Shown here piece by piece: positions 1 to 64,000 of a stretch of 64,000 nucleotides of DNA. The position numbers and the translations under genes are program-made. How positions within the stretch are numbered: the stretch's first letter is position 1; each line of letters opens with the position of its first letter. The DNA lies in NCBI GenBank assembly GCA_039801505.1, contig JBDRUV010000002.1:248001-312000 (forward strand), read 5' to 3'. Below the pieces are notes generated by a model. It was not told the origin of the DNA. It saw only the letters and a list, made by a program, of their open reading frames with translations, and ran no database searches. This stretch comes from a candidate division WOR-3 bacterium (GTDB lineage Bacteria > Hydrothermota > Tepidihabitantia > Tepidihabitantales > CAIPLT01).

Positions 1-2
1 AC

Positions 3-932
3 TCCTCTAGTGTTGTGATTCCTCAGATGAGTCCGGCGCAGATCGAGTCAGTCAATTTTACCCCTTGGACGCCAACTGCGACTGGAGTTTATCGTAGCAC
101 TTTCCGAGCTAAAATTTCCGGCGATATGTACGCCGGAAATGACTCGGTGACTATCGAAACCCGGGTTATTACGTTGCCGACGGAAATTGCGTTTGATGAT
201 GGCGTATATGATTATGGCACCACTTGGTCCGGAAATACCGGTGGCATGGGAATTAAATTTACCCCGCCGGTTTATCCTTGTCGAATCACTAGTGCCCGGG
301 CCTATCTATATTATTCGACATCACCGGTAACTTGCACGTTGTGGGTCTTAAAAGACGATGGTCCCAACGGTACACCGGGTACGGTGCTCGGTCGGGGTAA
401 CATTAATGTCAATGCCACAACACCAACTTGGTATACGATTAATCTTGATGCCACAATAAACTCCGGCTCGTTCTTTGTGGGAGTAACCTCGAATGGTAAT
501 CAGGAACCCGTATACTGTATGGATACTTCGTTTCCAATTTCCCGACAAACCTGGGAGTACACCGGCTCCTGGGCACCTTACCGGTCAGCTGATGAATACG
601 ATGCGATGATGCGGGCCACTATTGCCCTGGGTGCTGGAATTGCGGAACTTTATCCATCCGGCAATTATTATTATCAGCCAGCACTTTTAGTGTCGCCTAA
701 CCCATTTACTCAAGAGACTAAAATTTGGTTAGTTGGCAAATCTCTTAAGAACCAAGTAGTTGGGATTTATGATATCAGGGGCGAACTAGTAACTACTCTT
801 ACGGCTAATAATGAGTTTATCACTTGGGATGGTCGCAATCAAAAAGGAGAGAAACTAGCACGCGGTGTCTATTTTGCGCGGCTAAATACGGATGTTTCGT
901 TAAAACCGGTAAAACTCTTGCTCTTAAAGTAA
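3..932 (+). CDS. Secreted protein, C-terminal part, with T9SS/FlgD-like sorting domain (5' truncated)
   Basis: The reading frame is open to the left edge of the window, so the gene is cut; a GTG at 15 is an internal codon, not a convincing start. The visible 300 residues are rich in Thr, Ser, Gly and Tyr, as in beta-sandwich domains of exported proteins. The last ~80 residues contain NPF, then a GIYDIRGELV strand, WDGRNQKGEKLARGVYFARL and a basic/hydrophobic end KLLLLK. This is the FlgD-Ig/type IX C-terminal domain pattern seen in several other proteins of this window. Role of the body is unknown. It converges on recO across a shared terminator. Confidence 0.75.
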   Translation, partial: SSSVVIPQMSPAQIESVNFTPWTPTATGVYRSTFRAKISGDMYAGNDSVTIETRVITLPTEIAFDDGVYDYGTTWSGNTGGMGIKFTPPVYPCRITSARAYLYYSTSPVTCTLWVLKDDGPNGTPGTVLGRGNINVNATTPTWYTINLDATINSGSFFVGVTSNGNQEPVYCMDTSFPISRQTWEYTGSWAPYRSADEYDAMMRATIALGAGIAELYPSGNYYYQPALLVSPNPFTQETKIWLVGKSLKNQVVGIYDIRGELVTTLTANNEFITWDGRNQKGEKLARGVYFARLNTDVSLKPVKLLLLK

Positions 933-950
933 AAATTTAAACCTCTAAAT

Positions 951-984
951 CTAAGGGGGGAACAAATTTTTTGTCCCCCCCCTT
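951..984. terminator. Bidirectional intrinsic terminator between convergent genes
   Basis: A G6 run, AACAAA, a short T-rich loop and TTTTGTC8 form a GC-rich hairpin, flanked by A-rich sequence on the left and TTTATTTTTT on the right. It lies in the 51-bp space between the secreted protein stop and the recO stop and touches the recO stop codon, so it could serve both strands. Confidence 0.75.
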
Positions 985-1751
985 TATTTTTTATCACCGG
1001 CATCAAAAAAGACATCAAACGCCCCGGCTAGCTGAGTTTCTAAATAATATTCACAATAACGATGTATAAGCTTAAAAGTTTCCTCAGGTATTTGTAATTT
1101 AAAGGCACTAGTTAAACTGTGAGTTAAAAGAAACCTCATCGGCTTTATCACATGAGCGGGCACAAGATCTTGTAATTCTGGATGGCGTTCAGTATTACAA
1201 ATTGCTCCACCGGCCGAGATACTAAAATAGTTTATATTTTTTAGCCGGCATTTGACACACTGATTAAGTTCGGGTCGATAACCTAAAATACTAATAGCCT
1301 TAAGATAATAACTTGCCAAAAATGACTGTAGATGTTTGGAGATGAAACGGTTATTTTGGTTTAATATTCTAAGCGCACTTAGGAGCAGATTATAAAGTTT
1401 AAAACTTGGTTCTTCCAACTTAGTACCGCGCAGGATAATTTCTAGCAACTCATAACCAGGAATAAATTTGGTAATAGATTTAAGGGACGAGAAATCTTCT
1501 AGCAGATAAGCGCTCGATAAAGTATATATTGTTTTGCGTTCTGAATGGTAAAAAATTACTACACATCGATTAAAGACCTCTAGGGCACCACCGAACTGAC
1601 TTTTAAGCCTTCGGGCACCTTTGGCTAAAAAGATCAATTTCCCGTAATCTTCAGTAAAAATTGTGACCAATTTACTTGTCTCTCTCCAGCGCTGAACATT
1701 TAGCACAATACCCGTAGTTTTTATGATTCTAGGCACCGGATTTAATGACAA
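984..1751 (-). CDS. recO: DNA repair protein RecO
   Basis: RecO helps load RecA on SSB-coated DNA in the RecFOR pathway. The 255-residue length fits the family. The N-terminal OB fold starts with KTTGIVLNVQRWRETSKLV and continues GKLIFLAKGARR, as in RecO. The helical C-terminal half carries a partial zinc motif: C165-x2-C168 and C185 are present, but the fourth Cys position reads Glu, so metal binding may be lost. The start is uncertain: TTG at 1751 or GTG five codons later at 1736 (PRIIKTTG), the second being closer to the usual RecO length before the motif. It is the last gene of the phoH-ybeY-CBS-CBS-recO run. Confidence 0.88.
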   Translation of the reverse strand: MSLNPVPRIIKTTGIVLNVQRWRETSKLVTIFTEDYGKLIFLAKGARRLKSQFGGALEVFNRCVVIFYHSERKTIYTLSSAYLLEDFSSLKSITKFIPGYELLEIILRGTKLEEPSFKLYNLLLSALRILNQNNRFISKHLQSFLASYYLKAISILGYRPELNQCVKCRLKNINYFSISAGGAICNTERHPELQDLVPAHVIKPMRFLLTHSLTSAFKLQIPEETFKLIHRYCEYYLETQLAGAFDVFFDAGDKK

Positions 1752-1775
1752 AAGAAATTTTTTGGTGCTACATTT

Positions 1776-2717
1776 TTAGGCTTCACTTCGAATTTCTCCA
1801 ACTAATTCTTCAAGTAAATCTTCTAAGGTGACAATTCCCAACATTTCTCCTAATTCATTTTCAACGACAGCCAAGTGTTCGCCACGCTGCGTCATCTCCT
1901 GAAGTACTACCGTGGCTTTGGTGTCAGAACCAATTCGATAGGGTGGCCGGATAATTTTTTTTAGGCTAAATCTTTTACTTTTTAGCCCATAGATAATATC
2001 TTTAATATGAACAATACCTACAACTTCATTTTTGTTTTTATAATATACTGGATAACGGGAATACCGGAATTTACTTATAAGTTTTTTAATTTCGCGGAGT
2101 GAATCATTTTCTCGAAGAGCCACAATTTTTTCTTTGGGCACAAGAATTTCTTTAACGGTCAGCTGAGAAAACGTGAAAAAAGCCTTAGCAATTTTAGTAA
2201 CTAAATTTATTTCGGGTTCAGTTTTCTGCTCTAAAAGTTTAATAAAATCGTCCCTAGAGGTAGTAAAGGTGTGGGAAGTTTTTGCAAATGGATAAAAGCA
2301 GGCAAGAAACTTGAAAGTTTTTATTAGAGGAGCCGTAAAAATTGCCCAATACTCGGGAGCTGTTTGAGCTAAAATTTTCGGAAAAAAATCGCCAATTGTT
2401 ATCGACAAGCTAGCTGCAAAGACTACAGCTAAAGAGACTGCCCAGTTACCCAAATAATGAAGGAAAAACCTTGTGAACGACACCGAAGATAAAACGGTAA
2501 AAATGTTGGTGAAGATCAAAGTTGTAATCAAAATCTGTTCTTTGTGATTAAGAAGTATTTGAGCGATATTAGCTCCTTTTCTAATAACCGGATTAAGTTT
2601 GGGATTTTGAGCATAATTAAGCAATCGCACCCAGTGAACCTTGGTATAGGCAGTTTCGGTGCCGGCGAAAAGGCCCTGTAACAAAACCGCAATAATTCCC
2701 AAGAAAAATTCACTCAT
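1776..2717 (-). CDS. CNNM/CorC-type membrane protein with CBS pair, short form
   Basis: The N-terminal ~150 residues are a DUF21/CNNM membrane domain with about four hydrophobic segments (FFLGIIAVLLQGLFAGTETA first, carrying the family G-x-E-T-A motif). A tandem CBS pair follows (~180-310), with typical phrases such as VGIVHIKDIIYG and LGIVTLEDLLEELVGEI. The family is tied to divalent-cation (Mg/Co) handling. It stops right after the second CBS domain and lacks the CorC/HlyC C-terminal domain that its upstream paralogue has. The start ATG lies 4 nt from the paralogue's stop, so the two are probably co-translated and may form a heterodimer (inference). Confidence 0.85.
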   Translation of the reverse strand: MSEFFLGIIAVLLQGLFAGTETAYTKVHWVRLLNYAQNPKLNPVIRKGANIAQILLNHKEQILITTLIFTNIFTVLSSVSFTRFFLHYLGNWAVSLAVVFAASLSITIGDFFPKILAQTAPEYWAIFTAPLIKTFKFLACFYPFAKTSHTFTTSRDDFIKLLEQKTEPEINLVTKIAKAFFTFSQLTVKEILVPKEKIVALRENDSLREIKKLISKFRYSRYPVYYKNKNEVVGIVHIKDIIYGLKSKRFSLKKIIRPPYRIGSDTKATVVLQEMTQRGEHLAVVENELGEMLGIVTLEDLLEELVGEIRSEA

Positions 2718-2720
2718 TTC

Positions 2721-4022
2721 TCAGCTTGCGTCGTTTTCTTTTAATTTAGTAATCAAAACTTTATTAATTCGATTTCTTCGTATATCTTTGATTTCTAAGC
2801 GGTAATTCCCTAAAGTTAAGATTTCGCCACGTTTCGGAATTTTACCCCATTTTTCTAAAATAAAACCACTGAGCCGGTCTGCCGAAGATAATCCTTTAAG
2901 ACTCGAAAAATTTTCAAAAATTTGATCTAATGCTTTTAAGTCAATATCTCCTGAAACTAAATAAGTTTGAGAATCAATTGGCGTGTAAGGAATTGTAGTT
3001 TCTCGATCATATTCGTCCTGGATTTCTCCAACTAGAGTTTCTAAAATATCTTCTAAGGTTACAAGTCCGGCAGTTTGGCCGTATTCATCGATAACAATGG
3101 CAATGTGCGAATCTTTTTTTCGAAGTTCTTCTAATAGTTCATCAAGCGTTTTGGATTCGTAAACAAAATAAGCTGGACGGCTGAATTGAGAAATTGGTTT
3201 TAAGTAATTTGTGGGTGTAGCTACAACTACTAAGTCTTTAATATAAAGAACGCCGGTAATCTGATCAATACTTTTTTTGTATACCGGAATTCGTGAAACC
3301 AAAGGTAATTTGTTTTGATAAATTAGGCTTAGTGTTTCTTTGACAGTTAGGTCTTCATTAAGACAGACCATTTTAATCCGGGGGGTCATGATCTCCGAGA
3401 CCCGTCTTGTCGTAAGTTCGGTTAAATTTAGTAGAAAATCTTCTTCTTGAGGTAATAAGGTACCCTTTTTCACGCTATGGCCAATGTATGTTTTTATATC
3501 CTCAATTGTGGGAAATGGGGGTATATGGAAAATATTCGAAATTTTTTCAGCAAGTTTCATGCCCCAAATATTTAGAGGTGCAGTAATCACTCCCAAAGTA
3601 TTATAAACTATCCTTATGAATCCCAAGGAAATCTTTAGTAGTCCTATGGGATTGCGAACCGCTAAAATTTTAGGGGTAATCTCTCCGATCATAATTAATA
3701 CTATTGTAAAAGCGATAGCCCCAATAGTTAATATTAAATTTGTTGGCCATGAACAGAGTTCAGCTAACTTTATGGCAAAGAGTGTAAAAAGTGATGAAGC
3801 CGTGGTATTTACCAATAAATTACCGATTAAGATTACTGATAATAATCGGGGTGGGTTGTTTAAGAGATTTTTAATAAAGCTGGTTTGGCTGTTTGAAGTA
3901 AAACTATTAGCTGAGAGGAATTTTTCTTTTTGTCCTGCGATGGTAAAAAAGGCTGTTTCGCTTCCCGAGAAAAGCAAAGATAATATTAACAAAAGACAAA
4001 TAATTAGTAAATAACCAATCAC
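2721..4022 (-). CDS. CNNM/CorC-type membrane protein, full length
   Basis: A 433-residue protein with a DUF21 membrane domain (~1-190, starting LLFSGSETAFFTI), a CBS pair (~210-335, with TGVLYIKDLV and TAGLVTLEDILETLVGEI) and a C-terminal CorC_HlyC domain (~350-425, with YLVSGDIDLKALDQIF and GRL-like core). This is the complete domain order of the HlyC/CorC family of cation-transport-associated proteins. The start is GTG at 4022. It follows ybeY by about 40 nt. In many bacteria a CorC-like gene sits beside ybeY and phoH, so the context supports the call. Confidence 0.9.
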   Translation of the reverse strand: MIGYLLIICLLLILSLLFSGSETAFFTIAGQKEKFLSANSFTSNSQTSFIKNLLNNPPRLLSVILIGNLLVNTTASSLFTLFAIKLAELCSWPTNLILTIGAIAFTIVLIMIGEITPKILAVRNPIGLLKISLGFIRIVYNTLGVITAPLNIWGMKLAEKISNIFHIPPFPTIEDIKTYIGHSVKKGTLLPQEEDFLLNLTELTTRRVSEIMTPRIKMVCLNEDLTVKETLSLIYQNKLPLVSRIPVYKKSIDQITGVLYIKDLVVVATPTNYLKPISQFSRPAYFVYESKTLDELLEELRKKDSHIAIVIDEYGQTAGLVTLEDILETLVGEIQDEYDRETTIPYTPIDSQTYLVSGDIDLKALDQIFENFSSLKGLSSADRLSGFILEKWGKIPKRGEILTLGNYRLEIKDIRRNRINKVLITKLKENDAS

Positions 4023-4061
4023 AGGTAAATTCCTGAATTAAAATTTTGATATATCCATAAG

Positions 4062-4487
4062 TCATTCACTATTTGATGTTAACATTTTTTCGATTTTTTT
4101 CATCGCTTGGTGCGAATAACCAGCGAGATGTAGAATACCATGAGTAATAAGGTTACATATTTCTTTATCTAGGGTGATGCTGAGCTCTTGGGCTTGAATC
4201 TGAGCGCGGTCTTTCGAAATATATATTTCACCCCACAAGACTTCTTCTTTTGGCATAATTAATTCTTTGGATTTGGCCAAAGGAAACGCCATTACATCAG
4301 TAGGATAGTTTCGGCCTAAAAAATTTTTGTTCAGTTTTTTAATGAACTGGTCATTTACTATAATAATATTAAGAGCGTTAGCTCCTACAGCAATCCGGTG
4401 GCTAATTTTTTTTAAGACCTTTTGTGCCCAATAACGATAGCATTTTTCTTCGTTAGCAGTTATTTCTCCTAAAACATTTACCTTCAT
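4062..4487 (-). CDS. ybeY: Endoribonuclease YbeY (rRNA maturation factor)
   Basis: YbeY is a zinc-dependent endoribonuclease used in 16S rRNA 3' end maturation and ribosome quality control. The protein is 141 residues, normal for the family. It has the signature HGILHLAGYSH with three metal-binding histidines (H116, H120, H126). The usual D before the last His is Ser here, a mild variation. NYPTDVMAFPL and GEIYIS match the other conserved blocks. It starts 5 nt after the phoH stop, the classic phoH-ybeY pair. Confidence 0.93.
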   Translation of the reverse strand: MKVNVLGEITANEEKCYRYWAQKVLKKISHRIAVGANALNIIIVNDQFIKKLNKNFLGRNYPTDVMAFPLAKSKELIMPKEEVLWGEIYISKDRAQIQAQELSITLDKEICNLITHGILHLAGYSHQAMKKIEKMLTSNSE

Positions 4488-4492
4488 ATTGC

Positions 4493-5464
4493 TTACGGTT
4501 CCGAATAAGCCCGGATAATTTTTGAAACCAATGGGGGTCGAACAACATCCCGGTCATCAAAATAAATAAATTTAATGTCTTCGATATTCCGTAATTTGTA
4601 CTGAATCTCGACCAAACCAGACGATTGCTTGCGGTCTAAGTCGATTTGCGTCACGTCACCCGTGACAATTGATTTTGAATTCCACCCGAGCCGAGTTAAA
4701 AACATTTTCATTTGTGCTGACGTGGTATTTTGCGCTTCATCAAGGATGATATAAGCGTCGGATAAGGTTCGACCCCGCATGTAGGCCAGTGGCGCTATTT
4801 CGATGACTTGCTCGTCGATGAGGCGTTTGATTCGTTCTAAAGTCATCATATCATAGAGCGCGTCATAAAGTGGCCGCAGATAAGGATCGACTTTTTCTTT
4901 AAAATTCCCTGGAAGAAATCCTAACTGTTCACCGGCCTCTACTGCCGGTCGGGTAAGGATAATTCGGCTGATTTTCCCAGAGGTTAAAGCCTCCACAGCC
5001 TTGGCTACAGCTAAGTATGTCTTACCGGTGCCGGCTGGTCCGATCGCAACAACTATGTCATAATTATCGATTGCTAAAAGATATTGTTTCTGGTTGTCAG
5101 ATTTGGGCACAATAATTTTTTTGGGAGTATAAATTGCCCCTTCCGGTGGACGCTCACTTTTTTCTGCAGATACAAGTCGACGTTTGCCGCCGATAATGTT
5201 ATTGATTTCTTTTTTAATCCGCGAAGGTGTTATTGTCTCATCATGTTTTATGGCCTCAATAAGCACCGTAAAAAGTTCCCGAATGTCAGCCAGTTCTGAT
5301 TGTGGGCCGGTGATTCTAATGCGGTCTCCCCGTACTACAATTTGTGATTGAAAATTTTGAGTTATGATTCTAAGATTTTCATCAGCAAGCCCCAAGAGTG
5401 CTACGGGATCAATACCCTCAAGACTTATCGAAAACCGGCCAATTTTATTTTTTATTTCGGACAC
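4493..5464 (-). CDS. phoH: PhoH family ATPase
   Basis: PhoH-like proteins are P-loop ATPases related to the helicase part of superfamily 1, often linked to RNA metabolism. The 323-residue protein has an N-terminal KH-like region (~30-75), Walker A GPAGTGKTYLA (142-152) and Walker B AYIILDEAQNTT, followed by GDVTQIDLD. The start is GTG at 5464, which sits only 8 nt downstream of the -10 box TATAAA, so the mRNA is predicted to be leaderless. It is the first gene of the five-gene operon running to recO. Confidence 0.92.
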   Translation of the reverse strand: MSEIKNKIGRFSISLEGIDPVALLGLADENLRIITQNFQSQIVVRGDRIRITGPQSELADIRELFTVLIEAIKHDETITPSRIKKEINNIIGGKRRLVSAEKSERPPEGAIYTPKKIIVPKSDNQKQYLLAIDNYDIVVAIGPAGTGKTYLAVAKAVEALTSGKISRIILTRPAVEAGEQLGFLPGNFKEKVDPYLRPLYDALYDMMTLERIKRLIDEQVIEIAPLAYMRGRTLSDAYIILDEAQNTTSAQMKMFLTRLGWNSKSIVTGDVTQIDLDRKQSSGLVEIQYKLRNIEDIKFIYFDDRDVVRPPLVSKIIRAYSEP

Positions 5465-5500
5465 TACTATATTTTATATTAAAATTTTAGTAAATGTCAA
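5465..5500 (-). promoter_or_regulatory. Promoter of phoH operon
   Basis: On the minus strand TTGACA (5495-5500), a 16-nt spacer, then TATAAA (5473-5478), then 8 nt to the GTG start. There is no room for a Shine-Dalgarno site. Confidence 0.75.
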
Positions 5501-5535
5501 GTTGTAACCAATGCTTACTAAAGTTTTAGTTGTTA

Positions 5536-5572
5536 TTGCCGATGATTAGGTTTTCCTTTATAATTAATTCCC
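5536..5572 (+). promoter_or_regulatory. Promoter of the glycosyltransferase gene
   Basis: TTGCCG (5536-5541), 17-nt spacer, TATAAT (5559-5564), then 8 nt to ATG at 5573. It is divergent from the phoH promoter, with 35 bp between the two -35 boxes. A leaderless start is predicted. Confidence 0.7.
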
Positions 5573-6688
5573 ATGAAAATACTAATAATCAATGCGGAGA
5601 TTGGTCTGGGCCATTCGTATTATCTGGATGCTTTTATTTCAGCTTGTAAAAAACTTAGCCCAGCAATTGAAATTGATTATTGTAGCCTTATAGCTGACAA
5701 AAATATTTTTAGACGAAGTTTTTGGAAACTAACTGAATTTTTATACTATCTGGGAAGTCGTGGAGGGTTAGTTACGAAAGTTTATACCAAAGTTAGAAGG
5801 CATGCCCGTAGCTTTAAAGTGCCTACTTGTAAAATAAATTTTAGAGAATATGATCAAATTGTCGTGGCCCATCCGTTATTAGCTAAGACTTTTCAGAATA
5901 CCTGGTATCTACATGGGGAGCTAGCTTTGCCTAGGGAGTGTATCATTCCCGAAGTCAAAAAAATTATTGTTCCATTGGAGACCCAACGTCAAAGACTTAT
6001 TGCTGTTGGTCTGCAGTCATCTCAAATAGTTGTAAGTGGGTTAGTGTTACCAGTGAATTTAGTGGCAAATGCTCAAAAGGCCTGGCAGCTACGACTAGAA
6101 CGGCTTAAGTCGACCCAAAGCTTAAAAATTGGCTTTTTTATTTCCGGGGCTTATCCGAGAGACCATATTCAAAAAATAATTTTAGGAATTAGTAGTGTTG
6201 TAAGGCTAGGGCACCGGGTGTTTTTGTTTGCCGGGATAAACAAAAGACGCAGTCAGAAAGTCCTTCAAATGCTTAATCGACAGCTAAAAAACCAGAATAG
6301 TTTTCTGCCAACCATAGCGATTATTCAAGATAGCAACCGGTTTTATTATCAACGACGCATTAATGAATTACTTTCAGCACTAGACCTTATGGTTGCGCCG
6401 ACCCATGAACATACCACTTGGGCGTTAGGGTTGGGTATACCCATTTTCAGTTTATTCCCGCTGATTGGTAGTTATGCTGAAGAAAATTACAAGTTTTTAT
6501 TAGATGCCCGAATTACCCAGCCGCTTATGACCAATAGTTGTGCCAAAAATCTGGGCGAAATTATTTATGAACTGCAAAAAAATGGCACTTTGGTTAGTAT
6601 GGCCAAAAATGGTTTTGGCAAATATCCGATTGATGGGGCTATAAAATCAGCTGAGGCGGTATTAAGTCAAAAAGGACTTGACTTATGA
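5573..6688 (+). CDS. GT-B fold glycosyltransferase-like protein
   Basis: 371 residues. The N-terminus MKILIINAEIGLGHSYYLDA has the G-x-G-H loop of MurG/diacylglycerol glucosyltransferase-like GT28 enzymes. The C-terminal half has a second Rossmann-like part (LKIGFFISGAYPRDH) and the block VAPTHEHTTWALGLGIPIFSL, which matches the donor-sugar-binding region of GT28 (E-H-x-T-x-W-A-x-G-x-P). No membrane segment is seen, so it is probably cytosolic or peripheral. Acceptor and sugar are unknown. It could also be a lipid or cell-surface glycan enzyme. It is read from its own promoter, and the next gene starts 27 nt downstream. Confidence 0.65.
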   Translation: MKILIINAEIGLGHSYYLDAFISACKKLSPAIEIDYCSLIADKNIFRRSFWKLTEFLYYLGSRGGLVTKVYTKVRRHARSFKVPTCKINFREYDQIVVAHPLLAKTFQNTWYLHGELALPRECIIPEVKKIIVPLETQRQRLIAVGLQSSQIVVSGLVLPVNLVANAQKAWQLRLERLKSTQSLKIGFFISGAYPRDHIQKIILGISSVVRLGHRVFLFAGINKRRSQKVLQMLNRQLKNQNSFLPTIAIIQDSNRFYYQRRINELLSALDLMVAPTHEHTTWALGLGIPIFSLFPLIGSYAEENYKFLLDARITQPLMTNSCAKNLGEIIYELQKNGTLVSMAKNGFGKYPIDGAIKSAEAVLSQKGLDL

Positions 6689-6715
6689 TAAAAGTCCATT
6701 AAGTTTTATTTAGCT

Positions 6716-9211
6716 ATGCTGGGAATTTTTATTTTCCTGATAATGGAGATAAATAACGATTCGCTGTATTTCCGAGCTGGAGAAAATGTCCTGGAGGTTA
6801 AGAAATTTCTTACGGTAGCTTATGAACAAGGTTATCGCGAGTGGGCCGATTTTTTACTGAAAAATATGCCGGATGTTGACCTTGTTAATCTGACCACTTC
6901 AGATTTTATTGAGTATCTTAAAGCCTTAAAGAAAAATTACGAACGGGTAGCATGGCGGGCTAAAATTACCCCCGAGCTTTTTTATCATTATATCCTTCCC
7001 TATCGGGTTAGCCAAGAACCTCTGGAGAATTTTACCAGCCTATATGCTGATAGCCTTTATGAAATTGTAAAAGATGTTAAAAGTATGCGCCAGGCCGTGT
7101 TCAGAATCAACGAATGGGTATATACCAAGGCCCGCTATGAACCCACCGAACGATGGGACCAGACTGCTTTGGCCACAGTTATGCGCGGGATAGGTCGCTG
7201 TGAAGAGCTTTCGATTTTATTAATTAAAGCCTTACGCACGGTGATTATTCCAGCACGCCACACTTATACGCCTTGGTGGTCGCATACTAATAGTAATCAC
7301 GCCTGGGTTGAGGTTTGGGTTGATGGTCGCTGGTATGCCTTAGGTGCCAGTGAACTTACCAACCTAAATGATGGTTGGTTTATGAACGATGCCCGTCGGA
7401 CCGCAATTATTAAAAGTTTGGTTTTTGGGCCGATAACTACCAGCCAAGAGATCATCGACCGTCAAGAAAAGACTTATTCGGTAATCAATGCCACATCGAA
7501 TTATACCCATGGTACTTGGCTTACGGTTAGGGTGTTAAAAAATCTTATTCCCGAAGAGAGTGCTATTGTATCGATCAATGTTTACAATTATGCTAGTTTG
7601 GTCCCTTGTGGGGTTAAAAAAACTGATAGCAGGGGTGAGGTCTCCTGGTATCTTGGGAGTAGTGATTTATTTATCTATGCCCAAAAGGACTCCCTTATCG
7701 GTTTCGAGATCTGGCGGCCCCATAATGAACCCTCCGATACCATAATAATTAATTTGACTTATCGAGAACTTCCGGATACGGCCTTTTGGTTGCGTACAGG
7801 TCGAATCTTAACTCCAAAGGCTAAATCAGAATATCGACCGGACTTTAAGACTCTTAATCTTTTACGCCAAAAACACGAGCGTCAAATTAATATTGTGAAT
7901 CAGGATTTAGAGCTTACCCTAAGGAAACTTGATAGTAATCTAGTGCGGATATTTTCTCAAGCCTATGCCCGAGCTCGGGAGCTGGTGCCCTATTATTTTG
8001 ATTTACCCGAAGCTTATAAAGAGCTCTTTGTTAAGTATTTTATAAACTTAGTAAGTAAAGATATTGTAATGAGTGATAGCAGTGGTTTACTTCAAGAGCT
8101 TATGGCCCTAAAGTATGCATTAAGCCTCGCTGATCCTGAGACGCCTGAGTCGATTATCCATAACTATCTAATTACACCCCGGATCCTATTTGAAAGAATG
8201 GACAAATGGCACGCATTGCTTCAAGCCAAACTTTTCGATACCTTACCTGAATTATTTGTGCCTTATGGGTTTGTGCCGGTTAAAGAAAAAGTCCGGGCAC
8301 TTTTTGATTGGACCGATAACCATATCGCACTTAAACAAAGTCCTGAGCCTTTTGGTCCGCAGATGAATCCGGCTGATGTCTTAAGGGCCCGGCGCGGAAC
8401 TCAATTAGAAAGATATATCTTTATTGCCGGCGCGTTACGAACCGTAGGTGTTCCAGCCCGTATTAAATGGGACTACGAAGGCGTTGAGTATTGGGATAAA
8501 ACCTGGCATGAGTACTCATTTGATAAGAAAGCCATCACGCCGAAACACTTTATTCGGCTCCGATTCTTCAAGAATAATCAAAATGTTACTCCAGGGCTAA
8601 AATATTACGAGGATTTTAGTATTAGTCAATTTCAAGATATGCCGGTGCGACTGGATTTAGAACCCGAGCTGATTGACAGTTCAATTGTCGTTCAGTTAAA
8701 TCCTGGTGTATATTATTTAATCTATGGTTGGCGTAACGGCTTCGGTGATAGCTATGTCTGGCTTAAGAAACTACAACCGCAACCTGATACCTTTGAATCC
8801 TCAATAACTCTGAGCTTTCCTGAGGATATCTCAGGGGGCGATTTAGTCACTCGGGGCTGGTCAACCCCAAAGGTATTACGTAAAGCCCTTCAAGGTTCTG
8901 AGCCGATTCTAATTATTGTCTTTGACCAGAGCGAAGCCAGTCGCGCAACCCTCTTACATGCCCAACCGGTCTTAGCAAACTTTTCTGGAAAAATATTATT
9001 TGTCCCGGTGGCGCAAGAGGATATAAAAAGCAATTTACCGAAAGAACTTGGGATAAAAAATTACAGGCTAATTTATCACCCGGGGTTAGTAAAAGAACTA
9101 GCTATTAAGGAATTGCCATCAGTGATCTATCTTCGCAATCAAAAATGTCTTTTGTGGCTCGAGGGCTTGAATTTAGAACTGGGTCGAATTCTTACACGAA
9201 TTATCCACTAG
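6716..9211 (+). CDS. Transglutaminase-like domain protein with a second, degenerate core
   Basis: 831 residues. A transglutaminase/cysteine-protease-like core (~120-215) is clear: RGIGRCEELSILLIKALRT with C162, SNHAWVEVWVDGRWYALGASE with H195, and an acidic residue E213 where Asp is usual. A carboxypeptidase-regulatory-like beta segment follows (~255-330). A second core near 540-600 has RRGTQLERYIFIAGALRTVGVPAR, in which the nucleophile Cys is replaced (GTQ instead of GxC), so it is probably non-catalytic. The start is ATG 6716 or ATG 6743 (MEINND); neither has a good Shine-Dalgarno site. The short hydrophobic N-terminus is a poor signal peptide, so location is uncertain. Substrate is unknown. 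Confidence 0.75.
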   Translation: MLGIFIFLIMEINNDSLYFRAGENVLEVKKFLTVAYEQGYREWADFLLKNMPDVDLVNLTTSDFIEYLKALKKNYERVAWRAKITPELFYHYILPYRVSQEPLENFTSLYADSLYEIVKDVKSMRQAVFRINEWVYTKARYEPTERWDQTALATVMRGIGRCEELSILLIKALRTVIIPARHTYTPWWSHTNSNHAWVEVWVDGRWYALGASELTNLNDGWFMNDARRTAIIKSLVFGPITTSQEIIDRQEKTYSVINATSNYTHGTWLTVRVLKNLIPEESAIVSINVYNYASLVPCGVKKTDSRGEVSWYLGSSDLFIYAQKDSLIGFEIWRPHNEPSDTIIINLTYRELPDTAFWLRTGRILTPKAKSEYRPDFKTLNLLRQKHERQINIVNQDLELTLRKLDSNLVRIFSQAYARARELVPYYFDLPEAYKELFVKYFINLVSKDIVMSDSSGLLQELMALKYALSLADPETPESIIHNYLITPRILFERMDKWHALLQAKLFDTLPELFVPYGFVPVKEKVRALFDWTDNHIALKQSPEPFGPQMNPADVLRARRGTQLERYIFIAGALRTVGVPARIKWDYEGVEYWDKTWHEYSFDKKAITPKHFIRLRFFKNNQNVTPGLKYYEDFSISQFQDMPVRLDLEPELIDSSIVVQLNPGVYYLIYGWRNGFGDSYVWLKKLQPQPDTFESSITLSFPEDISGGDLVTRGWSTPKVLRKALQGSEPILIIVFDQSEASRATLLHAQPVLANFSGKILFVPVAQEDIKSNLPKELGIKNYRLIYHPGLVKELAIKELPSVIYLRNQKCLLWLEGLNLELGRILTRIIH

Positions 9212-9510
9212 ATCGGTTGCGATTAAAGGTTTACTTATTTGTACACCTTTTACAGGGTGGGATTTTAAGTGAATCACTTGATTTTCATAGAACTAACTCT
9301 ATTTATTCCAAAGGTAGGGGACAGTCCCCTACACGGTTTAGAAAATCTCCGGTTTTCAGGCTTACCAGGTGTCAAAAAAGTTTTAAGCCCAGATTTATCT
9401 GTATGCGTCTAATCAGTATTTAAGAAACATTCGCCTCGTAATAGGAGGAATTATTTGGGTTAGCTAATATATAATATATGATCTTGCATCTTGCAATTTA
9501 AGGATCCTAG
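9212..9510. other. Intergenic region with one palindromic repeat
   Basis: About 350 nt between the transglutaminase gene and the tRNA. It holds the GC-rich repeat at 9313-9337 and, at its right end, the tRNA promoter. A 92-codon frame overlapping this space has no family resemblance, and I do not call it a gene. Confidence 0.6.
9313..9337. repeat. GC-rich palindromic repeat, partial copy
   Basis: GTAGGGGAC-A-GTCCCCTAC is a perfect 9-bp inverted repeat around one A, followed by ACGGT. It shares the GGGGAC / ACGGT words with the other dispersed copies (14.8, 23.3, 27.9, 37.1, 46.5, 56.8 kb). Confidence 0.6.
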
Positions 9511-9539
9511 TTGACATTAAAGCCGATTTTAAGTATTAT
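9511..9539 (+). promoter_or_regulatory. Promoter of initiator tRNA gene
   Basis: TTGACA (9511-9516), 17-nt spacer, TATTAT (9534-9539). The expected start point is ~13 nt before the mature tRNA 5' end. It may also drive the downstream urocanase gene. Confidence 0.75.
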
Positions 9540-9559
9540 ATATAATAATTAAGAAAACT

Positions 9560-9633
9560 TGCGGGGTGGAGCAGCCTGGTAGCTCGTGAGGCTCATAACC
9601 TCAAGGTCGCTGGTTCAAATCCAGCCCCCGCTA
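9560..9633 (+). tRNA. Initiator tRNA-fMet (anticodon CAT)
   Basis: The sequence folds as a cloverleaf with anticodon CAT at 9594-9596 and TTCAAAT T-loop at 9614-9620. It is nearly identical to bacterial tRNA-fMet through the D arm (GGAGCAGCCTGGTAGCTC). Initiator hallmarks seen: no Watson-Crick pair at position 1:72 (T9560 against T9632) and the A11:U24 pair in the D stem. The usual three G-C pairs at the base of the anticodon stem are reduced to two, since 29:41 is A-U. CCA is not encoded. The urocanase start codon lies 16 nt downstream. Confidence 0.95.
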
Positions 9634-9649
9634 TTTATTGGCCTATACC

Positions 9650-11293
9650 ATGAAAATTAAAGCACCACGTGGTCGTGAACTTACTTGCAAGGGATGGCAT
9701 CAAGAAGCTGCTTTGCGCATGCTGATGAATAATCTTGATGAGGAGGTTGCCGAGCGTCCCGAGGAGTTAATTGTGTATGGTGGTGCCGGTAAGGCCGCTC
9801 GCAACTGGCAATGCTATCATAAGATTGTTGAGGTGCTTAAAGAGTTAGAAAATGACGAGACCCTGCTTGTGCAATCTGGTAAGCCGGTGGGGGTCTTTAA
9901 GACCTTTGAGCATGCGCCACGCGTCCTAATTGCTAACTCCCTATTAGTGCCTGCCTGGGCAACTTGGGACTATTTTCGAAAATTAGAGGCTTTAGGCCTT
10001 ATTATGTATGGCCAGATGACTGCTGGTTCCTGGATTTACATTGGTACGCAGGGCATCATTCAAGGCACTTATGAGACCTTTGCCGCATGTGCCCGGAAAC
10101 ATTTTGGTGGCAGCCTGCGCGGTCGATGGGTGCTTACGGCCGGTATGGGTGGTATGAGTGGTGCCCAGCCCTTAGCAGTGACGATGAACGAGGGGGTAAT
10201 TTTAGATGTAGAGGTCGATCCTAAGCGCATCGAGCGCCGCGTCCGGCAGGGTTTTTGTGATGTAATGGTCACCGATTTAGATGAGGCCTTAAAATTGGTG
10301 TTTGAAGCCGTCAAAGAGAAGCGGCCACTTTCAGTCGGGCTAGTTGGTAATGCCTCAGATATTCATCCTGAGCTTGTGCGTCGGGATATTATTCCTGATG
10401 TTTTAACTGACCAGACCTCAGCTCATGATCCGTTAAATGGTTATGTGCCCGGTCAGATGACTTTAGAAGAAGCTTTAGAGTTGCGCCGTAAGGACCCCGA
10501 GACCTATATTAAGAAAGCCTATGAATCAATTGCCCGGCAGATGGAGGCGATGCTTACAATGAAACGTCGCGGTGCGGTGGCGTTCGATTATGGAAATAAT
10601 ATTAGAGCCCAGGCTCAGAAGGCTGGCATCCAAGAGGCATTTGAGATCCCTGGTTTTGTTTTAGAGTATATCCGACCACTGTTCTGCGAGGGTAAAGGCC
10701 CGTTCCGATGGGTGGCACTTTCTGGAGACAAGGAAGACATTTATCTAACCGATAAATTAGCCTTAGAACTTTTTGGACATAATGAATCCTTAAGACGCTG
10801 GCTTTCCTTGGCTGAAGAGAAAATTCCGTTCCAGGGTCTTCCAGCCCGGATCTGTTGGTTAGGCTATGGAGAACGCGATAAAATGGGACTGGCCATGAAT
10901 AAACTAGTTCGAGATGGCAAGTTAAAAGCACCAATTGTCATTGGTCGGGACCACTTGGATACTGGTTCAGTAGCTTCGCCGAATCGCGAGACCGAGGGCA
11001 TGAAAGACGGCTCAGACGCGATTGCTGATTGGCCAATTCTTAATGCACTCTTAAATGTGGCCTCGGGAGCCTCATGGGTATCCGTACATCATGGGGGTGG
11101 AGTCGGTATCGGTTATTCAATTCATGCCGGCCAGGTGATTGTGTGTGATGGCACTAAAGAGATGGATGAGCGCCTAGCTAGAGTATTAACTAACGATCCG
11201 GGGATTGGAGTGGCTCGGCACGCCGATGCTGGTTACGAACTGGCAATCGAAGTTGCCCGCCAGCATAAGATAAAAATTCCTTTCTTAAAATAA
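9650..11293 (+). CDS. hutU: Urocanate hydratase
   Basis: Urocanase converts urocanate to imidazolonepropionate in histidine degradation, using tightly bound NAD+ as electrophile. The ~547-residue length fits. Family blocks seen: [27 protein letters not shown], the NAD-binding stretch [27 protein letters not shown], and [16 protein letters not shown] near the C-terminus. A TTG 12 nt upstream is possible, but ATG 9650 gives the better N-terminus (MKIKAPRG). No Shine-Dalgarno site is visible and the tRNA ends 16 nt before it, so the mRNA may be cut free by tRNA 3' processing (inference). No other hut gene lies in the window. Confidence 0.93.
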
Positions 11294-11297
11294 ATCG

Positions 11298-12077
11298 CTA
11301 TAAGTCAAAAAGAATCTGGGGCGCCTGGTAAGTAGGGTGGGGTATAATATGGGGAGTAATTTTATATACTTCTTGAATTATCTCTGGGCGCAACAGTTTT
11401 TCTGGCACATCGCAGGCAAAACTTCGGCCATCTTTAAGCACCAAAAGCCGATGCGCCACAAGACTTACTAGATTTATCTCATGCGACAGTAAAATAATCG
11501 TTAAGCCCTCTTGATTAAGTTTTTTTAGAATACGGAGTATTTCGACCTGATATTTAATGTCTAAAAAACTCGTTGGTTCATCGAGGAGTAAAATTTTAGG
11601 TTGCGAGCACAGTGCCCGAGCCAAAACAACTCTTTGGCGTTCGCCTGAGGAGAGTTCATTTATTTTGCGGTCTTTAAGGGTCAAGGCATCTACTGTTTGG
11701 AGAACATTTAAGGCAATTTCGTAATCAGGTTTTTGGGGGCGAGCAAAAGCGGCAAGATATGGATGCCGTCCAAAAAGCACAACGTCTAAGACCCGGAAAT
11801 TAAAACTAAAATAACTTTCTTGGGGTACATAACTCATCAGGCGTGCCCGTTCAAGATTGGTTAAGTCTTCTAGCGGTTGGCCTAAAATTTTTACTGAACC
11901 CTTTGGGGTAGGCAAGAGCCCGGCAATTAACTTCAAAAGAGTTGTCTTGCCGGAACCGTTTGGTCCGATAATGCCTAAAAATTCCCCGGTAGGGATTTGG
12001 AGTGTAATATTCTTAAGCACAGGTGTGGGACCATAGCTGAAATTTAGCTCAGTAATTTCAATGGCTAATTTGTTCAT
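11298..12077 (-). CDS. ABC transporter ATP-binding protein, BtuD/FecE type
   Basis: The ATPase of a type II importer for cobalamin, siderophore or haem. Walker A GPNGSGKTTLL (38-48), Q-loop YVPQESYF, signature LSSGERQRVVLARAL, Walker B ILLLDEPTSFLD and H-loop ILLSHE are all intact. Length 259 is normal. Its start overlaps the permease stop by 4 nt (ATGA), and its stop lies 4 nt from the convergent urocanase stop. Confidence 0.92.
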   Translation of the reverse strand: MNKLAIEITELNFSYGPTPVLKNITLQIPTGEFLGIIGPNGSGKTTLLKLIAGLLPTPKGSVKILGQPLEDLTNLERARLMSYVPQESYFSFNFRVLDVVLFGRHPYLAAFARPQKPDYEIALNVLQTVDALTLKDRKINELSSGERQRVVLARALCSQPKILLLDEPTSFLDIKYQVEILRILKKLNQEGLTIILLSHEINLVSLVAHRLLVLKDGRSFACDVPEKLLRPEIIQEVYKITPHIIPHPTYQAPQILFDL

Positions 12078-13015
12078 AATTTCTGTTTCAGAAGATAAAT
12101 AAAAAACGGCACCCCGAATAAAGCCGTAATGACGCTTAAAGGCAGCTCGACCGGTCCAATATTGCGGGCAATAAGATCAGTAATAATTAAGACGCCGGAG
12201 CCTAAAAGAAATGACATAGGGAGTAATTTATAATGATCTGGTCCATAAATTAACCGAACAATATGCGGTACACAAAGTCCGATGAAGCTAATAGTTCCGC
12301 AAAAGGACACTACGGCAGTAACCAAAAAAGAACAGACGAGAAAAATATTCCGCGTAATTTTTCTAATATCAACCCCCAAACTTTGGGCAACATCCTCATT
12401 CATTGAGAGAATATTAAGGGCTCGCCATAAGCTCAACAGATAGACAAGCAGAGGAATAGAGATTATTACTAAGCCAATAAACATGATTAATAGCTCTTTA
12501 GTAAATGCCAAGTTTAGTCGCCCTAAAAGAAAATAGATAATTTCCGGCAGGGGCTTTCGGCTTACGGTCATAAGGAGCATTACTAAACTGGAAAAGAAAA
12601 AACTTAAGATTACTCCAGAAAGCACGAGACTTAACTTAGTGATTACCCCTTTAATTTGGGCTAAAAAATACACCCCAAAGATTGTGAGCATGGCCCCAAG
12701 AAAAGAAAATAATGGTGTGGTAAAGACTCCAATATTACCTAAAAACTGTCCCAAAGCGGCTCCAAAACTAGCCCCACTAGCAATGCCTAGAATATACGGG
12801 TCAACCAACGGATTTTGAAGCAACCCCTGAAGCGATGCTCCAGCTATTGATAACACCCCGCCAGCATATAGCCCTAACACGATTCTGGGTAGTCGGAGTT
12901 TGATTGGTATCGAGAGTTCTTTTACAGAAAAGCCAGCTGGACCCCAAAAAAATGATATGCTGATTGCGATTAAGACCCCAATGATTGATAAAACTACCGA
13001 GAAATCCTTTTTCAC
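12074..13015 (-). CDS. ABC transporter permease, FecCD/BtuC type
   Basis: 313 residues with about nine or ten hydrophobic segments. FecCD family landmarks: LRLPRIVLGLYAGGVLSIAGASLQGLLQNPLVDPYILGIASGASFGAALG near the N-terminus, GxxISFIGLCVPHIVRLIYGPDH and the C-terminal RNIGPVELPLSVITALFGVPFFIYLL. It forms the membrane channel with the neighbouring ATPase and binding protein. It overlaps both neighbours by 4 nt. Confidence 0.92.
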   Translation of the reverse strand: MKKDFSVVLSIIGVLIAISISFFWGPAGFSVKELSIPIKLRLPRIVLGLYAGGVLSIAGASLQGLLQNPLVDPYILGIASGASFGAALGQFLGNIGVFTTPLFSFLGAMLTIFGVYFLAQIKGVITKLSLVLSGVILSFFFSSLVMLLMTVSRKPLPEIIYFLLGRLNLAFTKELLIMFIGLVIISIPLLVYLLSLWRALNILSMNEDVAQSLGVDIRKITRNIFLVCSFLVTAVVSFCGTISFIGLCVPHIVRLIYGPDHYKLLPMSFLLGSGVLIITDLIARNIGPVELPLSVITALFGVPFFIYLLKQKL

Positions 13016-13890
13016 GGACGGGGCTTTTTGGTCCAGACATTATAAATAATATTAGCTAAATCTTCTACCGCATAGATAAAACGTGGGCCGGGTCTAAAGA
13101 AATAGTCCGGATTTAACTCGGTATAGATCTGATTTCTTTGGATCGCCGTAATTTTATCCCAACCAAGCCTTCGTTTTATCGCGCTCTTAGATATTTGGGG
13201 ATAGAGGGCAATAATAATGTCCGGATTACGAACAATAATTTCTTCAGGACTTACGATGAAATACTCGCGGTCAATGTCGGAGAAAATATTTTTCCCGCCG
13301 GCTAAAGAAATTATTTCATTAAGATAAGAAAGATTACCGACACTCATTAAAGGATTGCCGCTGATTTCAATATAAACTCTAGGCGAGTCAATAAGATTGG
13401 GATTTTTCATTACTATTTCCCTTAACCGAGTCTTAAGCGTTGCCACTAAGCTTTCGGCTCGGCCAGAGGCCCCGGTTAAAGTTCCGATGCGCAAGATTTC
13501 GGCAAAGATACTATCAACCGATTTGGGTCGGCTGATGTAGATTGGGATGTTATGCTTTTTAAGTTCTTCAACAATTAATTTTTGTTCTGGCAAGGTAGCG
13601 ATGACTAGAGTTGGTTTTCGATACAAAATACGTTCCAGCGAAGGATTAGAGAAGTCACCGACTTTATAAATATTTTTGGCGCCATCCGGAAAGTCACAAT
13701 AGATGGTATTGCCGACCAGCAGACTTTCCTGCCCTAACGCATAAATTATCTCGGTGGCACTGGGCACTAATGAGACGATTCGAATTTTAGATTTCGTCGG
13801 CGACTTTTTAGGAGAACAGTTGACTGCGACTAAAATAAATAGTAACAATAAAAGTCCAATAAATTTATTAGTCCGGACGAATAATTTCAT
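13012..13890 (-). CDS. Substrate-binding lipoprotein, BtuF/FepB type
   Basis: Helical-backbone binding protein. RIVSLVPSATEIIYALG is the classic BtuF-family start of the mature domain, followed by VGDFSNPSLERI and SPEEIIVRNPDIIIA. I start it at ATG 13890 (MKLFVRTNKF), which gives a signal peptide ending in a lipobox-like LVAVNC; Asn before the Cys is unusual. A longer frame from 13947 would add 19 charged residues ahead of the signal and is less likely. It overlaps the end of trmI by 23 nt. Substrate could be cobalamin, haem or a siderophore; the sequence does not decide. Confidence 0.88.
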   Translation of the reverse strand: MKLFVRTNKFIGLLLLLFILVAVNCSPKKSPTKSKIRIVSLVPSATEIIYALGQESLLVGNTIYCDFPDGAKNIYKVGDFSNPSLERILYRKPTLVIATLPEQKLIVEELKKHNIPIYISRPKSVDSIFAEILRIGTLTGASGRAESLVATLKTRLREIVMKNPNLIDSPRVYIEISGNPLMSVGNLSYLNEIISLAGGKNIFSDIDREYFIVSPEEIIVRNPDIIIALYPQISKSAIKRRLGWDKITAIQRNQIYTELNPDYFFRPGPRFIYAVEDLANIIYNVWTKKPRP

Positions 13891-14692
13891 CTTGGTTATT
13901 AATATTTGGTTGTAAAGGTTCTTGCGGTTTGATGGCTTTTTGGGCAAATATTAGATAACCGGTATGCGAAACCATGCGTTCGATTGGTCGGGTGCCAGTG
14001 ATTCTTACCAGTAATTCTCGCTCCCACACTTCGACTACTTTAATTCGAACAAACCCCTCCAGCTCCATTACTGCCTTGGTTTTTTTGATCTGTTCCACAT
14101 TAGGACTTAAGGAGACTATTGAGTGGCCCCCTTTAAGGGCATTATAGGCATGTCGGATTGCAATCCAGGGTTCGGGTAGGTCTAAAAATACCGCGTCGAC
14201 ATCGGTTTGGATAAATCCGTCCTTCTCGATATCTGAGATGTAAAACTCGACATATTCCGAAAGTCCTACCCGTTTAATATTCTCTTGAGCGTTCTCAGAA
14301 AAGTCCTGGCGTCGCTCATAGGAATATACCTTGCCATTTGGCCGGACAAAATTGGCTAAAATCATGGTTAAAGCTCCGCTGCCGGTGCCAGCTTCGATTA
14401 CCCGGGCGCCGGGATAGATGAAATTTTTCAGAAGCATGAGTCCGGCATCTTTGGGATAGATAATCGTTGTGGTTCGTCGAACCTTAAGAGCTAGATCAGC
14501 CAAGGTTGGTCGTAAGATGTAGAACGGCACCCCAAGATGGGTATAGATAATATCCCCAAAGCTTTTAGTGCGCAACTCAGCATACGGGATATTTCCTTTA
14601 TGCGTCGCGAAAAAGCCTTTGTCCTGAAGCGTAATTAGATAATTAGCGCGCTCATTATGATATAATAGGATGGTATCACCAGTGTTAAACAT
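13868..14692 (-). CDS. trmI: tRNA (adenine-58-N1)-methyltransferase TrmI
   Basis: A Rossmann-type SAM methyltransferase that makes m1A58 in the tRNA T loop, often linked to thermostability. 274 residues with an N-terminal beta domain (TILLYHNERANYLI), the motif I stretch RVIEAGTGSGALTMILA, and VDAVFLDLPEPW as the catalytic-site block (D-L-P-x-P-W). The TrmI family phrase IIYPKDAGLMLLKNFIYPGARV is present. It is the first gene of the operon with the BtuFCD-type transporter, an unexpected partnership. Confidence 0.92.
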   Translation of the reverse strand: MFNTGDTILLYHNERANYLITLQDKGFFATHKGNIPYAELRTKSFGDIIYTHLGVPFYILRPTLADLALKVRRTTTIIYPKDAGLMLLKNFIYPGARVIEAGTGSGALTMILANFVRPNGKVYSYERRQDFSENAQENIKRVGLSEYVEFYISDIEKDGFIQTDVDAVFLDLPEPWIAIRHAYNALKGGHSIVSLSPNVEQIKKTKAVMELEGFVRIKVVEVWERELLVRITGTRPIERMVSHTGYLIFAQKAIKPQEPLQPNINNQDEIIRPD

Positions 14693-14705
14693 TTTACTTG
14701 TAATT

Positions 14706-14733
14706 ATTTTATTGATTGAAGGCTAAAAGTCAA
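14706..14733 (-). promoter_or_regulatory. Promoter of trmI-btuFCD-like operon
   Basis: Minus strand TTGACT (14728-14733), 16-nt spacer, TAAAAT (14706-14711). The trmI ATG begins 13 nt after the -10, giving a leader of about 6 nt. Confidence 0.65.
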
Positions 14734-14797
14734 GCTACCGGGCGTCAGCAGTGATTTTTTGTAAAGTTGTCTATCTTCTGGGGAAATGTTTTCTTAG

Positions 14798-14842
14798 CCC
14801 GGGGTTAACCCCCGGACCGTCCCGGGACTGTAGGGGATAGGA
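14798..14842. repeat. GC-rich palindromic repeat, full copy
   Basis: On the minus strand it reads CAGTCCCGGGACGGTCCGGG followed by GGTTAACCCCGGG. The palindrome GGGGTTAACCCC is at 14801-14812. It shares both halves with the copies at 27.9 and 37.1 kb. It sits between the divergent trmI and TPR-protein promoters. Confidence 0.75.
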
Positions 14843-14863
14843 AGGCCAGTAAAAATACCCATA

Positions 14864-14892
14864 TTGTAAATTTCCTCTTGACAAGTTATAAT
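14864..14892 (+). promoter_or_regulatory. Promoter of TPR protein gene
   Basis: TTGTAA (14864-14869), 17-nt spacer, TATAAT (14887-14892). A second TTGACA at 14878 with a weak TAAAGT at 14900-14905 overlaps it. The transcript leader would be about 113 nt. Confidence 0.55.
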
Positions 14893-14929
14893 ATTTAAGT
14901 AAAGTAATAAAAATACTTAATGCCTAGTG

Positions 14930-15008
14930 CGAGTAGAGACGCGGACGATTAAAAAAATTTATAAAAATCGGCGGATAGGGGCTGGCCCCGATAAACGCGA
15001 TAGGAGAA
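14930..15008 (+). other. Possible structured 5' leader of the TPR gene
   Basis: The leader contains complementary pieces: CGATT/AATCG around an A/T loop, and a nested arm in which GCG, AT and GGGG (loop CTGG) pair with CCCC, AT and CGC just before the GGAG Shine-Dalgarno site. I do not recognise a known riboswitch. It may be a cis-regulatory element or chance pairing. Confidence 0.3.
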
Positions 15009-15012
15009 AAAA

Positions 15013-16308
15013 ATGATGAAGTTTCGCAGCAAACACAAGGATACCCCTAAAGAAAAATGCCAGGGGTATGAGAATTATCAACACCGTGATTTTAAACGGG
15101 CGATCAAGGAATTTAATAAGGCTTTAGCCTCAAATCCTTTTCACACTATTTTGTATTTTTATCGCGGCAATGCCTATCTACAAATTGGTAAGATAAAACG
15201 TGGCATAATCGATTTTACTAAAGCAATCAAGTTAAATCCGCAAGAGGCAATTTTTTATAATGACCGAGGCATCGCGTATGCCATGTTAAAACGTTATGAA
15301 GAAGCCATTAGGGATTTCTCGCAAGCCATTGCTTTACGACCCAAGGAGGCAGTATTTTATTATAATCGTGGCATAACCTATGCTGAAAAGGGCGACTTAG
15401 AAAAAGCCCTGCAGGATTTTAATAAGGCGATCAGACTTGATCCCGATGATTACGAAGCGTATCTTTATCGGGGTCAGATCTACTTACAACAAGGCAAGTT
15501 AGATAAAGCCCGGACCGAGTTTAATCAGGCTTTGAAACTAAACCGAAATTATGCTGAAGGCTATTTGTATCGAGGCCGATTATATCTTATTGAGAATAAG
15601 ATGCCTGAAGCCCTAAGTAATTTTAACTGCGCGGTGCGCTGTAATCCCTTTAATCCTGAAGCCTACTATTATCGTGGCTATGCATATTTTCGCCTGGGAA
15701 ATTTAGATGAAGCCTTTCGGGATTTTACCGAAGCGATCCGATTAGATCCTGAGAATCCTAACTACTATGAGGCTAGAGGTTTGGTGCATATTCAAAGGAG
15801 AAATTGGTATGAAGCATTACACGACTTAGGCAAGGTGCTTAGGCATAAGATCGGTTCTGAGGCAGTGTATCAGAATCGCGCTCGAGCTTTTTTGGAAATC
15901 AAGCAGTTTAAGATGGCGATCAAAGACTTAAACCGGGCCATTGAAATAAATCCTAATAATCCGGAAAACTATATCCTACGAGGCGTGGCATATTATAACC
16001 GTAAAGAATGGGAAAAGGCCTTAGCGGACCTTAAAAAAGCCCTAGTCTGGGATTCTAAAAATCCCTCCCTATACAATAAATTAGGTTGCACATATCTGAG
16101 GTTAAATAAACCAGATTTAGCGATTAAATGTTTTAAGACCACATACTCACTGGATCCCAACAATCGCATGGCAGTATTGTTCTTAGGTTATATAAATGAC
16201 AAACAAGGTAATCTCGAAGAATCACGATTTTGGTATCGGAAATTAATGGAAATGGAGACAACGCCAGCGGAAAGTAAAGAGCTCTTAAAGATTATCGTTG
16301 GGGAATAA
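15013..16308 (+). CDS. Tetratricopeptide repeat protein
   Basis: 431 residues made almost wholly of about twelve 34-residue TPR units with the usual pattern (for example YYNRGITYAEKGDLEKALQDF, NKAIRLDPDDYEAY). TPR arrays form helical scaffolds for protein binding. There is no signal peptide: the N-terminus is MMKFRSKHKDTPKEK, so it is probably cytosolic. The start ATG 15013 is preceded by GGAG at 8 nt. It is monocistronic and converges on the GTPase gene with a 14-nt gap. Partner unknown. Confidence 0.9.
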   Translation: MMKFRSKHKDTPKEKCQGYENYQHRDFKRAIKEFNKALASNPFHTILYFYRGNAYLQIGKIKRGIIDFTKAIKLNPQEAIFYNDRGIAYAMLKRYEEAIRDFSQAIALRPKEAVFYYNRGITYAEKGDLEKALQDFNKAIRLDPDDYEAYLYRGQIYLQQGKLDKARTEFNQALKLNRNYAEGYLYRGRLYLIENKMPEALSNFNCAVRCNPFNPEAYYYRGYAYFRLGNLDEAFRDFTEAIRLDPENPNYYEARGLVHIQRRNWYEALHDLGKVLRHKIGSEAVYQNRARAFLEIKQFKMAIKDLNRAIEINPNNPENYILRGVAYYNRKEWEKALADLKKALVWDSKNPSLYNKLGCTYLRLNKPDLAIKCFKTTYSLDPNNRMAVLFLGYINDKQGNLEESRFWYRKLMEMETTPAESKELLKIIVGE

Positions 16309-16322
16309 TTTTTCGGTTTGAT

Positions 16323-17291
16323 TTAAACATGGAATTCTACAATGTCTTTATCCTTAAGAATATAAGTTTTTTCCACCCGCTGGCCAAAGAAAGTTTTGTT
16401 ATCCCACAGACGAGCAAATTTAAGTTTTTCGGCAAATTCCTTATGCAAAGCCCGGGCCGCATCTAAGACCGTGCTGCCCTTTTTTAGGATTACCGGTTCA
16501 GTTAGGTCCGGAGGTTTTCCTTGGGGTTTGGTATAAACCCGGATTATCTCCAGGCTTTCAAAAATTTTGATTTTTAGCTCCTCAAGTCCGGTCATTGTTA
16601 CCGTGGAAACTTCGATGATTGGTATGGTTCTATGTAGAAATTCTTTTAGGAGTTCTAAACCAACCCGAGAATTAGGTAGATCAGATTTATTAGCTGCAAT
16701 CAATAATTTTTTATCTAAGCCGGCATCTGGGGTCTCTTCGGCAGGATACAACCGAGCTTCTTGGAGCTTTTTTATACACAATTCAGTGCTCTCTAATAAA
16801 TCATCAGCGCCAATATCGATGACCCACAGCATGGTATCAGCCGTGCGCAAGATATGAAAAAGCCAACCCGGACTATCGTCAGTAATTGGCGGCGTATCAA
16901 TTAGTTGAATTTGGATATCTTCAAATAAAAGCATTGCCGCTTGGGGAATTTTGGTTGTGAAGGGATAGGAGGCGATTACAACCGGGGCTCCAGTGAGAAT
17001 TTTAACGAGGGAGGATTTCCCAACATTTGGGCTACCAAAAACTGCCACTTGGCCAGCACCTTGTTTTTCAAAATGATACCAGACTGCACGATGGATGTGA
17101 CTTTTTTCGCCTTTCTGTTTTAATAGATTAGACAGCCGGCGTTTTAAGTCGGCACGCATTTTTTCTGTTCCCTTATGCTTAGGAATTACAGCCATCATTT
17201 CTTGAAGACAGGCAATTTTCTCATCAATGGTTTTAGCTTGTTTGAAGCGCTTATCGGCTTCTAAGTATTCTGGTGTTAAATTCGCCGGCAT
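16323..17291 (-). CDS. DRG/Obg-type GTPase with TGS domain
   Basis: G1 is GSPNVGKSSL, the switch region PFTTKIPQAAML, G3 IDTPP and G4 NKSD. A C-terminal TGS domain (~250-322, with GSTVLDAARALHKEF and ending ILKDKDIVEFHV) follows. This order is that of the DRG/Rbg-like subfamily of Obg GTPases, which act around ribosomes. I choose ATG 17291 (MPANLTPEY), because a -10 box TATAAA ends 7 nt before it. A 13-codon longer frame from 17330 would lie across the promoter. The N-terminal ~90 residues are helical, as in DRG proteins. Confidence 0.88.
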   Translation of the reverse strand: MPANLTPEYLEADKRFKQAKTIDEKIACLQEMMAVIPKHKGTEKMRADLKRRLSNLLKQKGEKSHIHRAVWYHFEKQGAGQVAVFGSPNVGKSSLVKILTGAPVVIASYPFTTKIPQAAMLLFEDIQIQLIDTPPITDDSPGWLFHILRTADTMLWVIDIGADDLLESTELCIKKLQEARLYPAEETPDAGLDKKLLIAANKSDLPNSRVGLELLKEFLHRTIPIIEVSTVTMTGLEELKIKIFESLEIIRVYTKPQGKPPDLTEPVILKKGSTVLDAARALHKEFAEKLKFARLWDNKTFFGQRVEKTYILKDKDIVEFHV

Positions 17292-17327
17292 ATAATATTT
17301 TATAATTAATAATCGAAGCACTGTCAA
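17292..17327 (-). promoter_or_regulatory. Promoter of the DRG-type GTPase gene
   Basis: Minus strand TTGACA (17322-17327), 17-nt spacer, TATAAA (17299-17304), 7 nt, ATG. A leaderless start is predicted. It is divergent from the HD-gene promoter. Confidence 0.75.
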
Positions 17328-17350
17328 CATATCGAAAGAATCGGTTTTTC

Positions 17351-17386
17351 TTGACTTAGAAAATAAACTTATCTATAATTTTATTT
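17351..17386 (+). promoter_or_regulatory. Promoter of the HD hydrolase-gatCAB operon
   Basis: TTGACT (17351-17356), 17-nt spacer, TATAAT (17374-17379), then 7 nt to a GTG start. Leaderless with a non-ATG codon. Confidence 0.78.
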
Positions 17387-18049
17387 GTGACTGTAAATCT
17401 AAATACTGTAAAAAAAGATCCCGAAGTTATAGCATTTATTCGGCAAGCTGATCGATATTTAGAGGTTTTGGGCTATACCGAACACGGTGAACGCCATGCG
17501 CGTCTAATTGCTAAGAACGCCCGGATGATTCTTTTTGAACTTGGCTATAACGAACGTTTATGCGAATTGGCAGCAATTGCTGGTTATCTACACGATATCG
17601 GAAATGTAGTAACTCGCGAGCGCCACGAACAAAGCAGTGCTCTTATAGCTCGTGATGTATTATCCCGGCTAAAAATGCCCGCAGAGGAAATTGCCGAAAT
17701 TGTATCGGCTATCGGTAATCATCACGAAGAAAGTGGCAATCCTATTTCTGAAATATCGGCAGCACTGATCTTGGCCGATAAAGCCGACGTTCATCAAAGC
17801 CGAGTGCGAAATCCCGAATTTATTAAATTTGACATCCACGACCGGGTAAATTTCGCCGTTAAAAAATCGGTGCTGATGGTGAATCGTCGTGACCGTAAGA
17901 TTACTTTTAATCTTAACATTGATACATCGATTGCACCGGTGATGGATTATTTTGAAATCTTTCTTTCTCGGATGATAATCTCGCGGCGGGCTGCTGATTT
18001 TCTGGGATGTCGTTTTGAGTTAATTATTAATAATACTAGGATTATTTAA
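17387..18049 (+). CDS. HD-domain phosphohydrolase
   Basis: 220 residues. The metal-binding HD set is visible: H37 in TEHGERHARLIA, H69-D70 in AGYLHDIGNV, the NHHEE block at 111-115 and D131 in LILADKADVHQSR. HD hydrolases cleave phosphate esters, often nucleotides or cyclic dinucleotides; the substrate here is unknown. The start is GTG 17387, fixed by the -10 box 7 nt upstream. It leads the run HD-DUF5665-like-gatC-gatA-gatB, with gaps of 0-15 nt. Confidence 0.87.
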   Translation: MTVNLNTVKKDPEVIAFIRQADRYLEVLGYTEHGERHARLIAKNARMILFELGYNERLCELAAIAGYLHDIGNVVTRERHEQSSALIARDVLSRLKMPAEEIAEIVSAIGNHHEESGNPISEISAALILADKADVHQSRVRNPEFIKFDIHDRVNFAVKKSVLMVNRRDRKITFNLNIDTSIAPVMDYFEIFLSRMIISRRAADFLGCRFELIINNTRII

Positions 18050-18052
18050 TAA

Positions 18053-18358
18053 ATGGATAGGTCGGTTACCAACCAGGAACCTGAAAGTAATAATTTAGAG
18101 AGGAAAAAGTTGACAGTTAAACAACTTGATTTTTGGGGAATTACTGATTTAATTTCGTTCCTCAAAAATCCCACACGGTTATTTTTTCTTAATTTTCTTG
18201 CCGGACTGGGACGTGGTTTCGGATTTGCATTAGGATTTACAGTCCTTGCGGCCATAGTGATATATCTTCTACGACGAGCGGTTTCTGTGCCGGTTTTGGG
18301 TAATTATATTGCCAAGATTTTAGAGTTTATTGAATCTCAACGTCAAATGTATCGTTAA
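18053..18358 (+). CDS. Small membrane protein, DUF5665-like
   Basis: 101 residues. A charged cytoplasmic-like N-terminus (~1-40) is followed by FFLNFLAGLGRGFGFALGFTVLAAIVIYLL, one or two hydrophobic segments with repeated glycines, and an amphipathic tail VLGNYIAKILEFIESQ. This matches the shape of DUF5665 proteins of unknown function. It starts 3 nt after the HD gene stop and ends 2 nt before gatC. Confidence 0.65.
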   Translation: MDRSVTNQEPESNNLERKKLTVKQLDFWGITDLISFLKNPTRLFFLNFLAGLGRGFGFALGFTVLAAIVIYLLRRAVSVPVLGNYIAKILEFIESQRQMYR

Positions 18359-18360
18359 AT

Positions 18361-18636
18361 ATGATTGACATAAATGAATTAGAGAAAATTGCCCACTTAG
18401 CGCGGATCGGACTAAAACCCGATGAGCTAGAAAATTTAGCTTCCGACATTGAAAAAATAGTCAAATATTTTCAGAAACTCAAAGAAGTTTCTCTGGTAAA
18501 TGTTTTACCAATGACTCATACCGTTGACAAAACCTTGGAATTACGACCGGATATGGTAAAAGAAACTAACGTGTCAATAGACGATTTTCCTTATGTTAAA
18601 TTTCGTTACTTCTATGTTCCCTCAATATTAGATTAG
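18361..18636 (+). CDS. gatC: Asp-tRNA(Asn)/Glu-tRNA(Gln) amidotransferase subunit C
   Basis: 91 residues with the GatC pattern: ELEKIAHLARIGLKPDELE at the start, KIVKYFQKLKEV, then VLPMTHTV and LRPDMVKE. GatC is the belt subunit that stabilises GatA-GatB. Gene order gatC-gatA-gatB confirms it. Confidence 0.94.
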   Translation: MIDINELEKIAHLARIGLKPDELENLASDIEKIVKYFQKLKEVSLVNVLPMTHTVDKTLELRPDMVKETNVSIDDFPYVKFRYFYVPSILD

Positions 18637-18651
18637 CTAAGATTTCGGAAA

Positions 18652-20091
18652 ATGCCATTATCAGATATTCCAAATCTAACAATTTTTGAAATTCACAATA
18701 AGCTTAAAAATTTAGATTTTACCCCAACCGATTTGTTAAATGTAATTTTTTCTCGGATAAACGACCACGAACCGACAATTAACGGTTTTATTTCAATTTT
18801 TAAGGAAAAAGCTTATCAAGAAGCAGAAATTATTGGAGAGAAATTTAAGACCGGTGCCGAACTTTCCTTGTTGGCTGGAATTCCAATTGCCGTGAAAGAT
18901 AATATTTGTGTCAAAGATGAATTAACGACCTGTGGTTCAAAAATTCTACATAATTTTCGAAGTCCTTATGATGCGACAGCTATAAAGCAGTTAAAAAAAG
19001 CTGGGGCGATAGTTATTGGTAAGACAAACCTCGATGAATTTGCTATGGGCTCATCAAACGAGACCTCATATTTTGGACCGGTTAAAAATCCTTTGAATCC
19101 TAATTACGTGCCCGGCGGCTCAAGCGGCGGCTCAGCTGCGGTGGTTGCTTACGGCGGAAGCATCGGAGCATTGGGGTCTGATACCGGAGGATCGATTCGA
19201 CAGCCGGCTTCGTTTTGCGGGGTAGTTGGATTAAAACCAACCTACGGGCGGGTGTCCCGTTATGGACTTGTAGCATTTGCTTCTTCACTTGATTGTATTG
19301 GTCCAATTGCTAAAAATGTTTGTGATGTTGCGCTTATTTTGTCGATTATTGCTGGATACGATTTACATGACGCAACAACTGTTGATTTTCCGGTTGGGTC
19401 TTTAATTCCCGATAAGAATAAAGTAAAAGATTATACGTTAGGAATTCCAAAGGAATATTTAGAAGAAGAAATTGATGATGAAGTTAGAAAAGTTTTTAAC
19501 GACACCATTAAAGAACTTAAGGACTATGTCCGAGAGATAAAAATTGTCTCGTTACCCCACACTCCGTATCATCTTCCTTGTTATTATTTGATTTGCACGG
19601 CTGAGGCATCGTCTAATTTGGCACGCTATGATGGTGTCCGATACGGTCTGAGAGAAAAAAGTGAATACCTAATCCAGATGTATGAAGCAACCCGTGATGT
19701 CGGTTTTGGTAAAGAAGTTAAGCGTCGAATTCTTTTAGGGACTTATGCGTTATCTAAGGGATATTATGATGAATATTACGGAACCGCCCAAAAAGTCCGG
19801 AGTCTTATCAAAAAAGATTTCGACGACGCCTTTCGCGAATGTGATTTAATTATTACTCCAACTTCACCAACTCTGCCGTTTAAATTAAATGAACGAATAA
19901 CTAATCCGTTAGCAATGTATCGTTCAGATGTTTTCACTACCGGTCCAAGCCTTGCTGGTCTTCCGGCAATTTCTGTAGCCGCTCCTCAAAAAGTTGGGGG
20001 ATTTTCGGTAGGTATTCAAATTATTGGACGACCGTTTGGTGAAAAAGAAATTTTAGATTGTGCGTTGGCAATCGAGGAGCTAAATAAGTAG
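18652..20091 (+). CDS. gatA: Asp-tRNA(Asn)/Glu-tRNA(Gln) amidotransferase subunit A
   Basis: Amidase-signature enzyme that releases ammonia from glutamine for the transamidation. The Lys-Ser-Ser triad is intact: K82 in PIAVKDN, S157 in GGSSGGSAA and S181 in GSDTGGSIRQPAS. The 479-residue length is typical. It is followed directly by gatB with no gap. Confidence 0.96.
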   Translation: MPLSDIPNLTIFEIHNKLKNLDFTPTDLLNVIFSRINDHEPTINGFISIFKEKAYQEAEIIGEKFKTGAELSLLAGIPIAVKDNICVKDELTTCGSKILHNFRSPYDATAIKQLKKAGAIVIGKTNLDEFAMGSSNETSYFGPVKNPLNPNYVPGGSSGGSAAVVAYGGSIGALGSDTGGSIRQPASFCGVVGLKPTYGRVSRYGLVAFASSLDCIGPIAKNVCDVALILSIIAGYDLHDATTVDFPVGSLIPDKNKVKDYTLGIPKEYLEEEIDDEVRKVFNDTIKELKDYVREIKIVSLPHTPYHLPCYYLICTAEASSNLARYDGVRYGLREKSEYLIQMYEATRDVGFGKEVKRRILLGTYALSKGYYDEYYGTAQKVRSLIKKDFDDAFRECDLIITPTSPTLPFKLNERITNPLAMYRSDVFTTGPSLAGLPAISVAAPQKVGGFSVGIQIIGRPFGEKEILDCALAIEELNK

Positions 20092-21522
20092 ATGACCGAA
20101 GACCGTTACGAAGTAGTTATTGGTATGGAAATTCACGCACAGCTAAAGACTAAATCCAAAATGTTTTGTGCTTGTGCTGTTCAGTTTAAAGATAAACCCA
20201 ATAGTAATGTGTGCCCAATTTGTTTGGGCCTACCGGGTACTTTGCCGACGGTCAATTTTGAAGCCGTAAGGTTGGCTACAAGAGCTGCTTTAGCACTAAA
20301 TTGTCAAATAAATCCAAAGAGTAGTTTTGCGCGAAAGCACTACTTCTATCCGGACCTCCCCAAGGGTTATCAGATTACCCAGTATAAAGAACCATTAGCT
20401 GTAAATGGTTTTGTTGAGATCGATGGCAAAAAAATTAGAATAAAACGACTTCATCTCGAAGAAGATTCAGGTAAATTAATCCATAGTGGCAAGGAAAGTC
20501 TGGTTGATTTTAATCGCTGTGGTGTACCGTTAATCGAAATTGTCACTGAACCCGACATTAATAGTTCTGAGGAAGCCGTGCGGTATTTAGAAGAACTCAA
20601 ACGAATTTTGACTTACATTGATGTTTCGGACTGTGACATGGAGAAGGGACATTTTCGTTGCGAACCCAATATTTCGTTACGTAAAGCAGGCGAAGAAAAA
20701 TTAGGCACTAGAACCGAGCTTAAAAATCTTAATTCCTTGCGTAATGTCCGAGAGGGACTAGAATTCGAAATTGCCCGTCAAACTACGATTTTAACTCGAG
20801 GCGAAAAAATCATTCAAGAAACCCTTCTCTGGGACGAGAAGACCAAAACTGCCCAACCAATGCGGTCTAAAGAAGAATCAGAAGATTATCGTTATTTTCC
20901 TGAACCAGACTTACCACCCTTGGTGCTTTCTCAGACCTTTATTGACGAGGTTCGGAAAGAAATTCCGTTATTACCGCAAGCGCGAAGGCAGTTATTGATT
21001 TCTAAATACCAATTAGATAAAAATTTGGTTGAAATAATCACCGAGGATAAAAAATTTGCTGATTATTTCGATGATGTTGTTAAATACTGTTCCAAGGCCC
21101 AACTAGTTGCCAATTGGTTAGTTACCGAGGTTCGCGGTATCTTAAATACCCGAAACATTGCCATTACAGAATTTCCGATTTCTTCAGATGTTTTAGCTGA
21201 GCTTTTAGTAATGCTTGATAAACAAGAAATAACTTCTAAAGCTGCTAAGATTATTTTTGAAGAGATGCTTAATTCTAAAAAACGCCCCCGGGAAATTGCT
21301 GAAGAAAAAGGGCTTTTAATCTCTTTTGATGAGGAGAGATTAATGACCATTATTAAAGAGACATTAAAGGAAAATCCAGATGTTGTTGAGAAGTATCGAA
21401 AGGGGAAGACGACCGTTTTAGGATTTTTAATTGGCGAGGTGTTACGAAAAGTTCAAGGAAGGTTTTTACCGCAACGCGTAGGGGAACTGGTCAAAAAATT
21501 CCTGGACGAGGATTTACGATAA
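20092..21522 (+). CDS. gatB: Asp-tRNA(Asn)/Glu-tRNA(Gln) amidotransferase subunit B
   Basis: The kinase/transamidase subunit that activates Asp- or Glu-tRNA. The start YEVVIGMEIHAQLKTKSKMFC is characteristic. The zinc cysteines C26, C28, C41 and C44 are present, as are SFARKHYFYPDLPKGYQITQY and EDSGKLIHSG. A C-terminal YqeY-like helical tail (~330-476) binds tRNA. Its presence implies that Asn-tRNA and/or Gln-tRNA is made by the indirect route. Confidence 0.96.
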   Translation: MTEDRYEVVIGMEIHAQLKTKSKMFCACAVQFKDKPNSNVCPICLGLPGTLPTVNFEAVRLATRAALALNCQINPKSSFARKHYFYPDLPKGYQITQYKEPLAVNGFVEIDGKKIRIKRLHLEEDSGKLIHSGKESLVDFNRCGVPLIEIVTEPDINSSEEAVRYLEELKRILTYIDVSDCDMEKGHFRCEPNISLRKAGEEKLGTRTELKNLNSLRNVREGLEFEIARQTTILTRGEKIIQETLLWDEKTKTAQPMRSKEESEDYRYFPEPDLPPLVLSQTFIDEVRKEIPLLPQARRQLLISKYQLDKNLVEIITEDKKFADYFDDVVKYCSKAQLVANWLVTEVRGILNTRNIAITEFPISSDVLAELLVMLDKQEITSKAAKIIFEEMLNSKKRPREIAEEKGLLISFDEERLMTIIKETLKENPDVVEKYRKGKTTVLGFLIGEVLRKVQGRFLPQRVGELVKKFLDEDLR

Positions 21523-21534
21523 GGATCTTCGAAT

Positions 21535-23190
21535 CTACGGATTATAGTGATTAGTTATAGTCATGTATCGGCCGGCCACAAATGCTTTTGGGGTAAGTTT
21601 AATTCCTACCGGGGCTTGTTTTCTTTTATATTCATTATGATAAATTCGTTTAATTACATCGGAAACTATTTTTTCCTCAAAACCCATGCTGACAATTTCT
21701 TCTTTAGTTTTGTTTTTTTCGATGTATAGATACATAATTTTATCAAGTGTCTCGTAGGGTGGTAAGTCATCTTGATCGGTCTGTTGGGGGCGTAATTCAG
21801 CTGAGGGGGGTTTTTGGATGACACTTTTGGGAATAATTTCTCGGCCGTTTATCTGGTTGATATAATGAGCCAGTTCATAAACTTTTGTTTTATAGAGGTC
21901 CGTAATAACTCCAAGGCCCCCGACCATATCACCATATAAGGTGCTATATCCGGTCCCGAATTCGGATTTATTGCTCGTATTTAATACTAACCAGCCAAAC
22001 TTGTTTGACAAAGCCATTAAGAGATTTCCGCGAATTCGGGCTTGGATATTTTCTTCTGTAGTATTAAATGGTAAATTGGCGAAATCAGGAGCGAGGGTTT
22101 CTAAGTAGGTACGATAAAGCTCGGTTATTGAAATTATTCGCGGTTTAATTGATAGATTTTCTGAAACTTTTTGTGCGTCATGGACTGAAGATTCCGGGGT
22201 AAAAGGGCCGGGCATAATTACTAGCTCAACGTTCTCACTACCAAGGGTACTTACTGCCAGTGCCGCGACTACGGCGGAGTCAATGCCGCCGGATAGTCCA
22301 ACAACTACCTTCTGAAAGTTATTTTTTCGCACATAATCTTTAATTCCCAGAATTAGTGCCTGATAAATTTCTTCGATGTCGTAGTTCCATTGCCGGGGTG
22401 ATTTTACGGCCGGGCAATTATTTAGATCTAAGACTACAAAATCTTCAGCGAATCGCTTCGCTTCCAATATTAACTGGCCTTTTTCGTTAAATCCCATGGA
22501 GCCACCATCAAACACCAACTCATCAATACCACCCACTAGGTTGCAGTAGATAATTGGGATTTTGTTCGTCTGGGCATGATTTCTTATTAATTTTTGCCGG
22601 ATCCTATATTTCCCAATATAAAATGGTGAAGCGGAAATATTTATAATTAAGTGTGCCCCGCGGTGCTTAAGACTTTTGATCAATTTATTATTTACCCAAA
22701 TATCTTCGCAAACTGTAATTCCTAATTTATAACCCTTTATTGAGAAGACTCGTATGCTCTCGGCGCGCTCAAAGTATCGTTCTTCATTGAAAACATCGTA
22801 GTTAGGTAGATAGGTCTTGCGTTGGGTGCCCAAAATTTTACTGTTATGAATAACCAATGCCGAGTTGTAAATTTTGTAGCCCGAGGAATCACATTGCCGA
22901 GACAAGTCTAAGTGAGATAATTTAAGTTTGTCATCGATCTCCACGCTTCCCAATATGGTATAAATTCCCCGCGAGGCTTGTGCGATAATTTTTAGATGAT
23001 GTTTGAGGGCCAATATAAAATCTCGTCGGAATAACAGATCCTTCGGGGGATAACCGCATAGGGCTAATTCCGGAAAGATGACTAAGTCAAGTTTTTCTTG
23101 TTTGGCTCGGTTAATACAATCGAGGATTTTTTGAGTATTACCCTTAAGATCGCCAACTGTGACATTTATTTGAGCAATGCCCAACTTCAT
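21535..23190 (-). CDS. nadE: Glutamine-dependent NAD+ synthetase
   Basis: 551 residues: an N-terminal nitrilase-like glutaminase (~1-260) with catalytic Glu in FPELALCGYPP and Cys in LGITVCEDIW, then the NAD synthase domain (~280-551) with the PP-loop VGLSGGIDSAVVAALAV and NTSNKSEFGTGYSTLYGD. It makes NAD+ from deamido-NAD+ with glutamine as nitrogen donor. It ends 12 nt from the gatB stop on the opposite strand. Confidence 0.95.
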   Translation of the reverse strand: MKLGIAQINVTVGDLKGNTQKILDCINRAKQEKLDLVIFPELALCGYPPKDLLFRRDFILALKHHLKIIAQASRGIYTILGSVEIDDKLKLSHLDLSRQCDSSGYKIYNSALVIHNSKILGTQRKTYLPNYDVFNEERYFERAESIRVFSIKGYKLGITVCEDIWVNNKLIKSLKHRGAHLIINISASPFYIGKYRIRQKLIRNHAQTNKIPIIYCNLVGGIDELVFDGGSMGFNEKGQLILEAKRFAEDFVVLDLNNCPAVKSPRQWNYDIEEIYQALILGIKDYVRKNNFQKVVVGLSGGIDSAVVAALAVSTLGSENVELVIMPGPFTPESSVHDAQKVSENLSIKPRIISITELYRTYLETLAPDFANLPFNTTEENIQARIRGNLLMALSNKFGWLVLNTSNKSEFGTGYSTLYGDMVGGLGVITDLYKTKVYELAHYINQINGREIIPKSVIQKPPSAELRPQQTDQDDLPPYETLDKIMYLYIEKNKTKEEIVSMGFEEKIVSDVIKRIYHNEYKRKQAPVGIKLTPKAFVAGRYMTITNHYNP

Positions 23191-23580
23191 TTTTATAGTA
23201 TTCTCGTTTTTAATTTTCTTTGTGGATGAGTACCCGTTTCAGTACCTTCCAGTTGACCGCAGATGCGATGCTTTATTAAGTAATCCAGCACGTACCCTAT
23301 ACGGTCCCGGGACGGTAGGGGACACCTATCGTCTATTTGGGTAAACAACCGGCATATAATGACATTACTTTCCGGCATCTCATTGGTTTGTTTATAAATT
23401 CCTATCATAATATAAGTACTTGCCGACGAATTTAAAATAATTATAATAAAAAATCGAAATAAATAAAGAGGAAATATTTCACTTGTGCGTATCTGGTTTT
23501 TATATTGGTCTAGCGATCTGAGTACTCTCGGCTCATAAAAGTTTAAGTCCATACTTGTTTTATTGGGTGAATTGTAAAAC
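23191..23580. other. Intergenic region between divergent nadE and secreted-protein gene
   Basis: About 390 nt holding one partial palindromic repeat (23292-23326) and otherwise AT-rich sequence. A 198-codon minus-strand frame crosses it, but it runs antisense to the signal peptide of the next gene and resembles nothing known, so I see no gene here. Confidence 0.5.
23292..23326. repeat. GC-rich palindromic repeat, partial copy
   Basis: ACGGTCCCGGGACGGT with the perfect palindrome GTCCCGGGAC at 23304-23313, then AGGGGAC. It has the first half of the full element and lacks the GGTTAACC half. Confidence 0.65.
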
Positions 23581-23608
23581 TTGACATTTAAGATAATTCG
23601 GATAAATT
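23581..23608 (+). promoter_or_regulatory. Promoter of the secreted FnIII protein gene
   Basis: TTGACA (23581-23586), 16-nt spacer, TAAATT (23603-23608), 8 nt to the ATG at 23617. A leaderless start is predicted. Confidence 0.6.
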
Positions 23609-23616
23609 GGAATGAG

Positions 23617-26028
23617 ATGATGCCAATTAAACTTTTACTGGTCATAGCAATAATTTCGAGCGCAGCTGGCGATATATCAAAAGATCCGGTAGTATTACAA
23701 GAAGGGTTTAACAGCGATACTTTTCCACCAGCTGGCTGGCATCGGGTAATTTTGGCTGGTACACATAATTGGCAGAGAACTAGTTCCAATATTAATCCGC
23801 CTTGTCTTCCTCTTGAAGGTTCAGGAATGGCAAGTTACCCTTCATATTCGGCACCAGAGGGTTCCCGAGCTCGGCTGATTACTAAGCCAATTTTCTTAGG
23901 CACTGGGTTATATCGATGTTCACTTCGGCTGTATATGTTTCACGATCCTGGTTATAGCGACTGTGCGGACCGAATAATTATTGAAACTTCGCAGGATTTA
24001 GTAAACTTTAGCTCAATCGATAGTGTCTTACGGTACCAACCAAGTAGTCCGGGTTGGGAACAGCACAAATTTTATCTGGGCAATTTTACCGATAGTATTT
24101 ATGTAAGTCTTTTGGCCTATTCTGAGTATGGTAACAATATGAATATTGACTATTTAGAAGTAACCAAAAGAGAACTTATAGCTGGTAGGGATATAGGTGT
24201 TGAGGAGATTATCTTGCCACTTAGTTATCACGGCATCAATACTCCAATAGTGCCCCGGGCGGTCATTAAAAATTACGGCTATCGGGCTCAAGAAAATTTT
24301 TGGGTCGTCTGTTCAATTTTCGGAATAAGTTCTGGACCGGTATTGTATTATGTTGATTCAATTTTAATTCCAGTCCTACCATCTAATGCCCAGCTCGGTG
24401 TAAATTTTATGCCGTGGCTACCTATGGCCTGCGAGACAGTCATGGTAAAGATTACCACTAATCTTTTAGGCGATGCGAATCCCCTAAATAATACCAAAAT
24501 CCGAGTCACCGAGATTCGGGAGCTACTTAATATTATTAGCCCTAATGGGGGCGAATTTTTTAGGGGTAGCGGTCGATATTTAATTCGCTGGTGTCGGAAC
24601 TTTGTTAATTTCAGTGCCTACACACTAATTTTTTCCCAAGACAGTGGGATTAGTTATCCTGAAACTATTGCTCAAAATCTTAATGGTACAGATACAGTTT
24701 ACGAATGGCTAGTGCCTCAATATAACTTAAACGCTTGCCGTATAAGGATCTTAGGTTATGATAGTTTAGGAAATCTTTGGGCGAATGATGAAAGTGATAG
24801 CAATTTTACAATTGATGCGATAGCACCAACTCGTCCCGAGCTTATTTATCCAGAAAACAATGGATACTACAACGATAGCTTTGTGGTTTTTATTTGGTAT
24901 TCCGCCGCAGATAGTGGTCAAGTGTCGTCCGGGATTCAAGGTTATGAACTTGAGGTTACTTGTGATTCAGGTTTTACGAATTCGATACTAATCCAAAGTG
25001 AAGATACCTTGTATGCTTGTAGTATTTTACTGCCTGACAGTATTTATTATTGGCGGGTGCGTGCAATTGACCATGCCGGCAATTATAGCACTTGGTCAGA
25101 TGTTTGGTGCTTTGAAATTGATACCCGCCGGCCAAATGTGCCGGTGCTTTTGGCGCCAATTAATGGCATCTGGCTAAATGATTCAGTTGTTGTTTTTTCA
25201 TATGACACTTTAGGATGTGGTTGTCTTCGGGCCCCGATCTACTATTTGTTACAAGTTGATACCAGTATTAATTTTATCACCCCGATAGTTGATAGTACCA
25301 GTATTCTCGTTGATACCATGATTTTAAGGGAAAATAAATATTTCTGGCGGATCCGTGCCTATGATTTAGCTGGCAATTTAAGTGATTTCTCGGGACCGGA
25401 TAGTTTTGGAGTCGATTATACCGGGCCAGAAACTCCGATACTTATCACCCCGGCTTCTAATGCGGTCTTACAGGACTCGGTGGTTTATTTTAGTTGGCAC
25501 CGCAGTGATGATAACCTTTCCGGTGTTTGGGGATATGAAATCGAACTGGCAACTGATTCTAATTTTTCCTGGGCACAAGTATTTTTCGTCGTGGATACAA
25601 GTTGGAGTCTGGTGTTTACTACTGCGGATACTTATTATTGGCGCCTAAGAGCGCAAGACCGTGCTCACAACTTTAGTGCTTATTCTGAGATCCGTAGCTT
25701 TCGAATTGAATTTTTGGGTATAAATGAGATGTCTTGTAGTCCGACTTTGTCGAAGGCTGTGCTATTAGTACCATCGGTTACAAGAAGGACCAAAGACGTG
25801 CTAATAAATATTTACTTGGCCAAGCCTAATGTTGTAGCATTAAATATTTATGACTTATCAGGAAAACTCATTCGAAACTTATTTTCCGGACGAATAGATC
25901 CTGATGGGTATGGTATTTTCTGGGATTTAACTGATAATAATTCTTTAAAAGTGCCACCGGGCGTGTATTTCGCTAATTTAGACATGCCATACTTTCAAGT
26001 TAGGCGCAAGATTATAGTATTAAAATAA
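23617..26028 (+). CDS. Secreted multidomain protein with FnIII-like repeats and T9SS-like C-terminal domain
   Basis: About 803 residues from ATG 23617, which gives the signal peptide MMPIKLLLVIAIISSAAG. A choice-of-anchor/MAM-like domain follows (FNSDTFPPAGWHRV, YSAPEGSRARLI, residues ~30-180), then a CARDB-like segment (~190-290), an Ig-like stretch, and three FnIII-like repeats, each ending in YWRVRAIDHAGNYS-type sequence (~410-700). The last ~80 residues (LNIYDLSGKLIRNL, then PPGVYFANL and KIIVLK) are the type IX/FlgD-type sorting domain. Likely a cell-surface or released adhesin-like or substrate-binding protein. No catalytic motif is seen. Confidence 0.8.
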   Translation: MMPIKLLLVIAIISSAAGDISKDPVVLQEGFNSDTFPPAGWHRVILAGTHNWQRTSSNINPPCLPLEGSGMASYPSYSAPEGSRARLITKPIFLGTGLYRCSLRLYMFHDPGYSDCADRIIIETSQDLVNFSSIDSVLRYQPSSPGWEQHKFYLGNFTDSIYVSLLAYSEYGNNMNIDYLEVTKRELIAGRDIGVEEIILPLSYHGINTPIVPRAVIKNYGYRAQENFWVVCSIFGISSGPVLYYVDSILIPVLPSNAQLGVNFMPWLPMACETVMVKITTNLLGDANPLNNTKIRVTEIRELLNIISPNGGEFFRGSGRYLIRWCRNFVNFSAYTLIFSQDSGISYPETIAQNLNGTDTVYEWLVPQYNLNACRIRILGYDSLGNLWANDESDSNFTIDAIAPTRPELIYPENNGYYNDSFVVFIWYSAADSGQVSSGIQGYELEVTCDSGFTNSILIQSEDTLYACSILLPDSIYYWRVRAIDHAGNYSTWSDVWCFEIDTRRPNVPVLLAPINGIWLNDSVVVFSYDTLGCGCLRAPIYYLLQVDTSINFITPIVDSTSILVDTMILRENKYFWRIRAYDLAGNLSDFSGPDSFGVDYTGPETPILITPASNAVLQDSVVYFSWHRSDDNLSGVWGYEIELATDSNFSWAQVFFVVDTSWSLVFTTADTYYWRLRAQDRAHNFSAYSEIRSFRIEFLGINEMSCSPTLSKAVLLVPSVTRRTKDVLINIYLAKPNVVALNIYDLSGKLIRNLFSGRIDPDGYGIFWDLTDNNSLKVPPGVYFANLDMPYFQVRRKIIVLK

Positions 26029-26244
26029 ATGCCTTCAAAGTTCTGTTTGATGAGATTATTTGACATCAGAGATATACAAGGAAACATCAAATAGGTCCTG
26101 GCTGTTTTAGACATATATTTTAGTAATCTCTTGGCTTGTGCTATTAGCCAACTTGTCAAAGAGCTATATATGATATAGATGCTTAAAATGGAGTGTTTGG
26201 GGAAAAAATTTAACAATTTTGATAGCAGCAAGCTGATAGAGTGC
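26029..26244. other. Intergenic region with an AT-rich dispersed motif
   Basis: About 215 nt with no gene. It carries copy A of the AT-rich repeat (26165-26211) that also occurs at 46.6 kb and just upstream of the replicon-like gene at 55.8 kb. Confidence 0.5.
26165..26211 (+). repeat. AT-rich dispersed motif, copy A
   Basis: Reads TATATATGATATAGATGCTT, AAAATG, then GTTTGGGGAAAAAATTT. It aligns with copies B (46621-46669, same strand) and C (55755-55800, opposite strand) over about 45 nt. It is the most diverged of the three. Confidence 0.5.
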
Positions 26245-26273
26245 TTGACAAATTGAGACTAGTGGGTTATACT
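26245..26273 (+). promoter_or_regulatory. Promoter of WG-repeat/TPR protein gene
   Basis: TTGACA (26245-26250), 17-nt spacer, TATACT (26268-26273). It leaves a leader of ~110 nt before a Shine-Dalgarno-led ATG, unlike the leaderless genes nearby. Confidence 0.72.
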
Positions 26274-26390
26274 TGCTTGGCAAGTAATTTAAGAAGTTTA
26301 CGTTATGAGGCGTGTTTTTATTTTTTAATGTTTAATGCCATATGGCTTAACACCACAAGGGATAAAAGAAGACTTAAATTTGGAGGAAGT

Positions 26391-27890
26391 ATGACAAGAT
26401 ATATAAAACTAATCTTGGTGATAATGTTTATTGGTGTATCATTATTCCAATCAGAAGGATTATCTAACAAGCAACAAGACCCCAATCCATATTTTGTCAT
26501 AAAGGCTTATGATAAATATGGTTATATTGATAAAAATGGTAAACTTGTGATCGGCCTGCGATTCGATGATGCTTGGAGTTTTTCCGAAGGTCTGGCGGCT
26601 GTATTAGTTGGCGACAAATGGGGTTATATTGATAAGACCGGCAAGATTGTGATTTCTCCGCAATTCAATTGGGTTGATGATTTTTCTGAAGGTCTGGCGT
26701 GTGTAAAAATTAGCGGCAAATATGGTTATATTGACAAGACCGGTAAATATGTTATTGAGCCGCAATTCGATGGCAATGGGAATTTTTCCGAAGGACTGGC
26801 AAGAGTGACAATTGGCAAAAAATATGGTTATATTGATAAGACCGGTAAGGTTGTTATCAATCCGCAATTTGATGCAGCGGGTAGTTTTTGTGAAGGTCTG
26901 GCTGTTGTAAGAATTGGTGATGATAAGAAATATAAAGAGGGTTATATTGATAAGAGTGGCCAGTATGTTATTAAGCCAAAATTTGATGATGCGGGGAATT
27001 TTTCCGAAGGGTTGGCTTATGTAAAAATTGGCAATAAATATGGTTATATTGACAAGACCGGTGAGATTGTTATAAAGCCAAAATTTGATGATGCTGGGGA
27101 TTTTTCTGACGGACTGGCAAGAGTAAAGATTGGCAAAAAATATGGTTATATTGATAAGACCGGTAAGGTTGTTATCAATCCGCAATTCGATGGGGCTTAT
27201 GATTTTTCCGAAGGACTGGCAAGAGTAAAAATTGATGACAAATGGGGTTATATTGATACGGATGGCGATATTTATATCACCCCGCGATTCAGATGGGCTC
27301 GTGATTTTTATGGCGGACTGGCACGAGTCGAATTCAGCGAGCCATTTTATGCTTATATTAATCGGAATGGTCAAATTATCTGGGACCTTACTGATTTCAT
27401 TTCAAAAACTAAATCCGAAGCTTCTGCCTGTTTTGATAGTGGCGTTGCTTATTATAATAAGGGTGCGTATGATAAGGCAATTTTAGATTTTACTAAGGCG
27501 ATTGAACTTGAGCCGACATTTTCCAAAGCCTATTACAATCGTGGCAATGCTTATGACAATAAGGGCGAGCATGACCAAGCGATTTTAGATTATAACAAGG
27601 CGATTGAACTTGATCCCGAAGATGCTGCTGTCTATAACAATCGTGGCCTTGCTTATTATAATAAGGGCGAGTATGATAAAGCGATTTCAGATTATACTAA
27701 GGCGATTGAACTTGACCCAAAATATGCACATGCAATGATTGGGATGGGTCTCGTATATGATTTAAAAGGCGATAAAGAAAAAGCAAAATATTGGTATGAA
27801 CAGGCATTAAAGAATAAGGATAGATTAAACCAAAAGGGCATTGATTTAATTCAACAACGGCTTAAAGAACTTGAAATAGATAAGAGATAA
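26391..27890 (+). CDS. Exported WG-repeat and TPR protein
   Basis: 499 residues from ATG 26391, preceded by GGAGG at 5 nt. A longer frame from 26241 runs across the promoter and is rejected. A signal peptide (MTRYIKLILVIMFIGVSLF) is followed by nine WG repeats of ~33-39 residues (KYGYIDKTGKVVINPQFD, then FSEGLARVKIG) at ~30-345, then three or four TPR units to the end (YYNKGEYDKAILDYTKAIEL). WG repeats are beta-propeller-like modules of unclear function. Repeat units are close at DNA level: 59 nt at 26811-26869 are identical to 27129-27187, suggesting recent duplication or gene conversion. Confidence 0.88.
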   Translation: MTRYIKLILVIMFIGVSLFQSEGLSNKQQDPNPYFVIKAYDKYGYIDKNGKLVIGLRFDDAWSFSEGLAAVLVGDKWGYIDKTGKIVISPQFNWVDDFSEGLACVKISGKYGYIDKTGKYVIEPQFDGNGNFSEGLARVTIGKKYGYIDKTGKVVINPQFDAAGSFCEGLAVVRIGDDKKYKEGYIDKSGQYVIKPKFDDAGNFSEGLAYVKIGNKYGYIDKTGEIVIKPKFDDAGDFSDGLARVKIGKKYGYIDKTGKVVINPQFDGAYDFSEGLARVKIDDKWGYIDTDGDIYITPRFRWARDFYGGLARVEFSEPFYAYINRNGQIIWDLTDFISKTKSEASACFDSGVAYYNKGAYDKAILDFTKAIELEPTFSKAYYNRGNAYDNKGEHDQAILDYNKAIELDPEDAAVYNNRGLAYYNKGEYDKAISDYTKAIELDPKYAHAMIGMGLVYDLKGDKEKAKYWYEQALKNKDRLNQKGIDLIQQRLKELEIDKR

Positions 27891-27925
27891 CCATTTTAAC
27901 TTCATAAAGACAATTTTTAATCTCT

Positions 27926-27974
27926 GCGGGGGGGGTTAACCCCCAGACCGTCCCCGGACCGTACCCGTAAGGGT
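27926..27974. repeat. GC-rich palindromic repeat, full copy (minus orientation)
   Basis: GGGGGTTAACCCCC (27931-27944, perfect 14-bp palindrome) followed by AGACCGTCCCCGGACCGTAC. It is the reverse complement of the 37.1 kb copy. It lies 36 nt after the WG/TPR gene stop. Confidence 0.78.
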
Positions 27975-28087
27975 TGCGATGGGTGAGCTGTCAATTGTTT
28001 GGGGCAAGATGATTAGCTTAAATATCTTTGGATAAACAAGATATTATTATAGCCACCTTAAGAATTTACCCAGAATTTTACTAATGC

Positions 28088-28115
28088 TTGACATAGGATA
28101 GAAAAAAATTATACT
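28088..28115 (+). promoter_or_regulatory. Promoter of sugar-type ABC permease operon
   Basis: TTGACA (28088-28093), 16-nt spacer, TATACT (28110-28115), 9 nt to ATG 28125. A leaderless or near-leaderless start is predicted. Confidence 0.75.
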
Positions 28116-28124
28116 TAAACTGAA

Positions 28125-29078
28125 ATGAGGAGGCGCCGGCTAAAAGAGAACCTCGGGGGTTATTTATATCTACTACCGGCCTTGGTGATTCTTTTAGCCT
28201 TTAGAATTATCCCGATTCTATTCTCGGTCCGAGTTAGTCTCTACGATTGGACAATGGCCGGTCCTCGGAAGTTTGTAGGTCTGGGTAATTATCTCCAAGT
28301 GCTTTCTGATTCGATGTTTTGGCGCTCGTTACTTAATACCTTCTGGTATGTGATTTTTACCGTGCCGATAATGCTTTTCTTGTCGCTTTTTATTGCTGTA
28401 CTCTTAAACCAGAAGATCCGCGCCTTGGGGCTTTACCGGACCATTTATTATCTACCGGTAGTCACCTCAATTGTTGCTGTCTCGATTGTTTGGAAATGGC
28501 TTTATAATCCGGAGCGCGGCTTACTTAATTATTTATTATCCTTAGTGCATCTTGGGCCGGTGCGCTGGTTAGAAGATCCTCGGGGTCTGATCTCGATTAT
28601 TTTATCACCACTTAAGATTAATTTACCAGAATGGCTGGCTGGTCCTTCAGTAGCCTTGTGTGCGATAATTATAATGTCTGTATGGAAAGGGCTTGGCTAT
28701 AATATTGTAATCTTTCTGGCCGGGCTACAAAATATTCCCCACCAGTATTATGAGGCGGCCAAGATTGACGGTGCCGGAAGTTTTAATCTATTTCGGCACA
28801 TAACCTGGCCTTTGCTTTCGCCGACAACTTTTTATATCCTTATCATGAGCACGATTACTGCTTTTGAAGCCTTTGCCCAAGTTTGGATTATGACCGGCCC
28901 ACCTCCAGGTGGACCATTAGGCACCACCAAGGTGGTCATGTATTATTTCTACGAGCAATCATTTGAACTTTGGCGGCTGGGTTATGGGGCTTCAATTGCC
29001 TTTATTGCCTTTATAATTATTCTGGTCTTAACAATTATACAACGCCAAGTATTAGAACGACGGGTTCAGTATGGCTAA
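28125..29078 (+). CDS. ABC transporter permease, MalF/UgpA type
   Basis: 317 residues with six hydrophobic segments (first YLYLLPALVILLAFRIIPILF). The EAA loop reads YYEAAKIDGAGSFNLFRHITWPLLSP, the ATPase-contact site of carbohydrate importers of the MalFG family. It overlaps the second permease gene by 8 nt. No ATPase or binding-protein gene for this importer lies in the window, so those parts must come from elsewhere. Substrate unknown, probably a sugar or glycerol-phosphate-like compound. Confidence 0.9.
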   Translation: MRRRRLKENLGGYLYLLPALVILLAFRIIPILFSVRVSLYDWTMAGPRKFVGLGNYLQVLSDSMFWRSLLNTFWYVIFTVPIMLFLSLFIAVLLNQKIRALGLYRTIYYLPVVTSIVAVSIVWKWLYNPERGLLNYLLSLVHLGPVRWLEDPRGLISIILSPLKINLPEWLAGPSVALCAIIIMSVWKGLGYNIVIFLAGLQNIPHQYYEAAKIDGAGSFNLFRHITWPLLSPTTFYILIMSTITAFEAFAQVWIMTGPPPGGPLGTTKVVMYYFYEQSFELWRLGYGASIAFIAFIIILVLTIIQRQVLERRVQYG

Positions 29079-29895
29079 AGCAAAACTAACTCGGTTTGTG
29101 ATTCATCTGGTATTGATCGTGTTAGGATTGGGAATGTTTTTGCCGTTTTACTGGATGCTTTCCACGGCCGTAAAAACACCAGTTGAGTCTTTACGCTTTC
29201 CGCCAACTTTAATTCCCGAACAATGGCGGTTTTCTAATTTTATTGAAATTTTTCGCGAGATACCGCTCCATCGTTATTTTCTCAATACACTATTTGTAGC
29301 CCTAATGGTGCTAATTGGGGTAATGTTTACCAGTCTTTTGGCCGCATATGCATTTGCCCGATTTCGGTTCTGGGGGCGAGAGCTCGTGTTTATGGTCTTT
29401 TTAGCCTTAATGATGATACCTTTGCCGGTATATCTGGTGCCATCCTATATGATTCTTTATAAATTAGGTTGGATTGATACCTATCTAGCCTTAATTGTGC
29501 CCTGGACTGTGAATATTTTTTCCATCTTTCTATTAAGACAGCATATTAAGACCATACCGCAAGACCTTTTTGATGCTGCCCAGATTGATGGTTGTGGTAG
29601 TTTTCGGACACTCTGGCAAGTAGTTGTGCCACTATCAAAACCGGTGCTAGTGACAATTGCTATTTTCGATATTATTTCCAGCTGGAACTCATTCTTCTGG
29701 CCGTTAATTGTGACCCATTCGGAATCGATTCGACCGCTCCAAGTTGGACTGGCGTACTTCTCTCGTGAATACTCAACAAATTATCCCTTACTTATGGCTG
29801 CATCTACCTTAGCTGTGCTGCCCTTAATTGTGCTTTACTTCTTTGCTCAAAAACAGATTATTCAATCATATGCCCGAGCCGGCTTAAAAGAATAA
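29071..29895 (+). CDS. ABC transporter permease, MalG/UgpE type
   Basis: 274 residues, six hydrophobic segments, starting with FVIHLVLIVLGLGMFLPFYW and the family phrase MLSTAVKTPVE. The EAA loop is LFDAAQIDGCGSFRTLWQVV, followed by PLSKPVLVTIAIF. It is the second half of the heterodimeric membrane channel with the overlapping upstream gene. Confidence 0.9.
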   Translation: MAKAKLTRFVIHLVLIVLGLGMFLPFYWMLSTAVKTPVESLRFPPTLIPEQWRFSNFIEIFREIPLHRYFLNTLFVALMVLIGVMFTSLLAAYAFARFRFWGRELVFMVFLALMMIPLPVYLVPSYMILYKLGWIDTYLALIVPWTVNIFSIFLLRQHIKTIPQDLFDAAQIDGCGSFRTLWQVVVPLSKPVLVTIAIFDIISSWNSFFWPLIVTHSESIRPLQVGLAYFSREYSTNYPLLMAASTLAVLPLIVLYFFAQKQIIQSYARAGLKE

Positions 29896-29935
29896 TTCTT
29901 AAATGTTCCCTGAAGAAAAGAATGCGGTATAATTA

Positions 29936-29964
29936 TTGACAGAATAATGCTTTTTGGTTATATT
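29936..29964 (+). promoter_or_regulatory. Promoter of hdrCBA-mvhD-surE operon
   Basis: TTGACA (29936-29941), 17-nt spacer, TATATT (29959-29964), 8 nt, ATG 29973. A leaderless start is predicted. Confidence 0.75.
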
Positions 29965-29972
29965 ATCATCTT

Positions 29973-30371
29973 ATGTTGCCCAATCTTAGATCTAACGAAG
30001 AACTATTAAAGGAGATCGAAAATTTATCGGGACAAAGAATTATCGATTGTTATCAATGTGGTGAATGCACCGCGGGCTGTCCGGTAGCGTTTGCCATGGA
30101 GCCAGTACCTAATCAAGCAATTCGTCTCTTACAATTGGGGTACATCGATGAGGTATTAAAATCATCGGGTATTTGGCTTTGTGCCTCTTGTAATGTATGC
30201 GGTGAACGTTGTCCGCGTGGTGTTGACTATGGGAAAATTGCCGACGCCTTACGGACAATTAATCTCCGGAATAATAATTATCCTCTAGTATTAGAAAAAA
30301 TTGACAAAGAATTTATTAACCAAGCGCCGCAACAGGCATTTATTGCGGCTTTTAGGAAACTGACCACATGA
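29973..30371 (+). CDS. hdrC: Heterodisulfide reductase-like subunit C (two 4Fe-4S clusters)
   Basis: 132 residues with two C-x2-C-x2-C-x3-C-P motifs: CYQCGECTAGCP near residue 24 and CASCNVCGERCPRG near 68. This is the small electron-transfer subunit joining HdrA to HdrB. Its stop overlaps the hdrB start by 4 nt. Confidence 0.85.
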   Translation: MLPNLRSNEELLKEIENLSGQRIIDCYQCGECTAGCPVAFAMEPVPNQAIRLLQLGYIDEVLKSSGIWLCASCNVCGERCPRGVDYGKIADALRTINLRNNNYPLVLEKIDKEFINQAPQQAFIAAFRKLTT

Positions 30372-31237
30372 TTACATTGGCTTATTATCCGGGTTGTACT
30401 TTATATACTAAAGGTAAAAATCTTGACATCGCCGCCCGCAAGAGTGCCGAGCTTTTGGGAGTTGAACTTAAAGAACTAGAGAGTTGGAACTGCTGTGGGG
30501 CAATTTATTCCCCGGTAACTGATGATATTGCAAGTCAAGTAGCACCGATTCGGAATTTAATCGAGGCCCAGAAAATCTCAAGGAAATTAGTAACCTTATG
30601 CGCGGCTTGTTATAATGTGCTAAAACGTGCCAATCGCAATTTATTTTTACCGGAGAACTACCAGTATCGCAAACGGCTGCTCAATTATTTAGAGGAATCC
30701 TATGATGGTTCAACCGAAACTATTCACTATTTAGAAATGCTTCGGGATATTGTTGGTTTTGAAAACTTAAAAACGCATGTGCAAAAGCATCTTACTAGCT
30801 TAAGGGTTGCAGCCTATTATGGTTGTCTGATGGTCCGACCGTCTGAAGAGCTGATGTTTGATAATCCAGATAATCCGACAGTAATGGAAGAGATGTTTTT
30901 AGCCCTTGGGGCTTCGCCGGTTAATTATGCCTTTAAGACCGAATGCTGTGGTGGTTATATTGTCGTCAATCAACCTGAGGTTGCTAAACGCTGTGCCCAA
31001 ACAATTTTAGAAAATATTGCTAATGCCGGGGCTGAGTGTATAGCGACAACTTGTCCACTCTGCCAGTATAGTCTTGATAATCAACAAAAGGTGATGTCTA
31101 AGGAATATAAACTCCCGGTGTTTTATTTTACCCAACTTTTAGCTCTATCCATAGGGATTTCGCCAGAGCTGTTAAATTTTGATAATCATTATATTGACCC
31201 GAAACCACTCTTAAAAGAGAAAGGACTTTTATTATGA
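30368..31237 (+). CDS. hdrB: Heterodisulfide reductase-like subunit B (CCG domains)
   Basis: 289 residues with two cysteine-rich CCG domains: YYPGCTLY, WNCCGA and CAACYN in the first; YYGCLM, TECCGGY and CPLCQYS in the second. In HdrB these bind the non-cubane clusters that reduce disulfides. All key Cys are present. The disulfide used by this bacterium is unknown. Confidence 0.88.
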   Translation: MITLAYYPGCTLYTKGKNLDIAARKSAELLGVELKELESWNCCGAIYSPVTDDIASQVAPIRNLIEAQKISRKLVTLCAACYNVLKRANRNLFLPENYQYRKRLLNYLEESYDGSTETIHYLEMLRDIVGFENLKTHVQKHLTSLRVAAYYGCLMVRPSEELMFDNPDNPTVMEEMFLALGASPVNYAFKTECCGGYIVVNQPEVAKRCAQTILENIANAGAECIATTCPLCQYSLDNQQKVMSKEYKLPVFYFTQLLALSIGISPELLNFDNHYIDPKPLLKEKGLLL

Positions 31238-33201
31238 ATGGACACAAAAAACCGATTGGCGTTTTTGTTTGTCATTGTGGCATAAACATTGCCGGTACCG
31301 TTGACGTAAAAGAAGTGGTGCGACGCATAAGTACCGAGTGTGATGTGAAAGTGGCTATTGACCACCAGTATTGCTGTTCAGATCCGGGTCAGAATTTAAT
31401 TAAAAACACGATCAAAAAAGAAAATTTAGAAAAAATTGTTGTGGCTTGTTGCTCGCCAACATTGCACGAAAATACTTTTCGCAAAGCGGTGAGTGAAGTT
31501 GGACTCAATCCCTACAATTGTGAGATTGCCAATATTCGAGAGCAATGTAGTTGGGTAACTGAAGACCGGAAGGCGGCCACTGAAAAAGCAATTAAAATTA
31601 TTAAATCAATTATTGCTAAAGTTACCGATAATGAACCATTAGTACCGATAAGGGTCAGTGTCAATCGCCGAGCCCTAGTGATTGGTAGCGGGGTGGCTGG
31701 AATTCAAGCGGCCTTAGACATTGCCAATGCTGGCTATCCGGTGATTCTATTAGATAAGAATCCTTCGATCGGCGGCCATATGTCGCAATTATCCGAGACC
31801 TTTCCGACGCTTGATTGTAGCCAATGTATTCTCACCCCGAAGATGGTTGAAGCCAAACAGCATCCGTTGATTACTTTGCTTACTTATGCTGAGGTCAGGG
31901 AAGTTACGGGTTATGTGGGTAACTTTAAAGTCAAAGCGCGTAAGAAAGCGAAATATGTTGACTGGGAACGGTGCACCGGTTGCGATATCTGTGTCAGCAA
32001 GTGCCCGAAGAAAGTGCCTGATGAGTTTAACTGCGGATTATCAACACGTAAAGCAATCTATAAGATGTTTCCGCAAGCAGTGCCCAATCGGGTGGTAATT
32101 GATAAGGAAAACTGCTTATATTTAACAAAAGGTGCTTGTCGTCTATGTGAAAAACACTGTCCATTTGGGGCAGTAAAATTTGAGGACAAAGATCAAGAAG
32201 AGGTTTTAGAAGTCGGGGCTATTGTTTTAGCTACCGGTTATGAATTAATTGATAAAAAGATTTTAACCTCATACGGATACGGCGAGTATAAAAATGTGAT
32301 TGACGGCTTACAATTCGAACGGCTACTATCAGCCTCCGGGCCGTATATGGGTGAGGTGCGTCGACCATCCGATGGAACAATTCCCAAAACCGTGGTGTTT
32401 GTGCAATGTGCAGGATCTCGTGATCCAGAGAATGCTATGGCATACTGTTCTAAAATCTGCTGTATGTATACTGCAAAGCAGGCAATTCTTTATAAGCACC
32501 GAGTTCATGATGGTGAAGCAATTGTTTTCTATATTGATGTTCGCACCGGTGGCAAAGGATTTGAAGAATTTTACAAGCGCGCTACCGATGAAGGGGTGCT
32601 TTATATCCGCGGCAAGGTCTCGAAAATCTTTGAGCAAGGCGATAAAGTTGTTGTTTGGGGTGTAGATACCTTGACGGGCAAGAAAGTGGAAGTCGAAGCG
32701 GATTTGGTTGTCTTAGCCACCGCAATGAAGCCAGCTGCAAGCAAGGAGTGGGCTCAGATTATTAAGGTTGCTCAAGATGAATACGGCTGGTTTACCGAAG
32801 CTCATCCTAAGTTGCGACCCGTTGAGACCTTGAGCGCTGGATTTTATTTAGCTGGAGCTTGTCAGGGTCCCAAGGATATTCCCGAAGCGGTAGCTCAAGC
32901 CTCCGGTGCTGCCAGTAAAGTTATAAATCTTTTTGCTTGTGATACCTTAGAGCATGCTCCAACAATTGCCGGTGTCAACGAAGAGTTATGTTCTGGCTGT
33001 GCGATTTGTATTGATGTCTGTCCGTATCAGGCTCGAGAAATCATTATTAAAGAAGATACCAAAAAAAGAAAAGCTAAAGTTATTGAGGTATTATGTGAAG
33101 GGTGTGGTGCGTGTTCAGCCGCTTGCCCAACCGGAGCTGCAGAACAAAAGAATTATGCTGATCGACAAATAAAAAACATGGTTAAAGCAAGTTTGGAGTA
33201 G
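31234..33201 (+). CDS. hdrA: Heterodisulfide reductase-like subunit A (FAD, iron-sulfur)
   Basis: 655 residues. An N-terminal Cys-rich part (VCHCGINIAG, YCCSDPGQ, CCSPTLHENTF) is followed by the FAD-binding Rossmann stretch ALVIGSGVAGIQAALDIANAG, GGHMSQLSETFPTLDCSQC, and ferredoxin motifs CTGCDICVSKCPKK, CRLCEKHCPFGA, CSGCAICIDVCPYQA and CEGCGACSAACPTGA. HdrA is the flavin-bifurcating hub in methanogens and related systems. The full set of motifs suggests it is active. It overlaps hdrB by 4 nt. Confidence 0.93.
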   Translation: MNGHKKPIGVFVCHCGINIAGTVDVKEVVRRISTECDVKVAIDHQYCCSDPGQNLIKNTIKKENLEKIVVACCSPTLHENTFRKAVSEVGLNPYNCEIANIREQCSWVTEDRKAATEKAIKIIKSIIAKVTDNEPLVPIRVSVNRRALVIGSGVAGIQAALDIANAGYPVILLDKNPSIGGHMSQLSETFPTLDCSQCILTPKMVEAKQHPLITLLTYAEVREVTGYVGNFKVKARKKAKYVDWERCTGCDICVSKCPKKVPDEFNCGLSTRKAIYKMFPQAVPNRVVIDKENCLYLTKGACRLCEKHCPFGAVKFEDKDQEEVLEVGAIVLATGYELIDKKILTSYGYGEYKNVIDGLQFERLLSASGPYMGEVRRPSDGTIPKTVVFVQCAGSRDPENAMAYCSKICCMYTAKQAILYKHRVHDGEAIVFYIDVRTGGKGFEEFYKRATDEGVLYIRGKVSKIFEQGDKVVVWGVDTLTGKKVEVEADLVVLATAMKPAASKEWAQIIKVAQDEYGWFTEAHPKLRPVETLSAGFYLAGACQGPKDIPEAVAQASGAASKVINLFACDTLEHAPTIAGVNEELCSGCAICIDVCPYQAREIIIKEDTKKRKAKVIEVLCEGCGACSAACPTGAAEQKNYADRQIKNMVKASLE

Positions 33202-33204
33202 AAA

Positions 33205-33627
33205 ATGTCCCAAGAAAATTTTGAACCTAAAATTATTGGCTTTATTTGTAAATGGTGTACCTCAGCTGGCGCTGATCTTGCCGGCACTTCCCGGATGAAG
33301 TATCCTCCGAATATGATCCCGATTACCCTTTTCTGTTCTAGTCGAGTTGACCCCCAGTTTATTCTTTGGGCATTTAAGAACGGTGCTGACGGTGTATTCG
33401 TCGGTGGTTGTCATCCCAATGATTGTCATTATCAAAATGGTAATTACAAAACTATGAAGCGGATTCCAATTCTTAAAAAACTCTTGAAAGATTTAGGAAT
33501 CGAAGAGGAACGACTAAGATTGGAATGGATTTCAGCTGCCGAGGCTGAAAAGTTTCGAAAAGTCATCACCGAGTTTACTGAGACAATCCGCAAATTAGGT
33601 CCGTTAAGAATTCCAAGCGATGATTAA
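33205..33627 (+). CDS. mvhD: MvhD-like iron-sulfur subunit (delta subunit of hydrogenase/HdrA partner)
   Basis: 140 residues: GFICKWCTSAGADLAGTSRMKYP at the start, IPITLFCSSRVDPQFILWAF, then GADGVFVGGCHPNDCHYQNGN. This is the MvhD family that passes electrons from a hydrogenase or formate dehydrogenase to HdrA. No MvhA/MvhG or Fdh gene is present nearby, so the electron source is unclear. It starts 3 nt after hdrA. Confidence 0.9.
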   Translation: MSQENFEPKIIGFICKWCTSAGADLAGTSRMKYPPNMIPITLFCSSRVDPQFILWAFKNGADGVFVGGCHPNDCHYQNGNYKTMKRIPILKKLLKDLGIEEERLRLEWISAAEAEKFRKVITEFTETIRKLGPLRIPSDD

Positions 33628-34381
33628 ACAGACGCCGCGTATATTAGTAACTAACGATGACGGCATTGAAGCCCGGGCTTTAGAGGTAATTGTAAGGGCA
33701 ATTAGAGACTTAGGCGAGATTTACGTTGTGGCACCTAAAGAAAACCAGTCAGCAGCTAGTCATTCGTTTACCTTACGGAAGCCGATTAAGATCTGTGAAG
33801 TTCGAACCAACTGGTATTCAGTAGATGGCACACCAACAGATTGTGTGCTTATTGCCTATCATGCGCTACTTAATAAGAATATTGACCTAGTACTCTCCGG
33901 AATTAATAATAGCCCAAATATGGGCGATGATGTGTTATATTCCGGAACGGTGGCCGCAGCAATTGAAGGCACAATTTTAAATATCCCTTCAGTAGCACTT
34001 TCTTATCTTAAAGACGGCAAAAATGTTAAAATCGCCCAAAAATTAATATATTGTTTAACCGAAAACATTCTGCGCTACGGACTACCTAAAAAAACGCTGC
34101 TTAATATTAATATTCCGGCCCAAAGAATTAAAGGAATTAAAATCACTAAGATGGGGAAAAGAATTTACCAAGACATGGCGATGCGCGCTGATAATCCCTC
34201 TGGAGAAATTTCCTATATTATTGATGGTAAATTAAGCTATGAGCCAGAAGCAGGTACCGATTTTGACGCGGTAGCCCACGGGTATATTTCGATTACCCCA
34301 CTCCATCTTGATATGACCAATTATCAAGAAATTTCTCGATTTCAAAAAAGATTTTGTTCCCTGGCTCAGCTTATATTATAA
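33620..34381 (+). CDS. surE: 5'/3'-nucleotidase SurE
   Basis: 253 residues. The metal-binding start ILVTNDDGIEARAL (D13, D14), the APKENQSAASHSFTL block, SVDGTPTDCV and SGINNSPNMGDDVLYSGTVAAA are all diagnostic of SurE, a metal-dependent phosphatase of nucleoside monophosphates. It overlaps the mvhD end by 8 nt and the convergent thiL end by 6 nt. Confidence 0.93.
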   Translation: MIKQTPRILVTNDDGIEARALEVIVRAIRDLGEIYVVAPKENQSAASHSFTLRKPIKICEVRTNWYSVDGTPTDCVLIAYHALLNKNIDLVLSGINNSPNMGDDVLYSGTVAAAIEGTILNIPSVALSYLKDGKNVKIAQKLIYCLTENILRYGLPKKTLLNINIPAQRIKGIKITKMGKRIYQDMAMRADNPSGEISYIIDGKLSYEPEAGTDFDAVAHGYISITPLHLDMTNYQEISRFQKRFCSLAQLIL

Positions 34382-35347
34382 CGGCCTGAAATGGTCGTAA
34401 CCACTCGGAAGAATTGGGAGTTCTTTGGTATCAGTGATTAAATAAACACCCCGGCCTTTCTCAGCCTTGCCAATACAGGTTAATTTAAGATTTCTGATTT
34501 CTTCAGGAAGATTGTGGTTTGGGCTACTAAAAAGAAGTTCATAGTCTTCACCGCCATTTAATATTAAATTATTGAGCCAATTTTTCTTTCTGTTGCCGAA
34601 AAACTTTTGCAATTTAATAGTTTCAGGATGGATCGGTAATTTGTCATAAAATATTTTTAATTTTACCTGGCTTTCTGTAGCTAAATGATAGGCATCGGTG
34701 GAAAGACCATCAGAGGTGTCGATTAGTCCTCTAATATAATTTTTCAGCTGCCAAGCCTCATAAATTCGGGGCACGGGGGTCAAGTGTCTGTTAATCGATA
34801 TAGGAAATTCTTTTCTTGGTAATTGATATTTTAGAGCCCAGCGGCCAGTTTCGGCAAGTCCAACATATCCTGTAAGATAGAGATAATCTCCTGCTTGGAC
34901 CGCCGAGCGTAACTTGGGATGTTTTGTTTTGCCAACCGCGGTGAGGATTAAACCTAATTTGGAATAGCTCACCAGATCACCGCCAGCAATCTGGGTTTTA
35001 AAAATTTTACATATCTCTTGGATGCCCCGAAAAAGTTGTTGCAGCGACTTCAGATCATAATTTTTAGGTAGAAGTGCTGAAATATATAGTGCCAGTGGCT
35101 TACCTGCCATAGCCGCGATATCTGACAAAGTGGCGCAGGCCGCTCGTTTACCAATATCTTTGTAGCTAAAGTATGTTTTACTAAAGTGGATATCTTCAAG
35201 ATAGGCATCGGTGGTAATTATGGTGCCATCTTGAAAAACACTGCAATCATCGCCGATACCGACTTTTATTTGCGGATTTTTAGAGGTCCTAGATATATTT
35301 TTTATCACCTCAATGATTTTAAACTCGCCTAACTGCTTAAGTAACAT
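34376..35347 (-). CDS. thiL: Thiamine-monophosphate kinase
   Basis: 323 residues. It phosphorylates thiamine-P to thiamine-PP. Family blocks: KVGIGDDCSVF (usually GDDAA), TTDAYLEDIHF (usually D-x-L-V-E-x-x-H-F), GKRAACATLSDIAAMAGKP, GGDLVSY, IDTSDGLSTDAYHLA and NGGEDYELLF. The start ATG 35347 lies 8 nt after a -10 box, so a leaderless mRNA is predicted. No other thi gene is in the window. Confidence 0.92.
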   Translation of the reverse strand: MLLKQLGEFKIIEVIKNISRTSKNPQIKVGIGDDCSVFQDGTIITTDAYLEDIHFSKTYFSYKDIGKRAACATLSDIAAMAGKPLALYISALLPKNYDLKSLQQLFRGIQEICKIFKTQIAGGDLVSYSKLGLILTAVGKTKHPKLRSAVQAGDYLYLTGYVGLAETGRWALKYQLPRKEFPISINRHLTPVPRIYEAWQLKNYIRGLIDTSDGLSTDAYHLATESQVKLKIFYDKLPIHPETIKLQKFFGNRKKNWLNNLILNGGEDYELLFSSPNHNLPEEIRNLKLTCIGKAEKGRGVYLITDTKELPILPSGYDHFRPL

Positions 35348-35431
35348 ACTTATAAATCTTAATTAAAAACTCGGTGGTAATCAAGCTACTCTTAGCTTGA
35401 TTATGCGTTAATTTATATTATAATATCCTAC
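35348..35431. promoter_or_regulatory. Symmetric divergent promoter with 11-bp inverted repeat
   Basis: TAATCAAGCTA (35378-35388), loop CTCT, TAGCTTGATTA (35393-35403) is a perfect inverted repeat. Each arm carries a TTGATT -35 box facing outward. To the right: TTGATT 35397-35402, 16 nt, TATAAT 35419-35424, 7 nt, ATG 35432. To the left: TTGATT 35384-35379, 17 nt, TAAGAT 35361-35356, 8 nt, ATG 35347. The palindrome could bind a dimeric regulator that controls both genes. Confidence 0.65.
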
Positions 35432-35881
35432 ATGCGACGCTGGCTTGGCCCATTGATGATGCTGATCGTGGTTGGACGATGTGACTGGGTGGGTCGTGAA
35501 GAAGCTAAGGTATTTAGAACAATCAAGACTGCAGCCCGAGCGGTTGAAAAAGAAAACCTTGATAAAATTAGCAAACTAATCACCGAAGAGTACCAGGACA
35601 GTTGGGGTCATAACCGAGAGGAACTTTTAGATTTTCTCACGGGCATTTTTTATCGATATAACCAGATAAAAATTAAATTAGTAAAAAATAGTATTGTGCT
35701 TTCAGAAAACAAAGCGGCGATTTGTGACTTAAATGTTTGGGTTACTTTGTATGATAAATACTCGGGAGAATTTGAGTACTGGCAAGAGCGAGTTTTGGTG
35801 TATCTTAATCGAGTTCAGGGCCAGTGGAAAATTACTTATGTCGCGAAATATTCGTCTCGAACCGAAGAGCCTGTGATTTAA
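35432..35881 (+). CDS. Small NTF2-like lipoprotein candidate
   Basis: 149 residues. The N-terminus MRRWLGPLMMLIVVGRC could be a short lipoprotein signal (Cys17), though Arg before Cys is unusual. The rest has the feel of an NTF2/SnoaL-like fold: two helices (FRTIKTAARAVEKENLDKISKLI) followed by strands with ENKAAICDLNVWVTLY, EYWQERVLVYLNRVQGQWKITYV. Such folds are often used as binding or dimer modules. Function unknown. It shares the symmetric promoter with thiL and ends next to the dnaN stop. Confidence 0.6.
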   Translation: MRRWLGPLMMLIVVGRCDWVGREEAKVFRTIKTAARAVEKENLDKISKLITEEYQDSWGHNREELLDFLTGIFYRYNQIKIKLVKNSIVLSENKAAICDLNVWVTLYDKYSGEFEYWQERVLVYLNRVQGQWKITYVAKYSSRTEEPVI

Positions 35882-36976
35882 TTAGTCCCAAGTAATTGGC
35901 ATTAAAAGATATAAAAGTTCTTCGTCTTCAATTTTTTCAGCCGGTTGGATGGTTACCGCAGCTTGCGGTGTGGTAATTCCTATTCTTAATTTACTGGCCT
36001 TGATCGTATTACAAATTGGTAAGAGTAAATCGATATTAAATCCGATCTTCATCTCCTCACCCTTATAGGTTGCGGGGAATTCGTGATGCGCTATCCCAAT
36101 CTCTGGAGTTTCGGCAGAGACTACGCATTTTTTCGGGCTCAGCTCTAAAACCACCAATTTCATTTGGGGAGGCGCAAACACCTGGGCTCGTCTTAGGACA
36201 TTAATAAATTCCGTAGTAGCAACTTCCAGATAATTCTCATGACTTGTGGGAATAATTCGTTGATAATCCGGATACGGCCCCTCAATCAACCGGCAGATAA
36301 TTATGGTATTCGAAAAACTGAAACTGATCCTTGAGGAATCAGCGGTAATTGTAGTCTCAGTTTCGTTTTTCGGAAAGGCATTAAAAGCCTTAGGTGGTAC
36401 GATTGCTTCTAAGTTGGCATTAAAATTGCCGGCTCGTTTTATTAGGGCTAATTGGAAACCATCAGTTGCCACCATCTCCAGTTGATTCGGTTCCAACTTT
36501 AGATATACGCCGGTGATGCTGGGCCGATCCGCTCGGGTACTTATGGCAAATTTGGCCCGGTCAAAGCAGTCTTTAAGTAACTCGGGGTGCATAATAATTT
36601 TATTACCTGCCGGCACGGATGGTAGTTCGGGATATTCCTCGGGAGCGAGGGTGAAAAGTCTATATTCGGCGCCGTCGACTTCAATTACGAGCATGTTTTC
36701 CTTTAGAATAAAGGTAAGTTCTTCAGCGGTTAATTGCGAAACGGCCTCTAATAATTTTCGGCCAGACACAATCGCTTTGCCGGCTTTTTTCTTACTGACC
36801 AAGGGCACGCGGCTTTCAATATAAGTATCTAAGTCGGTGGCTTTTAGGATTAAATAATTATCCGTGACTTCCAAGTAAGCATTTTGGAGCACCGGATATG
36901 TAGCCCGGGGCGTAATGACACTAGCCACATTGCGTAAGTTTTCTAAAAGCACATCTTTCTGCACTACAAAATTCAT
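35882..36976 (-). CDS. dnaN: DNA polymerase III sliding clamp (beta subunit)
   Basis: About 364 residues forming three clamp domains. Typical phrases: NFVVQKDVLLENLRNVASVI, GRKLLEAVSQL, TGVYLKLEPNQLEMVATDGFQLAL in the middle domain and a C-terminal end ELLYLLMPITWD, close to the usual YLxMPx[R/L]. I start at ATG 36976, which has AGGAGG at 36982-36987. The longer frame from 37024 would run into the promoter. It is not next to dnaA in this window, unlike the common order. Confidence 0.93.
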   Translation of the reverse strand: MNFVVQKDVLLENLRNVASVITPRATYPVLQNAYLEVTDNYLILKATDLDTYIESRVPLVSKKKAGKAIVSGRKLLEAVSQLTAEELTFILKENMLVIEVDGAEYRLFTLAPEEYPELPSVPAGNKIIMHPELLKDCFDRAKFAISTRADRPSITGVYLKLEPNQLEMVATDGFQLALIKRAGNFNANLEAIVPPKAFNAFPKNETETTITADSSRISFSFSNTIIICRLIEGPYPDYQRIIPTSHENYLEVATTEFINVLRRAQVFAPPQMKLVVLELSPKKCVVSAETPEIGIAHHEFPATYKGEEMKIGFNIDLLLPICNTIKASKLRIGITTPQAAVTIQPAEKIEDEELLYLLMPITWD

Positions 36977-37015
36977 GATCGCCTCCTGTAATGATATTGC
37001 GATTAAATTTTCATC

Positions 37016-37044
37016 ATAATACAAAATTACCTGCTAAAAGTCAA
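37016..37044 (-). promoter_or_regulatory. Promoter of dnaN
   Basis: Minus strand TTGACT (37039-37044), 17-nt spacer, TATTAT (37016-37021). A ~32-nt leader with AGGAGG precedes ATG 36976. Confidence 0.72.
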
Positions 37045-37053
37045 GAAAGATGA

Positions 37054-37098
37054 TACCCGATACGGTCCGGGGACGGTGTGGGGGTTAACCCCTAGGGT
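37054..37098. repeat. GC-rich palindromic repeat, full copy (plus orientation)
   Basis: TACGGTCCGGGGACGGT (37061-37077), TG, then GGGGGTTAACCCC to 37092. It is the clearest copy of the family and lies between the divergent dnaN and CoA-transferase promoters. Confidence 0.8.
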
Positions 37099-37188
37099 CA
37101 TAGAGCCAATAGCTTAATTCTTATACTTTGAGGTCTAAATAAGTAATTACTAAATGTAGCAATCTGATTAAGACAACGAAAATATTTA

Positions 37189-37217
37189 TTGACAATTTAA
37201 TTGGTAATCAGTATTAT
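37189..37217 (+). promoter_or_regulatory. Promoter of CoA-transferase/acyl-CoA dehydrogenase operon
   Basis: TTGACA (37189-37194), 17-nt spacer, TATTAT (37212-37217), then a ~30-nt leader with AAGGAGGAG before ATG 37254. Confidence 0.75.
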
Positions 37218-37253
37218 TTAGCACGAAACTTATGGGTAAGTAAGGAGGAGAGT

Positions 37254-38225
37254 ATGGAGATCTTACAATCGGGTGAAGCTGAGTTGTTTCAGAAACCGGA
37301 TGTCTGGGCATTCCGCAAATGGGTGCATGAGCATAAGGACAAGACATTGCGCGAAAAACTAATGACCGAACAGGAAGCTATAGCAAAATTTGTCTCGGAT
37401 GGTGATTATATCGGCACTGAACTTTATGGCACAGTCCGGGCCCCGATGTCTTTAACCCGCGAGATTATTCGCCAAGGTAAAAAGCACTTAAGATTAGCCG
37501 GACAAGGAATTCATGAGATTGATTTGCTTTTAGCTGCGGATTTAGTGGATACGATTGATATTACTTATATTGGCTGGGAGGTGTATGGCATATCAAACAT
37601 TTTGCGCCGGGCTGTAGAGTCGGGTCGAGTCAAGACTGCTGATTGGTCCAATGGTGCGATTACCTGGCGATTTAAGGCCGCTGCGATGGGGGTGCCGTTT
37701 CTGCCAACTTTTTCTATGTTGGGCACTGATACCTTAAAGTATAGCGCTGCTAAAGTCGTGAAATGTCCTTTTACTGGTCAGCCGGTTGTATTGCTGCCAG
37801 CATTATTTTTAGATGTGGGGCTAATCCATGTGCATCGGGCTGATAAATATGGCAACTGCCAAATCGAAGGTATTTCTGGCTTTGCCTTTGAGCTGGCTCG
37901 CGCTAGTAAGAAGCTAATTGTCAGTGCTGAAGAAATCATTGATACCGAAGAGATCCGAAAATATCCCGAGCATACGATTATTCCTTACTTTTTAGTAGAT
38001 GCGGTAGTGCATGCGCCATTTGGTTCACATCCGGGTGAGATGTGTTATCGTTACTGGCGGGACGAAGAGCATCTGAAAAAATTTTTAGAGGATTCCAAGG
38101 ATCCGGAGAAGACCAAAGCTTATCTTGATAAGTATGTGTATGGCGTCAAAAATCACCAGGAATATTTAGAATTAATTGGCGAGGAGAGATTACAAAAACT
38201 AAAACAGATGATTGGGGGTCGCTAA
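37254..38225 (+). CDS. CoA-transferase family, alpha subunit
   Basis: 323 residues of the glutaconate/3-oxoacid CoA-transferase type (GctA-like). Seen: LMTEQEAIAKFVSDGDYIG, RAPMSLTREIIRQGKKHLRL, and VGLIHVHRADKYGNCQIEGI, the phrase common to family I CoA-transferases. It pairs with the next gene, overlapping its start by one base. Together with two acyl-CoA dehydrogenases it suggests activation and oxidation of short or branched acyl groups. The exact acid is unknown. Confidence 0.85.
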   Translation: MEILQSGEAELFQKPDVWAFRKWVHEHKDKTLREKLMTEQEAIAKFVSDGDYIGTELYGTVRAPMSLTREIIRQGKKHLRLAGQGIHEIDLLLAADLVDTIDITYIGWEVYGISNILRRAVESGRVKTADWSNGAITWRFKAAAMGVPFLPTFSMLGTDTLKYSAAKVVKCPFTGQPVVLLPALFLDVGLIHVHRADKYGNCQIEGISGFAFELARASKKLIVSAEEIIDTEEIRKYPEHTIIPYFLVDAVVHAPFGSHPGEMCYRYWRDEEHLKKFLEDSKDPEKTKAYLDKYVYGVKNHQEYLELIGEERLQKLKQMIGGR

Positions 38226-38989
38226 TGGTTGAATATAATGAGACCGAACTTTTGATCTGTATCGCAGCTCGACTAATGGAAAATAAGATGATTGCCTTTG
38301 TTGGCACCGGCATCCCGATGCTGGCGGCAGCCTTGGCCAAGAAGATGCATGCCCCAGAGCTAGTGGTGGCATTTGAGTTCGGTGGTTTTGGAGCTAGTTT
38401 GGAGAAGCTACCTTTAGGAGTTGGTGATTCTCGTACCTTTCATAAGGCCTTTTTGGCCAGTGGCATTTGTGATGCGATGGAGACCGCCCAACGCGGTTTT
38501 ATTGAATATGGCTTTTTAGGTGGTGCGCAGATCGATATGTACGGTAACCTCAATACTACAGTAATCGGTGATTACTATCGACCAAAGGTCAGACTACCGG
38601 GCTCAGGCGGTGCTAACGATGTTGGGTCGCACTGCTGGAAAACCATCGCGATTATGCGTCAGCACGATAAAAAACGTTTTGTGAAAAAACTGGACTTTCT
38701 AACCACACCTGGTTATCTTACAGGTCCGGGCGCTCGCGAAAAGGCTGGCTTACCGCCGGATACCGGGCCTTATCGGGTAGTAAGTAATTTAGGGTTAATG
38801 GGCTATCATCCCGAGTCGAAACGGATGATGCTCCTTAAAACTAATCCTGGAGTAAGTATTGAGCAGGTGTTAGAAAATACGGAATTTGAGATGCTTGTGG
38901 CGAGCCAAGTTGGTGTTAACGAACCCCCGACACCCGAGGAACTGCGAATCCTCCGCGAAGAAGTTGACCCAGACCGGTTATATATTTAA
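38225..38989 (+). CDS. CoA-transferase family, beta subunit
   Basis: 254 residues, GctB-like. The N-terminal stretch ENKMIAFVGTGIPMLAAALAKK is followed by VVAFEFGGFGASL, where the catalytic Glu of the family is expected; GFLGGAQIDMYGNLNTTVIG and LPGSGGANDVGSHCWK fit the family's anion-hole and core blocks. It needs the alpha subunit to be active. Close relatives include steroid-ring degradation enzymes (IpdB) as well as GctB, so substrate cannot be read from sequence. Confidence 0.85.
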   Translation: MVEYNETELLICIAARLMENKMIAFVGTGIPMLAAALAKKMHAPELVVAFEFGGFGASLEKLPLGVGDSRTFHKAFLASGICDAMETAQRGFIEYGFLGGAQIDMYGNLNTTVIGDYYRPKVRLPGSGGANDVGSHCWKTIAIMRQHDKKRFVKKLDFLTTPGYLTGPGAREKAGLPPDTGPYRVVSNLGLMGYHPESKRMMLLKTNPGVSIEQVLENTEFEMLVASQVGVNEPPTPEELRILREEVDPDRLYI

Positions 38990-38998
38990 CATTTGCTT

Positions 38999-40183
38999 AT
39001 GACAATCAAGATCGACGGACCGAAACTAGCCACGCAATACGACGAGTTCCGAGTAGAGGTTCGGCAATTTGCTGAAGAGATCATTCTTCCTCGAGCCTAT
39101 GAGATATATGTAAAAGAAGAATTTCCATTAGATATTATACGGCAATTAGCCCAAAAAGGCTATTTGGGAATTCCCTATCCTACCGAGTATGGGGGATTAG
39201 GACTAGATTATTTAAGCTATGCCATTGCCGCTGAAGAGATTTCTCGAATCTGTCCCTCAACCGGTCTTACCCTGTGTGCCCATACTTCGTTGGGGACTTA
39301 TCCAATTTATCGCTATGGCACTGAGGCCCAAAAAAGAAAATATTTGACTAAATTGGCCCGTGGCGAGTATCTGGGGGCATTTGGTCTTACCGAGCCTAAT
39401 GCCGGTTCTGATGCCTCGGGAATCGAGACCACAGTCAAGAAAACTACCGATGGTTATATCCTAAATGGTGCTAAAAGATTTATCACCTCCGCAGAATTTG
39501 CCGGCACGGTTATTGTAGCAGCAACCCACGACAGAAGTTTGGGAGTTCAGGGCATCAGTTGTTTTATTGTCGAACAGGGAACTCCGGGCTTTAGTATTGG
39601 TCGTCGCGAAGATAAGTTGGGGCTTCGGGCCTCAAATACCGTAGAGCTTAATTTTGACGAATGTTTTATACCTAAAGAAAATCTTTTAGGTAAGGAGGGC
39701 GAGGGTTATCCGATATTCATGGAGACCTTAGATGGCGGTCGCATAAGCATCGCGGCCCATGCCTTAGGAATTGCTCAAGGTGCCTTAGACTATGGATTAA
39801 CTTGGCTGAGTAGTCGGAAGTTAAAATCCCAGCAGATCTCAAAGATTATTGCCGATGCTACGACGCACATTTATGCCGCACGTCTTATGGTTTATGATGC
39901 CGCACAGAAAAAAGATCTAGGCTATCGAGCCGATCAAGAAGCGGCCATGGCTAAACTTTATGCCTCAGAGCTTGCCACTTGGGTGTCTGGTGAGATAATT
40001 CGTATGGTTGGTTTTGAAGCTTTACGAGATGAGGCTTTAGTTTCCAGATTCTATCGCGATGCTAAGTTGTCTGAGATTGGTGAGGGTACCTCAGAGATTA
40101 TGCGGCTGATTATCGCGCGGGAGATGATCAGAAAATTTAAGGGCGAAGAAAAGCCTGATGTGTTTAATAAAGCCAAATCATAG
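38999..40183 (+). CDS. Acyl-CoA dehydrogenase (first of two)
   Basis: 394 residues from ATG 38999 (a TTG two codons upstream is less likely). FAD acyl-CoA dehydrogenase blocks: [44 protein letters not shown] and the C-terminal [18 protein letters not shown]. The position matching the catalytic Glu of short-chain enzymes is in the GEGTSEI segment. It follows the CoA-transferase beta gene after 9 nt. Confidence 0.9.
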
Positions 40184-40197
40184 AAGGAGTCAAAACT

Positions 40198-41340
40198 ATG
40201 AATTTTGATTTAACTGAGAATCAAAGGTTGATTCAAGAAACTATGCGCAAGTTTGCTCAAGAGGAGCTTGAGCCCAAAGCTAGTGAAATTGACCGCAGTG
40301 GTGAGTTCCCGGTCGAAAATCTTAAAAAACTTGCGGAGTTAGGAATGCTGGGCATGATTGTCCCCGAGGAGTATGGTGGTGCCGGTTTGGATTTTGTGAG
40401 TTTAGCTATTGCTATTGAAGAGATCTCCAAAGCTTGTGCCACCACCGGGGTGATAACTGCGGTGCACAATTCTTTAGCCTGTTATTCAATTCTTGCCTTT
40501 GGGCGCGAGGACCAAAAACAGCGTTATCTAGTTGATTTAGCCTCGGGTAAGAAACTGGGCGCCTTTGCTTTAACCGAACAAAATGCCGGCTCAGACCCAG
40601 CCAGCTTAGAAACTACGGCTCGGCTCAGCGGTGATTATTATATTCTAAACGGCACTAAAAGATTTATCACCAGTGCCACGCATGCTGACATTTTTATTGT
40701 CTTTGCTAGTGTCGACCGCTCTAAGACGCATAAGGGCATCTGTGCGTTTATTGTCGAGCGTAATACTCCAGGGCTTAGTATCGGTAAACATGAAGAGTTA
40801 ATGGGAATGCGCGGTAGTGGTAATAGTGAGGTGATCTTTGAGGATTGCGCGGTGCCGAAGGAAAATTTATTAGGTGAGGAAGGCGCAGGATTTAAGATCG
40901 CGATGCAGTTGATTGATACTTCACGGATTGATATCGGAGCGCAAGCCGTAGGTATTGCCCAGGGGGCATTTGAGAAGGCCCTTGCGTACAGTAAGGAACG
41001 TAAACAGTTCGGACGGGCAATCTGTGAGTTTGAGATGATTCAAGCCAAGCTGGCTGAGATGGCAAGCAAAATCGAAGCAGCCCGACTTCTCACCTATTAT
41101 GCCGCCTATCTAAAAGATAAAGGGGAGAAGCAAATCTCAAAGGCCTCAGCAATTGCTAAGCTGTATGCGTCAACAATCGCAGTTGAAGTTACCCGTGAAG
41201 CTGTGCAGATCTTTGGGGGCTATGGTTATACTAAGGACTATCCGGTGGAAAGGTACTATCGCGAAGCCAAATGTCTAGAGATCTATGAAGGTACCTCAGA
41301 GATTCAAAAGATTGTTATTGCGCGGAATTTATTAAGCTAA
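40198..41340 (+). CDS. Acyl-CoA dehydrogenase (second of two), butyryl-CoA dehydrogenase-like
   Basis: 380 residues, with AAGGAG before ATG 40198. Blocks: [55 protein letters not shown] and [18 protein letters not shown], the last including the catalytic Glu (IYEGT) of short-chain acyl-CoA dehydrogenases. It is closer to classic butyryl/short-chain enzymes than its upstream paralogue. No EtfAB is in the window, so the electron acceptor is unseen. Confidence 0.92.
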
Positions 41341-41412
41341 TATCAAGGGAATAAAAATTTTACTCTTGACATCGGGCAAAATTTTATTAACCTTTAATAA
41401 ATAGGAGTGAAT

Positions 41413-42036
41413 ATGAACTGTAAAACATTAGGAATGTTGTTGGTAGCCGCCCTCCTATTCGTCTCCTGCGAGCGGCATACCTCCACTGAGGCTTTACGAA
41501 TTGTTTCGATTAATAACAACCAACCATTGAGCATTGATGTTGCGGATTGGACTTTAATTCCCAATCCCGAGGACCCGACCGATACTATTCCAGCCTTTTC
41601 GGTTTCTGATTGGATAGTGCCTGTGGAGTTTACCTACCTCGAGAGAGGGTACGGTCTCCCCACGGTATCCAGGTATACCGCTCGGATCACCGGTTATCGC
41701 GTAAGTTTTACCAAAGTACTGGCTAATCCCCAGGATATCCCTTGGGTCTTAAGCTCGGTGACCGGAAGTGCGAATGTGATCGTGCCGGCTGATCCTGAGG
41801 GTCAGAGACGAACTACTGCCTATTTTAATGTGGTGCCCGCCAGCTGGATTAATGCCAATTTTCGCGATTCTATCGAGAATCAATCGCCCGGCCTGGTGAA
41901 CGGGGTGACCCTTCGAGCAACTCTCATTGTTACCGGTTATGAAGAGCTAACTCGAGAGTCCTTGACCGATACTGCATACTTTACGATTAACTTCCGGGAT
42001 GCCTATGACGATCCGACACGGCTGGGTAGTAAATAA
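41413..42036 (+). CDS. Lipoprotein of unknown function
   Basis: 207 residues. MNCKTLGMLLVAALLFVSCERHTS is a lipoprotein signal with lipobox LFVSC. AGGAG (41403-41407) sets the ATG 41413 start. The mature part is beta-rich, with no family I recognise. A promoter-like TTGACA (41366-41371) with a weak -10 (TAACCT) lies upstream. A stretch at 41648-41670 (TACGGTCTCCCCACGGTA inside) resembles the dispersed GC repeat within the coding frame. The next gene encodes an outer-membrane-like protein. Confidence 0.75.
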   Translation: MNCKTLGMLLVAALLFVSCERHTSTEALRIVSINNNQPLSIDVADWTLIPNPEDPTDTIPAFSVSDWIVPVEFTYLERGYGLPTVSRYTARITGYRVSFTKVLANPQDIPWVLSSVTGSANVIVPADPEGQRRTTAYFNVVPASWINANFRDSIENQSPGLVNGVTLRATLIVTGYEELTRESLTDTAYFTINFRDAYDDPTRLGSK

Positions 42037-42076
42037 GAATTTGTAGCTCACACCAGATAAATAATTTATTTAATTA

Positions 42077-43861
42077 ATGAAACGAATCATATTACTAATT
42101 AGTGTTATCACGAGCTTAACTTACAGTTCACCAGCAATTTATGGTGGCCGAGGGCTTTATTTTACTTATGATGCGATCACTGAAGAGTTAGGGCTGCTTC
42201 AAGCATCGTTTTATGCCACGGTGTCGCGCAATGCTTCGGAGTTTACTGGCAATTTTATTGTGCCCAATCTCAGTTATACTCCCGGAAGATTTTTAGAGAT
42301 ATTTTTTGCCACGGCGCAAAATTGGCAGGCCAGGATTACATTTCCCAATATTACTAACTCCCACTTTACCTCACAGCTTACCAGCCGGTTAGTGGGTGGC
42401 AAGCTGGCATTTCCCTATATCAAGGTTTTGAAGTTTGGAGCTTTAGCCAAATATTTTTGGAACCATAACGGTAGCCAGAATAACGATCCGGGTTTACACT
42501 GGGATGGTCTTTTAAATCTGCGATTTAAAGAGTTATTATCAGGGCTACCGGATTTATTAGTAAATTATGGCGAAAGCCATAACTATCGCTATTTCCGTGG
42601 TGCTCTGGAGATAATCGGTGAGAAGGGAATAATATTTGCGGAAGCCAATACCAAGTGCGCAAAAAGTGCCACCAATCTTTATTCCGAGCTAAAAGATAAC
42701 TTAGTCCTTGTGCCAGGCATAAAACTTAATCTCACAGCGCATGCTTACTTTAGCTTAGGTGTCCAGTTAACTAATTTAACTCAAAACCTAAATTATCAGA
42801 TAATAACCGGACTTAACCTGGGAGGCACTTTCTTTCGGCCAGCCACCATCAAGCGTGCACTATTAGTGGGCAATGTCTATGATATCTATACCAACCGCCG
42901 ATTAGCCGCCACCGTGCGCATATTAGATTTGCCGAAACTTTCGCCGGTAAAGACCCAAGAGTTAACGGGTATGTTTAAGTTTTCTGATATTCCCATCGGA
43001 ATTCATACAATAATGATTACGGCCCCGGGCTATGAGACTTTAGCTACGCCGATCACAATTGAGGCCAATAAAATTAATACCTATGATTTTAAACTGAAAC
43101 CCCTGGTCGTCTTAGGAATCATTTCCGGGACGATTTATGACTTCACCACCAACCAGCCATTAGAGGCTACGGTTATTGTAAATAGTCGCGAATATCAGTC
43201 TGATTCGGTAACTGGAGCCTTCCGTATTGATAGCGTGCCCCAGGGCGTCGTGACCATTGAAGTTAAACGGCCTGGTTATTATCCCAAGCGTCAGACAATT
43301 ATTGTGGATGGTAATAAAGTTAATCAAATAGATTTCTCTTTGGTAAAAAGTCAAGCCAATGGGATTCTTACCGGCACCGTTACCGATAAGATCACCGGTA
43401 AGCCGATCCAAGCTAAGATTAGTTTCGTGAATAGTGAACTGCCAGTATTATATACCGATAGTCTTACGGGAATATTTTATTCTGAGGTCCCGGTGTCCCA
43501 TTATCAGATGATTGTTTCAGCTGATGGTTATATTGCTCAGATTTTAAATGTCGTAATCGACAAGAACCGGACTACAGATTTACAAATCAAACTGATTCCT
43601 AAAGAGAATAAAGCGATCTTTACCGGTAAGGTGAGCTGTGAGAAGACCCAGAAAGCACTCTATGCTAAGATTGTTTTCCGTGATGTATTGCTTGATACCA
43701 TCTATGCTGATTCCTTAAGTGGTGTGTTCTTTGCCGAAGTGCCTGCGGGGGAATATAATATCGAAGTGCAAGCCACCGGTTATGAGCCACTTCAGACGAC
43801 TGTTTCACTTTCCCAGGCTGAACCTAAAGAATATAATTTTGCCTTAAAGCCCGAGGAATAA
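42077..43861 (+). CDS. Outer-membrane-like protein with carboxypeptidase-regulatory-like repeats
   Basis: 594 residues. Signal peptide MKRIILLISVITSLTYS. Residues ~20-260 look like a beta-barrel (alternating hydrophobic strands with many aromatics). About four CarboxypepD_reg/PEGA-type modules follow (~265-594), each with a YDIYTNRRLAATVRI-like start and a GIHTIMITAPGYETL or GVVTIEVKRPGYYPK end. The last module ends at a Glu-Glu tail with no sorting domain. Probably surface-exposed. It may work with the lipoprotein upstream. Confidence 0.7.
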   Translation: MKRIILLISVITSLTYSSPAIYGGRGLYFTYDAITEELGLLQASFYATVSRNASEFTGNFIVPNLSYTPGRFLEIFFATAQNWQARITFPNITNSHFTSQLTSRLVGGKLAFPYIKVLKFGALAKYFWNHNGSQNNDPGLHWDGLLNLRFKELLSGLPDLLVNYGESHNYRYFRGALEIIGEKGIIFAEANTKCAKSATNLYSELKDNLVLVPGIKLNLTAHAYFSLGVQLTNLTQNLNYQIITGLNLGGTFFRPATIKRALLVGNVYDIYTNRRLAATVRILDLPKLSPVKTQELTGMFKFSDIPIGIHTIMITAPGYETLATPITIEANKINTYDFKLKPLVVLGIISGTIYDFTTNQPLEATVIVNSREYQSDSVTGAFRIDSVPQGVVTIEVKRPGYYPKRQTIIVDGNKVNQIDFSLVKSQANGILTGTVTDKITGKPIQAKISFVNSELPVLYTDSLTGIFYSEVPVSHYQMIVSADGYIAQILNVVIDKNRTTDLQIKLIPKENKAIFTGKVSCEKTQKALYAKIVFRDVLLDTIYADSLSGVFFAEVPAGEYNIEVQATGYEPLQTTVSLSQAEPKEYNFALKPEE

Positions 43862-43864
43862 GAT

Positions 43865-45598
43865 TTAGTAATAAAGCTCTAAGGAGCTACCTACCTCCAG
43901 CTCTATTTTGCCGGAGGAATAAATTTTAGTGCCAGCTAAATAACCGGTAATATTAAGGTCTTTAGAGGGTGTGATAGTCCAGATGTTACTCAGGCGCACC
44001 TGATTTTGCTGGAAACTTACACTAGTTTTAAATGGTTCATATGTGTAGAGAGTCAGCTTGGGACCTCTCGCATAAAAACCATAAGTGCGCAGTTCTGTTC
44101 GGATGAGTCTGTGCTTCAGGATTATACCCAATAATACCAGATAGCCGTGGTGATTAAGCTGGGTGTGGCGGTCTTGGTACTGATAGTTGATTGTTATGAC
44201 ATCGGAGAGGTATGAGGCCAAGCTTAGTCTGGTGCTATAGTCAAGAAGTTGGCGGGCTGAGAAGTTGTTTCTTATGCGCAGGGTCGTCTTAGATTTTCTA
44301 CCCTTGTGTTCGAGTTGCAATTGGAAATCGGCTGGAATAGTTTCTGAGAGGTAAAATTCCTGGGTGCGTAGGGCCAATGACCAGGTAAAGTCACTAAACT
44401 TATAGTTAAGATTAAACTGCGCCTGCGCTCGATCTTTGCGTTGATAAAGGCTGGGCCAGCGGCTATAAGGGGCAAAGAAATTTTTCTTTTGGGAATAAAA
44501 GCTAAAGTTTAGTTTTAGATTTGGCCAGTCCCCAATTATTCGAGCGCTCACCCCGTAGCCAAAGCCTAAGTTATAACCAATTTCTGTCAATAAATAATAA
44601 TTGTTTAGGATTAAGGCGTTGCATAAGCTAAAAAGCGTGATCCGGGAACCATAGAAAGAACCATTCGAGTCCTCAGGCGCAATTGGCGGCTGATATTTAT
44701 GATGAGCGAAGTTCAGTTCAAGATAGCCTGGGTGATGGTAATTAAACTTAAGCTGGCTACCAATCAAATCTTCGCGGACTTGGTAAAAAGTATCAGGGTC
44801 TGTCTCAGAAGTCATTGGCAGTATGCGCTGGACTATTTGATTTTGTACTAGCGCCCGATAGAAATTTTGAGCCAGAAAGGCTGTAGCCGTAAAATTCCGA
44901 AAGTTGCGACGCACCACGAGGCCGGTAAGATTGGTACTCGATTCAGATAGGCTTAACTCAGCTATAGGACCTGTTATGACATTAAAATCTTTTAACGGGC
45001 TTAGATAGCGATAACCGCCATGATAAATTAGCCCGCCAGGACTTAAAGGCTGGTAATTGCCAATTATAATTTGATGCTGCCGAAAACTTGCTATCAAATT
45101 CGCATAATTCAGTTTATGCTGACCTGGGCCGGCGATACGCAGTACACTTCTTAGTTTTATTTCCCCATAACTATAGGCAAGATTATTTGTGAAACTAGCT
45201 CGAAAGTTATTACTGAGGTCTGAGATGCGTTCTGTAATCAAACGAATCTTAATTCGGCTGGTTGGTCGCTTAGGGGGCTTTGTGGTCAGATATGGTGTGA
45301 TTGTTTGATAGAGGCTACTATCAATGCTTGAAAGTTTAAGTAGTTCCTGTGGGTTTGGGTAGGGCTGATGGCTAATAATTGCTTGAGCAGTAATTGGTGA
45401 GAGATAAATAATCTGAGACAGCATCTCAGGATTTAGTTGGGAAAGTTCTAGAGGGTTTTTCTGAAGTAGGGTTAAATGTTCCTCGAGGCTTAATTCCTCG
45501 GGCAACTTAAGTTGATCATCGAGCAGTTCTGTGACCTCTTCACTAGCTAATAGGCTCATGCACAGGATTAAGTTCCATAATAGAATTCTTGTGGGCAT
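43865..45598 (-). CDS. Barrel-like envelope protein with N-terminal helix-hairpin-helix region
   Basis: 577 residues. A signal-like start (ILLWNLILCMSLLASEEV) precedes two HhH-like helical motifs (LSQLNPEMLSQIIYLSP, PQELLKLSSIDSSLYQTI; ~30-100), then a long region of alternating hydrophobic and polar residues typical of outer-membrane strands (YGSRITLFSLCNALILNNYY, SFTWSLALRTQEFYL). This ComEA-HhH plus barrel order is found in Bacteroidota-type envelope proteins of unknown role. It ends 4 nt from its convergent neighbour. Confidence 0.6.
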   Translation of the reverse strand: MPTRILLWNLILCMSLLASEEVTELLDDQLKLPEELSLEEHLTLLQKNPLELSQLNPEMLSQIIYLSPITAQAIISHQPYPNPQELLKLSSIDSSLYQTITPYLTTKPPKRPTSRIKIRLITERISDLSNNFRASFTNNLAYSYGEIKLRSVLRIAGPGQHKLNYANLIASFRQHQIIIGNYQPLSPGGLIYHGGYRYLSPLKDFNVITGPIAELSLSESSTNLTGLVVRRNFRNFTATAFLAQNFYRALVQNQIVQRILPMTSETDPDTFYQVREDLIGSQLKFNYHHPGYLELNFAHHKYQPPIAPEDSNGSFYGSRITLFSLCNALILNNYYLLTEIGYNLGFGYGVSARIIGDWPNLKLNFSFYSQKKNFFAPYSRWPSLYQRKDRAQAQFNLNYKFSDFTWSLALRTQEFYLSETIPADFQLQLEHKGRKSKTTLRIRNNFSARQLLDYSTRLSLASYLSDVITINYQYQDRHTQLNHHGYLVLLGIILKHRLIRTELRTYGFYARGPKLTLYTYEPFKTSVSFQQNQVRLSNIWTITPSKDLNITGYLAGTKIYSSGKIELEVGSSLELYY

Positions 45599-45611
45599 CT
45601 AATTATCCGAG

Positions 45612-46394
45612 TTAAAGTCGGACACTTAAAGACAAGATACTTGTCTCTTTAAGGCGGGGATGATATCGTAGTCCATAATCAAACTCTAATCGATTAAAGT
45701 TAAGACCCAGGCCGCACCCATAAAGTGTCGGATTCGTATGATAACCTAAACGCAATGCCCAATGCGTTCCGATAAGAAACTCACTACCAAAACTAAGCTC
45801 GGCGATGTTTTGAGTTCGTTTTACCTCGCACGCCAGGCTAAGATTCTTTTGCGGCATAAATAGTCCGGCCAGACGCAATGTCACCGGCCAGGCTTCTTCG
45901 TCGGTATGGCCCCAAGGGTAGTTTAAGTTTTCTATCACGACGGCAAGTTGTCGAAGCGGTAATTTAGGTTCTGGCCGTCCTTGGGTATCTAATAGAAGCC
46001 CCAGATTGAGCGCCGGCCAAGCTAATCTTTTTCTCGTATTGGTGATAAGTAATTTATTAGCTAGGCTTAGACCATAAAAAAGTCCGTGGCCGATTGCAAA
46101 ACCAGTCCCGAGTTTTAGTTCAGCTTCCTGATAGTTGTCAATACCGAGAGTGGCGAGACTAAGTCCCCAGCTGGAATAATTGGCTAAGATACTAGTATAA
46201 GCCAGAAGATTATAAGGCCGCGCATAACTCGCCGCAACCTGAGACGAATTTAGGGTCTTTAGAATTGCCGGATTTATGCTGGCGGCATAAATCTTACTAC
46301 CCACGGCCGAGACCAAGATCGAAGCTTGCGGTCCACCCGGTTCGGAATAGTTACAAAACATCACGAGTTGCATAAAACACAGGAGCCCGAGCAT
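45612..46394 (-). CDS. Exported beta-rich protein, PorV/UPF0164-like
   Basis: 260 residues with a hydrophobic start (MLGLLCFMQLVMFC) and a mature part starting with GGPQASILVSAVGSKIYAASINPAIL, which resembles the PorV/PorQ-like proteins of type IX systems (N-P-A near the N-terminus, many Gly-ending beta strands). It ends SILSLSVRL, with an aromatic-poor terminal strand. It overlaps none and sits 13 nt before the HhH-barrel gene. Assignment is tentative. Confidence 0.5.
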   Translation of the reverse strand: MLGLLCFMQLVMFCNYSEPGGPQASILVSAVGSKIYAASINPAILKTLNSSQVAASYARPYNLLAYTSILANYSSWGLSLATLGIDNYQEAELKLGTGFAIGHGLFYGLSLANKLLITNTRKRLAWPALNLGLLLDTQGRPEPKLPLRQLAVVIENLNYPWGHTDEEAWPVTLRLAGLFMPQKNLSLACEVKRTQNIAELSFGSEFLIGTHWALRLGYHTNPTLYGCGLGLNFNRLEFDYGLRYHPRLKETSILSLSVRL

Positions 46395-46457
46395 AAGCCC
46401 TGAGTATAAAGAAAAAATTTCTTAAATCAACCGTCGATTATCAATAGCGCATGCCGG

Positions 46458-46492
46458 CCTAGACCGTCTAGGGGACCGTGTAGGGTAGTAGG
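46458..46492. repeat. GC-rich palindromic repeat, partial copy
   Basis: CTAGACCGTCTAGGGGACCGTGTAGGG. On the minus strand ACACGGTCCCCTAGACGGTCTAG matches the ACGGTCC...ACGGT half of the family; the TTAA palindrome half is missing. Confidence 0.6.
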
Positions 46493-46620
46493 ATAATAAC
46501 TCGTCACCGGCCAAAAGCTTTCGATAGCCCGTATGGACCGTATTTAGCCTGAGGCACATAGTTATTTTAGCCATCTGGACCTTGAGCTTGTGCTCCGGAC
46601 AATAATTATTCTTTATCTTC

Positions 46621-46669
46621 ATCATCATATATATAGATGCCCAAAAACTCTAAAATGGGGAAAAATTTT
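46621..46669 (+). repeat. AT-rich dispersed motif, copy B
   Basis: ATATATAGATGCCCAAAA, CTCT, then AAAATGGGGAAAAATTTT. It shares most positions with copy C just upstream of the replicon-like gene (55755-55800). Confidence 0.55.
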
Positions 46670-46681
46670 GCGGGTGAGAAC

Positions 46682-47515
46682 TTACGAGTTTAAGAGTTCT
46701 TTTAAGACCTCAGATTCTGTGGTATATTCGGGATAATGCTCGTAGATATATTTTAAGAGTTTTTTAAGTGACACACTACTAAAACTGGCCTTGATTTTTC
46801 TAAAGCCTACGAGGATCTCCGGATCCTTTTTTTGACACCACCGAGCCAGAGCCTGGGCGTATTTTAGACCGGTCTCGGTCAGGGTATAGATGGTGCCTTC
46901 ATCTAGATACGAGGCGTTTAGGGCTGAGGGTGATTTCAGGGTTGGTCTTTTATACCGATACTTTGTAGCGTTAATTAGCCCGGCTAATTGTAGCACCTTT
47001 AAGTCCTCATAGATCTTCGGCTCAAATGGTCCAAGTTTATATGGCACAAATTGATAATAATTCTTCACTAGTTTGGCCAGATCGGTGAGCTTGGAGAGCA
47101 AAAATAACGACTTGACGATTCTGGTGATGCCCCGAATGCCTTCAGCCACTTGAGCACGATAACCTTTCACATACAGCAAAAGCAGAATATACTCATAAGG
47201 ATATCTTAAGGGCAACTGGGTTTTACTGGTGAGCTGCTTAGTGATCCTGATAAGTTTGTTAACCCTTTTAGCTAAAAGCCGCTCGACGATTTTCTGCCAG
47301 AGCTTGTCATCAGCTGCGGTAAGTTCTTGTATGCTCTGGGTTTTCAGTTTCTGGGCAAAATCTAAAAGAACCAGCTCGGTCCCAAGAAGTGATTTTAATT
47401 GATCTTGATATTCAGGATACTTCGCTAAGAGCTCTTCGGGATTGACTTTTTCACCTCGAATCAGTTTATCAATAAACTCCTGCACAATCTTATCTATATC
47501 AACTTTTTTAGACAT
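46682..47515 (-). CDS. Sigma-factor-linked soluble regulator candidate with winged-helix-like region
   Basis: 277 residues from ATG 47515, set by AAAGGAGG just upstream. Its start overlaps the end of the sigma gene by 8 nt. The N-terminus has a LIRGEKVNPEELLAKYPEYQDQLKSLL segment like the regulatory N-termini of ECF-linked kinases. Residues ~90-230 have helices plus FVPYKLGPFEPKIYEDLKVL and EGTIYTLTETGLKYAQAL, which look like a winged-helix or SocA/Panacea-like module. There is no membrane segment, so it is not a classic anti-sigma with a TM anchor. Function is inferred only from position. Confidence 0.5.
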   Translation of the reverse strand: MSKKVDIDKIVQEFIDKLIRGEKVNPEELLAKYPEYQDQLKSLLGTELVLLDFAQKLKTQSIQELTAADDKLWQKIVERLLAKRVNKLIRITKQLTSKTQLPLRYPYEYILLLLYVKGYRAQVAEGIRGITRIVKSLFLLSKLTDLAKLVKNYYQFVPYKLGPFEPKIYEDLKVLQLAGLINATKYRYKRPTLKSPSALNASYLDEGTIYTLTETGLKYAQALARWCQKKDPEILVGFRKIKASFSSVSLKKLLKYIYEHYPEYTTESEVLKELLNS

Positions 47516-48107
47516 TGTGTTTGCCTCCTTTGACCTCAAATTTTACTAAGGGATATTTAGCTGAATAATACTTCCAAAACTTCTTTTTGGCCCGGCGTAG
47601 CTGATACTTTATCTGCTCAGGCGACTTACCGGTAAGTTCTGAGAGCTCGCTTATGGTTAGGGCCAGGCAGTATCGCTGATAAATGAGCTTCTGCTCTTCA
47701 GCACTTAATTTACTTAAAGCCTCGCGCACCGCAAGACTTCGGGCATCCGGATTGGGATTAGAGGCCGGCTTGGGCTCCGGGAGATTTTCCATATTTATTT
47801 TAGTAATTTGCCGGGCTTTGGTGCGCCAATATTTTCGGAGTTCATTTTGAGCAATCCGATAAAGCCAACTCCGAAATGCCTGCGGATTTTTTAAGGTATT
47901 AATTTTTAAGAGAGCCCGGCTCAAAGTCTCGGCTAATAAATCCTGCGCATCTTCAGGATTTGGAATGCGCGCCCGCAGATATTGATAAATCTGATGCTTG
48001 TATTTGTCATATAAAATCCGAAAGGCCCCTAGCTCGCCAGCTTGGGCTTTCTTGATAGTTTCTTGGTCGTGATTATTTAGCACTATCGGATTATACTTCA
48101 TCGTCAT
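47508..48107 (-). CDS. ECF-type RNA polymerase sigma factor
   Basis: 199 residues. Region 2 (~15-95): FRILYDKYKHQIYQYL, EDAQDLLAETLSRAL and AFRSWLYRIAQNELRKYWR. Region 4 (~130-185): LSKLSAEEQKLIYQRY, TISELSELTGKSPEQIKYQLRRAKKKF as helix-turn-helix. The linker is Pro-rich. The start is either ATG 48107 or 48101. It is divergent from the C25-family gene at 48190, with 82 nt between starts, and is coupled to the next gene. Confidence 0.9.
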   Translation of the reverse strand: MTMKYNPIVLNNHDQETIKKAQAGELGAFRILYDKYKHQIYQYLRARIPNPEDAQDLLAETLSRALLKINTLKNPQAFRSWLYRIAQNELRKYWRTKARQITKINMENLPEPKPASNPNPDARSLAVREALSKLSAEEQKLIYQRYCLALTISELSELTGKSPEQIKYQLRRAKKKFWKYYSAKYPLVKFEVKGGKHNV

Positions 48108-48128
48108 AGAAATGCAAGTAAAAAAATC

Positions 48129-48157
48129 TTGACAGGGAAGATTATCTGATTTACAAT
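48129..48157 (+). promoter_or_regulatory. Promoter of C25-family protein and deiminase genes
   Basis: TTGACA (48129-48134), 17-nt spacer, TACAAT (48152-48157). Start point is expected near 48164, about 14 nt before the first in-frame ATG. Confidence 0.7.
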
Positions 48158-48189
48158 TTTAAGATTAAATATTGAGAATGGGGGAATAC

Positions 48190-50466
48190 ATGAAGCCCAA
48201 TAAAATTTTTTTAGGCATGACGCTAATAGTTAGTTTCTGTTTTGGTCAGGGAGCCCGCTATCTTATTATTACCCATGATAATTTTTATAATGCCATAAAA
48301 CCCTTAGCGCAGTGGAAGCAACGCAAGGGTATCCCGACCAAAATTGTGAAGCTTTCTGATATTGGCGCCTCACCTTCTAATATTACCCTGATTAAAAATT
48401 ATATCGTGAATGCCTATAATACCTGGAACCCGCGCCCAGAGTATGTGCTGTTGGTTGGAAGTGGTAGTTATCTGGCATCGGAAAATAGTAGTTATGATGA
48501 TTATTATGGAAATGTCACCGGTGATTTTAAGATGGAGTTGGCCGTAGGCCGATTTCCAGTAAGCACTATTGCTCAATGTAGTCTTCTGGTCTATAAAACC
48601 CTAGGTTATGAGCGCACCCCCTACCTGACCGATACCCTATGGTTTGGTAGAGGCACCACAATTGTCCGTGACGGTTATGATGAGGATGATACGGTCTACT
48701 GGAATGATGCTCGGTATGTGCATAACCTGTGGCGGGCGGTGCCGTATAATAAGATTGATTCGCTTTCTTCAGCACGCGGTTCTAATTCCACTAGTGTTAT
48801 GAATGCTATCAATAATGGTCGAGCTTATGTAATGTATCGGGGGACCGCAACTGTTAACTGGTATCAGCCGTTTCAAAATGTCAACCCTTCGAACTTGACT
48901 AATGGTTATAAATTACCGGTAATTGTGTCAGCCACCTGCGCTACGATGTCACTTTTCTACGACGATTATTTAGGCAACCGGTTTATGAATGCGGGCACGA
49001 CTACTAATCCCAAAGGTGCGGTAGCGTTTTTAGGCACCACGGTCTCAGCCACCGGAACTGGTCTGGCGCGACAACGCGGTGTCATCGCGCAACAGTTTTT
49101 TAAGGCAGTTTTTGTCGATGGAATTTACCGATTAGGTGATGCCTTTAAGCGGGCTAAGTTTGTACTTGATTCTTTAGCCTTGGCTGGTTATTCGCAGGTG
49201 CGTTATCGCGAGTGGAATCTTTTCGGCGATCCGGAACTGAACTTATGGACGCGCAAGCCACAACGGCTGCTTGTGAGTTGTGATACTAATGTGTTTACCG
49301 TGCCGCAAAATTATACTGTCACGGTACGCGATAATGCCACTAATTTACCTGTGGCTAATGCCTTAGTGTGTGTGATGATGGATACTTTAATCTATCAGGT
49401 TGGTTATACCAATACCCAAGGCACTATTACTTTCTTTATTAATCCCCCACGACCAGATTCAATGCATGTGACCGTTACAGCACCTAACTATGTGCCCTAC
49501 GAGAAAAACTTTTATGTGCGGTATGGGCAACTCGCCCACGACGTTGGGGTGCTTGAGATTTTAGAACCGCAGGGCACAATTCATACCCAGATGAGTGTAA
49601 CGCCGCGGGTTAAGATTCGGAATTATGGCTCGTCGCGAGATACCTTTGGCGCGACCGTAAAGATTGGTAATATCTATGAAGCCAGCGTCCAGAATATTGT
49701 GTTAGGTGCCAATGAGACTTTAACCGTAAGCTTTCCTCATTGGACACCGGTATACGGTTATTATCCGGTAATTGCCTATACTAATCTAATATCTGACCAA
49801 TATCATGGTAATGACACTGCAATTACCGGACTATTAGTAAATCGGGCCTGCGATGTGGGAGTAGATTCCATTATTTGGCCGCAAAGCTCCCATTATCAGC
49901 ATCAGCCGATAAATCCGACGATAATTGTAAGAAATTACGGCATGCTCAATCAGTCGAATTTTGTGGTCTGTTGCTCGATAATTCATCAGACCGGTAATTT
50001 GTTATATACTAGTAGTAGGCTTATACCAACCATTGCGGCATTTGATACCCTGCGTGTGGTATTTGATACCTGGATACCAAATACTTCCGGAGCTTGCACG
50101 GTAAAGTTTCGCACCGCACTGGTTGGAGATGAGAACCCGGTAAACGACTTAAAAACTACCATCACTGGAATCCTGCTTAGCATCACGGAGGAGAGACTTG
50201 GCTCACTGATTAGTAATAGATTCACGTTTGCTAGTCGGCTGATCAATAAAAATACTATTGCGTTTGAGTTAGAGTTGCCGCAAAGCACTTCCGGGCGCTT
50301 AGCAATTTATGATATTAAGGGCAGTTTAGTTAGTGAGTTAGCTTGGGGTGAGCTTTTGGCCGGTCGGAACACCGTGATTTGGAATTATCCGCGAGCTGGA
50401 ATTTATTTCGGCGTGCTTGATTGTAAGTTTGGGCGGAGAGTTCAAAAGCTAACCTTAACCCAATAA
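48190..50466 (+). CDS. C25 (gingipain-family) secreted protein with lost catalytic His
   Basis: 758 residues from ATG 48190 (ATG 48178 is possible); signal MKPNKIFLGMTLIVSFCFGQ. The C25 fold (~20-360) is clear: LAQWKQRKGIPTKIVKLSDIG, YVLLVGSGSYL, MELAVGRFPVST and VIVSATCATMSLF with the nucleophile Cys at C250. But where gingipains have Y-x-G-H-G-S, this has MYRGTATVNW, so the catalytic His is Thr (~219). It may be non-proteolytic. CARDB-like repeats follow (~450-660), then a type IX-like C-terminal domain (LAIYDIKGSLVSEL, AGIYFGVL). Confidence 0.82.
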   Translation: MKPNKIFLGMTLIVSFCFGQGARYLIITHDNFYNAIKPLAQWKQRKGIPTKIVKLSDIGASPSNITLIKNYIVNAYNTWNPRPEYVLLVGSGSYLASENSSYDDYYGNVTGDFKMELAVGRFPVSTIAQCSLLVYKTLGYERTPYLTDTLWFGRGTTIVRDGYDEDDTVYWNDARYVHNLWRAVPYNKIDSLSSARGSNSTSVMNAINNGRAYVMYRGTATVNWYQPFQNVNPSNLTNGYKLPVIVSATCATMSLFYDDYLGNRFMNAGTTTNPKGAVAFLGTTVSATGTGLARQRGVIAQQFFKAVFVDGIYRLGDAFKRAKFVLDSLALAGYSQVRYREWNLFGDPELNLWTRKPQRLLVSCDTNVFTVPQNYTVTVRDNATNLPVANALVCVMMDTLIYQVGYTNTQGTITFFINPPRPDSMHVTVTAPNYVPYEKNFYVRYGQLAHDVGVLEILEPQGTIHTQMSVTPRVKIRNYGSSRDTFGATVKIGNIYEASVQNIVLGANETLTVSFPHWTPVYGYYPVIAYTNLISDQYHGNDTAITGLLVNRACDVGVDSIIWPQSSHYQHQPINPTIIVRNYGMLNQSNFVVCCSIIHQTGNLLYTSSRLIPTIAAFDTLRVVFDTWIPNTSGACTVKFRTALVGDENPVNDLKTTITGILLSITEERLGSLISNRFTFASRLINKNTIAFELELPQSTSGRLAIYDIKGSLVSELAWGELLAGRNTVIWNYPRAGIYFGVLDCKFGRRVQKLTLTQ

Positions 50467-50475
50467 ATAAGCCCC

Positions 50476-52170
50476 GTGGCTACTTTATTTCTCTCGCTAC
50501 TTATTATTACTCAGATGCCATTTTTACCCCAATGGCTCACTCCAGAAGAGGCCGGGCGGATCTCAGAGATTGGGCGATATTATCAAGCCACCGCACCCCC
50601 AGAGGGTTGGGTTGAGACTCCAGCTGAGTTTGAGCCGGTGCGTGGTGTCTTTATTACTTGGATCTATAGTCAATCATCCTATCGGCCGATCTTTCGAGAG
50701 ATTGTGCGAGAAGTAGCTGCGGTTGCCCGGTGTTATATTATCGCCTCGGCTGCGGATACTACAAGTATTAAGAGTTATCTAATAAGTGGTGGAGTGCCAT
50801 TAGATAGTGTTGTGTTTTATGTCTGGCCATATAATTCTATCTGGATTCGGGACTATGGTCCGTGGTTTATCCGTAAGGCTGATGGAGGTGAGGGTATCGT
50901 CGATTTTATCTACAACCGGCCTCGACCGCTGGATGATACAATTCCTCGTTGTATCGGTTATCGTTGGTTTTTGCCAGTATACAGTTCGCCTCTAACTCAT
51001 CCTGGTGGCAACTTTATGGTCGATGGTCTAGGCACCGGTTTTGCTTCCAATTTAGTCCTTCAAGAGAACTCGCAATATACCCGAGCCCAGATTGACTCGT
51101 TGATGCGGCTTTACTCAGGCCTGGATCAGTTTATCATTCTACCGCGGATCAATATTGAATATACCGGGCACATTGACCTATGGACCAAGATCCTTAATGA
51201 CACCTTGATTATGGTTGGTGAATATGCGCCCGGTCATCCCAATTATACCATCTTAAATCAGAACGCTGACACCCTAACCCGGATTAAAAATCGGGAAGGC
51301 ATTAATTATCGCGTGGTGAGAATCCCCATGCCTTATTCTACCTCCTCAGCCCCGCCAACTTATCTGAACTCACTCTTTGTGAATAATAAAGTCTTAGTCC
51401 CCACCTGGGGGCTAGCTGAAGATAGTTTAGCCTTAGCGGTATATCGTAATACTCTGCCCGGACATCAGATTGTTGGTATTAACTGTCAAGCCATGTCTGG
51501 TTCTGGTGGTGCGATTCATTGTATTACGATGCAGGTGCCATCTCGTCAGTATCTTCACATTAAGCATCGCTATCTGGTTAGTGTCAGTGACACCTTAAAT
51601 CCTTATCCGATCCGGGTCCAGGTGATTAGCTCTTCAGCTATTATTCCGGAGTCGACTATGATTGTCTGGTGGCAGAAAGGTGATACAGTCCGCTATACTG
51701 AACCCTTAGTTGCCTTAAGCGATACCCCGGGCGTTTATCGGGGTTATATTCCCGCGCAGAGCCTTAATGATACTGTCTGTTATTATCTAACTTTTAGGAA
51801 TACCCAGGGCTTAAGACGGCATTCACCGAATCATGCTCCAGCGCATTATTATCAATTTGTCGTCCGTGAAGCCAGTGCGATTACTGAGGCTGCGGCCGGT
51901 TATATCTTAGGTGCCTATCGGATCTATCCATCACTTACTAAGAGCCGGTTAAATCTCGCGCTTAAGATCGATAAACCCGGTCCGGTTCAGATCGGATTAT
52001 ATAACATCTTGGGTGCTAAAATTACCACTGTTTATGATGGCTGGTTGGAGCACGGGATCTATAATTTTGATTTTGACTTCAAGCGCCAAAGGCTACCGGC
52101 CGGCAGTTATATCCTAAGAATTGTAACCCCAGAAGAGATCAAGACTAGCCGCATTGTGTATCTCCGATAA
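50476..52170 (+). CDS. Secreted peptidylarginine deiminase-like enzyme (PPAD type)
   Basis: 564 residues from GTG 50476; signal-like MATLFLSLLIITQ. The guanidino-modifying domain has every catalytic residue of Porphyromonas gingivalis PPAD in order: D126 (WIRDYGPW), H232 and D234 (TGHIDLWTK), N298 (YLNS), C349 (SGSGGAIHCI). In PPAD these are D130, H236, D238, N297 and C351. An Ig-like stretch (~380-460) and a type IX-like C-terminal domain (QIGLYNILGAKITTV, LPAGSYILRIV) follow. PPAD citrullinates C-terminal Arg; agmatine deiminases share the fold but are cytosolic. It lies 9 nt after the C25-family gene. Confidence 0.82.
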   Translation: MATLFLSLLIITQMPFLPQWLTPEEAGRISEIGRYYQATAPPEGWVETPAEFEPVRGVFITWIYSQSSYRPIFREIVREVAAVARCYIIASAADTTSIKSYLISGGVPLDSVVFYVWPYNSIWIRDYGPWFIRKADGGEGIVDFIYNRPRPLDDTIPRCIGYRWFLPVYSSPLTHPGGNFMVDGLGTGFASNLVLQENSQYTRAQIDSLMRLYSGLDQFIILPRINIEYTGHIDLWTKILNDTLIMVGEYAPGHPNYTILNQNADTLTRIKNREGINYRVVRIPMPYSTSSAPPTYLNSLFVNNKVLVPTWGLAEDSLALAVYRNTLPGHQIVGINCQAMSGSGGAIHCITMQVPSRQYLHIKHRYLVSVSDTLNPYPIRVQVISSSAIIPESTMIVWWQKGDTVRYTEPLVALSDTPGVYRGYIPAQSLNDTVCYYLTFRNTQGLRRHSPNHAPAHYYQFVVREASAITEAAAGYILGAYRIYPSLTKSRLNLALKIDKPGPVQIGLYNILGAKITTVYDGWLEHGIYNFDFDFKRQRLPAGSYILRIVTPEEIKTSRIVYLR

Positions 52171-52177
52171 CCCCCCA

Positions 52178-53317
52178 TCAGTCCCCCCACCGTCTAGTCC
52201 GGCGCTTAAAAGCCTCCTCATAGGCGAGAGTAAGATTAAGTGCCAGGATATTTTCCTTTACTAGTTGGCCTTTTCTTTGGGCTAAAGTGATGGCATAGTC
52301 AATACCGCCAAAATTCCGGATTATAATTCGATTACCCAGCGTGAGTCCATATTCAATAATCCGGCGCTGGGCGCGGTCTTTTAGATACCACCGATAATAA
52401 TAGCCACCGGCTCGAATTGGATAACATTCCTTGAAGAGATATTCAAAGCCGCCTGATAGCCGTAAGCTATAAGGATAATTGAGGGGCTGACCATTTATCG
52501 TAGCCCGCGACCAATCCCGGAGATAACTTTCCAGAAAAACTTTAACTAGCATCGCCTCGTAGCTGATACCAACACCAATAGCCCGGGGTAGTTTAATCCG
52601 AATACTGTCATTAGTGTTGACTATGGTATTATGACTAATAATCTTTTCTTGGACATTAAGGGTCAAGAGTTCTTCGAAGAGCAGACCTAGGCTGAAATGC
52701 TGATAAGAGCCGGCAACACCAACTCGTAATCTTTGACCAGCATACGAGTATAATACTGTATCTGAGGTGAGATAACTACCACCTAAGATTTCAAATCGCC
52801 AATCCTCAAGGCTTGAACCTATGAGCCGACCGTACTCGAAGCCGACCCGAAACATCTTGGGCAGCAGTTCATAGCTACCCGAGCCGGAGATATTATAGAT
52901 ACCACCCAGTCCTCGGATGTGGCGTTGAGCAAAGTAATTACCTTGGTTAATCGTCTCAGAATATACCTCAAAGTTGTGATTAAATATTTCATTGAGTTTT
53001 ATACCCAGAGCCAGGCGCGGCGTTATCGGAAATTTTGCCGCAAAATATCTTGGCCGAATATCGGAGAGCAGTCGGCGTTGCGCCGCCTCTTCACCAAGCA
53101 CAAAATTATACACCAAGGTCCCGGTTAACTGGGTAAGTTTTAGACCCAGAGGCATGGCCGGGTGATCACTGGATAACACCACGAGATTACCTAAACTTTG
53201 AGCATAGGCATCATAAGTTAAACATTCTACACCTAAGCCCTTCATGGCAAAAAAGGACTGCGCCCCAAGACTACTAGCAAGACCGATGATAATTATTACA
53301 ATGATCAACGATCTCAT
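52178..53317 (-). CDS. Outer-membrane barrel-like protein
   Basis: 379 residues. Signal peptide MRSLIIVIIIIGLASSLGAQ. The mature part begins FFAMKGLGVECLTYDAYAQSLGNLVVLSSDHPAMPLG, like the conserved start of UPF0164/PorV-type proteins (a small-residue stretch and N/P-x-A-type site), and has many alternating strands (RVGVAGSYQHFSLGLLF, YSLRLSGGFEYLF). It ends in a charged tail rather than an aromatic terminal strand. It is adjacent to the DNRLRE-like lipoprotein. Confidence 0.55.
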   Translation of the reverse strand: MRSLIIVIIIIGLASSLGAQSFFAMKGLGVECLTYDAYAQSLGNLVVLSSDHPAMPLGLKLTQLTGTLVYNFVLGEEAAQRRLLSDIRPRYFAAKFPITPRLALGIKLNEIFNHNFEVYSETINQGNYFAQRHIRGLGGIYNISGSGSYELLPKMFRVGFEYGRLIGSSLEDWRFEILGGSYLTSDTVLYSYAGQRLRVGVAGSYQHFSLGLLFEELLTLNVQEKIISHNTIVNTNDSIRIKLPRAIGVGISYEAMLVKVFLESYLRDWSRATINGQPLNYPYSLRLSGGFEYLFKECYPIRAGGYYYRWYLKDRAQRRIIEYGLTLGNRIIIRNFGGIDYAITLAQRKGQLVKENILALNLTLAYEEAFKRRTRRWGD

Positions 53318-54436
53318 TTAGAACCTACCTGGCGGGGCAGTGATATAACCAATTTTTAATCGGACCGATGGCGGCTGGGGATTAATCTTTAAGCGCACGA
53401 GCCCAAAGTTTTCCGGCTCAGTAGTTAAGACGATGCCGAAGTTAGAATCAGGATTGGTCACCCAGAACTGGACTAAATTGCGCAAATCGATCACCAATGT
53501 ACTATCCTGCGAGACAATATAACTCTTTGAGGCTGACACGGTGCTAGAAAACCGCGTTAACTCTGAAAAGGGCATCGAATCGGTAACGCGCTTGGCTACA
53601 ATCTTTAAGGTATCAAAGATACTAAACTCATCTTGGATCGATAAATAGAGTTCAGCAAAAGTGATCGTTAAAGGCTCTTGAGGTAGTGAAGCGAGATTAA
53701 ACTTAAACAAAGTTCGATAGACAACGCCAGAGCCTAACCAATAATCCTGAACCCCGGGGAGATCGGCGGTAGTAATAATATGGGCATCTTCTTTTACCGG
53801 ATAAGTTTTTGTGGTCCGAGGAAATTGTAAGACCAGTTTAGCACCCTTGGAACCAAACTCTTTGGCATAGGCCACGGCAAAGCTATCGCTAAAATTTTCA
53901 GGAATAAGAATTACACCTGAGGCGTGATTAAAGAGCGTATCTAAGAGATTTAAGTTGAGATTGATCACTGTGCTCTCTGGTGTGATCGAGATTCCTTGGG
54001 CCAAGGCCTGCGGATAGAAATCACCCCCGGCACTGTCCCAGGGAACATTCTCATCCATTCTGGTCCAGGTGACAAAGGCTTCGCGCCACGGGCTTGAGGG
54101 CCGCGTCGGATAGATGCTAAACTGGACCGCTCCAGCCTGCCGCGTATATAAGATCAGCTTGGCACTGAGTAGCGAATCCAACGCAATAGTTGTATCCGGG
54201 AGATTAAAGCTTAAAAGCATCCGTGATTCGTATTGCGCATTCTTACCCAAAATAAGCATGCTGCTGGTGCCTAAGGGGATAAACTTGCGATAGGACCAGC
54301 GGCCGGTCGAGGTTGTGCCGAGCTCTAAATATTGTGGATTACCGATCGGCCGTTCCAGTTCCTCATAGCCTACCGAGTTATGCTCGCAGGCCACGGTAAA
54401 GATTATGATGAAGGCTAATAAAGCTAGCTGGCGCAT
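53318..54436 (-). CDS. Lipoprotein with DNRLRE-like domains
   Basis: 372 residues. Lipoprotein signal MRQLALLAFIIIFTVAC with Cys17. The body has two copies of a domain with S-x-L-L-F-N and W-x-x-A-x-V-T-W-like features (SPWREAFVTWTRMDENVPW and later VQFWVTNPDSNFGIVL), the hallmarks of DNRLRE beta-sandwich domains found in many surface proteins. One-base gap to the next gene. It sits directly after plsX where fabH is often found. Confidence 0.7.
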   Translation of the reverse strand: MRQLALLAFIIIFTVACEHNSVGYEELERPIGNPQYLELGTTSTGRWSYRKFIPLGTSSMLILGKNAQYESRMLLSFNLPDTTIALDSLLSAKLILYTRQAGAVQFSIYPTRPSSPWREAFVTWTRMDENVPWDSAGGDFYPQALAQGISITPESTVINLNLNLLDTLFNHASGVILIPENFSDSFAVAYAKEFGSKGAKLVLQFPRTTKTYPVKEDAHIITTADLPGVQDYWLGSGVVYRTLFKFNLASLPQEPLTITFAELYLSIQDEFSIFDTLKIVAKRVTDSMPFSELTRFSSTVSASKSYIVSQDSTLVIDLRNLVQFWVTNPDSNFGIVLTTEPENFGLVRLKINPQPPSVRLKIGYITAPPGRF

Positions 54437-54437
54437 A

Positions 54438-55436
54438 TTAGTTGTGAGCTAATTTAGTAAATTCCCAAGCGATATGCTCGGCGATATTAGTCTTGACAAT
54501 CGAGATTGCGGTGCGGATCGCATTTTTTACTGCCACCGGACTTGAACGGCCATGGCCAACGATGACCGGTTTTAATACCCCTAAGAGCAAGGCCCCGCCG
54601 TATTCTTCGTAGTTCATGCGCGAGAGAAACTCAAGCAGCACCGGCTTTGAGACCCAACGTCGCCAGCGATACTTTGATTTTGAGAGCAGATACTCTTTAT
54701 ATAGTTCACTTAGTGTTTCTGCAAGTCCTTCGCCAAACTTTAAGATAATATTACCAACAAACCCATCGCAGACAATCACATCGCATTTGCCCTGAAATAC
54801 CTCATAACCTTCCAGATTACCGATAAAATTTAACGAACTATTTTTTAATAGCCTATAGGCCTGCTGTAAGACCTCTGGCCCTTTGGTCTCTTCAACACCA
54901 ACATTTAGTAGGCCGACCGTGGGCCGAGCTTTGTTAAAGATATACTGCGCGGCAATTGAACCTAAGATTGCAAACTGATACAGATTAATTGGCTTGACCG
55001 TGACATTGGCGCCGATATCAATCACGAGCGAGCTACCCTTCGGGGTTGGGAAAAGTCCGGCTAAGGCTGGTCGATCTAAGTTCGGGATTGTGCCCAGTTC
55101 CGAGATCGCATAAGCCATAATTGCCCCGGTATTACCCATACTGATAAAGGCCTCAAGCTTATTCTCTTTAAGCAGTTCGATGCCTATGGCGACTGAGGAG
55201 GCGCGTTTGGTGCGCAGGGCATCAATTGGCGAGTCGGTCATGGTGATCACTTCCGGGGCATTAACCAGTTCGATATCCAGATTGGCTAACTGTGGGAAAT
55301 TTTTTACCAGCTCTTGCTTACCAATTGCGGTAATTTTAAGCTCCGGAAACTCAGCAAGGGCTTGACAAAGTCCTAAGATCTCAGTTTGCGGGGCTCGATC
55401 ACTGCCCATGAGATCCAGACCAATCCGAACGGACAT
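54438..55436 (-). CDS. plsX: Phosphate acyltransferase PlsX
   Basis: 332 residues. It makes acyl-phosphate from acyl-ACP for glycerophospholipid synthesis. Seen: IGLDLMGSDRAPQ at the start (usual DxMGGD...), MGNTGAIMAYA, RPALAGLFPT, VIDIGANV, NVGVEETKG, and the end GVLKPVIVGHGRSSPVAVKNAI. Gene order rpmF-plsX is conserved widely. 20 nt separate it from rpmF. Confidence 0.95.
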   Translation of the reverse strand: MSVRIGLDLMGSDRAPQTEILGLCQALAEFPELKITAIGKQELVKNFPQLANLDIELVNAPEVITMTDSPIDALRTKRASSVAIGIELLKENKLEAFISMGNTGAIMAYAISELGTIPNLDRPALAGLFPTPKGSSLVIDIGANVTVKPINLYQFAILGSIAAQYIFNKARPTVGLLNVGVEETKGPEVLQQAYRLLKNSSLNFIGNLEGYEVFQGKCDVIVCDGFVGNIILKFGEGLAETLSELYKEYLLSKSKYRWRRWVSKPVLLEFLSRMNYEEYGGALLLGVLKPVIVGHGRSSPVAVKNAIRTAISIVKTNIAEHIAWEFTKLAHN

Positions 55437-55455
55437 TTAAGCTGGTAGGCTAGGC

Positions 55456-55644
55456 TTAGCGTTCTTTTTTCTCAACCACAAGCACTTCTTGGCCATCGTA
55501 GTAGCCACAATGCGGGCAGACCCGATGCGGCAGTTTTGGTTTGTGGCAATGCGAACACTCGACTAATTTGGGTGGTTGTAATTTCCAATGTGTGCGGCGT
55601 TTTCTTCCCCGTTGTCGGGAATGTCGGCGTTTTGGTACCGGCAT
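55456..55644 (-). CDS. rpmF: 50S ribosomal protein L32
   Basis: 62 residues: MPVPKRRHSRQRGRKRRTHW, then a C-x2-C ... C-x2-C zinc ribbon (CSHCHKPKLPHRVCPHCGYY). AAGGAGG lies 7 nt before ATG. It leads the rpmF-plsX operon. Confidence 0.96.
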   Translation of the reverse strand: MPVPKRRHSRQRGRKRRTHWKLQPPKLVECSHCHKPKLPHRVCPHCGYYDGQEVLVVEKKER

Positions 55645-55693
55645 TTAGGCCTCCTTAATTTTAAGTTTAATAGTTTTCATAGCTAAATAATAA

Positions 55694-55721
55694 ATTTTAC
55701 CAATAAAATTCTAAATGTCAA
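55694..55721 (-). promoter_or_regulatory. Promoter of rpmF-plsX operon
   Basis: Minus strand TTGACA (55716-55721), 16-nt spacer, TAAAAT (55694-55699). A leader of ~40 nt follows. Confidence 0.7.
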
Positions 55722-55754
55722 TAGCACTGAGGACCGTGGTTTAAAATTCTTAAA

Positions 55755-55800
55755 AATTTTTTCCCCATTTTGGTCGTTTTGAGCATCTTATATATGTAGT
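55755..55800 (-). repeat. AT-rich dispersed motif, copy C, at the 5' end of the replicon-like gene
   Basis: In the minus orientation it reads ATATATAAGATGCTCAAAA, CGACC, AAAATGGGGAAAAAATTTT. The plus-strand side has TATATAT ending 6-7 nt before ATG 55801 but no good -35 box, as in a regulated promoter or operator. Confidence 0.55.
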
Positions 55801-56394
55801 ATGAAGTATACGATTACAATCAACCAGGGGCTGGTAGTTAGTACCGGACTAGCTCGGCAATTAGATATTATCGATCTGGCGATTATCGATTACTTAAAAG
55901 ATTTTAGTCTCTATCCTAAGGCTAAGCGTCTGGTCTATGAGGACGAAAACTATATCTGGCTTAACTACCACCACCTATTGGCGAGTCTACCGATCTTACA
56001 TATCCGGGATATTTCCCGGATTTCCCGTCGGATTAAGAAGCTCCGGGAGTTAGATCTGATTAAGACAATTAGGATGCCAGATAATACCCTGTATTATATC
56101 TTTACCCCAGCTGGTTATCAGCTGTTTTTTAGCCCTAAAACGGCACCGAAAAAGTTATCCACACCTCTTGCTTTAAAGCAAGAGACCTGTTGCTTTATAG
56201 CAAGACCCCCTATTGCTTTAAAGCAAGAGCACAATAATAAACAAAATATCAATAATAAACAAAGTGCAATATATAAAAAAGAATTACAACGCATAGCGTC
56301 TTGGGAAAATAAAGAAAACGGACTAAAAAGCCTTAGCCAGATTCTAAAAAACTATAACCTAAAAAGGAGGCTTTATGACGAGCCTAAACAATAA
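55801..56394 (+). CDS. Winged-helix initiator-like protein with origin-like DNA inside its gene
   Basis: 197 residues. Residues ~20-110 fit a winged-helix/replisome-organizer domain: LDIIDLAIIDYLKDF, YIWLNYHHLLASLPIL, DISRISRRIKKLRELDLIKT, YYIFTPAGYQLFF. A low-complexity linker (~125-165) is encoded by the DNA that carries a DnaA box, three iterons and AT-rich direct repeats, then a helical C-terminus (~165-197). This is the layout of the lambda O protein and its internal origin. I recognise no specific family. It overlaps the next gene by 20 nt. Confidence 0.6.
   Translation: MKYTITINQGLVVSTGLARQLDIIDLAIIDYLKDFSLYPKAKRLVYEDENYIWLNYHHLLASLPILHIRDISRISRRIKKLRELDLIKTIRMPDNTLYYIFTPAGYQLFFSPKTAPKKLSTPLALKQETCCFIARPPIALKQEHNNKQNINNKQSAIYKKELQRIASWENKENGLKSLSQILKNYNLKRRLYDEPKQ
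56155..56263. other. Origin-like cluster: DnaA box, three palindromic iterons, two AT-rich 13-mers
   Basis: TTATCCACA at 56155-56163 is a perfect DnaA box. CTTGCTTTAAAGCAAG at 56167-56182, TTGCTTTATAGCAAG at 56190-56204 and TTGCTTTAAAGCAAG at 56213-56227 are palindromic repeats starting 22 and 23 bp apart, about two helical turns. AATAATAAACAAA occurs at 56233-56245 and 56251-56263 (18-bp period), resembling the 13-mers of a DNA-unwinding element. The order box, iterons, AT-rich is that of iteron origins. Function is inferred. Confidence 0.6.
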
Positions 56395-56773
56395 ACTTAG
56401 GGCTCTTAAAGAGCTCTATAGTCGCTATGAAGCCTTATGCGATGAAGCCAAAAAGGCGACCGTGGAAGCTGATATCGTATACGACCTCTATCTCTCCAAA
56501 GCTCAAGAGATTGCCCGACTGATGCAGAAGCGCAACTTATCAGAGATCACGACCCGTGATGGCAAGTTTTCTTTGGTGCGCGAGGTCTCAGCCAAGATCA
56601 TTGATCGAGCCAGAGCTGAAGCATATGACGAGAAGTGTCAGGTGGGGATATTTCACAAGGTGATCTCAGGGATGCGTCTTAAGGCTTGGGCGAAAGAACT
56701 CTTACAACTCGGTCTTGAGATTCCGGATTTTCTTGTGGTCAATGAGCACTGGAATATCCGGATTGATAAATAG
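56375..56773 (+). CDS. Small coiled-coil-like protein of the replicon-like element
   Basis: 132 residues with AAGGAGG before ATG 56375. The N-terminal ~50 residues are helical and charged (LRALKELYSRYEALCDEAKKA, EIARLMQKRNLSEI). The rest is mixed (TRDGKFSLVREVSAKI, GMRLKAWAKELLQLGLEIPDFLVV). It resembles small phage early proteins in size and shape, but I do not recognise a family. It overlaps the winged-helix gene, so the two are co-expressed. Confidence 0.55.
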   Translation: MTSLNNKLRALKELYSRYEALCDEAKKATVEADIVYDLYLSKAQEIARLMQKRNLSEITTRDGKFSLVREVSAKIIDRARAEAYDEKCQVGIFHKVISGMRLKAWAKELLQLGLEIPDFLVVNEHWNIRIDK

Positions 56774-56810
56774 ACTGGGGAGAGGTTTTTAATGCTAAGG
56801 CTTTTTCCTC

Positions 56811-56855
56811 GCCCCAAGGGATACGGTCTCCGGACCGTATCTTGGATCATGGGGC
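56811..56855. repeat. GC-rich palindromic hairpin inside the replicon-like element
   Basis: ATACGGTC-TCCG-GACCGTAT (56821-56840) is a perfect 8-bp stem with 4-nt loop, extended by CCAAG/CTTGG and an outer GCCCC/GGGGC. It contains the ACGGTC/GACCGT words of the dispersed family and lies between two genes of the element. Confidence 0.65.
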
Positions 56856-56914
56856 CTAAAAACTCGAGCCGGCAAGGGTGCTCGGGTGGATGGTCCAGAA
56901 AGGAGGTGAGAAGG

Positions 56915-57286
56915 ATGGCAACTCGATCTGGCTTGCGGCGACTTGAGAAATGGGATGCCAAGTATGCTGGTGATGTCTTACCGGAGCGGCTGAAGGAGTA
57001 CAAAGCCAAGATGCGCGAGCAATTGTCAATGATCTTTCCGGAGCAAGAGACCTTAGAGAACGAGGTCAAGTTGATCTTAGCTGAGGCCGGCATTCACACC
57101 TACTTAAATCCGGCCTATTTAGGTTTTGCGCGTGAGATCTATCGATTAGCCCGACGGTTTTCTGGTCGGCAACTTGTAATAGCCACAGATATTGTCTTAA
57201 ACAAATGGGCGAGCCGCGGACTTGAGCGTGATCTTTTAGAGCGAATCCGCAATAGCGTATTTGCCCTGACAGCACCGGAGAGCTAA
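56915..57286 (+). CDS. Small protein of the replicon-like element
   Basis: 123 residues from ATG 56915, which has the perfect site AAAGGAGGTGA at 56899-56909. The longer frame from 56792 crosses the hairpin and is rejected. The N-terminus is basic (MATRSGLRRLEKW); helical throughout, with KLILAEAGIHTYLNPAYLGFAREIYRLARRF and ATDIVLNKWASRGL. No known family. It ends 17 nt before the hairpin at 57303. Confidence 0.55.
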   Translation: MATRSGLRRLEKWDAKYAGDVLPERLKEYKAKMREQLSMIFPEQETLENEVKLILAEAGIHTYLNPAYLGFAREIYRLARRFSGRQLVIATDIVLNKWASRGLERDLLERIRNSVFALTAPES

Positions 57287-57302
57287 TGCATGAGGATAAA
57301 AA

Positions 57303-57331
57303 GTCGGGTGGTGCCTTGCCCGCCACCCGAC
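57303..57331. terminator. Strong hairpin between the replicon-like element and ndk
   Basis: GTCGGGTGG (57303-57311) and CCACCCGAC (57323-57331) pair perfectly with an 11-nt loop. There is no T run after it on the plus strand, so it is not a standard intrinsic terminator. It may be a rho-aided stop or an element boundary. Confidence 0.4.
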
Positions 57332-57336
57332 AACGA

Positions 57337-57374
57337 TTGACAAGGCGGCAAAAATGTTTTATAATTTAATATTT
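57337..57374 (+). promoter_or_regulatory. Promoter of ndk operon
   Basis: TTGACA (57337-57342), 17-nt spacer, TATAAT (57360-57365), 9 nt to ATG 57375. Both boxes match consensus, and a leaderless or near-leaderless start is predicted. It may drive the genes through the window end. Confidence 0.82.
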
Positions 57375-57797
57375 ATGGAAAAGACGCTGCTCGTGATCAA
57401 ACCGGATGCGGTGCGGGCCGGTCATATTGGTGAGATTATCACCGAACTAGAACGGAACAACTTTGAAATCGTAGATATCAAATATACCCGCCTGAGTCGC
57501 GGTCAGGCTCAGCGGTTCTATGCGATTCATAAGGGCAAGCCGTTCTATAAGGATTTAATTGATTTTATCACCTCTGGTCCGGTGGTTGGAATTCTCCTCA
57601 CGGGCGAGAATGTGCAACGGCGGCTCAGAGAGTTTATCGGAGCCACCGATCCCAAACAAGCAGCACCGCATACAATCCGTGCCCGGTTTGGCACGACCAT
57701 TACCCAGAATGCCGTGCATGCTTCAAATCCGGATGAAGATCCGGCCAAAGAGATCAGAATCTTTTTCCCCAAATTCAAGAAAGGACCGCGTAAATGA
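57375..57797 (+). CDS. ndk: Nucleoside-diphosphate kinase
   Basis: 140 residues: EKTLLVIKPDAVRAGHIGEI at the start, the catalytic His in NAVHASNPDE (H115), and GENVQRRLREFIGATDP. It exchanges phosphate between NTPs and NDPs. I choose ATG 57375, because the earlier in-frame start at 57354 overlaps the -10 box. It overlaps the C25 gene start by 4 nt. Confidence 0.95.
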   Translation: MEKTLLVIKPDAVRAGHIGEIITELERNNFEIVDIKYTRLSRGQAQRFYAIHKGKPFYKDLIDFITSGPVVGILLTGENVQRRLREFIGATDPKQAAPHTIRARFGTTITQNAVHASNPDEDPAKEIRIFFPKFKKGPRK

Positions 57798-60700
57798 AAA
57801 AATTATTAATACTCGTCCTTTTAGCCAGCTTAACTTATGCTGGTCGGATCGTGAAAACTTTTTATTATAACCCCCAGGCCTTAAAGATTACCGAGACTGA
57901 CGGTTATCACTTAGTTAGTTATCCGGGACTCACAAGCTATGCCGAAGCGGGTAAGCCCCTTATGCCCTTTGGTATCTATTATGTCTTAGTACCGGCTGAT
58001 GCTGAGATTACGGAGATTAAGATTCTTAATTATCAAGAGATACCAATTGTTGGTAAGTATCTGGTATATCCAGCCCAAGTACCTCGTCCTATCAGTGCTA
58101 AAGAGCCAATTGAGTTTACACCACCAGACCAAACGATCTATCAAGCTCGAGTGTATCCAGAAAAGCTTATTGATTATTCTTCAACCGGTACCAAGAGTGG
58201 TTTTCGGCTTGGTTCATTTGCTCTCTATCCTATAAGATACTATCCTCAAGAAGAGAAGCTTTCTTTAATCACGGAGCTCACAATAGAGATTACTTACCAA
58301 GAGGGTAAAGTCCAGTCTGAGATTTTAACTCCATCCCAGTATGAGATATTTAGCCGCGAGGTTGCCCGGCTGGTGATTAATCCCGAGGATCTTAACCGGT
58401 TTAGTCCACCGCGCACAAGTAAGCAGCAGGAGGTTGATTGTCTGATCATTACCTATGAGGGGTTAGTCAGTAATCTTGAGCCACTACAACTTTGGCACAA
58501 TAAGCGTGGTTATCGCACCGAGATTTTGACCACCGGTTTTATTACTAATAATTATCCGGGTCGCGATCTTCAAGAAAAGATGCGCAATGCGATTATTGAC
58601 TATTATCAGAATCGGGGCTTGAAATGGGCAATCCTGGCCGGCGATAATTCCTATCTCCCAGCCCGACGGGCTCGAGCGGTGGTCAATACCTCACCACCAA
58701 CTACCGGCAATATTCCGTGTGATCTGTATTTTGCTGATCTCCAATGGTCCTGGGATGGCAATAACAATAATGTCTTTGGTGAGGCCGGCTTAGATACCGT
58801 AGACTTTTTCGCCGATATCTATGTCGGGCGGCTATCTGTGGAGAATGCCACTGAGATTAGTAATATCTTAAACAAGTTAACAACCTATGAGAAGAATCCA
58901 GATACCCTATACTGGAACCGGATCTTACTGCCGGCCGCATATCTCTGGGACAATTACAATCATATGCTCTCACAGGACTCGATTAGTAATCTAGTGCCCA
59001 TCGGTTGGACTTATCGCAAGATCAATTTAGGCCAGAACGATGGCTTGCGCTATCTGGTGCGGGACTCAATCAATAACGGATTTGGCTTAGCCCATCTGGT
59101 TGGACATGGTGATGATGTTGGGGTTTATATCTATAATAGTCCGCAGTATTATGTCTCGGATCCTCCGACCCAGACCAACACCAATAAGCTGGTGATTGTC
59201 AACTCGATCGCATGTTATCCGGGAAATTTTGAGTATAGCGACTGTTTAGCTGAGCGCATGCATAACGCCCAAAACTGTGCAGTGGCCGTGATGATGAACT
59301 CGCGCTATGGCTGGGGCACACCACCGGCCTTAGGGCCGTCCGAGCTATTAGATATCTCGTTTTATCAACGGTTTTTTACTGATGATTCCTTACTTATCGG
59401 TCCGGCGTTTAGCACCTCTAAGGATGCCTACCGCTACTTAGCTGAGACGCAACAGGTCTGGCGCTGGTGTGTGTTTGAGTTAAATCTCTTTGGGGATCCG
59501 TTAATGCCGATTTGGAAGGTCCAGCCGCGCCCGGTGAGCTTAAGCTATCCGGATACCATCCGCACCGGACCGCAGAATCTTACAATCACCGTGCACCAGG
59601 CTGGCCAGCCGGTCAGTAATGTGATCGTCGGGATCTATAAGCCCAATGAGGTGTATGCCCGGGCACGCACCAATGCCCAGGGAATTGCCAATCTCTATAT
59701 CAATCCCTTGACTACCGGCACAATTTATTTAACCGCAACTGGTGGGAATATCTTGCCCCGCGAAGAGAGTAGCCAGGTGTATTTAGGCACCCCGGTGCCA
59801 TATTTGAGCCTACGCCGGAGCACGATTAACCGGTTAAATATCGGCACGAGTAATAATTTTAATCTCATTATCCAAAATCTTGGTTCAGCACCGGCCACTA
59901 CGGTTAGTGGCATTTTACGCACCAGTAGCAGCTATATCACAATTCAAGACTCTACAAGTAGCTACGGCACAATTAACGCCGGGGATTCAAGTTTCGGCGA
60001 TGGTTATACCGTCGCCGTTTCAGCCGCAACACCACCCGGCTCTAATATTCCGTTTAATTTGATCCTCAATTCAGCTCAAGGTAGTTGGCAGATTAACTTT
60101 CAGTTGATGGCCGGTATTCCACCCCTGCCGGGTATGATATATGCCGAACATGATACCGGCTACTGTTTATTAGGGGTCACGGCCCAGGGTAGTATTGGCT
60201 ATACCGAGCCAAACCAGAAGCTTGGTCAAGGCTTTCGATATCCGAAGGCCGCGGCCAGTCAATTGTATTATGCCTCGATGCTTTTAGGTAACTCAGCCAG
60301 TTATGTGGTAGACCGGTTCTACGGACAGCCAGCCAGTTCTGTGAATAGTGATTGGCGGGTAACTGAGAGCTTGCGGTTTGTTCTGCCGCCGCTATATGGC
60401 CAGGAGATGCTTTTAGGCTCCTATACCGATGCTAGTCATCCGACACCCCAAGGGCTAAAGGCGACGCAGCGGAGTTTTATGACTAGTGAGCCCGGTTATG
60501 ATGATTTTGTGATCTTAGAGTTTATTTACGAGAATACCTCTCAGAACACCATCACCGGTCTTTATTCTGGGATTATCGCTGACTTTGATATTGTGGCTAG
60601 TCAATCCACCTCGGATATTGCCCGCAGTGATGCGACCCGACGCGCTGTGTATATGCGCCAAGCCTCAAACCAGAACCCGACCGTTGGTGTGAAGTTATTA

Positions 60701-61279
60701 TATCCCGCAAGTTATGCCAACCTTACCGCAATTGACCATGACCGCTATGTCTATCCGGATTCAGCCATGACTGAGAGTATGAAATACCGGATCTTAAACG
60801 GTCAGATTAGTCTAGCCCAGTCAAACCGCACCTACGACTGGTCAGTTGCCGTATCGACCGGTCCTTTCAGTTTAGCGCCCGGGGCGAGCTATCGCGTGGC
60901 CTATGCCATCGTTGGTGGTAGTAGCGAAGCGCAGTTTTTAGCCCATTGTGATTCCGCCCAGGCCTATTATGACCGGCTAGCCGCAATCCTGGAGTCTGAG
61001 AACCATCCTGAAAATATTTGCCAACCGATCAGCTGCCCGACCCGACTGAGCCGGACCCGGGAACTTGAGATTTATTATCAAGACTTGACAAGGGGAAAAT
61101 TCGACATACAATTATACAACATTATGGGACAACTCGTTGCGCATCTTGAGCCAAGGATTGCGAGTCAAGGTCCCGGCGTCCTTAAACTTACCTTGCCGAA
61201 TTTAGCCAGTGGCGTCTACTTTATAAAGATTAAGACCGAAGAGGCAACCTACTTAGGAAAATTACTTTTGATGCGATAA
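57794..61279 (+). CDS. Secreted C25 (gingipain-family) cysteine protease with T9SS-like C-terminal domain
   Basis: 1161 residues; signal MKKLLILVLLASLTYAG. An N-terminal C25 propeptide-like domain (~20-205) precedes the catalytic domain (~210-580): WAILAGDNSYLPARRA, FFADIYVGRLSVENATE, the catalytic His in HLVGHGDD (H438) and Cys in SIACYPGN (C474). Both key residues are intact, unlike the copy at 48190. Several beta domains follow (CARDB-like ~660-780, then a large repeat-free region) and a type IX-like end (IQLYNIMGQLVAHL, LASGVYFIKI). It follows ndk and abuts the next gene (ATG directly after the stop). Confidence 0.88.
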   Translation: MKKLLILVLLASLTYAGRIVKTFYYNPQALKITETDGYHLVSYPGLTSYAEAGKPLMPFGIYYVLVPADAEITEIKILNYQEIPIVGKYLVYPAQVPRPISAKEPIEFTPPDQTIYQARVYPEKLIDYSSTGTKSGFRLGSFALYPIRYYPQEEKLSLITELTIEITYQEGKVQSEILTPSQYEIFSREVARLVINPEDLNRFSPPRTSKQQEVDCLIITYEGLVSNLEPLQLWHNKRGYRTEILTTGFITNNYPGRDLQEKMRNAIIDYYQNRGLKWAILAGDNSYLPARRARAVVNTSPPTTGNIPCDLYFADLQWSWDGNNNNVFGEAGLDTVDFFADIYVGRLSVENATEISNILNKLTTYEKNPDTLYWNRILLPAAYLWDNYNHMLSQDSISNLVPIGWTYRKINLGQNDGLRYLVRDSINNGFGLAHLVGHGDDVGVYIYNSPQYYVSDPPTQTNTNKLVIVNSIACYPGNFEYSDCLAERMHNAQNCAVAVMMNSRYGWGTPPALGPSELLDISFYQRFFTDDSLLIGPAFSTSKDAYRYLAETQQVWRWCVFELNLFGDPLMPIWKVQPRPVSLSYPDTIRTGPQNLTITVHQAGQPVSNVIVGIYKPNEVYARARTNAQGIANLYINPLTTGTIYLTATGGNILPREESSQVYLGTPVPYLSLRRSTINRLNIGTSNNFNLIIQNLGSAPATTVSGILRTSSSYITIQDSTSSYGTINAGDSSFGDGYTVAVSAATPPGSNIPFNLILNSAQGSWQINFQLMAGIPPLPGMIYAEHDTGYCLLGVTAQGSIGYTEPNQKLGQGFRYPKAAASQLYYASMLLGNSASYVVDRFYGQPASSVNSDWRVTESLRFVLPPLYGQEMLLGSYTDASHPTPQGLKATQRSFMTSEPGYDDFVILEFIYENTSQNTITGLYSGIIADFDIVASQSTSDIARSDATRRAVYMRQASNQNPTVGVKLLYPASYANLTAIDHDRYVYPDSAMTESMKYRILNGQISLAQSNRTYDWSVAVSTGPFSLAPGASYRVAYAIVGGSSEAQFLAHCDSAQAYYDRLAAILESENHPENICQPISCPTRLSRTRELEIYYQDLTRGKFDIQLYNIMGQLVAHLEPRIASQGPGVLKLTLPNLASGVYFIKIKTEEATYLGKLLLMR

Positions 61280-62428
61280 ATGGCACGGATAAAGCTTTTA
61301 CTATTCGGCTTCGGGATATTTAGTCTGCTTGGGGCTCAGATACCAAGCCAAGTTAGTGCCTATGATAAGCCTAACGATGCTGGCCGGACGATTGTGATCC
61401 AGTGGCACGATGAGCCTGATAGCACGCGCACTTTTATCGGATATGAGATTTATCGTCGGGCAAGTGATGAGGATACTTTCAGTAATGTTGGCTTGGCCTT
61501 AAGACTTAGCACCACCTATGAAGATGCCAGCACGATTGATCATAAAGACTATTATTACTATGTGCGTGCCGTCTATACCGATACCAGTTTTAACTCCGAA
61601 ATTACCGGACCGGTCCAGTCCTCAGCCCAGTGGTTTCATCGCCGCCGTATCAATGTCTTGGTGTTAGCGATTATTATCTGTGGCCTGGTGATCTGGTATA
61701 TCGAGAAAGCCAAGCGCGGCGAGAAACTTTATGTGCGACGGATCTCCGGTTTAGATGCGATCGATGACGCGGTGGGGCGAGCCACCGAGATGGGGCGGCC
61801 GATTCTTTTCAGCTTTGGACTTGGGGCCATTACGGATGTCGTGACAATTGCCGCCCTATCAATCCTTGGTAAGATTGCCAAGAAATCGGCTGAATATCAG
61901 ACCAAATTGATTGTGCCCAATTATGATCCGATTGTGATGGCCGCAGCCCAGGAGACCGTGAGGCAAGCCTACCTGGAAGCAGGTCGGCCCGATCTCTACA
62001 ACGAGAACAATCTGCCGTTTTTGACTTCAGATCAGTTTGGCTATGCGGCTGGGGTTGATGGTATTATGCTCCGAGAACGACCCGGCGCTGTCTTCTGGCA
62101 GGGCTACTTTTTTGCCGAATCTTTGATCTTAGCTGAGACCGGCCATGCCATCGGAGCAATCCAGATTGCCGGTACTACCGCAATTACGCAGTTGCCATTC
62201 TTTATTGCGGCTTGTGATTATACGCTGATCGGGGAAGAGATGTATGCGGCATCGTGCTACTTAAATCCCGAACCTCAGATGCTCGGCAGCCTAAAAGGCG
62301 AAGATACAGCCAAGATGATAATAACGATCCTATTTGTGATTTTGGTCCTAATTGCCACGATCGGCTACTTTGTGCCCTCGGTAAATAATATCTTTAATAA
62401 AATCTTTGACTGGTTTACCGCACAATGA
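61280..62428 (+). CDS. FnIII-DUF6754 membrane protein
   Basis: 382 residues. Signal-like start MARIKLLLFGFGIFSLLGAQ, an FnIII domain (~20-112, with GYEIYRRASDEDTF and YYYYVRAVY), a membrane segment (~125-143, VLVLAIIICGLVIWYIEKA), a DUF6754-like domain (~155-330, with YVRRISGLDAIDDAVGRATEMGRPI, a conserved-looking phrase, and LPFLTSDQFGYAAGV) and a C-terminal membrane segment (~340-360). Function unknown. It abuts the C25 gene and overlaps the next gene by 4 nt. Confidence 0.7.
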   Translation: MARIKLLLFGFGIFSLLGAQIPSQVSAYDKPNDAGRTIVIQWHDEPDSTRTFIGYEIYRRASDEDTFSNVGLALRLSTTYEDASTIDHKDYYYYVRAVYTDTSFNSEITGPVQSSAQWFHRRRINVLVLAIIICGLVIWYIEKAKRGEKLYVRRISGLDAIDDAVGRATEMGRPILFSFGLGAITDVVTIAALSILGKIAKKSAEYQTKLIVPNYDPIVMAAAQETVRQAYLEAGRPDLYNENNLPFLTSDQFGYAAGVDGIMLRERPGAVFWQGYFFAESLILAETGHAIGAIQIAGTTAITQLPFFIAACDYTLIGEEMYAASCYLNPEPQMLGSLKGEDTAKMIITILFVILVLIATIGYFVPSVNNIFNKIFDWFTAQ

Positions 62429-63126
62429 GAACCCAACTACCACTCCTTATTGTATTTTTAACCGGAGTGTTAGTGATCGTGACTTTCTTTATTCCCCATG
62501 AGCCGTTTGGTAGTCTCGAGCAACGGTTTTTGGTATGGTATTCGATTGTGGCCGGCTTTACCATGCTTTTAGGGCTTGATAGTTTGGTGCGCTATCATCT
62601 GATTAAGATTCGGGATCGTGCTGCCGGTTGGGGCTATAGTTTAGTATTACTTGCCGGACTATTTGCCACGCTAGGATTGGGATTTTACTCTTGGGCCCGC
62701 TATCAGAGTCCGTTTAAGCTCGGCTCGCCGTTTATGTATCTATATACTTATATCATCATTCCCTTACAAGCTACTATGTTTGCTCTATTAGCCTTCTTTA
62801 TCGCTTCAGCGGCCTATCGGGCATTTCGCGCCCGCACCACCGCAGCTACCCTCCTATTAATCTCAGCAGTCTTGGTGATGTTAGGGAGGGTACCGTTGGG
62901 TGGATGGCTCTGGCAGAAGATTATTGCCCTAATTGATCTTGTGCCGGGCACAAATCTTTCCGGCCTTAAGAACTTAGAGATCTTCGCCCGGATTAGTGAT
63001 TGGATTATGGATGTGCCACAGACCGCCGCCAAGCGTGGCATCTATATTGGCATTGTCTTAGGGGGAATTGCGATGTCGCTCCGAATTATTTTAGGAATTG
63101 AACGATCATATACCTCGGGGAGTTAA
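62425..63126 (+). CDS. Six-helix membrane protein of the DUF6754 cluster
   Basis: 233 residues with about six hydrophobic segments: LPLLIVFLTGVLVIVTFFI, WYSIVAGFTMLLGLDSLV, YSLVLLAGLFATLGLGFYSW, YIIIPLQATMFALLAFFIA, TLLLISAVLVMLGRV and YIGIVLGGIAMSLRIILG. No motif I know. It overlaps the preceding gene by 4 nt (ATGA), so it is likely an inner-membrane partner of DUF6754. Confidence 0.65.
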   Translation: MRTQLPLLIVFLTGVLVIVTFFIPHEPFGSLEQRFLVWYSIVAGFTMLLGLDSLVRYHLIKIRDRAAGWGYSLVLLAGLFATLGLGFYSWARYQSPFKLGSPFMYLYTYIIIPLQATMFALLAFFIASAAYRAFRARTTAATLLLISAVLVMLGRVPLGGWLWQKIIALIDLVPGTNLSGLKNLEIFARISDWIMDVPQTAAKRGIYIGIVLGGIAMSLRIILGIERSYTSGS

Positions 63127-63129
63127 GCA

Positions 63130-63951
63130 ATGCGATTCTGGGAACGACTAGGTGCTTTGGATCGAAGAATTATCTATACCTTGGTCGGTCTGGCCGTGAT
63201 TGTGCCCTTACTCTTAAAGATTGTTATGCCGATCCGCGTCTCCGAGCCGGTGCTTTTAGCTTATAAGACCATTGAGTCCTTACCAGCGGGCTCGGTAATT
63301 ATGCTCTCAATTGACTATGATGCAGCATCGGAGCCTGAGCTGCAACCGATGCTGGTTGCGATATTGCGTCATGCCTTTAAGAAGGACCTAAAGGTGATCC
63401 TGACCGGGCATTGGGCCTTGGGGCTACCTTTAGGCGAGATTGCCTTAAATAAGGTGGCTAGCGAGTTTAATAAAAAGTACGGTGAAGATTATATCAATTT
63501 AGGTTATCGGCCGGGTTATTCAGCCTTGATGGTCGGCATTGGTCGCGAGATTCGAGACTTTTTTGCCACTGATTATCGGGGGATAAGTCTTGACAGTTTT
63601 CCATTTATGAAGAAAGTTCACAATTATAACCAGATTGCGGTTTTGGTGGGGTTTGAGGCCGGTGCCACCGGTGACGCCTGGGTGCAGTTTGCCGGTGCTC
63701 GGTTTGGGCAGAAAATTATCCTGGGCGCCACCGGTGTTGTAGCGCCGGATCTGTATCCTTATCTGCAAGCGCGTCAGATCTGTGGTTTAATCTCCGGACT
63801 CCAAGGTGCTGCCGAATACGAAACTTTAGTGAATACAATCGGCACAGCAACTCTGGGCATGCCTACGCAGTCCATCCTCCACGGCTTAATTATTCTCTTT
63901 ATTATTATCGGTAATATCAGTTATTTTATCCTAAGACGGAGAAAAAAATGA
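63130..63951 (+). CDS. Membrane-anchored protein of the DUF6754 cluster
   Basis: 273 residues, with a membrane segment at each end (IIYTLVGLAVIVPLLLKIV near 14-32; LIILFIIIGNISYFIL near the C-terminus) and a ~200-residue soluble middle (SLPAGSVIMLSIDYDAASEPELQPM, GYRPGYSALMVGIGREI, VGFEAGATGDAWVQFAGARFG). GGGAG-like GGGAGTTAAGC precedes ATG. It starts 3 nt after the previous gene and overlaps the next by 4 nt. Not recognised. Confidence 0.65.
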   Translation: MRFWERLGALDRRIIYTLVGLAVIVPLLLKIVMPIRVSEPVLLAYKTIESLPAGSVIMLSIDYDAASEPELQPMLVAILRHAFKKDLKVILTGHWALGLPLGEIALNKVASEFNKKYGEDYINLGYRPGYSALMVGIGREIRDFFATDYRGISLDSFPFMKKVHNYNQIAVLVGFEAGATGDAWVQFAGARFGQKIILGATGVVAPDLYPYLQARQICGLISGLQGAAEYETLVNTIGTATLGMPTQSILHGLIILFIIIGNISYFILRRRKK

Positions 63952-64000
63952 TTGGCACCATTATTGGTACCTGGATTGCCGCTGGGCTAACAATCGCTAT
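63948..64000 (+). CDS. Next gene of the cluster, start only (3' truncated)
   Basis: ATG at 63948 overlaps the preceding TGA (ATGA). The first 17 codons read MIGTIIGTWIAAGLTIA, the start of a membrane segment. The gene runs off the window. Confidence 0.6.
   Translation, partial: MIGTIIGTWIAAGLTIA

Follow-up and report, generated by a model that had tools for sequence, protein, structure and literature searches.

A predicted phage-type replication module with an Adnaviria coat protein homologue at several chromosomal sites of a WOR-3 bacterium

Introduction

Within a stretch of 64,000 nucleotides from a candidate division WOR-3 bacterium (the window), a gene for a 197-amino-acid protein harbors what looks like a replication origin in its own coding sequence. 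This raises the question of what kind of replicon the gene belongs to, and whether it is a remnant or a module still in use. An origin inside the initiator gene is known from gene O of bacteriophage lambda (PMC5043065). A preliminary description of the locus had assigned the gene to a lambda-O-like initiator and regarded it as a possible plasmid-like relic; it overlooked that the third gene of the locus encodes a homologue of the coat proteins of Adnaviria, the A-form-DNA viruses. The genomes compared here are metagenome-assembled and fragmented. They include the source genome of the window (G000), a sister species (G001), representatives of three related genera (G002 to G004) and further members of the WOR-3 order.

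Results

The initiator gene

The product of the first gene matched PHROG 428, a family of replication initiation proteins (Table 1), and one of its relatives additionally matched phrog_18020 (replication initiation, O-like). No Pfam family was found for it, neither an O-family nor a Rep_3 or RepA domain. In the AlphaFold model, the N-terminal domain is a confident winged helix (means of 10-residue blocks approximately 73 to 92 for residues 11 to 110). The winged-helix domain and the iteron-coded linker given in the preliminary description were thus recovered, the former as a model, whereas the helices it placed in the tail are unproven, since pLDDT is below 50 there. The best PDB matches in a fold search were MarR and Fur regulators and ORC subunits, which are generic winged helices and not discriminating, and a PDB sequence search with the initiator profile yielded noise only. 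The N-terminal domain is under purifying selection (pN far below pS, G000 versus G001). No P-type helicase loader adjoins the gene, its neighbors being the DUF7307 gene and the coat homologue. Neither integrase, primase nor helicase was found in the window cassette; as the preliminary description had noted, none of the ORFs neighboring the window locus reads as an integrase.

Table 1. Features of the window at and around the initiator locus (positions are those of the window).
Feature	Position	Strand	Remarks
Further promoter-like motif	46628..46669	-	initiator and coat gene absent; followed by no more than a short non-coding leader
Left end of repeated element	55743..55869	+	the same 127 bp form the end of contig C5 (copy L014; the contig breaks there)
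Promoter-like motif TTTTCCCC-N16-GCATC-NN-ATA	55759..55792	+	in all element copies and two further coat-gene paralogues
Initiator gene, 197 aa	55801..56394	+	winged-helix N-domain, iteron-coded linker, short tail; PHROG 428 4.7e-6
Perfect DnaA box TTATCCACA	56155..56163	+	kept in deleted copies and in G001 and G002
Palindromic iteron 1	56165..56184	.	20 bp, perfect
Palindromic iteron 2	56190..56203	.	14 bp, one mismatched pair
Palindromic iteron 3	56213..56226	.	14 bp, perfect
AT-rich 13-mer 1 AATAATAAACAAA	56233..56245	+	presumed unwinding element; 18-bp repeat pair kept across genera
AT-rich 13-mer 2 AATAATAAACAAA	56251..56263	+	18 bp from the first
Small inverted repeat ACGC-ATA-GCGT	56289..56299	.	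close to the right limit of the origin module
Gene 2, 132 aa, DUF7307 / Pam3 gp33-like	56375..56773	+	Pfam 36.7 bits, cut-off 27
Gene 3, 123 aa, Adnaviria (A-form-DNA virus) major coat protein homologue	56915..57286	+	profile and fold
GC-rich hairpin 3' of gene 3, GTCGGGTGG...CCACCCGAC	57303..57331	+	sequence; probable terminator / right limit of cassette

The origin block and selection on its DNA

The DnaA box, the palindromes, the 13-mers and the small inverted repeat at 56289 all lie within the part of the gene that encodes the linker and the tail. The box is the sole perfect DnaA box on both strands of the whole window, and each 13-mer sits within a 14-mer CAATAATAAACAAA (at 56232 and 56250). 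In G001, the counterpart of the 56289 inverted repeat reads AACGC-TAAA-GCGTT in the alignment. Order and coordinates of the DnaA box, palindromes and 13-mers are those of the preliminary description, and the arrangement recurs in other genera. Its three palindromes are indeed present at a spacing of 22 to 23 bp, with the qualification that the second is imperfect.

The origin block is selected at the DNA level. Between G000 and G001, pS of the initiator N-domain is 0.83, close to that of the control gene fthfs (0.80, likewise saturated), and it drops to 0.14 in the palindrome linker and to 0.00 in the 13-mer block; these blocks are short (27 and 15 codons, respectively), and the contrast is large. 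This contrast, together with the layout of the single perfect box, the iterons and the 13-mers, excludes a chance origin of the repeats. With the PHROG 428 match, the internal elements and the pS contrast, the sequence data support the earlier assignment as a lambda-O-style initiator gene with its predicted origin inside.

Relatives of the initiator

With the initiator profile, the protein was found in five of the 28 genomes of the WOR-3 order, all belonging to one family. Orthologues without iterons at this position would have refuted the preliminary description; besides the window gene there are four full-length relatives, and those of G001, G002 and G003 have palindromes at the position, so that the description is not refuted. 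The relative in G004 is short and no palindromes were seen in it. The relatives in G002 and G003 have the same layout with unlike palindromes (CTGTTCG..CGAACAG and TGTTGCA..TTGCAACA, respectively), and both layouts end with AGCACAAT followed by an AT-rich repeat pair at 18-bp spacing. No perfect DnaA box was found in the G003 relative. The same 13-mer pair is thus found across G001, G002 and G003 despite the differing palindromes of the other genera. Such a combination of fast-changing iterons and a fixed unwinding-type element is what would be expected for a co-evolving pair of initiator and origin.

In the fourth genus (G004), the initiator relative adjoins a second replication initiator (phrog_270, 4.7e-23), and genes reading as DnaB-like, CHC2-primase-like, excisionase-like and tyrosine recombinase-like are found in the same element. 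The stretch (L133) looks like the replication module of an integrative element. In IMG/VR, three contigs carry one distant relative (25%), which precedes a gene looking, by reading, like a primase-polymerase/helicase. No relative was found by tblastn in INPHARED phages or PLSDB plasmids, nor in an exact-peptide scan of GTDB contigs.

Copies of the element and their chromosomal sites

At least five dispersed copies of the element, including that of the window, were found by search in G000. Copy L014 looks like an assembly break inside the repeat, since the 127 bp it shares with the window correspond to a common assembler word length. The copies L012, L013 and L015 open with the same promoter-like motif and lack the winged-helix part, which is deleted with differing endpoints. 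The DnaA box is retained in all of them; of the palindromes, three, two or one are left, and of the 13-mers two, two or one. A deleted copy with a single palindrome would hardly be a working origin. The palindromes of these three copies are of the TGTTCAAT..ATTGAACA type and unlike those of the intact window copy.

Written as TTTTCCCY-N16-GCATC-NN-ATA, the motif matches exactly at eight places in the genome, compared to none for the reversed pattern used as control. A Xer dif site was considered for it and rejected, as the sequence following the TATATA stretch is not conserved among the copies. The further motif of the window that stands without initiator or coat gene (Table 1) lies behind a gene pair resembling a sigma factor and a regulator, and in G008 (L057/L094) a coat gene is located behind a similar-looking pair. 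Inverted repeats of the GATACGGTC type recur by motif sites (window 56820-56845, L034, L015 and L088); these could act as terminators or belong to a small RNA.

Each of the four sites at which G001 carries the element coincides with a site in G000: before fthfs (L041 in G001, L012 in G000), between a TPR gene and rpsM (L045 and L013), beside a lipoprotein gene (L087 and L014) and beside rpmF-plsX (L132 and the window). Within G001, the copies are near-identical where comparable, and its contigs break in them. Since the sites are old, being shared with G001, but the copies are alike, the copies appear to undergo concerted evolution, for which gene conversion or exchange with an extrachromosomal form might be responsible. 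On G001 contig C200 (L132, positions 109-1641), rpmF-plsX is separated from the element by an inserted DNA-methyltransferase-like gene and a further small gene, possibly a restriction-modification pair. In G002 to G004, no element is present at the rpmF-plsX site, and the region upstream of it is not collinear with the window. Because the window contig runs through the repeat, the sequences on either side of it might have been joined wrongly, and G001 provides no check because it breaks at the same place.

Gene 2 and the coat protein homologue

The start of gene 2 overlaps the stop of the initiator gene, and its product compares to the G001 counterpart at 55%. For gene 3, a profile of 29 family members was searched against the entire PDB. 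The top five matches were exclusively Adnaviria coat proteins: SIRV2 (3j9x, 1e-5, positions 4-110 of 122), SSRV1 (6wq0, 4e-5), AFV1 (two entries, 8e-4) and SFV1 (6d5f, 0.01). The rest of the list contained one more AFV1 coat (0.98) and otherwise noise. The AlphaFold model of gene 3, calculated without templates, has a pLDDT of 88, and in a Foldseek search with this model ranks 1 to 9 were all taken by Adnaviria coats (probability 0.99 to 1.00, query TM up to 0.73); the other matches, one further entry of the same coats excepted, scored low. Sulf_coat_C (PF12193) exceeded its own cut-off in 10 of the 28 genomes of the order and in none of 14 control genomes. The window protein itself reached 19.2 bits, below the cut-off of 25.2, so that the assignment rests on the family, and the E-values of the family against the coats are modest (1e-5). 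By profile and predicted fold, gene 3 is a homologue of the Adnaviria major coat protein.

The gene 3 family is found in all 28 genomes of the WOR-3 order, with 3 to at least 28 copies each, and in none of 119 other genomes of the phylum. Most paralogues are solitary, stand amid household genes and lack an initiator, which indicates that the coat family also exists independently of the replication cassette. Some sites are conserved between species or genera, e.g. by dinB in G000, G001 and G002. A coat gene is linked to the initiator or to gene 2 in G000, G001, G002 and G003, i.e. in four of the five genomes with an initiator; none was found in the stretch of the G004 element that was read. No other adnavirus genes were seen near the coat paralogues. 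A 31-bp match at C5:65183 was considered as a further copy of gene 3 and rejected.

Several arrangements of coat-like genes were observed in addition. Tandem pairs occur in families f4 and f5 (L075, L076, L077, L096, L097 and L098); the second, shorter paralogue gave no Adnaviria match in the PDB by itself, and its identity as a coat therefore rests solely on its similarity to gene 3. In G003, an N-terminal HTH_31 domain (Pfam 5.2e-7) is fused to a coat-like domain (L122:249-965). In G008, genes for an endolysin-like peptidase (phrog_894, 4e-14) and for a replication-O-like protein come after a coat gene (L094:4971-6404), and the three possibly form a small viral operon. One G000 paralogue (L030:1570-1680, contig C1 at 118.9k) adjoins what appears by eye to be a selenocysteine-tRNA-like gene, and a tRNA-Ser-like gene is located upstream of the coat gene in L076. 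An exact-peptide scan of GTDB contigs with the coat returned one WOR-3 record only (UBA3079). The placement of the source organism in WOR-3 was taken from this named relative rather than from a marker tree. No coat relative was found in IMG/VR, and phage records searched with one coat representative yielded nothing.

Discussion

The anatomy of the origin block, the selection on its DNA, the multiple copies at conserved sites, the coat homology and its linkage to the initiator are observed. Taken as a whole, they are probably best explained by a phage-type replication module which resides at several chromosomal sites of this WOR-3 lineage together with a coat homologue. From a single shared promoter, the lambda-O-like initiator, a gp33-like accessory protein and the coat homologue would be expressed. 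Initiator dimers would bind the palindromes in their own gene and DnaA the adjacent box; the two AT-rich 13-mers would melt and the host replicative helicase would be loaded. The module might then be copied locally or as an episome, and recombination with such copies, or gene conversion, would keep the chromosomal copies alike. The coat homologue might wrap the copied DNA, either in a virion or as a packaging protein.

The alternative that comes closest is a coat family domesticated for the cell, e.g. for protection or compaction of DNA similar to spore SASP, one member of which is merely carried by the cassette. Its presence in every genome of the order, mostly as single genes amid household genes, the conserved sites such as that by dinB and the HTH_31 fusion are in line with this, and it has a real though somewhat less than even chance. 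It does not readily account for the linkage of the coat gene to the initiator or gene 2, for the promoter motif common to both, or for the coat gene of G008 that precedes endolysin-like and replication-O-like genes. Rather unlikely, in our estimation, is that the deleted copies are origin decoys, i.e. transcribed spare origins which titrate the initiator made by a related phage or plasmid and so block it, the intact copies being the replicon or its captured source. Three copies with different deletions have kept promoter and origin module, and their palindromes, being unlike those of the intact copy, would match another initiator. However, the G000 assembly yielded no initiator with palindromes of that type, and one deleted copy is reduced to a single palindrome and a single 13-mer.

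The remaining two alternatives are considered improbable. The matches to MarR and Fur proteins at the head of the fold list, and the position of solo copies directly before genes looking like those of secreted proteins, would fit a MarR-like transcriptional regulator with the palindromes as operators and the solo copies as regulated leaders. Against such a regulon, the palindromes are intragenic and lie by a DnaA box and two 13-mers held constant at the DNA level, the family match is to replication initiators, one relative is found amid primase-, helicase- and integrase-like genes, and the palindromes of the solo copies are unlike those in the intact gene. Slightly less credible still is that the copies are defunct leftovers of inserted plasmids or phages, for which the three deleted copies and the element-free rpmF-plsX site in three related genera could be cited. 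Against this, the two species that have the sites in common are saturated in synonymous changes, and still the module has stayed intact and alike in each of their genomes, with purifying selection acting on the initiator N-domain and the coat. For the same reasons, and with the cassette and its intact genes being one of at least five copies, the plasmid-like relic of the preliminary description is not upheld as stated.

A more far-reaching reading sees here a bacterial order with a filamentous system for packaging A-form DNA, either living or domesticated, and with dispersed coat genes related to archaeal Adnaviria, which one lineage has coupled to self-contained phage-type origins amplifying the DNA to be packaged; the coat lineage of Adnaviria would thereby gain its first branch in bacteria. 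We regard this as speculative and doubtful at present. According to reviews, the Adnaviria coat protein type is unconnected to any virus of bacteria (see also PMC7189273), and no report of such a bacterial coat family was found in the open-access literature, a scope outside which bioRxiv preprints fall. With a bacterial family that shares this fold and sequence throughout an order, the origin of the Adnaviria realm and that of A-form DNA packaging become testable in bacteria. The homogenised chromosomal copies, some of which consist of promoter and origin only, lend themselves as a natural system to tests of origin decoys and of the chromosomal use of phage origins.

Among known systems, iteron plasmids with Rep_3 or RepA proteins differ in that the window initiator has neither Pfam domain and no plasmid relative in PLSDB. 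Initiators of PHROG 428 and 270 and integrative elements such as that of G004 share the family match, the G004 homologue being part of an integrase-primase-helicase element, whereas the window cassette is devoid of all three genes. With lambda O and its origin, the locus shares an initiator gene in which palindromic iterons precede an AT-rich unwinding region, and transcription through the origin (PMC5043065). It differs from lambda in the missing Pfam O-family match and P-type loader, in the DnaA box by the iterons, in the multiple chromosomal copies and in the coat gene. The Adnaviria coats (SIRV2 3j9x, SSRV1 6wq0, AFV1 3fbz/5w7g and SFV1 6d5f) resemble gene 3 in near-full-length profile alignments and in the same helical fold, and the tandem pairs of f4 and f5 recall the paired coats of lipothrixviruses and tristromaviruses. 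Adnaviria, however, have archaeal hosts, and their coat genes are accompanied by virus genes, while those of WOR-3 are dispersed in multiple copies over a bacterial chromosome, mostly as single genes with no other adnavirus gene seen nearby. The run-off replication origin of Bartonella with its gene transfer agent (PMC2697382, PMC3610622) is tied to caudoviral packaging genes, in contrast to the several predicted origins and the putative filamentous-virus-type coat found here. It resembles the WOR-3 module in that a phage-derived origin is kept in the chromosome and tied to packaging genes.

Follow-up and report, generated by a model that had tools for sequence, protein, structure and literature searches.

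The window, a 64,000-nucleotide stretch of DNA from a candidate division WOR-3 bacterium, ends in a co-directional run of genes that opens with ndk, passes through a gene for a C25 peptidase and continues into four genes for membrane proteins, designated here A, B, C and D. The features of this run are as follows.

57354..57797, + strand: ndk, nucleoside diphosphate kinase (NDK, E 2.5e-49), a neighbour outside the system that opens the run
57794..61279, + strand: C25 peptidase with propeptide and Por_Secre_tail (Peptidase_C25, E 1.1e-50), a lineage-specific neighbour
61280..62428, + strand: A, exported FnIII, TM, predicted cytoplasmic DUF6754 core, TM (PF20539, E 2.8e-115; AlphaFold; positive-inside charges)
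61334..61633, + strand: FnIII domain of A, residues 19-118, predicted periplasmic (family profile, structure match, charges)
61622..62368, + strand: DUF6754 match of A, residues 115-363 (PF20539 match)
62425..63126, + strand: B, a protein of ~6 TM segments with no Pfam family above cut-off (ORF, Pfam scan, hydropathy)
63130..63951, + strand: C, TM, Rossmann-like core, TM, the core predicted extracytoplasmic (AlphaFold, PDB matches, charges)
63244..63828, + strand: soluble core of C, residues 39-233 (AlphaFold and conserved residues)
63948..64000, + strand: start of D, a multi-TM protein with its remainder at L006:6949-7560 (G000:C2:311948-312559)

The ORF coordinates give 4-nt overlaps between ndk and the C25 gene, between A and B and between C and D, a 0-nt gap between the C25 gene and A, and a 3-nt gap between B and C. 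They agree with the initial annotation, which had described four membrane genes joined by overlaps or 3-nt gaps and continuing unbroken from ndk and the secreted C25 protease. A sigma-70 consensus is matched at 12 of 12 positions at 57337-57365, around the ndk start. The fourth gene had been noted as truncated, and reading past the window end indeed completes D as a protein of 203 residues.

Protein A begins with a signal peptide, which is followed by the order FnIII-TM-DUF6754-TM. The DUF6754 domain was assigned at 384.3 bits against a Pfam gathering cut-off of 27, with model positions 2-250 of 257 covered. The FnIII domain of the window's A scores under the Pfam cut-off (13 versus 25 bits); the A family profile matches titin Fn3 at 1.3e-17, and the predicted structure of A (AlphaFold, pLDDT 93.2) matches FnIII with a Z score of 13.6 and 1.7 Å over 91 residues. 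Both match lists from the known-fold searches with A were filled by FnIII, and neither was informative on the DUF6754 core, in which the acidic residues E280, E286, D313, E319 and E320 are invariant. Some matches were set aside: those to A near 19 kb in L088 and L092 proved to be to the FnIII part of the profile only, and an overlong A in L040 looked like an ORF-extension artefact.

Hydropathy analysis gave six TM segments for B (93 of 124 homologues) and two for C (86 of 118 homologues), and together with the domains and the structure match it bears out the architectures proposed at the outset (FnIII-TM-DUF6754-TM, a six-helix protein, and a core between two TM segments). The AlphaFold model of C (pLDDT 94.2) contains a core with invariant residues E70, P73, D120, G125, D148, V203, G223 and E231. 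Its closest matches in the PDB were 1kjn (Z 10.5, 3.0 Å over 137 residues) and 3cf4_G (Z 9.9, 3.2 Å over 145). Because the best Foldseek match was only 1.7e-3, the modelled core is assigned to the Rossmann-like class of fold and not to a family. In Pfam scans, 99 members of the C family showed nothing beyond weak, scattered matches, and a sequence search of solved structures with C gave none. Overlong versions of C in L029 and L093 looked like ORF-extension artefacts, L029 also carrying an insert. The helix-strand order of the A and C cores is alike in the models, but homology between them was rejected on a probability of 0.2% from hhalign of trimmed profiles. Cys exceeds 50% in a single column of A (96%), in a single column of C (58%) and in no column of B or D, and the Pfam scan of A-D contained no electron-carrier domain.

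Several observations show that A-B-C-D is inherited and diverges as a unit. Of 138 genes labelled A, 122 are followed on their own strand by B, C and D in this order, an arrangement that is therefore not due to chance, and the median gaps within such cassettes are 10.5, 2 and -1 nt. Over 112 cassettes, Mantel correlations were 0.795 for A-B, 0.756 for A-C and 0.757 for A-D, values that 0 of 500 within-genome swaps reached. The genome of the window carries three cassettes, and genomes with DUF6754 carry between one and seven such genes. Of 147 genomes from the phylum, 140 contain the domain, against 0 of 14 controls. The cassette system also occurs in related candidate phyla, which the record titles give as Zixibacteria, Eisenbacteria, Poribacteria, Fermentibacteria, Coatesbacteria and others.

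The present analysis places the cassette in a larger system, together with a module of three further proteins: a small protein (S), a GlmL/MutL-type ASKHA ATPase (M) and a barrel-sandwich-like protein (E). M and E were each found in 139 of 147 phylum genomes. Starting from A loci, 49 genomes were reached, at least three of them shared with the set of 147; M was found in 48 of these 49 and E in 46. Genomes usually have one full-length copy of each. The module and the cassette share operons in several phyla, in the order S-M-E-ABCD-ABCD (L110, L111), S-M-E-ABCD (L059, L068, L078, L084, L088, L092) or ABCD-S-M-E-ABC (L065, with D undetected in the second set). Among 80 loci fetched through A alone, some of them short and so limiting the view of S, M and E, at least one of the three was present in 19 and none in 61. 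A, M and E were all undetected together in G009, G126 and G127, a joint loss that amounts to one clade (G126 and G127 are of the same genus), G009 being 77% complete. Four phylum genomes had M with A undetected and five had A with M undetected, each in 140 or more contigs.

Around 75 M-bearing loci, the genes found on the same strand within 3 kb were those for S (46), E (33), gcvPB (31), gcvPA (18) and A (17), and S-M frequently closes a glycine-cleavage operon. In the window's genome, each of the cassettes, S-M and E has a locus of its own, and gcvPA-gcvPB-S-M occurs there without a cassette; GcvT- and GcvH-like genes are close by, as they are elsewhere. Where M loci of Zixibacteria, Coatesbacteria and Poribacteria were read, the gcv link was not seen, and so it may be an inherited neighbourhood only.

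M matches the MutL family at 8.9e-124 over the full 450-position PF13941 model. Bit scores against PF13941 (cut-off 27) were 414.1 for the M of L092 and 431.4 for that of the window's genome. M is related to GlmL and Or-4, and it scores under the NCBIfam cut-offs for GlmL, Or-4 and the GlmL family; for the GlmL equivalog NF040745 (cut-off 475), L106:7802-9604 reached 230.7 bits and the M of L092 217.5. When the 12 commonest neighbour families across the 75 M loci were read, none resembled mutases. M'-E' fusions of ~950 residues exist; KamB/KamC of lysine fermentation may be a parallel to them, although the name was not adopted. E gave weak N-terminal matches to RnfC_N (11 of 18 members) and NQRA_N (3 of 18), the best at 1.8e-4 and all below Pfam cut-offs in the members with scores shown. 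The sole invariant Lys in 17 full-length E sequences is residue 19, which precedes the regions of these matches, and the alignment has no invariant Cys (one column exceeds 50%, at 65%), so that E is not indicated as a lipoyl or biotin carrier or as an iron-sulfur protein. Predictions for S were split between no TM segment (8 of 17 sequences) and one (9 of 17), and a role for S in docking M to the membrane is accordingly only a guess.

Sequence searches of solved structures returned none for M and nothing below 0.05 for E. All-against-all hhalign of the seven families yielded nothing significant (the best pair, A-C, reached 4.2%), and PADLOC models of anti-phage defence matched 0 families for the seven proteins at E 0.01. 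No assigned function was found for the cassette. Literature searches found no paper naming DUF6754 or PF20539, none for PF13941 and none for 'glutamate mutase L' with 'glycine cleavage', and the B-C-D cassette and S-M-E module were in no description found.

Taken together, we consider the chances to be about even that the window holds one ABCD cassette of a conserved putative inner-membrane machine that would draw its energy from a cytoplasmic ATPase common to the cassettes. Charge-based topology predicts the FnIII domain and the C core to be periplasmic and the DUF6754 core cytoplasmic, with B and D predicted to form the membrane body. M would be held at the membrane via S and work with E, and its hydrolysis of ATP would act on the DUF6754 core and so take ABCD through a cycle of conformations. 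B and D would move a ligand, or expose it, to the Rossmann-like core of C, and paralogous cassettes would handle different ligands with one energising module common to all. The most likely job of such a machine would be transport, or else the loading or release of a small-molecule ligand at the expense of ATP, with a probable connection to the metabolism of amino acids or one-carbon units.

The initial annotation had placed A-D in one membrane complex and had suggested a possible link of this complex to the C25 protease, in its export or processing. The complex is supported by the conserved gene order and its overlaps, by co-variation, and by membrane anchors with soluble domains predicted on both membrane faces; the link to C25 export found no support. 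Apart from the co-directional run in the window, a C25 domain was found in the fetched stretch of one other A-bearing locus (L022, of the same family), giving at least 2 of 95 by a one-sequence phmmer search, and two of the three cassettes in the window's own genome lack such a neighbour. The co-occurrence with type IX secretion genes that had been proposed as a check was indeed found, and the cluster is not widespread without them: C25 is present in 147 of 147 phylum genomes and SprA_N in 137, and in 49 further cassette genomes the counts are 48 and 44 (38 above cut-off). These markers are near-universal, however, and their co-occurrence is therefore uninformative. G126 and G127, the sister genomes with no DUF6754, M or E detected, retain C25 and SprA_N (the latter weak in G126, at 32.2 bits summed over pieces versus 27; 44.1 bits in G127), and SprA_N gave no match in G167 and G175, which were reached from Coatesbacteria loci (labelled as chromosomes) with S-M-E and cassettes. 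Pfam and NCBIfam gave no type IX family for A-D, and no paper joining WOR-3 with 'type IX secretion' was found. Synteny, own-genome copies and phyletic pattern thus led us to reject an obligate role in C25 or type IX secretion, and C25 seems to be an incidental neighbour of the window's cassette. Of 60 E loci, 13 have close to E a family with a DUF5723-like member; even so, it is very improbable that the cassette serves export or processing of C25 or of other type IX cargo.

Three further readings draw on the same neighbourhoods. An Rnf/Nqr-type redox ion pump, with E as an NqrA/RnfC-like entry point, B and D as membrane subunits and NADH supplied by glycine cleavage, would accommodate the N-terminal matches of E, the adjoining gcv genes and the two multi-TM subunits. 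Against this pump stand the sub-threshold scores of E, the lack of electron-carrier domains in A-D, and Cys conservation in B, D and E that indicates no iron-sulfur ligands; we regard it as improbable. Slightly less doubtful, though still unlikely, is a chaperone or reactivase pair of M and E that swaps or loads a cofactor of its client ABCD. The membership of M in the MutL family and the M'-E' fusions favour such a pair, as does the description of GlmL, in a passage of one source, as a chaperone that reactivates glutamate mutase (PMC4682846), but M falls under the cut-offs for GlmL and its relatives and no familiar cofactor motif was recognised in A-D. It is similarly unlikely that S, M and E serve glycine cleavage alone, in assembly or repair of the P-protein, with ABCD an independent complex that shares their operons by happenstance in some phyla. 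The cassette-free gcvPA-gcvPB-S-M operon of the window's genome and the 61 A loci without S, M or E fit this reading, but S-M-E-ABCD operons recur in several phyla, A, M and E co-occur and go missing together, and M accompanies A in 48 of 49 genomes, including those without gcv linkage.

The S-M-E-ABCD system is near-universal in one candidate phylum and present in related ones, and is thus probably basic to the life of these uncultured bacteria. Through the S-M-E-ABCD and gcv-S-M operons, a Pfam domain without known function gains concrete partners, as do MutL-family ATPases that lie outside a B12-mutase cluster. The cluster now yields testable claims, namely that M binds E, that S recruits M, that M acts on the DUF6754 core and that paralogous cassettes share M.

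Comparison with known systems sets out where the proposed machine would stand. The Pfam model of DUF6754 (PF20539), the domain carried by A, is of a single domain without function. The GlmL/MutL accessory proteins of B12-dependent glutamate mutase (PF13941) share with M the full-model match and the invariant glycine-rich motifs, which M retains, but M is ~600 residues long against 459 model positions and its frequent neighbours are S, E, the gcv genes and the membrane cassette. The barrel-sandwich domains of NqrA/RnfC and the biotin/lipoyl domains are resembled by E weakly, in its N-terminal part and below cut-off. ECF transporters combine one energising module with many substrate subunits, and the likeness to them is one of logic: a shared ATPase module with several paralogous membrane units per genome. 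They differ in using an ABC ATPase, whereas the proposed machine would use an ASKHA-type ATPase with a four-gene cassette that includes FnIII and two soluble cores, the cores being predicted to face opposite sides of the membrane. It is possible, as a tentative suggestion, that S-M-E-ABCD represents a primary membrane machine of a new class. Transport would be powered by a GlmL-type ASKHA (Hsp70/actin-superfamily) ATPase rather than by an ABC, P-type or rotary one, and a single ATPase module would be common to as many as seven interchangeable membrane cassettes, which bear soluble domains on both sides of the membrane.

The gene run of the window proved to be as the initial annotation described it, with four coupled membrane genes directly after ndk and the secreted peptidase gene C25. 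The genes ndk, C25, A, B, C and D form an unbroken run on the + strand, joined by 4-nt overlaps, one 0-nt gap and one 3-nt gap, and the DUF6754 score of A is 384 bits. Extension past the window, which had been suggested for the remaining operon, showed that D ends 559 bases beyond the edge (L006:6949-7560) and that the next gene encodes an O6-methylguanine DNA methyltransferase; at this locus the cassette therefore consists of four genes. A perfect sigma-70 consensus (12/12) was located at ndk (window 57337-57365), overlapping the listed ndk start at 57354, and a promoter-like site matching 11/12 of the consensus lies within C25, ∼170 bases ahead of A. Because the number of promoter-like sites (11) was that of shuffled sequence (mean 11.3), these promoters are just a hint. 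Translation of ndk may instead begin with the Met codon at 57375, in which case its transcript would be nearly leaderless.

A, B, C and D constitute one unit. For 122 of 138 A-labelled genes (95 A-bearing loci), B, C and D follow on the same strand and in order, with median post-stop gaps along A-B-C-D of 10.5, 2 and −1 nt. The other 16 were classed by reading.

A genes without a full B-C-D run
Reaching or near the locus end (7/16): L027, L028, L036, L072, L095, L097, L101
Broken frames (2/16): L044, L081
FnIII-only matches (2/16): L088, L092
B-C-D partly or wholly undetected (5/16): L058, L065, L112, L113, L114

Across 112 cassettes with full-length members, pairwise distances were correlated for A-B (0.795), A-C (0.756) and A-D (0.757). 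Swapping members within the 31 genomes or loci bearing more than one cassette (70 cassettes) matched the observed value in 0 of 500 trials for each pair. More than one A was present in 26 of 80 loci fetched through A, and tandem triple sets occur at L066, L070, L082 and L096.

The genome of the window (G000; 1.94 Mb, 57 contigs, 96% complete) contains three A genes, each heading a full A-B-C-D set (L006, the window cassette; L007; L008). One non-window cassette adjoins a histidine-kinase-type gene (HATPase_c); the other is flanked by amidophosphoribosyltransferase-like and peroxiredoxin-like genes, as judged by reading ORFs. No C25 match was found in either stretch. At least 12 C25 peptidase matches are present in G000, and another cassette-bearing genome reaches 29.

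DUF6754 was detected in 140 of the 147 phylum genomes (1–7 matches per genome) and in 0 of 14 controls. At least 483 relatives were confirmed in GTDB contigs, the best 80 of which were used; their record titles include WOR-3, Stahlbacteria, Zixibacteria, Eisenbacteria, Poribacteria, Latescibacteria, Fermentibacteria, Coatesbacteria, TA06, Edwardsbacteria and others. Such titles can mislead, as for L022 (“Latescibacterota”) and L047 (“TA06”). The assemblies of L022, L047 and L058 share hit contigs and coordinates with phylum genomes G095, G129 and G121, respectively; of the 49 genomes identified through A loci, no more than 46 therefore lie outside the phylum.

Among clustered neighbors of A loci, the two leading families were a MutL-type ATPase, at 16 loci, and a protein of 375 aa, at 13. 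Tracing with iterated profiles revealed association of the cassette with a module consisting of a small protein (S), a GlmL/MutL-type ASKHA ATPase (M) and a barrel-sandwich-like protein (E).

Arrangements of S-M-E beside the cassette
S-M-E-ABCD-ABCD, no intervening genes: L110, L111
S-M-E-ABCD: L059, L068, L078, L084, L088, L092
ABCD-S-M-E-ABC: L065
ABCD-S-M-E-ABCD, gap separating M from E: L050, L080

When only A was used to fetch loci (80 loci), M was present in 17, E in 16, S in 10 and any of these in 19. M and E were each found in 139 of 147 phylum genomes (controls gave two weak M matches, 0 above cut-off) and in 48 and 46, respectively, of the 49 genomes identified through A loci. Both are mostly single full-length copies, in contrast to the 1–7 matches of A, and many of their additional matches come from ORFs that are longer or fused (M′-E′, ∼950 aa). 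Among the phylum genomes, A, M and E were jointly undetected in G009 (77% complete) and in G126 and G127 (94–95% complete), the latter two belonging to one genus and thus representing one event. A was additionally undetected in G013, G016, G047 and G139; M in G071, G081, G104, G123 and G142; and E in G050, G086, G101, G123 and G142.

This second, divergent M′-E′ pair occurs in several genomes as one fused ORF of ∼930–950 aa or as neighboring genes, and no cassette was present in the stretches read.

Examples of M′-E′
L128:6763-9612, − strand
L132:7056-9854, + strand
L129:7161-9949, + strand

M is also linked to the glycine-cleavage P-protein genes. The order in G000 is gcvPA-gcvPB-S-M, with a 4-nt gcvPB/S overlap and with GDC-P and GcvP2_C domains confirmed. 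In a mixed set of 75 M-bearing loci (retrieved via M, via A or as M′ loci), same-strand neighbors within 3 kb were S (46), E (33), gcvPB (31), gcvPA (18) and A (17); within 4 kb, a GcvT-like family (named by reading) was present at 10 and a GcvH-like family at 9, the L068 copy being confirmed as GcvH. L162 (titled “bacterium”) carries the single run gcvPA-gcvPB-S-M-E-ABCD. The link was found in the phylum of the window, Fermentibacteria, Eisenbacteria and one Edwardsbacteria record, and was absent from the Zixibacteria, Coatesbacteria and Poribacteria M loci read.

Other neighbors were recorded. Downstream of S-M in G000 (L106:11533-13554, − strand) are genes like those for a 2-hydroxyacyl-CoA dehydratase activase and its partner, and E of G000 is divergent from an mreB-like gene (all named by reading). 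A family with a DUF5723-like member lies within 4 kb of E at 13 of 60 E loci, and accA within 3 kb at 11 of 60 (listed loci: L133:5246-9427; L138, L182, L185, L188, L190, L191, L193, L194, L196, L199). The cassettes of the Poribacteria records listed here occupy a fixed site, with aroK-/aroB-like genes upstream and sugar-isomerase-like and sulfatase-like genes downstream, named by reading (L034, L035, L043, L045, L046, L053, L060, L063, L077, L094).

Confident single-chain models of both A and C were obtained with AlphaFold. The net charge of A after TM1 is +3.8 versus +0.3, and that of C is +1.6 and +2.8 at its two ends versus +0.2 beside the core. These charges predict a cytoplasmic location for the region that follows TM1 in A and for either end of C, so that FnIII and the C core would lie outside and the DUF6754 core inside. 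A hydrophobic N terminus is present in 102 of 104 A proteins, and five have a loose lipobox pattern. The core of C has a predicted Rossmann-like fold, its best structural matches being 1kjn (Z 10.5) and a CO dehydrogenase complex subunit (Z 9.9); Foldseek gave no match to this core under 1e-3. Invariant acidic residues cluster after strands in both the A and C cores, a placement that may reflect ligand-binding sites. M proteins share 62–79% identity with the first of 14 sequences and have invariant glycine-rich motifs, which we take to be the ASKHA phosphate loops. E gave weak matches to barrel-sandwich domains. The C protein at L029:3678-5606 has an apparent long, charged, repeat-like insert within its core, and the C ORF at L030:1144-3066 is of similar length.

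The initial annotation proposed a possible link of the cassette to C25 export or processing. Phyletic co-occurrence is broad and does not refute this: C25 is present in 147/147 phylum genomes and 48/49 reached from A loci, and the type IX secretion (T9SS) marker SprA_N in 137/147 and 44/49 (38 above cut-off). There are, however, exceptions in both directions. C25 and SprA_N (the latter weak in G126) are retained in G126 and G127, which lack all of A, M and E. Cassettes are present in G167 and G175, for which SprA_N gave no match. These exceptions, and the scarcity of C25 domains at A loci (2 of 95 by one-sequence phmmer), argue against an obligate link. SprA_N was found in 0 of 14 controls, which are thus uninformative on T9SS-bearing genomes without the cassette.

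The data show the unity of the cassette, its association with S-M-E, its distribution and the gcv link, and they predict topology and folds. In the mechanism proposed here, we infer that M energizes ABCD; that the job of the cassette is transport is the weakest step. The nearest alternative, drawn by analogy, is that M-E would act on ABCD in the manner of a chaperone or reactivase. The parallel for M-E is GlmL, which is described as a chaperone in glutamate mutase reactivation (PMC4682846).
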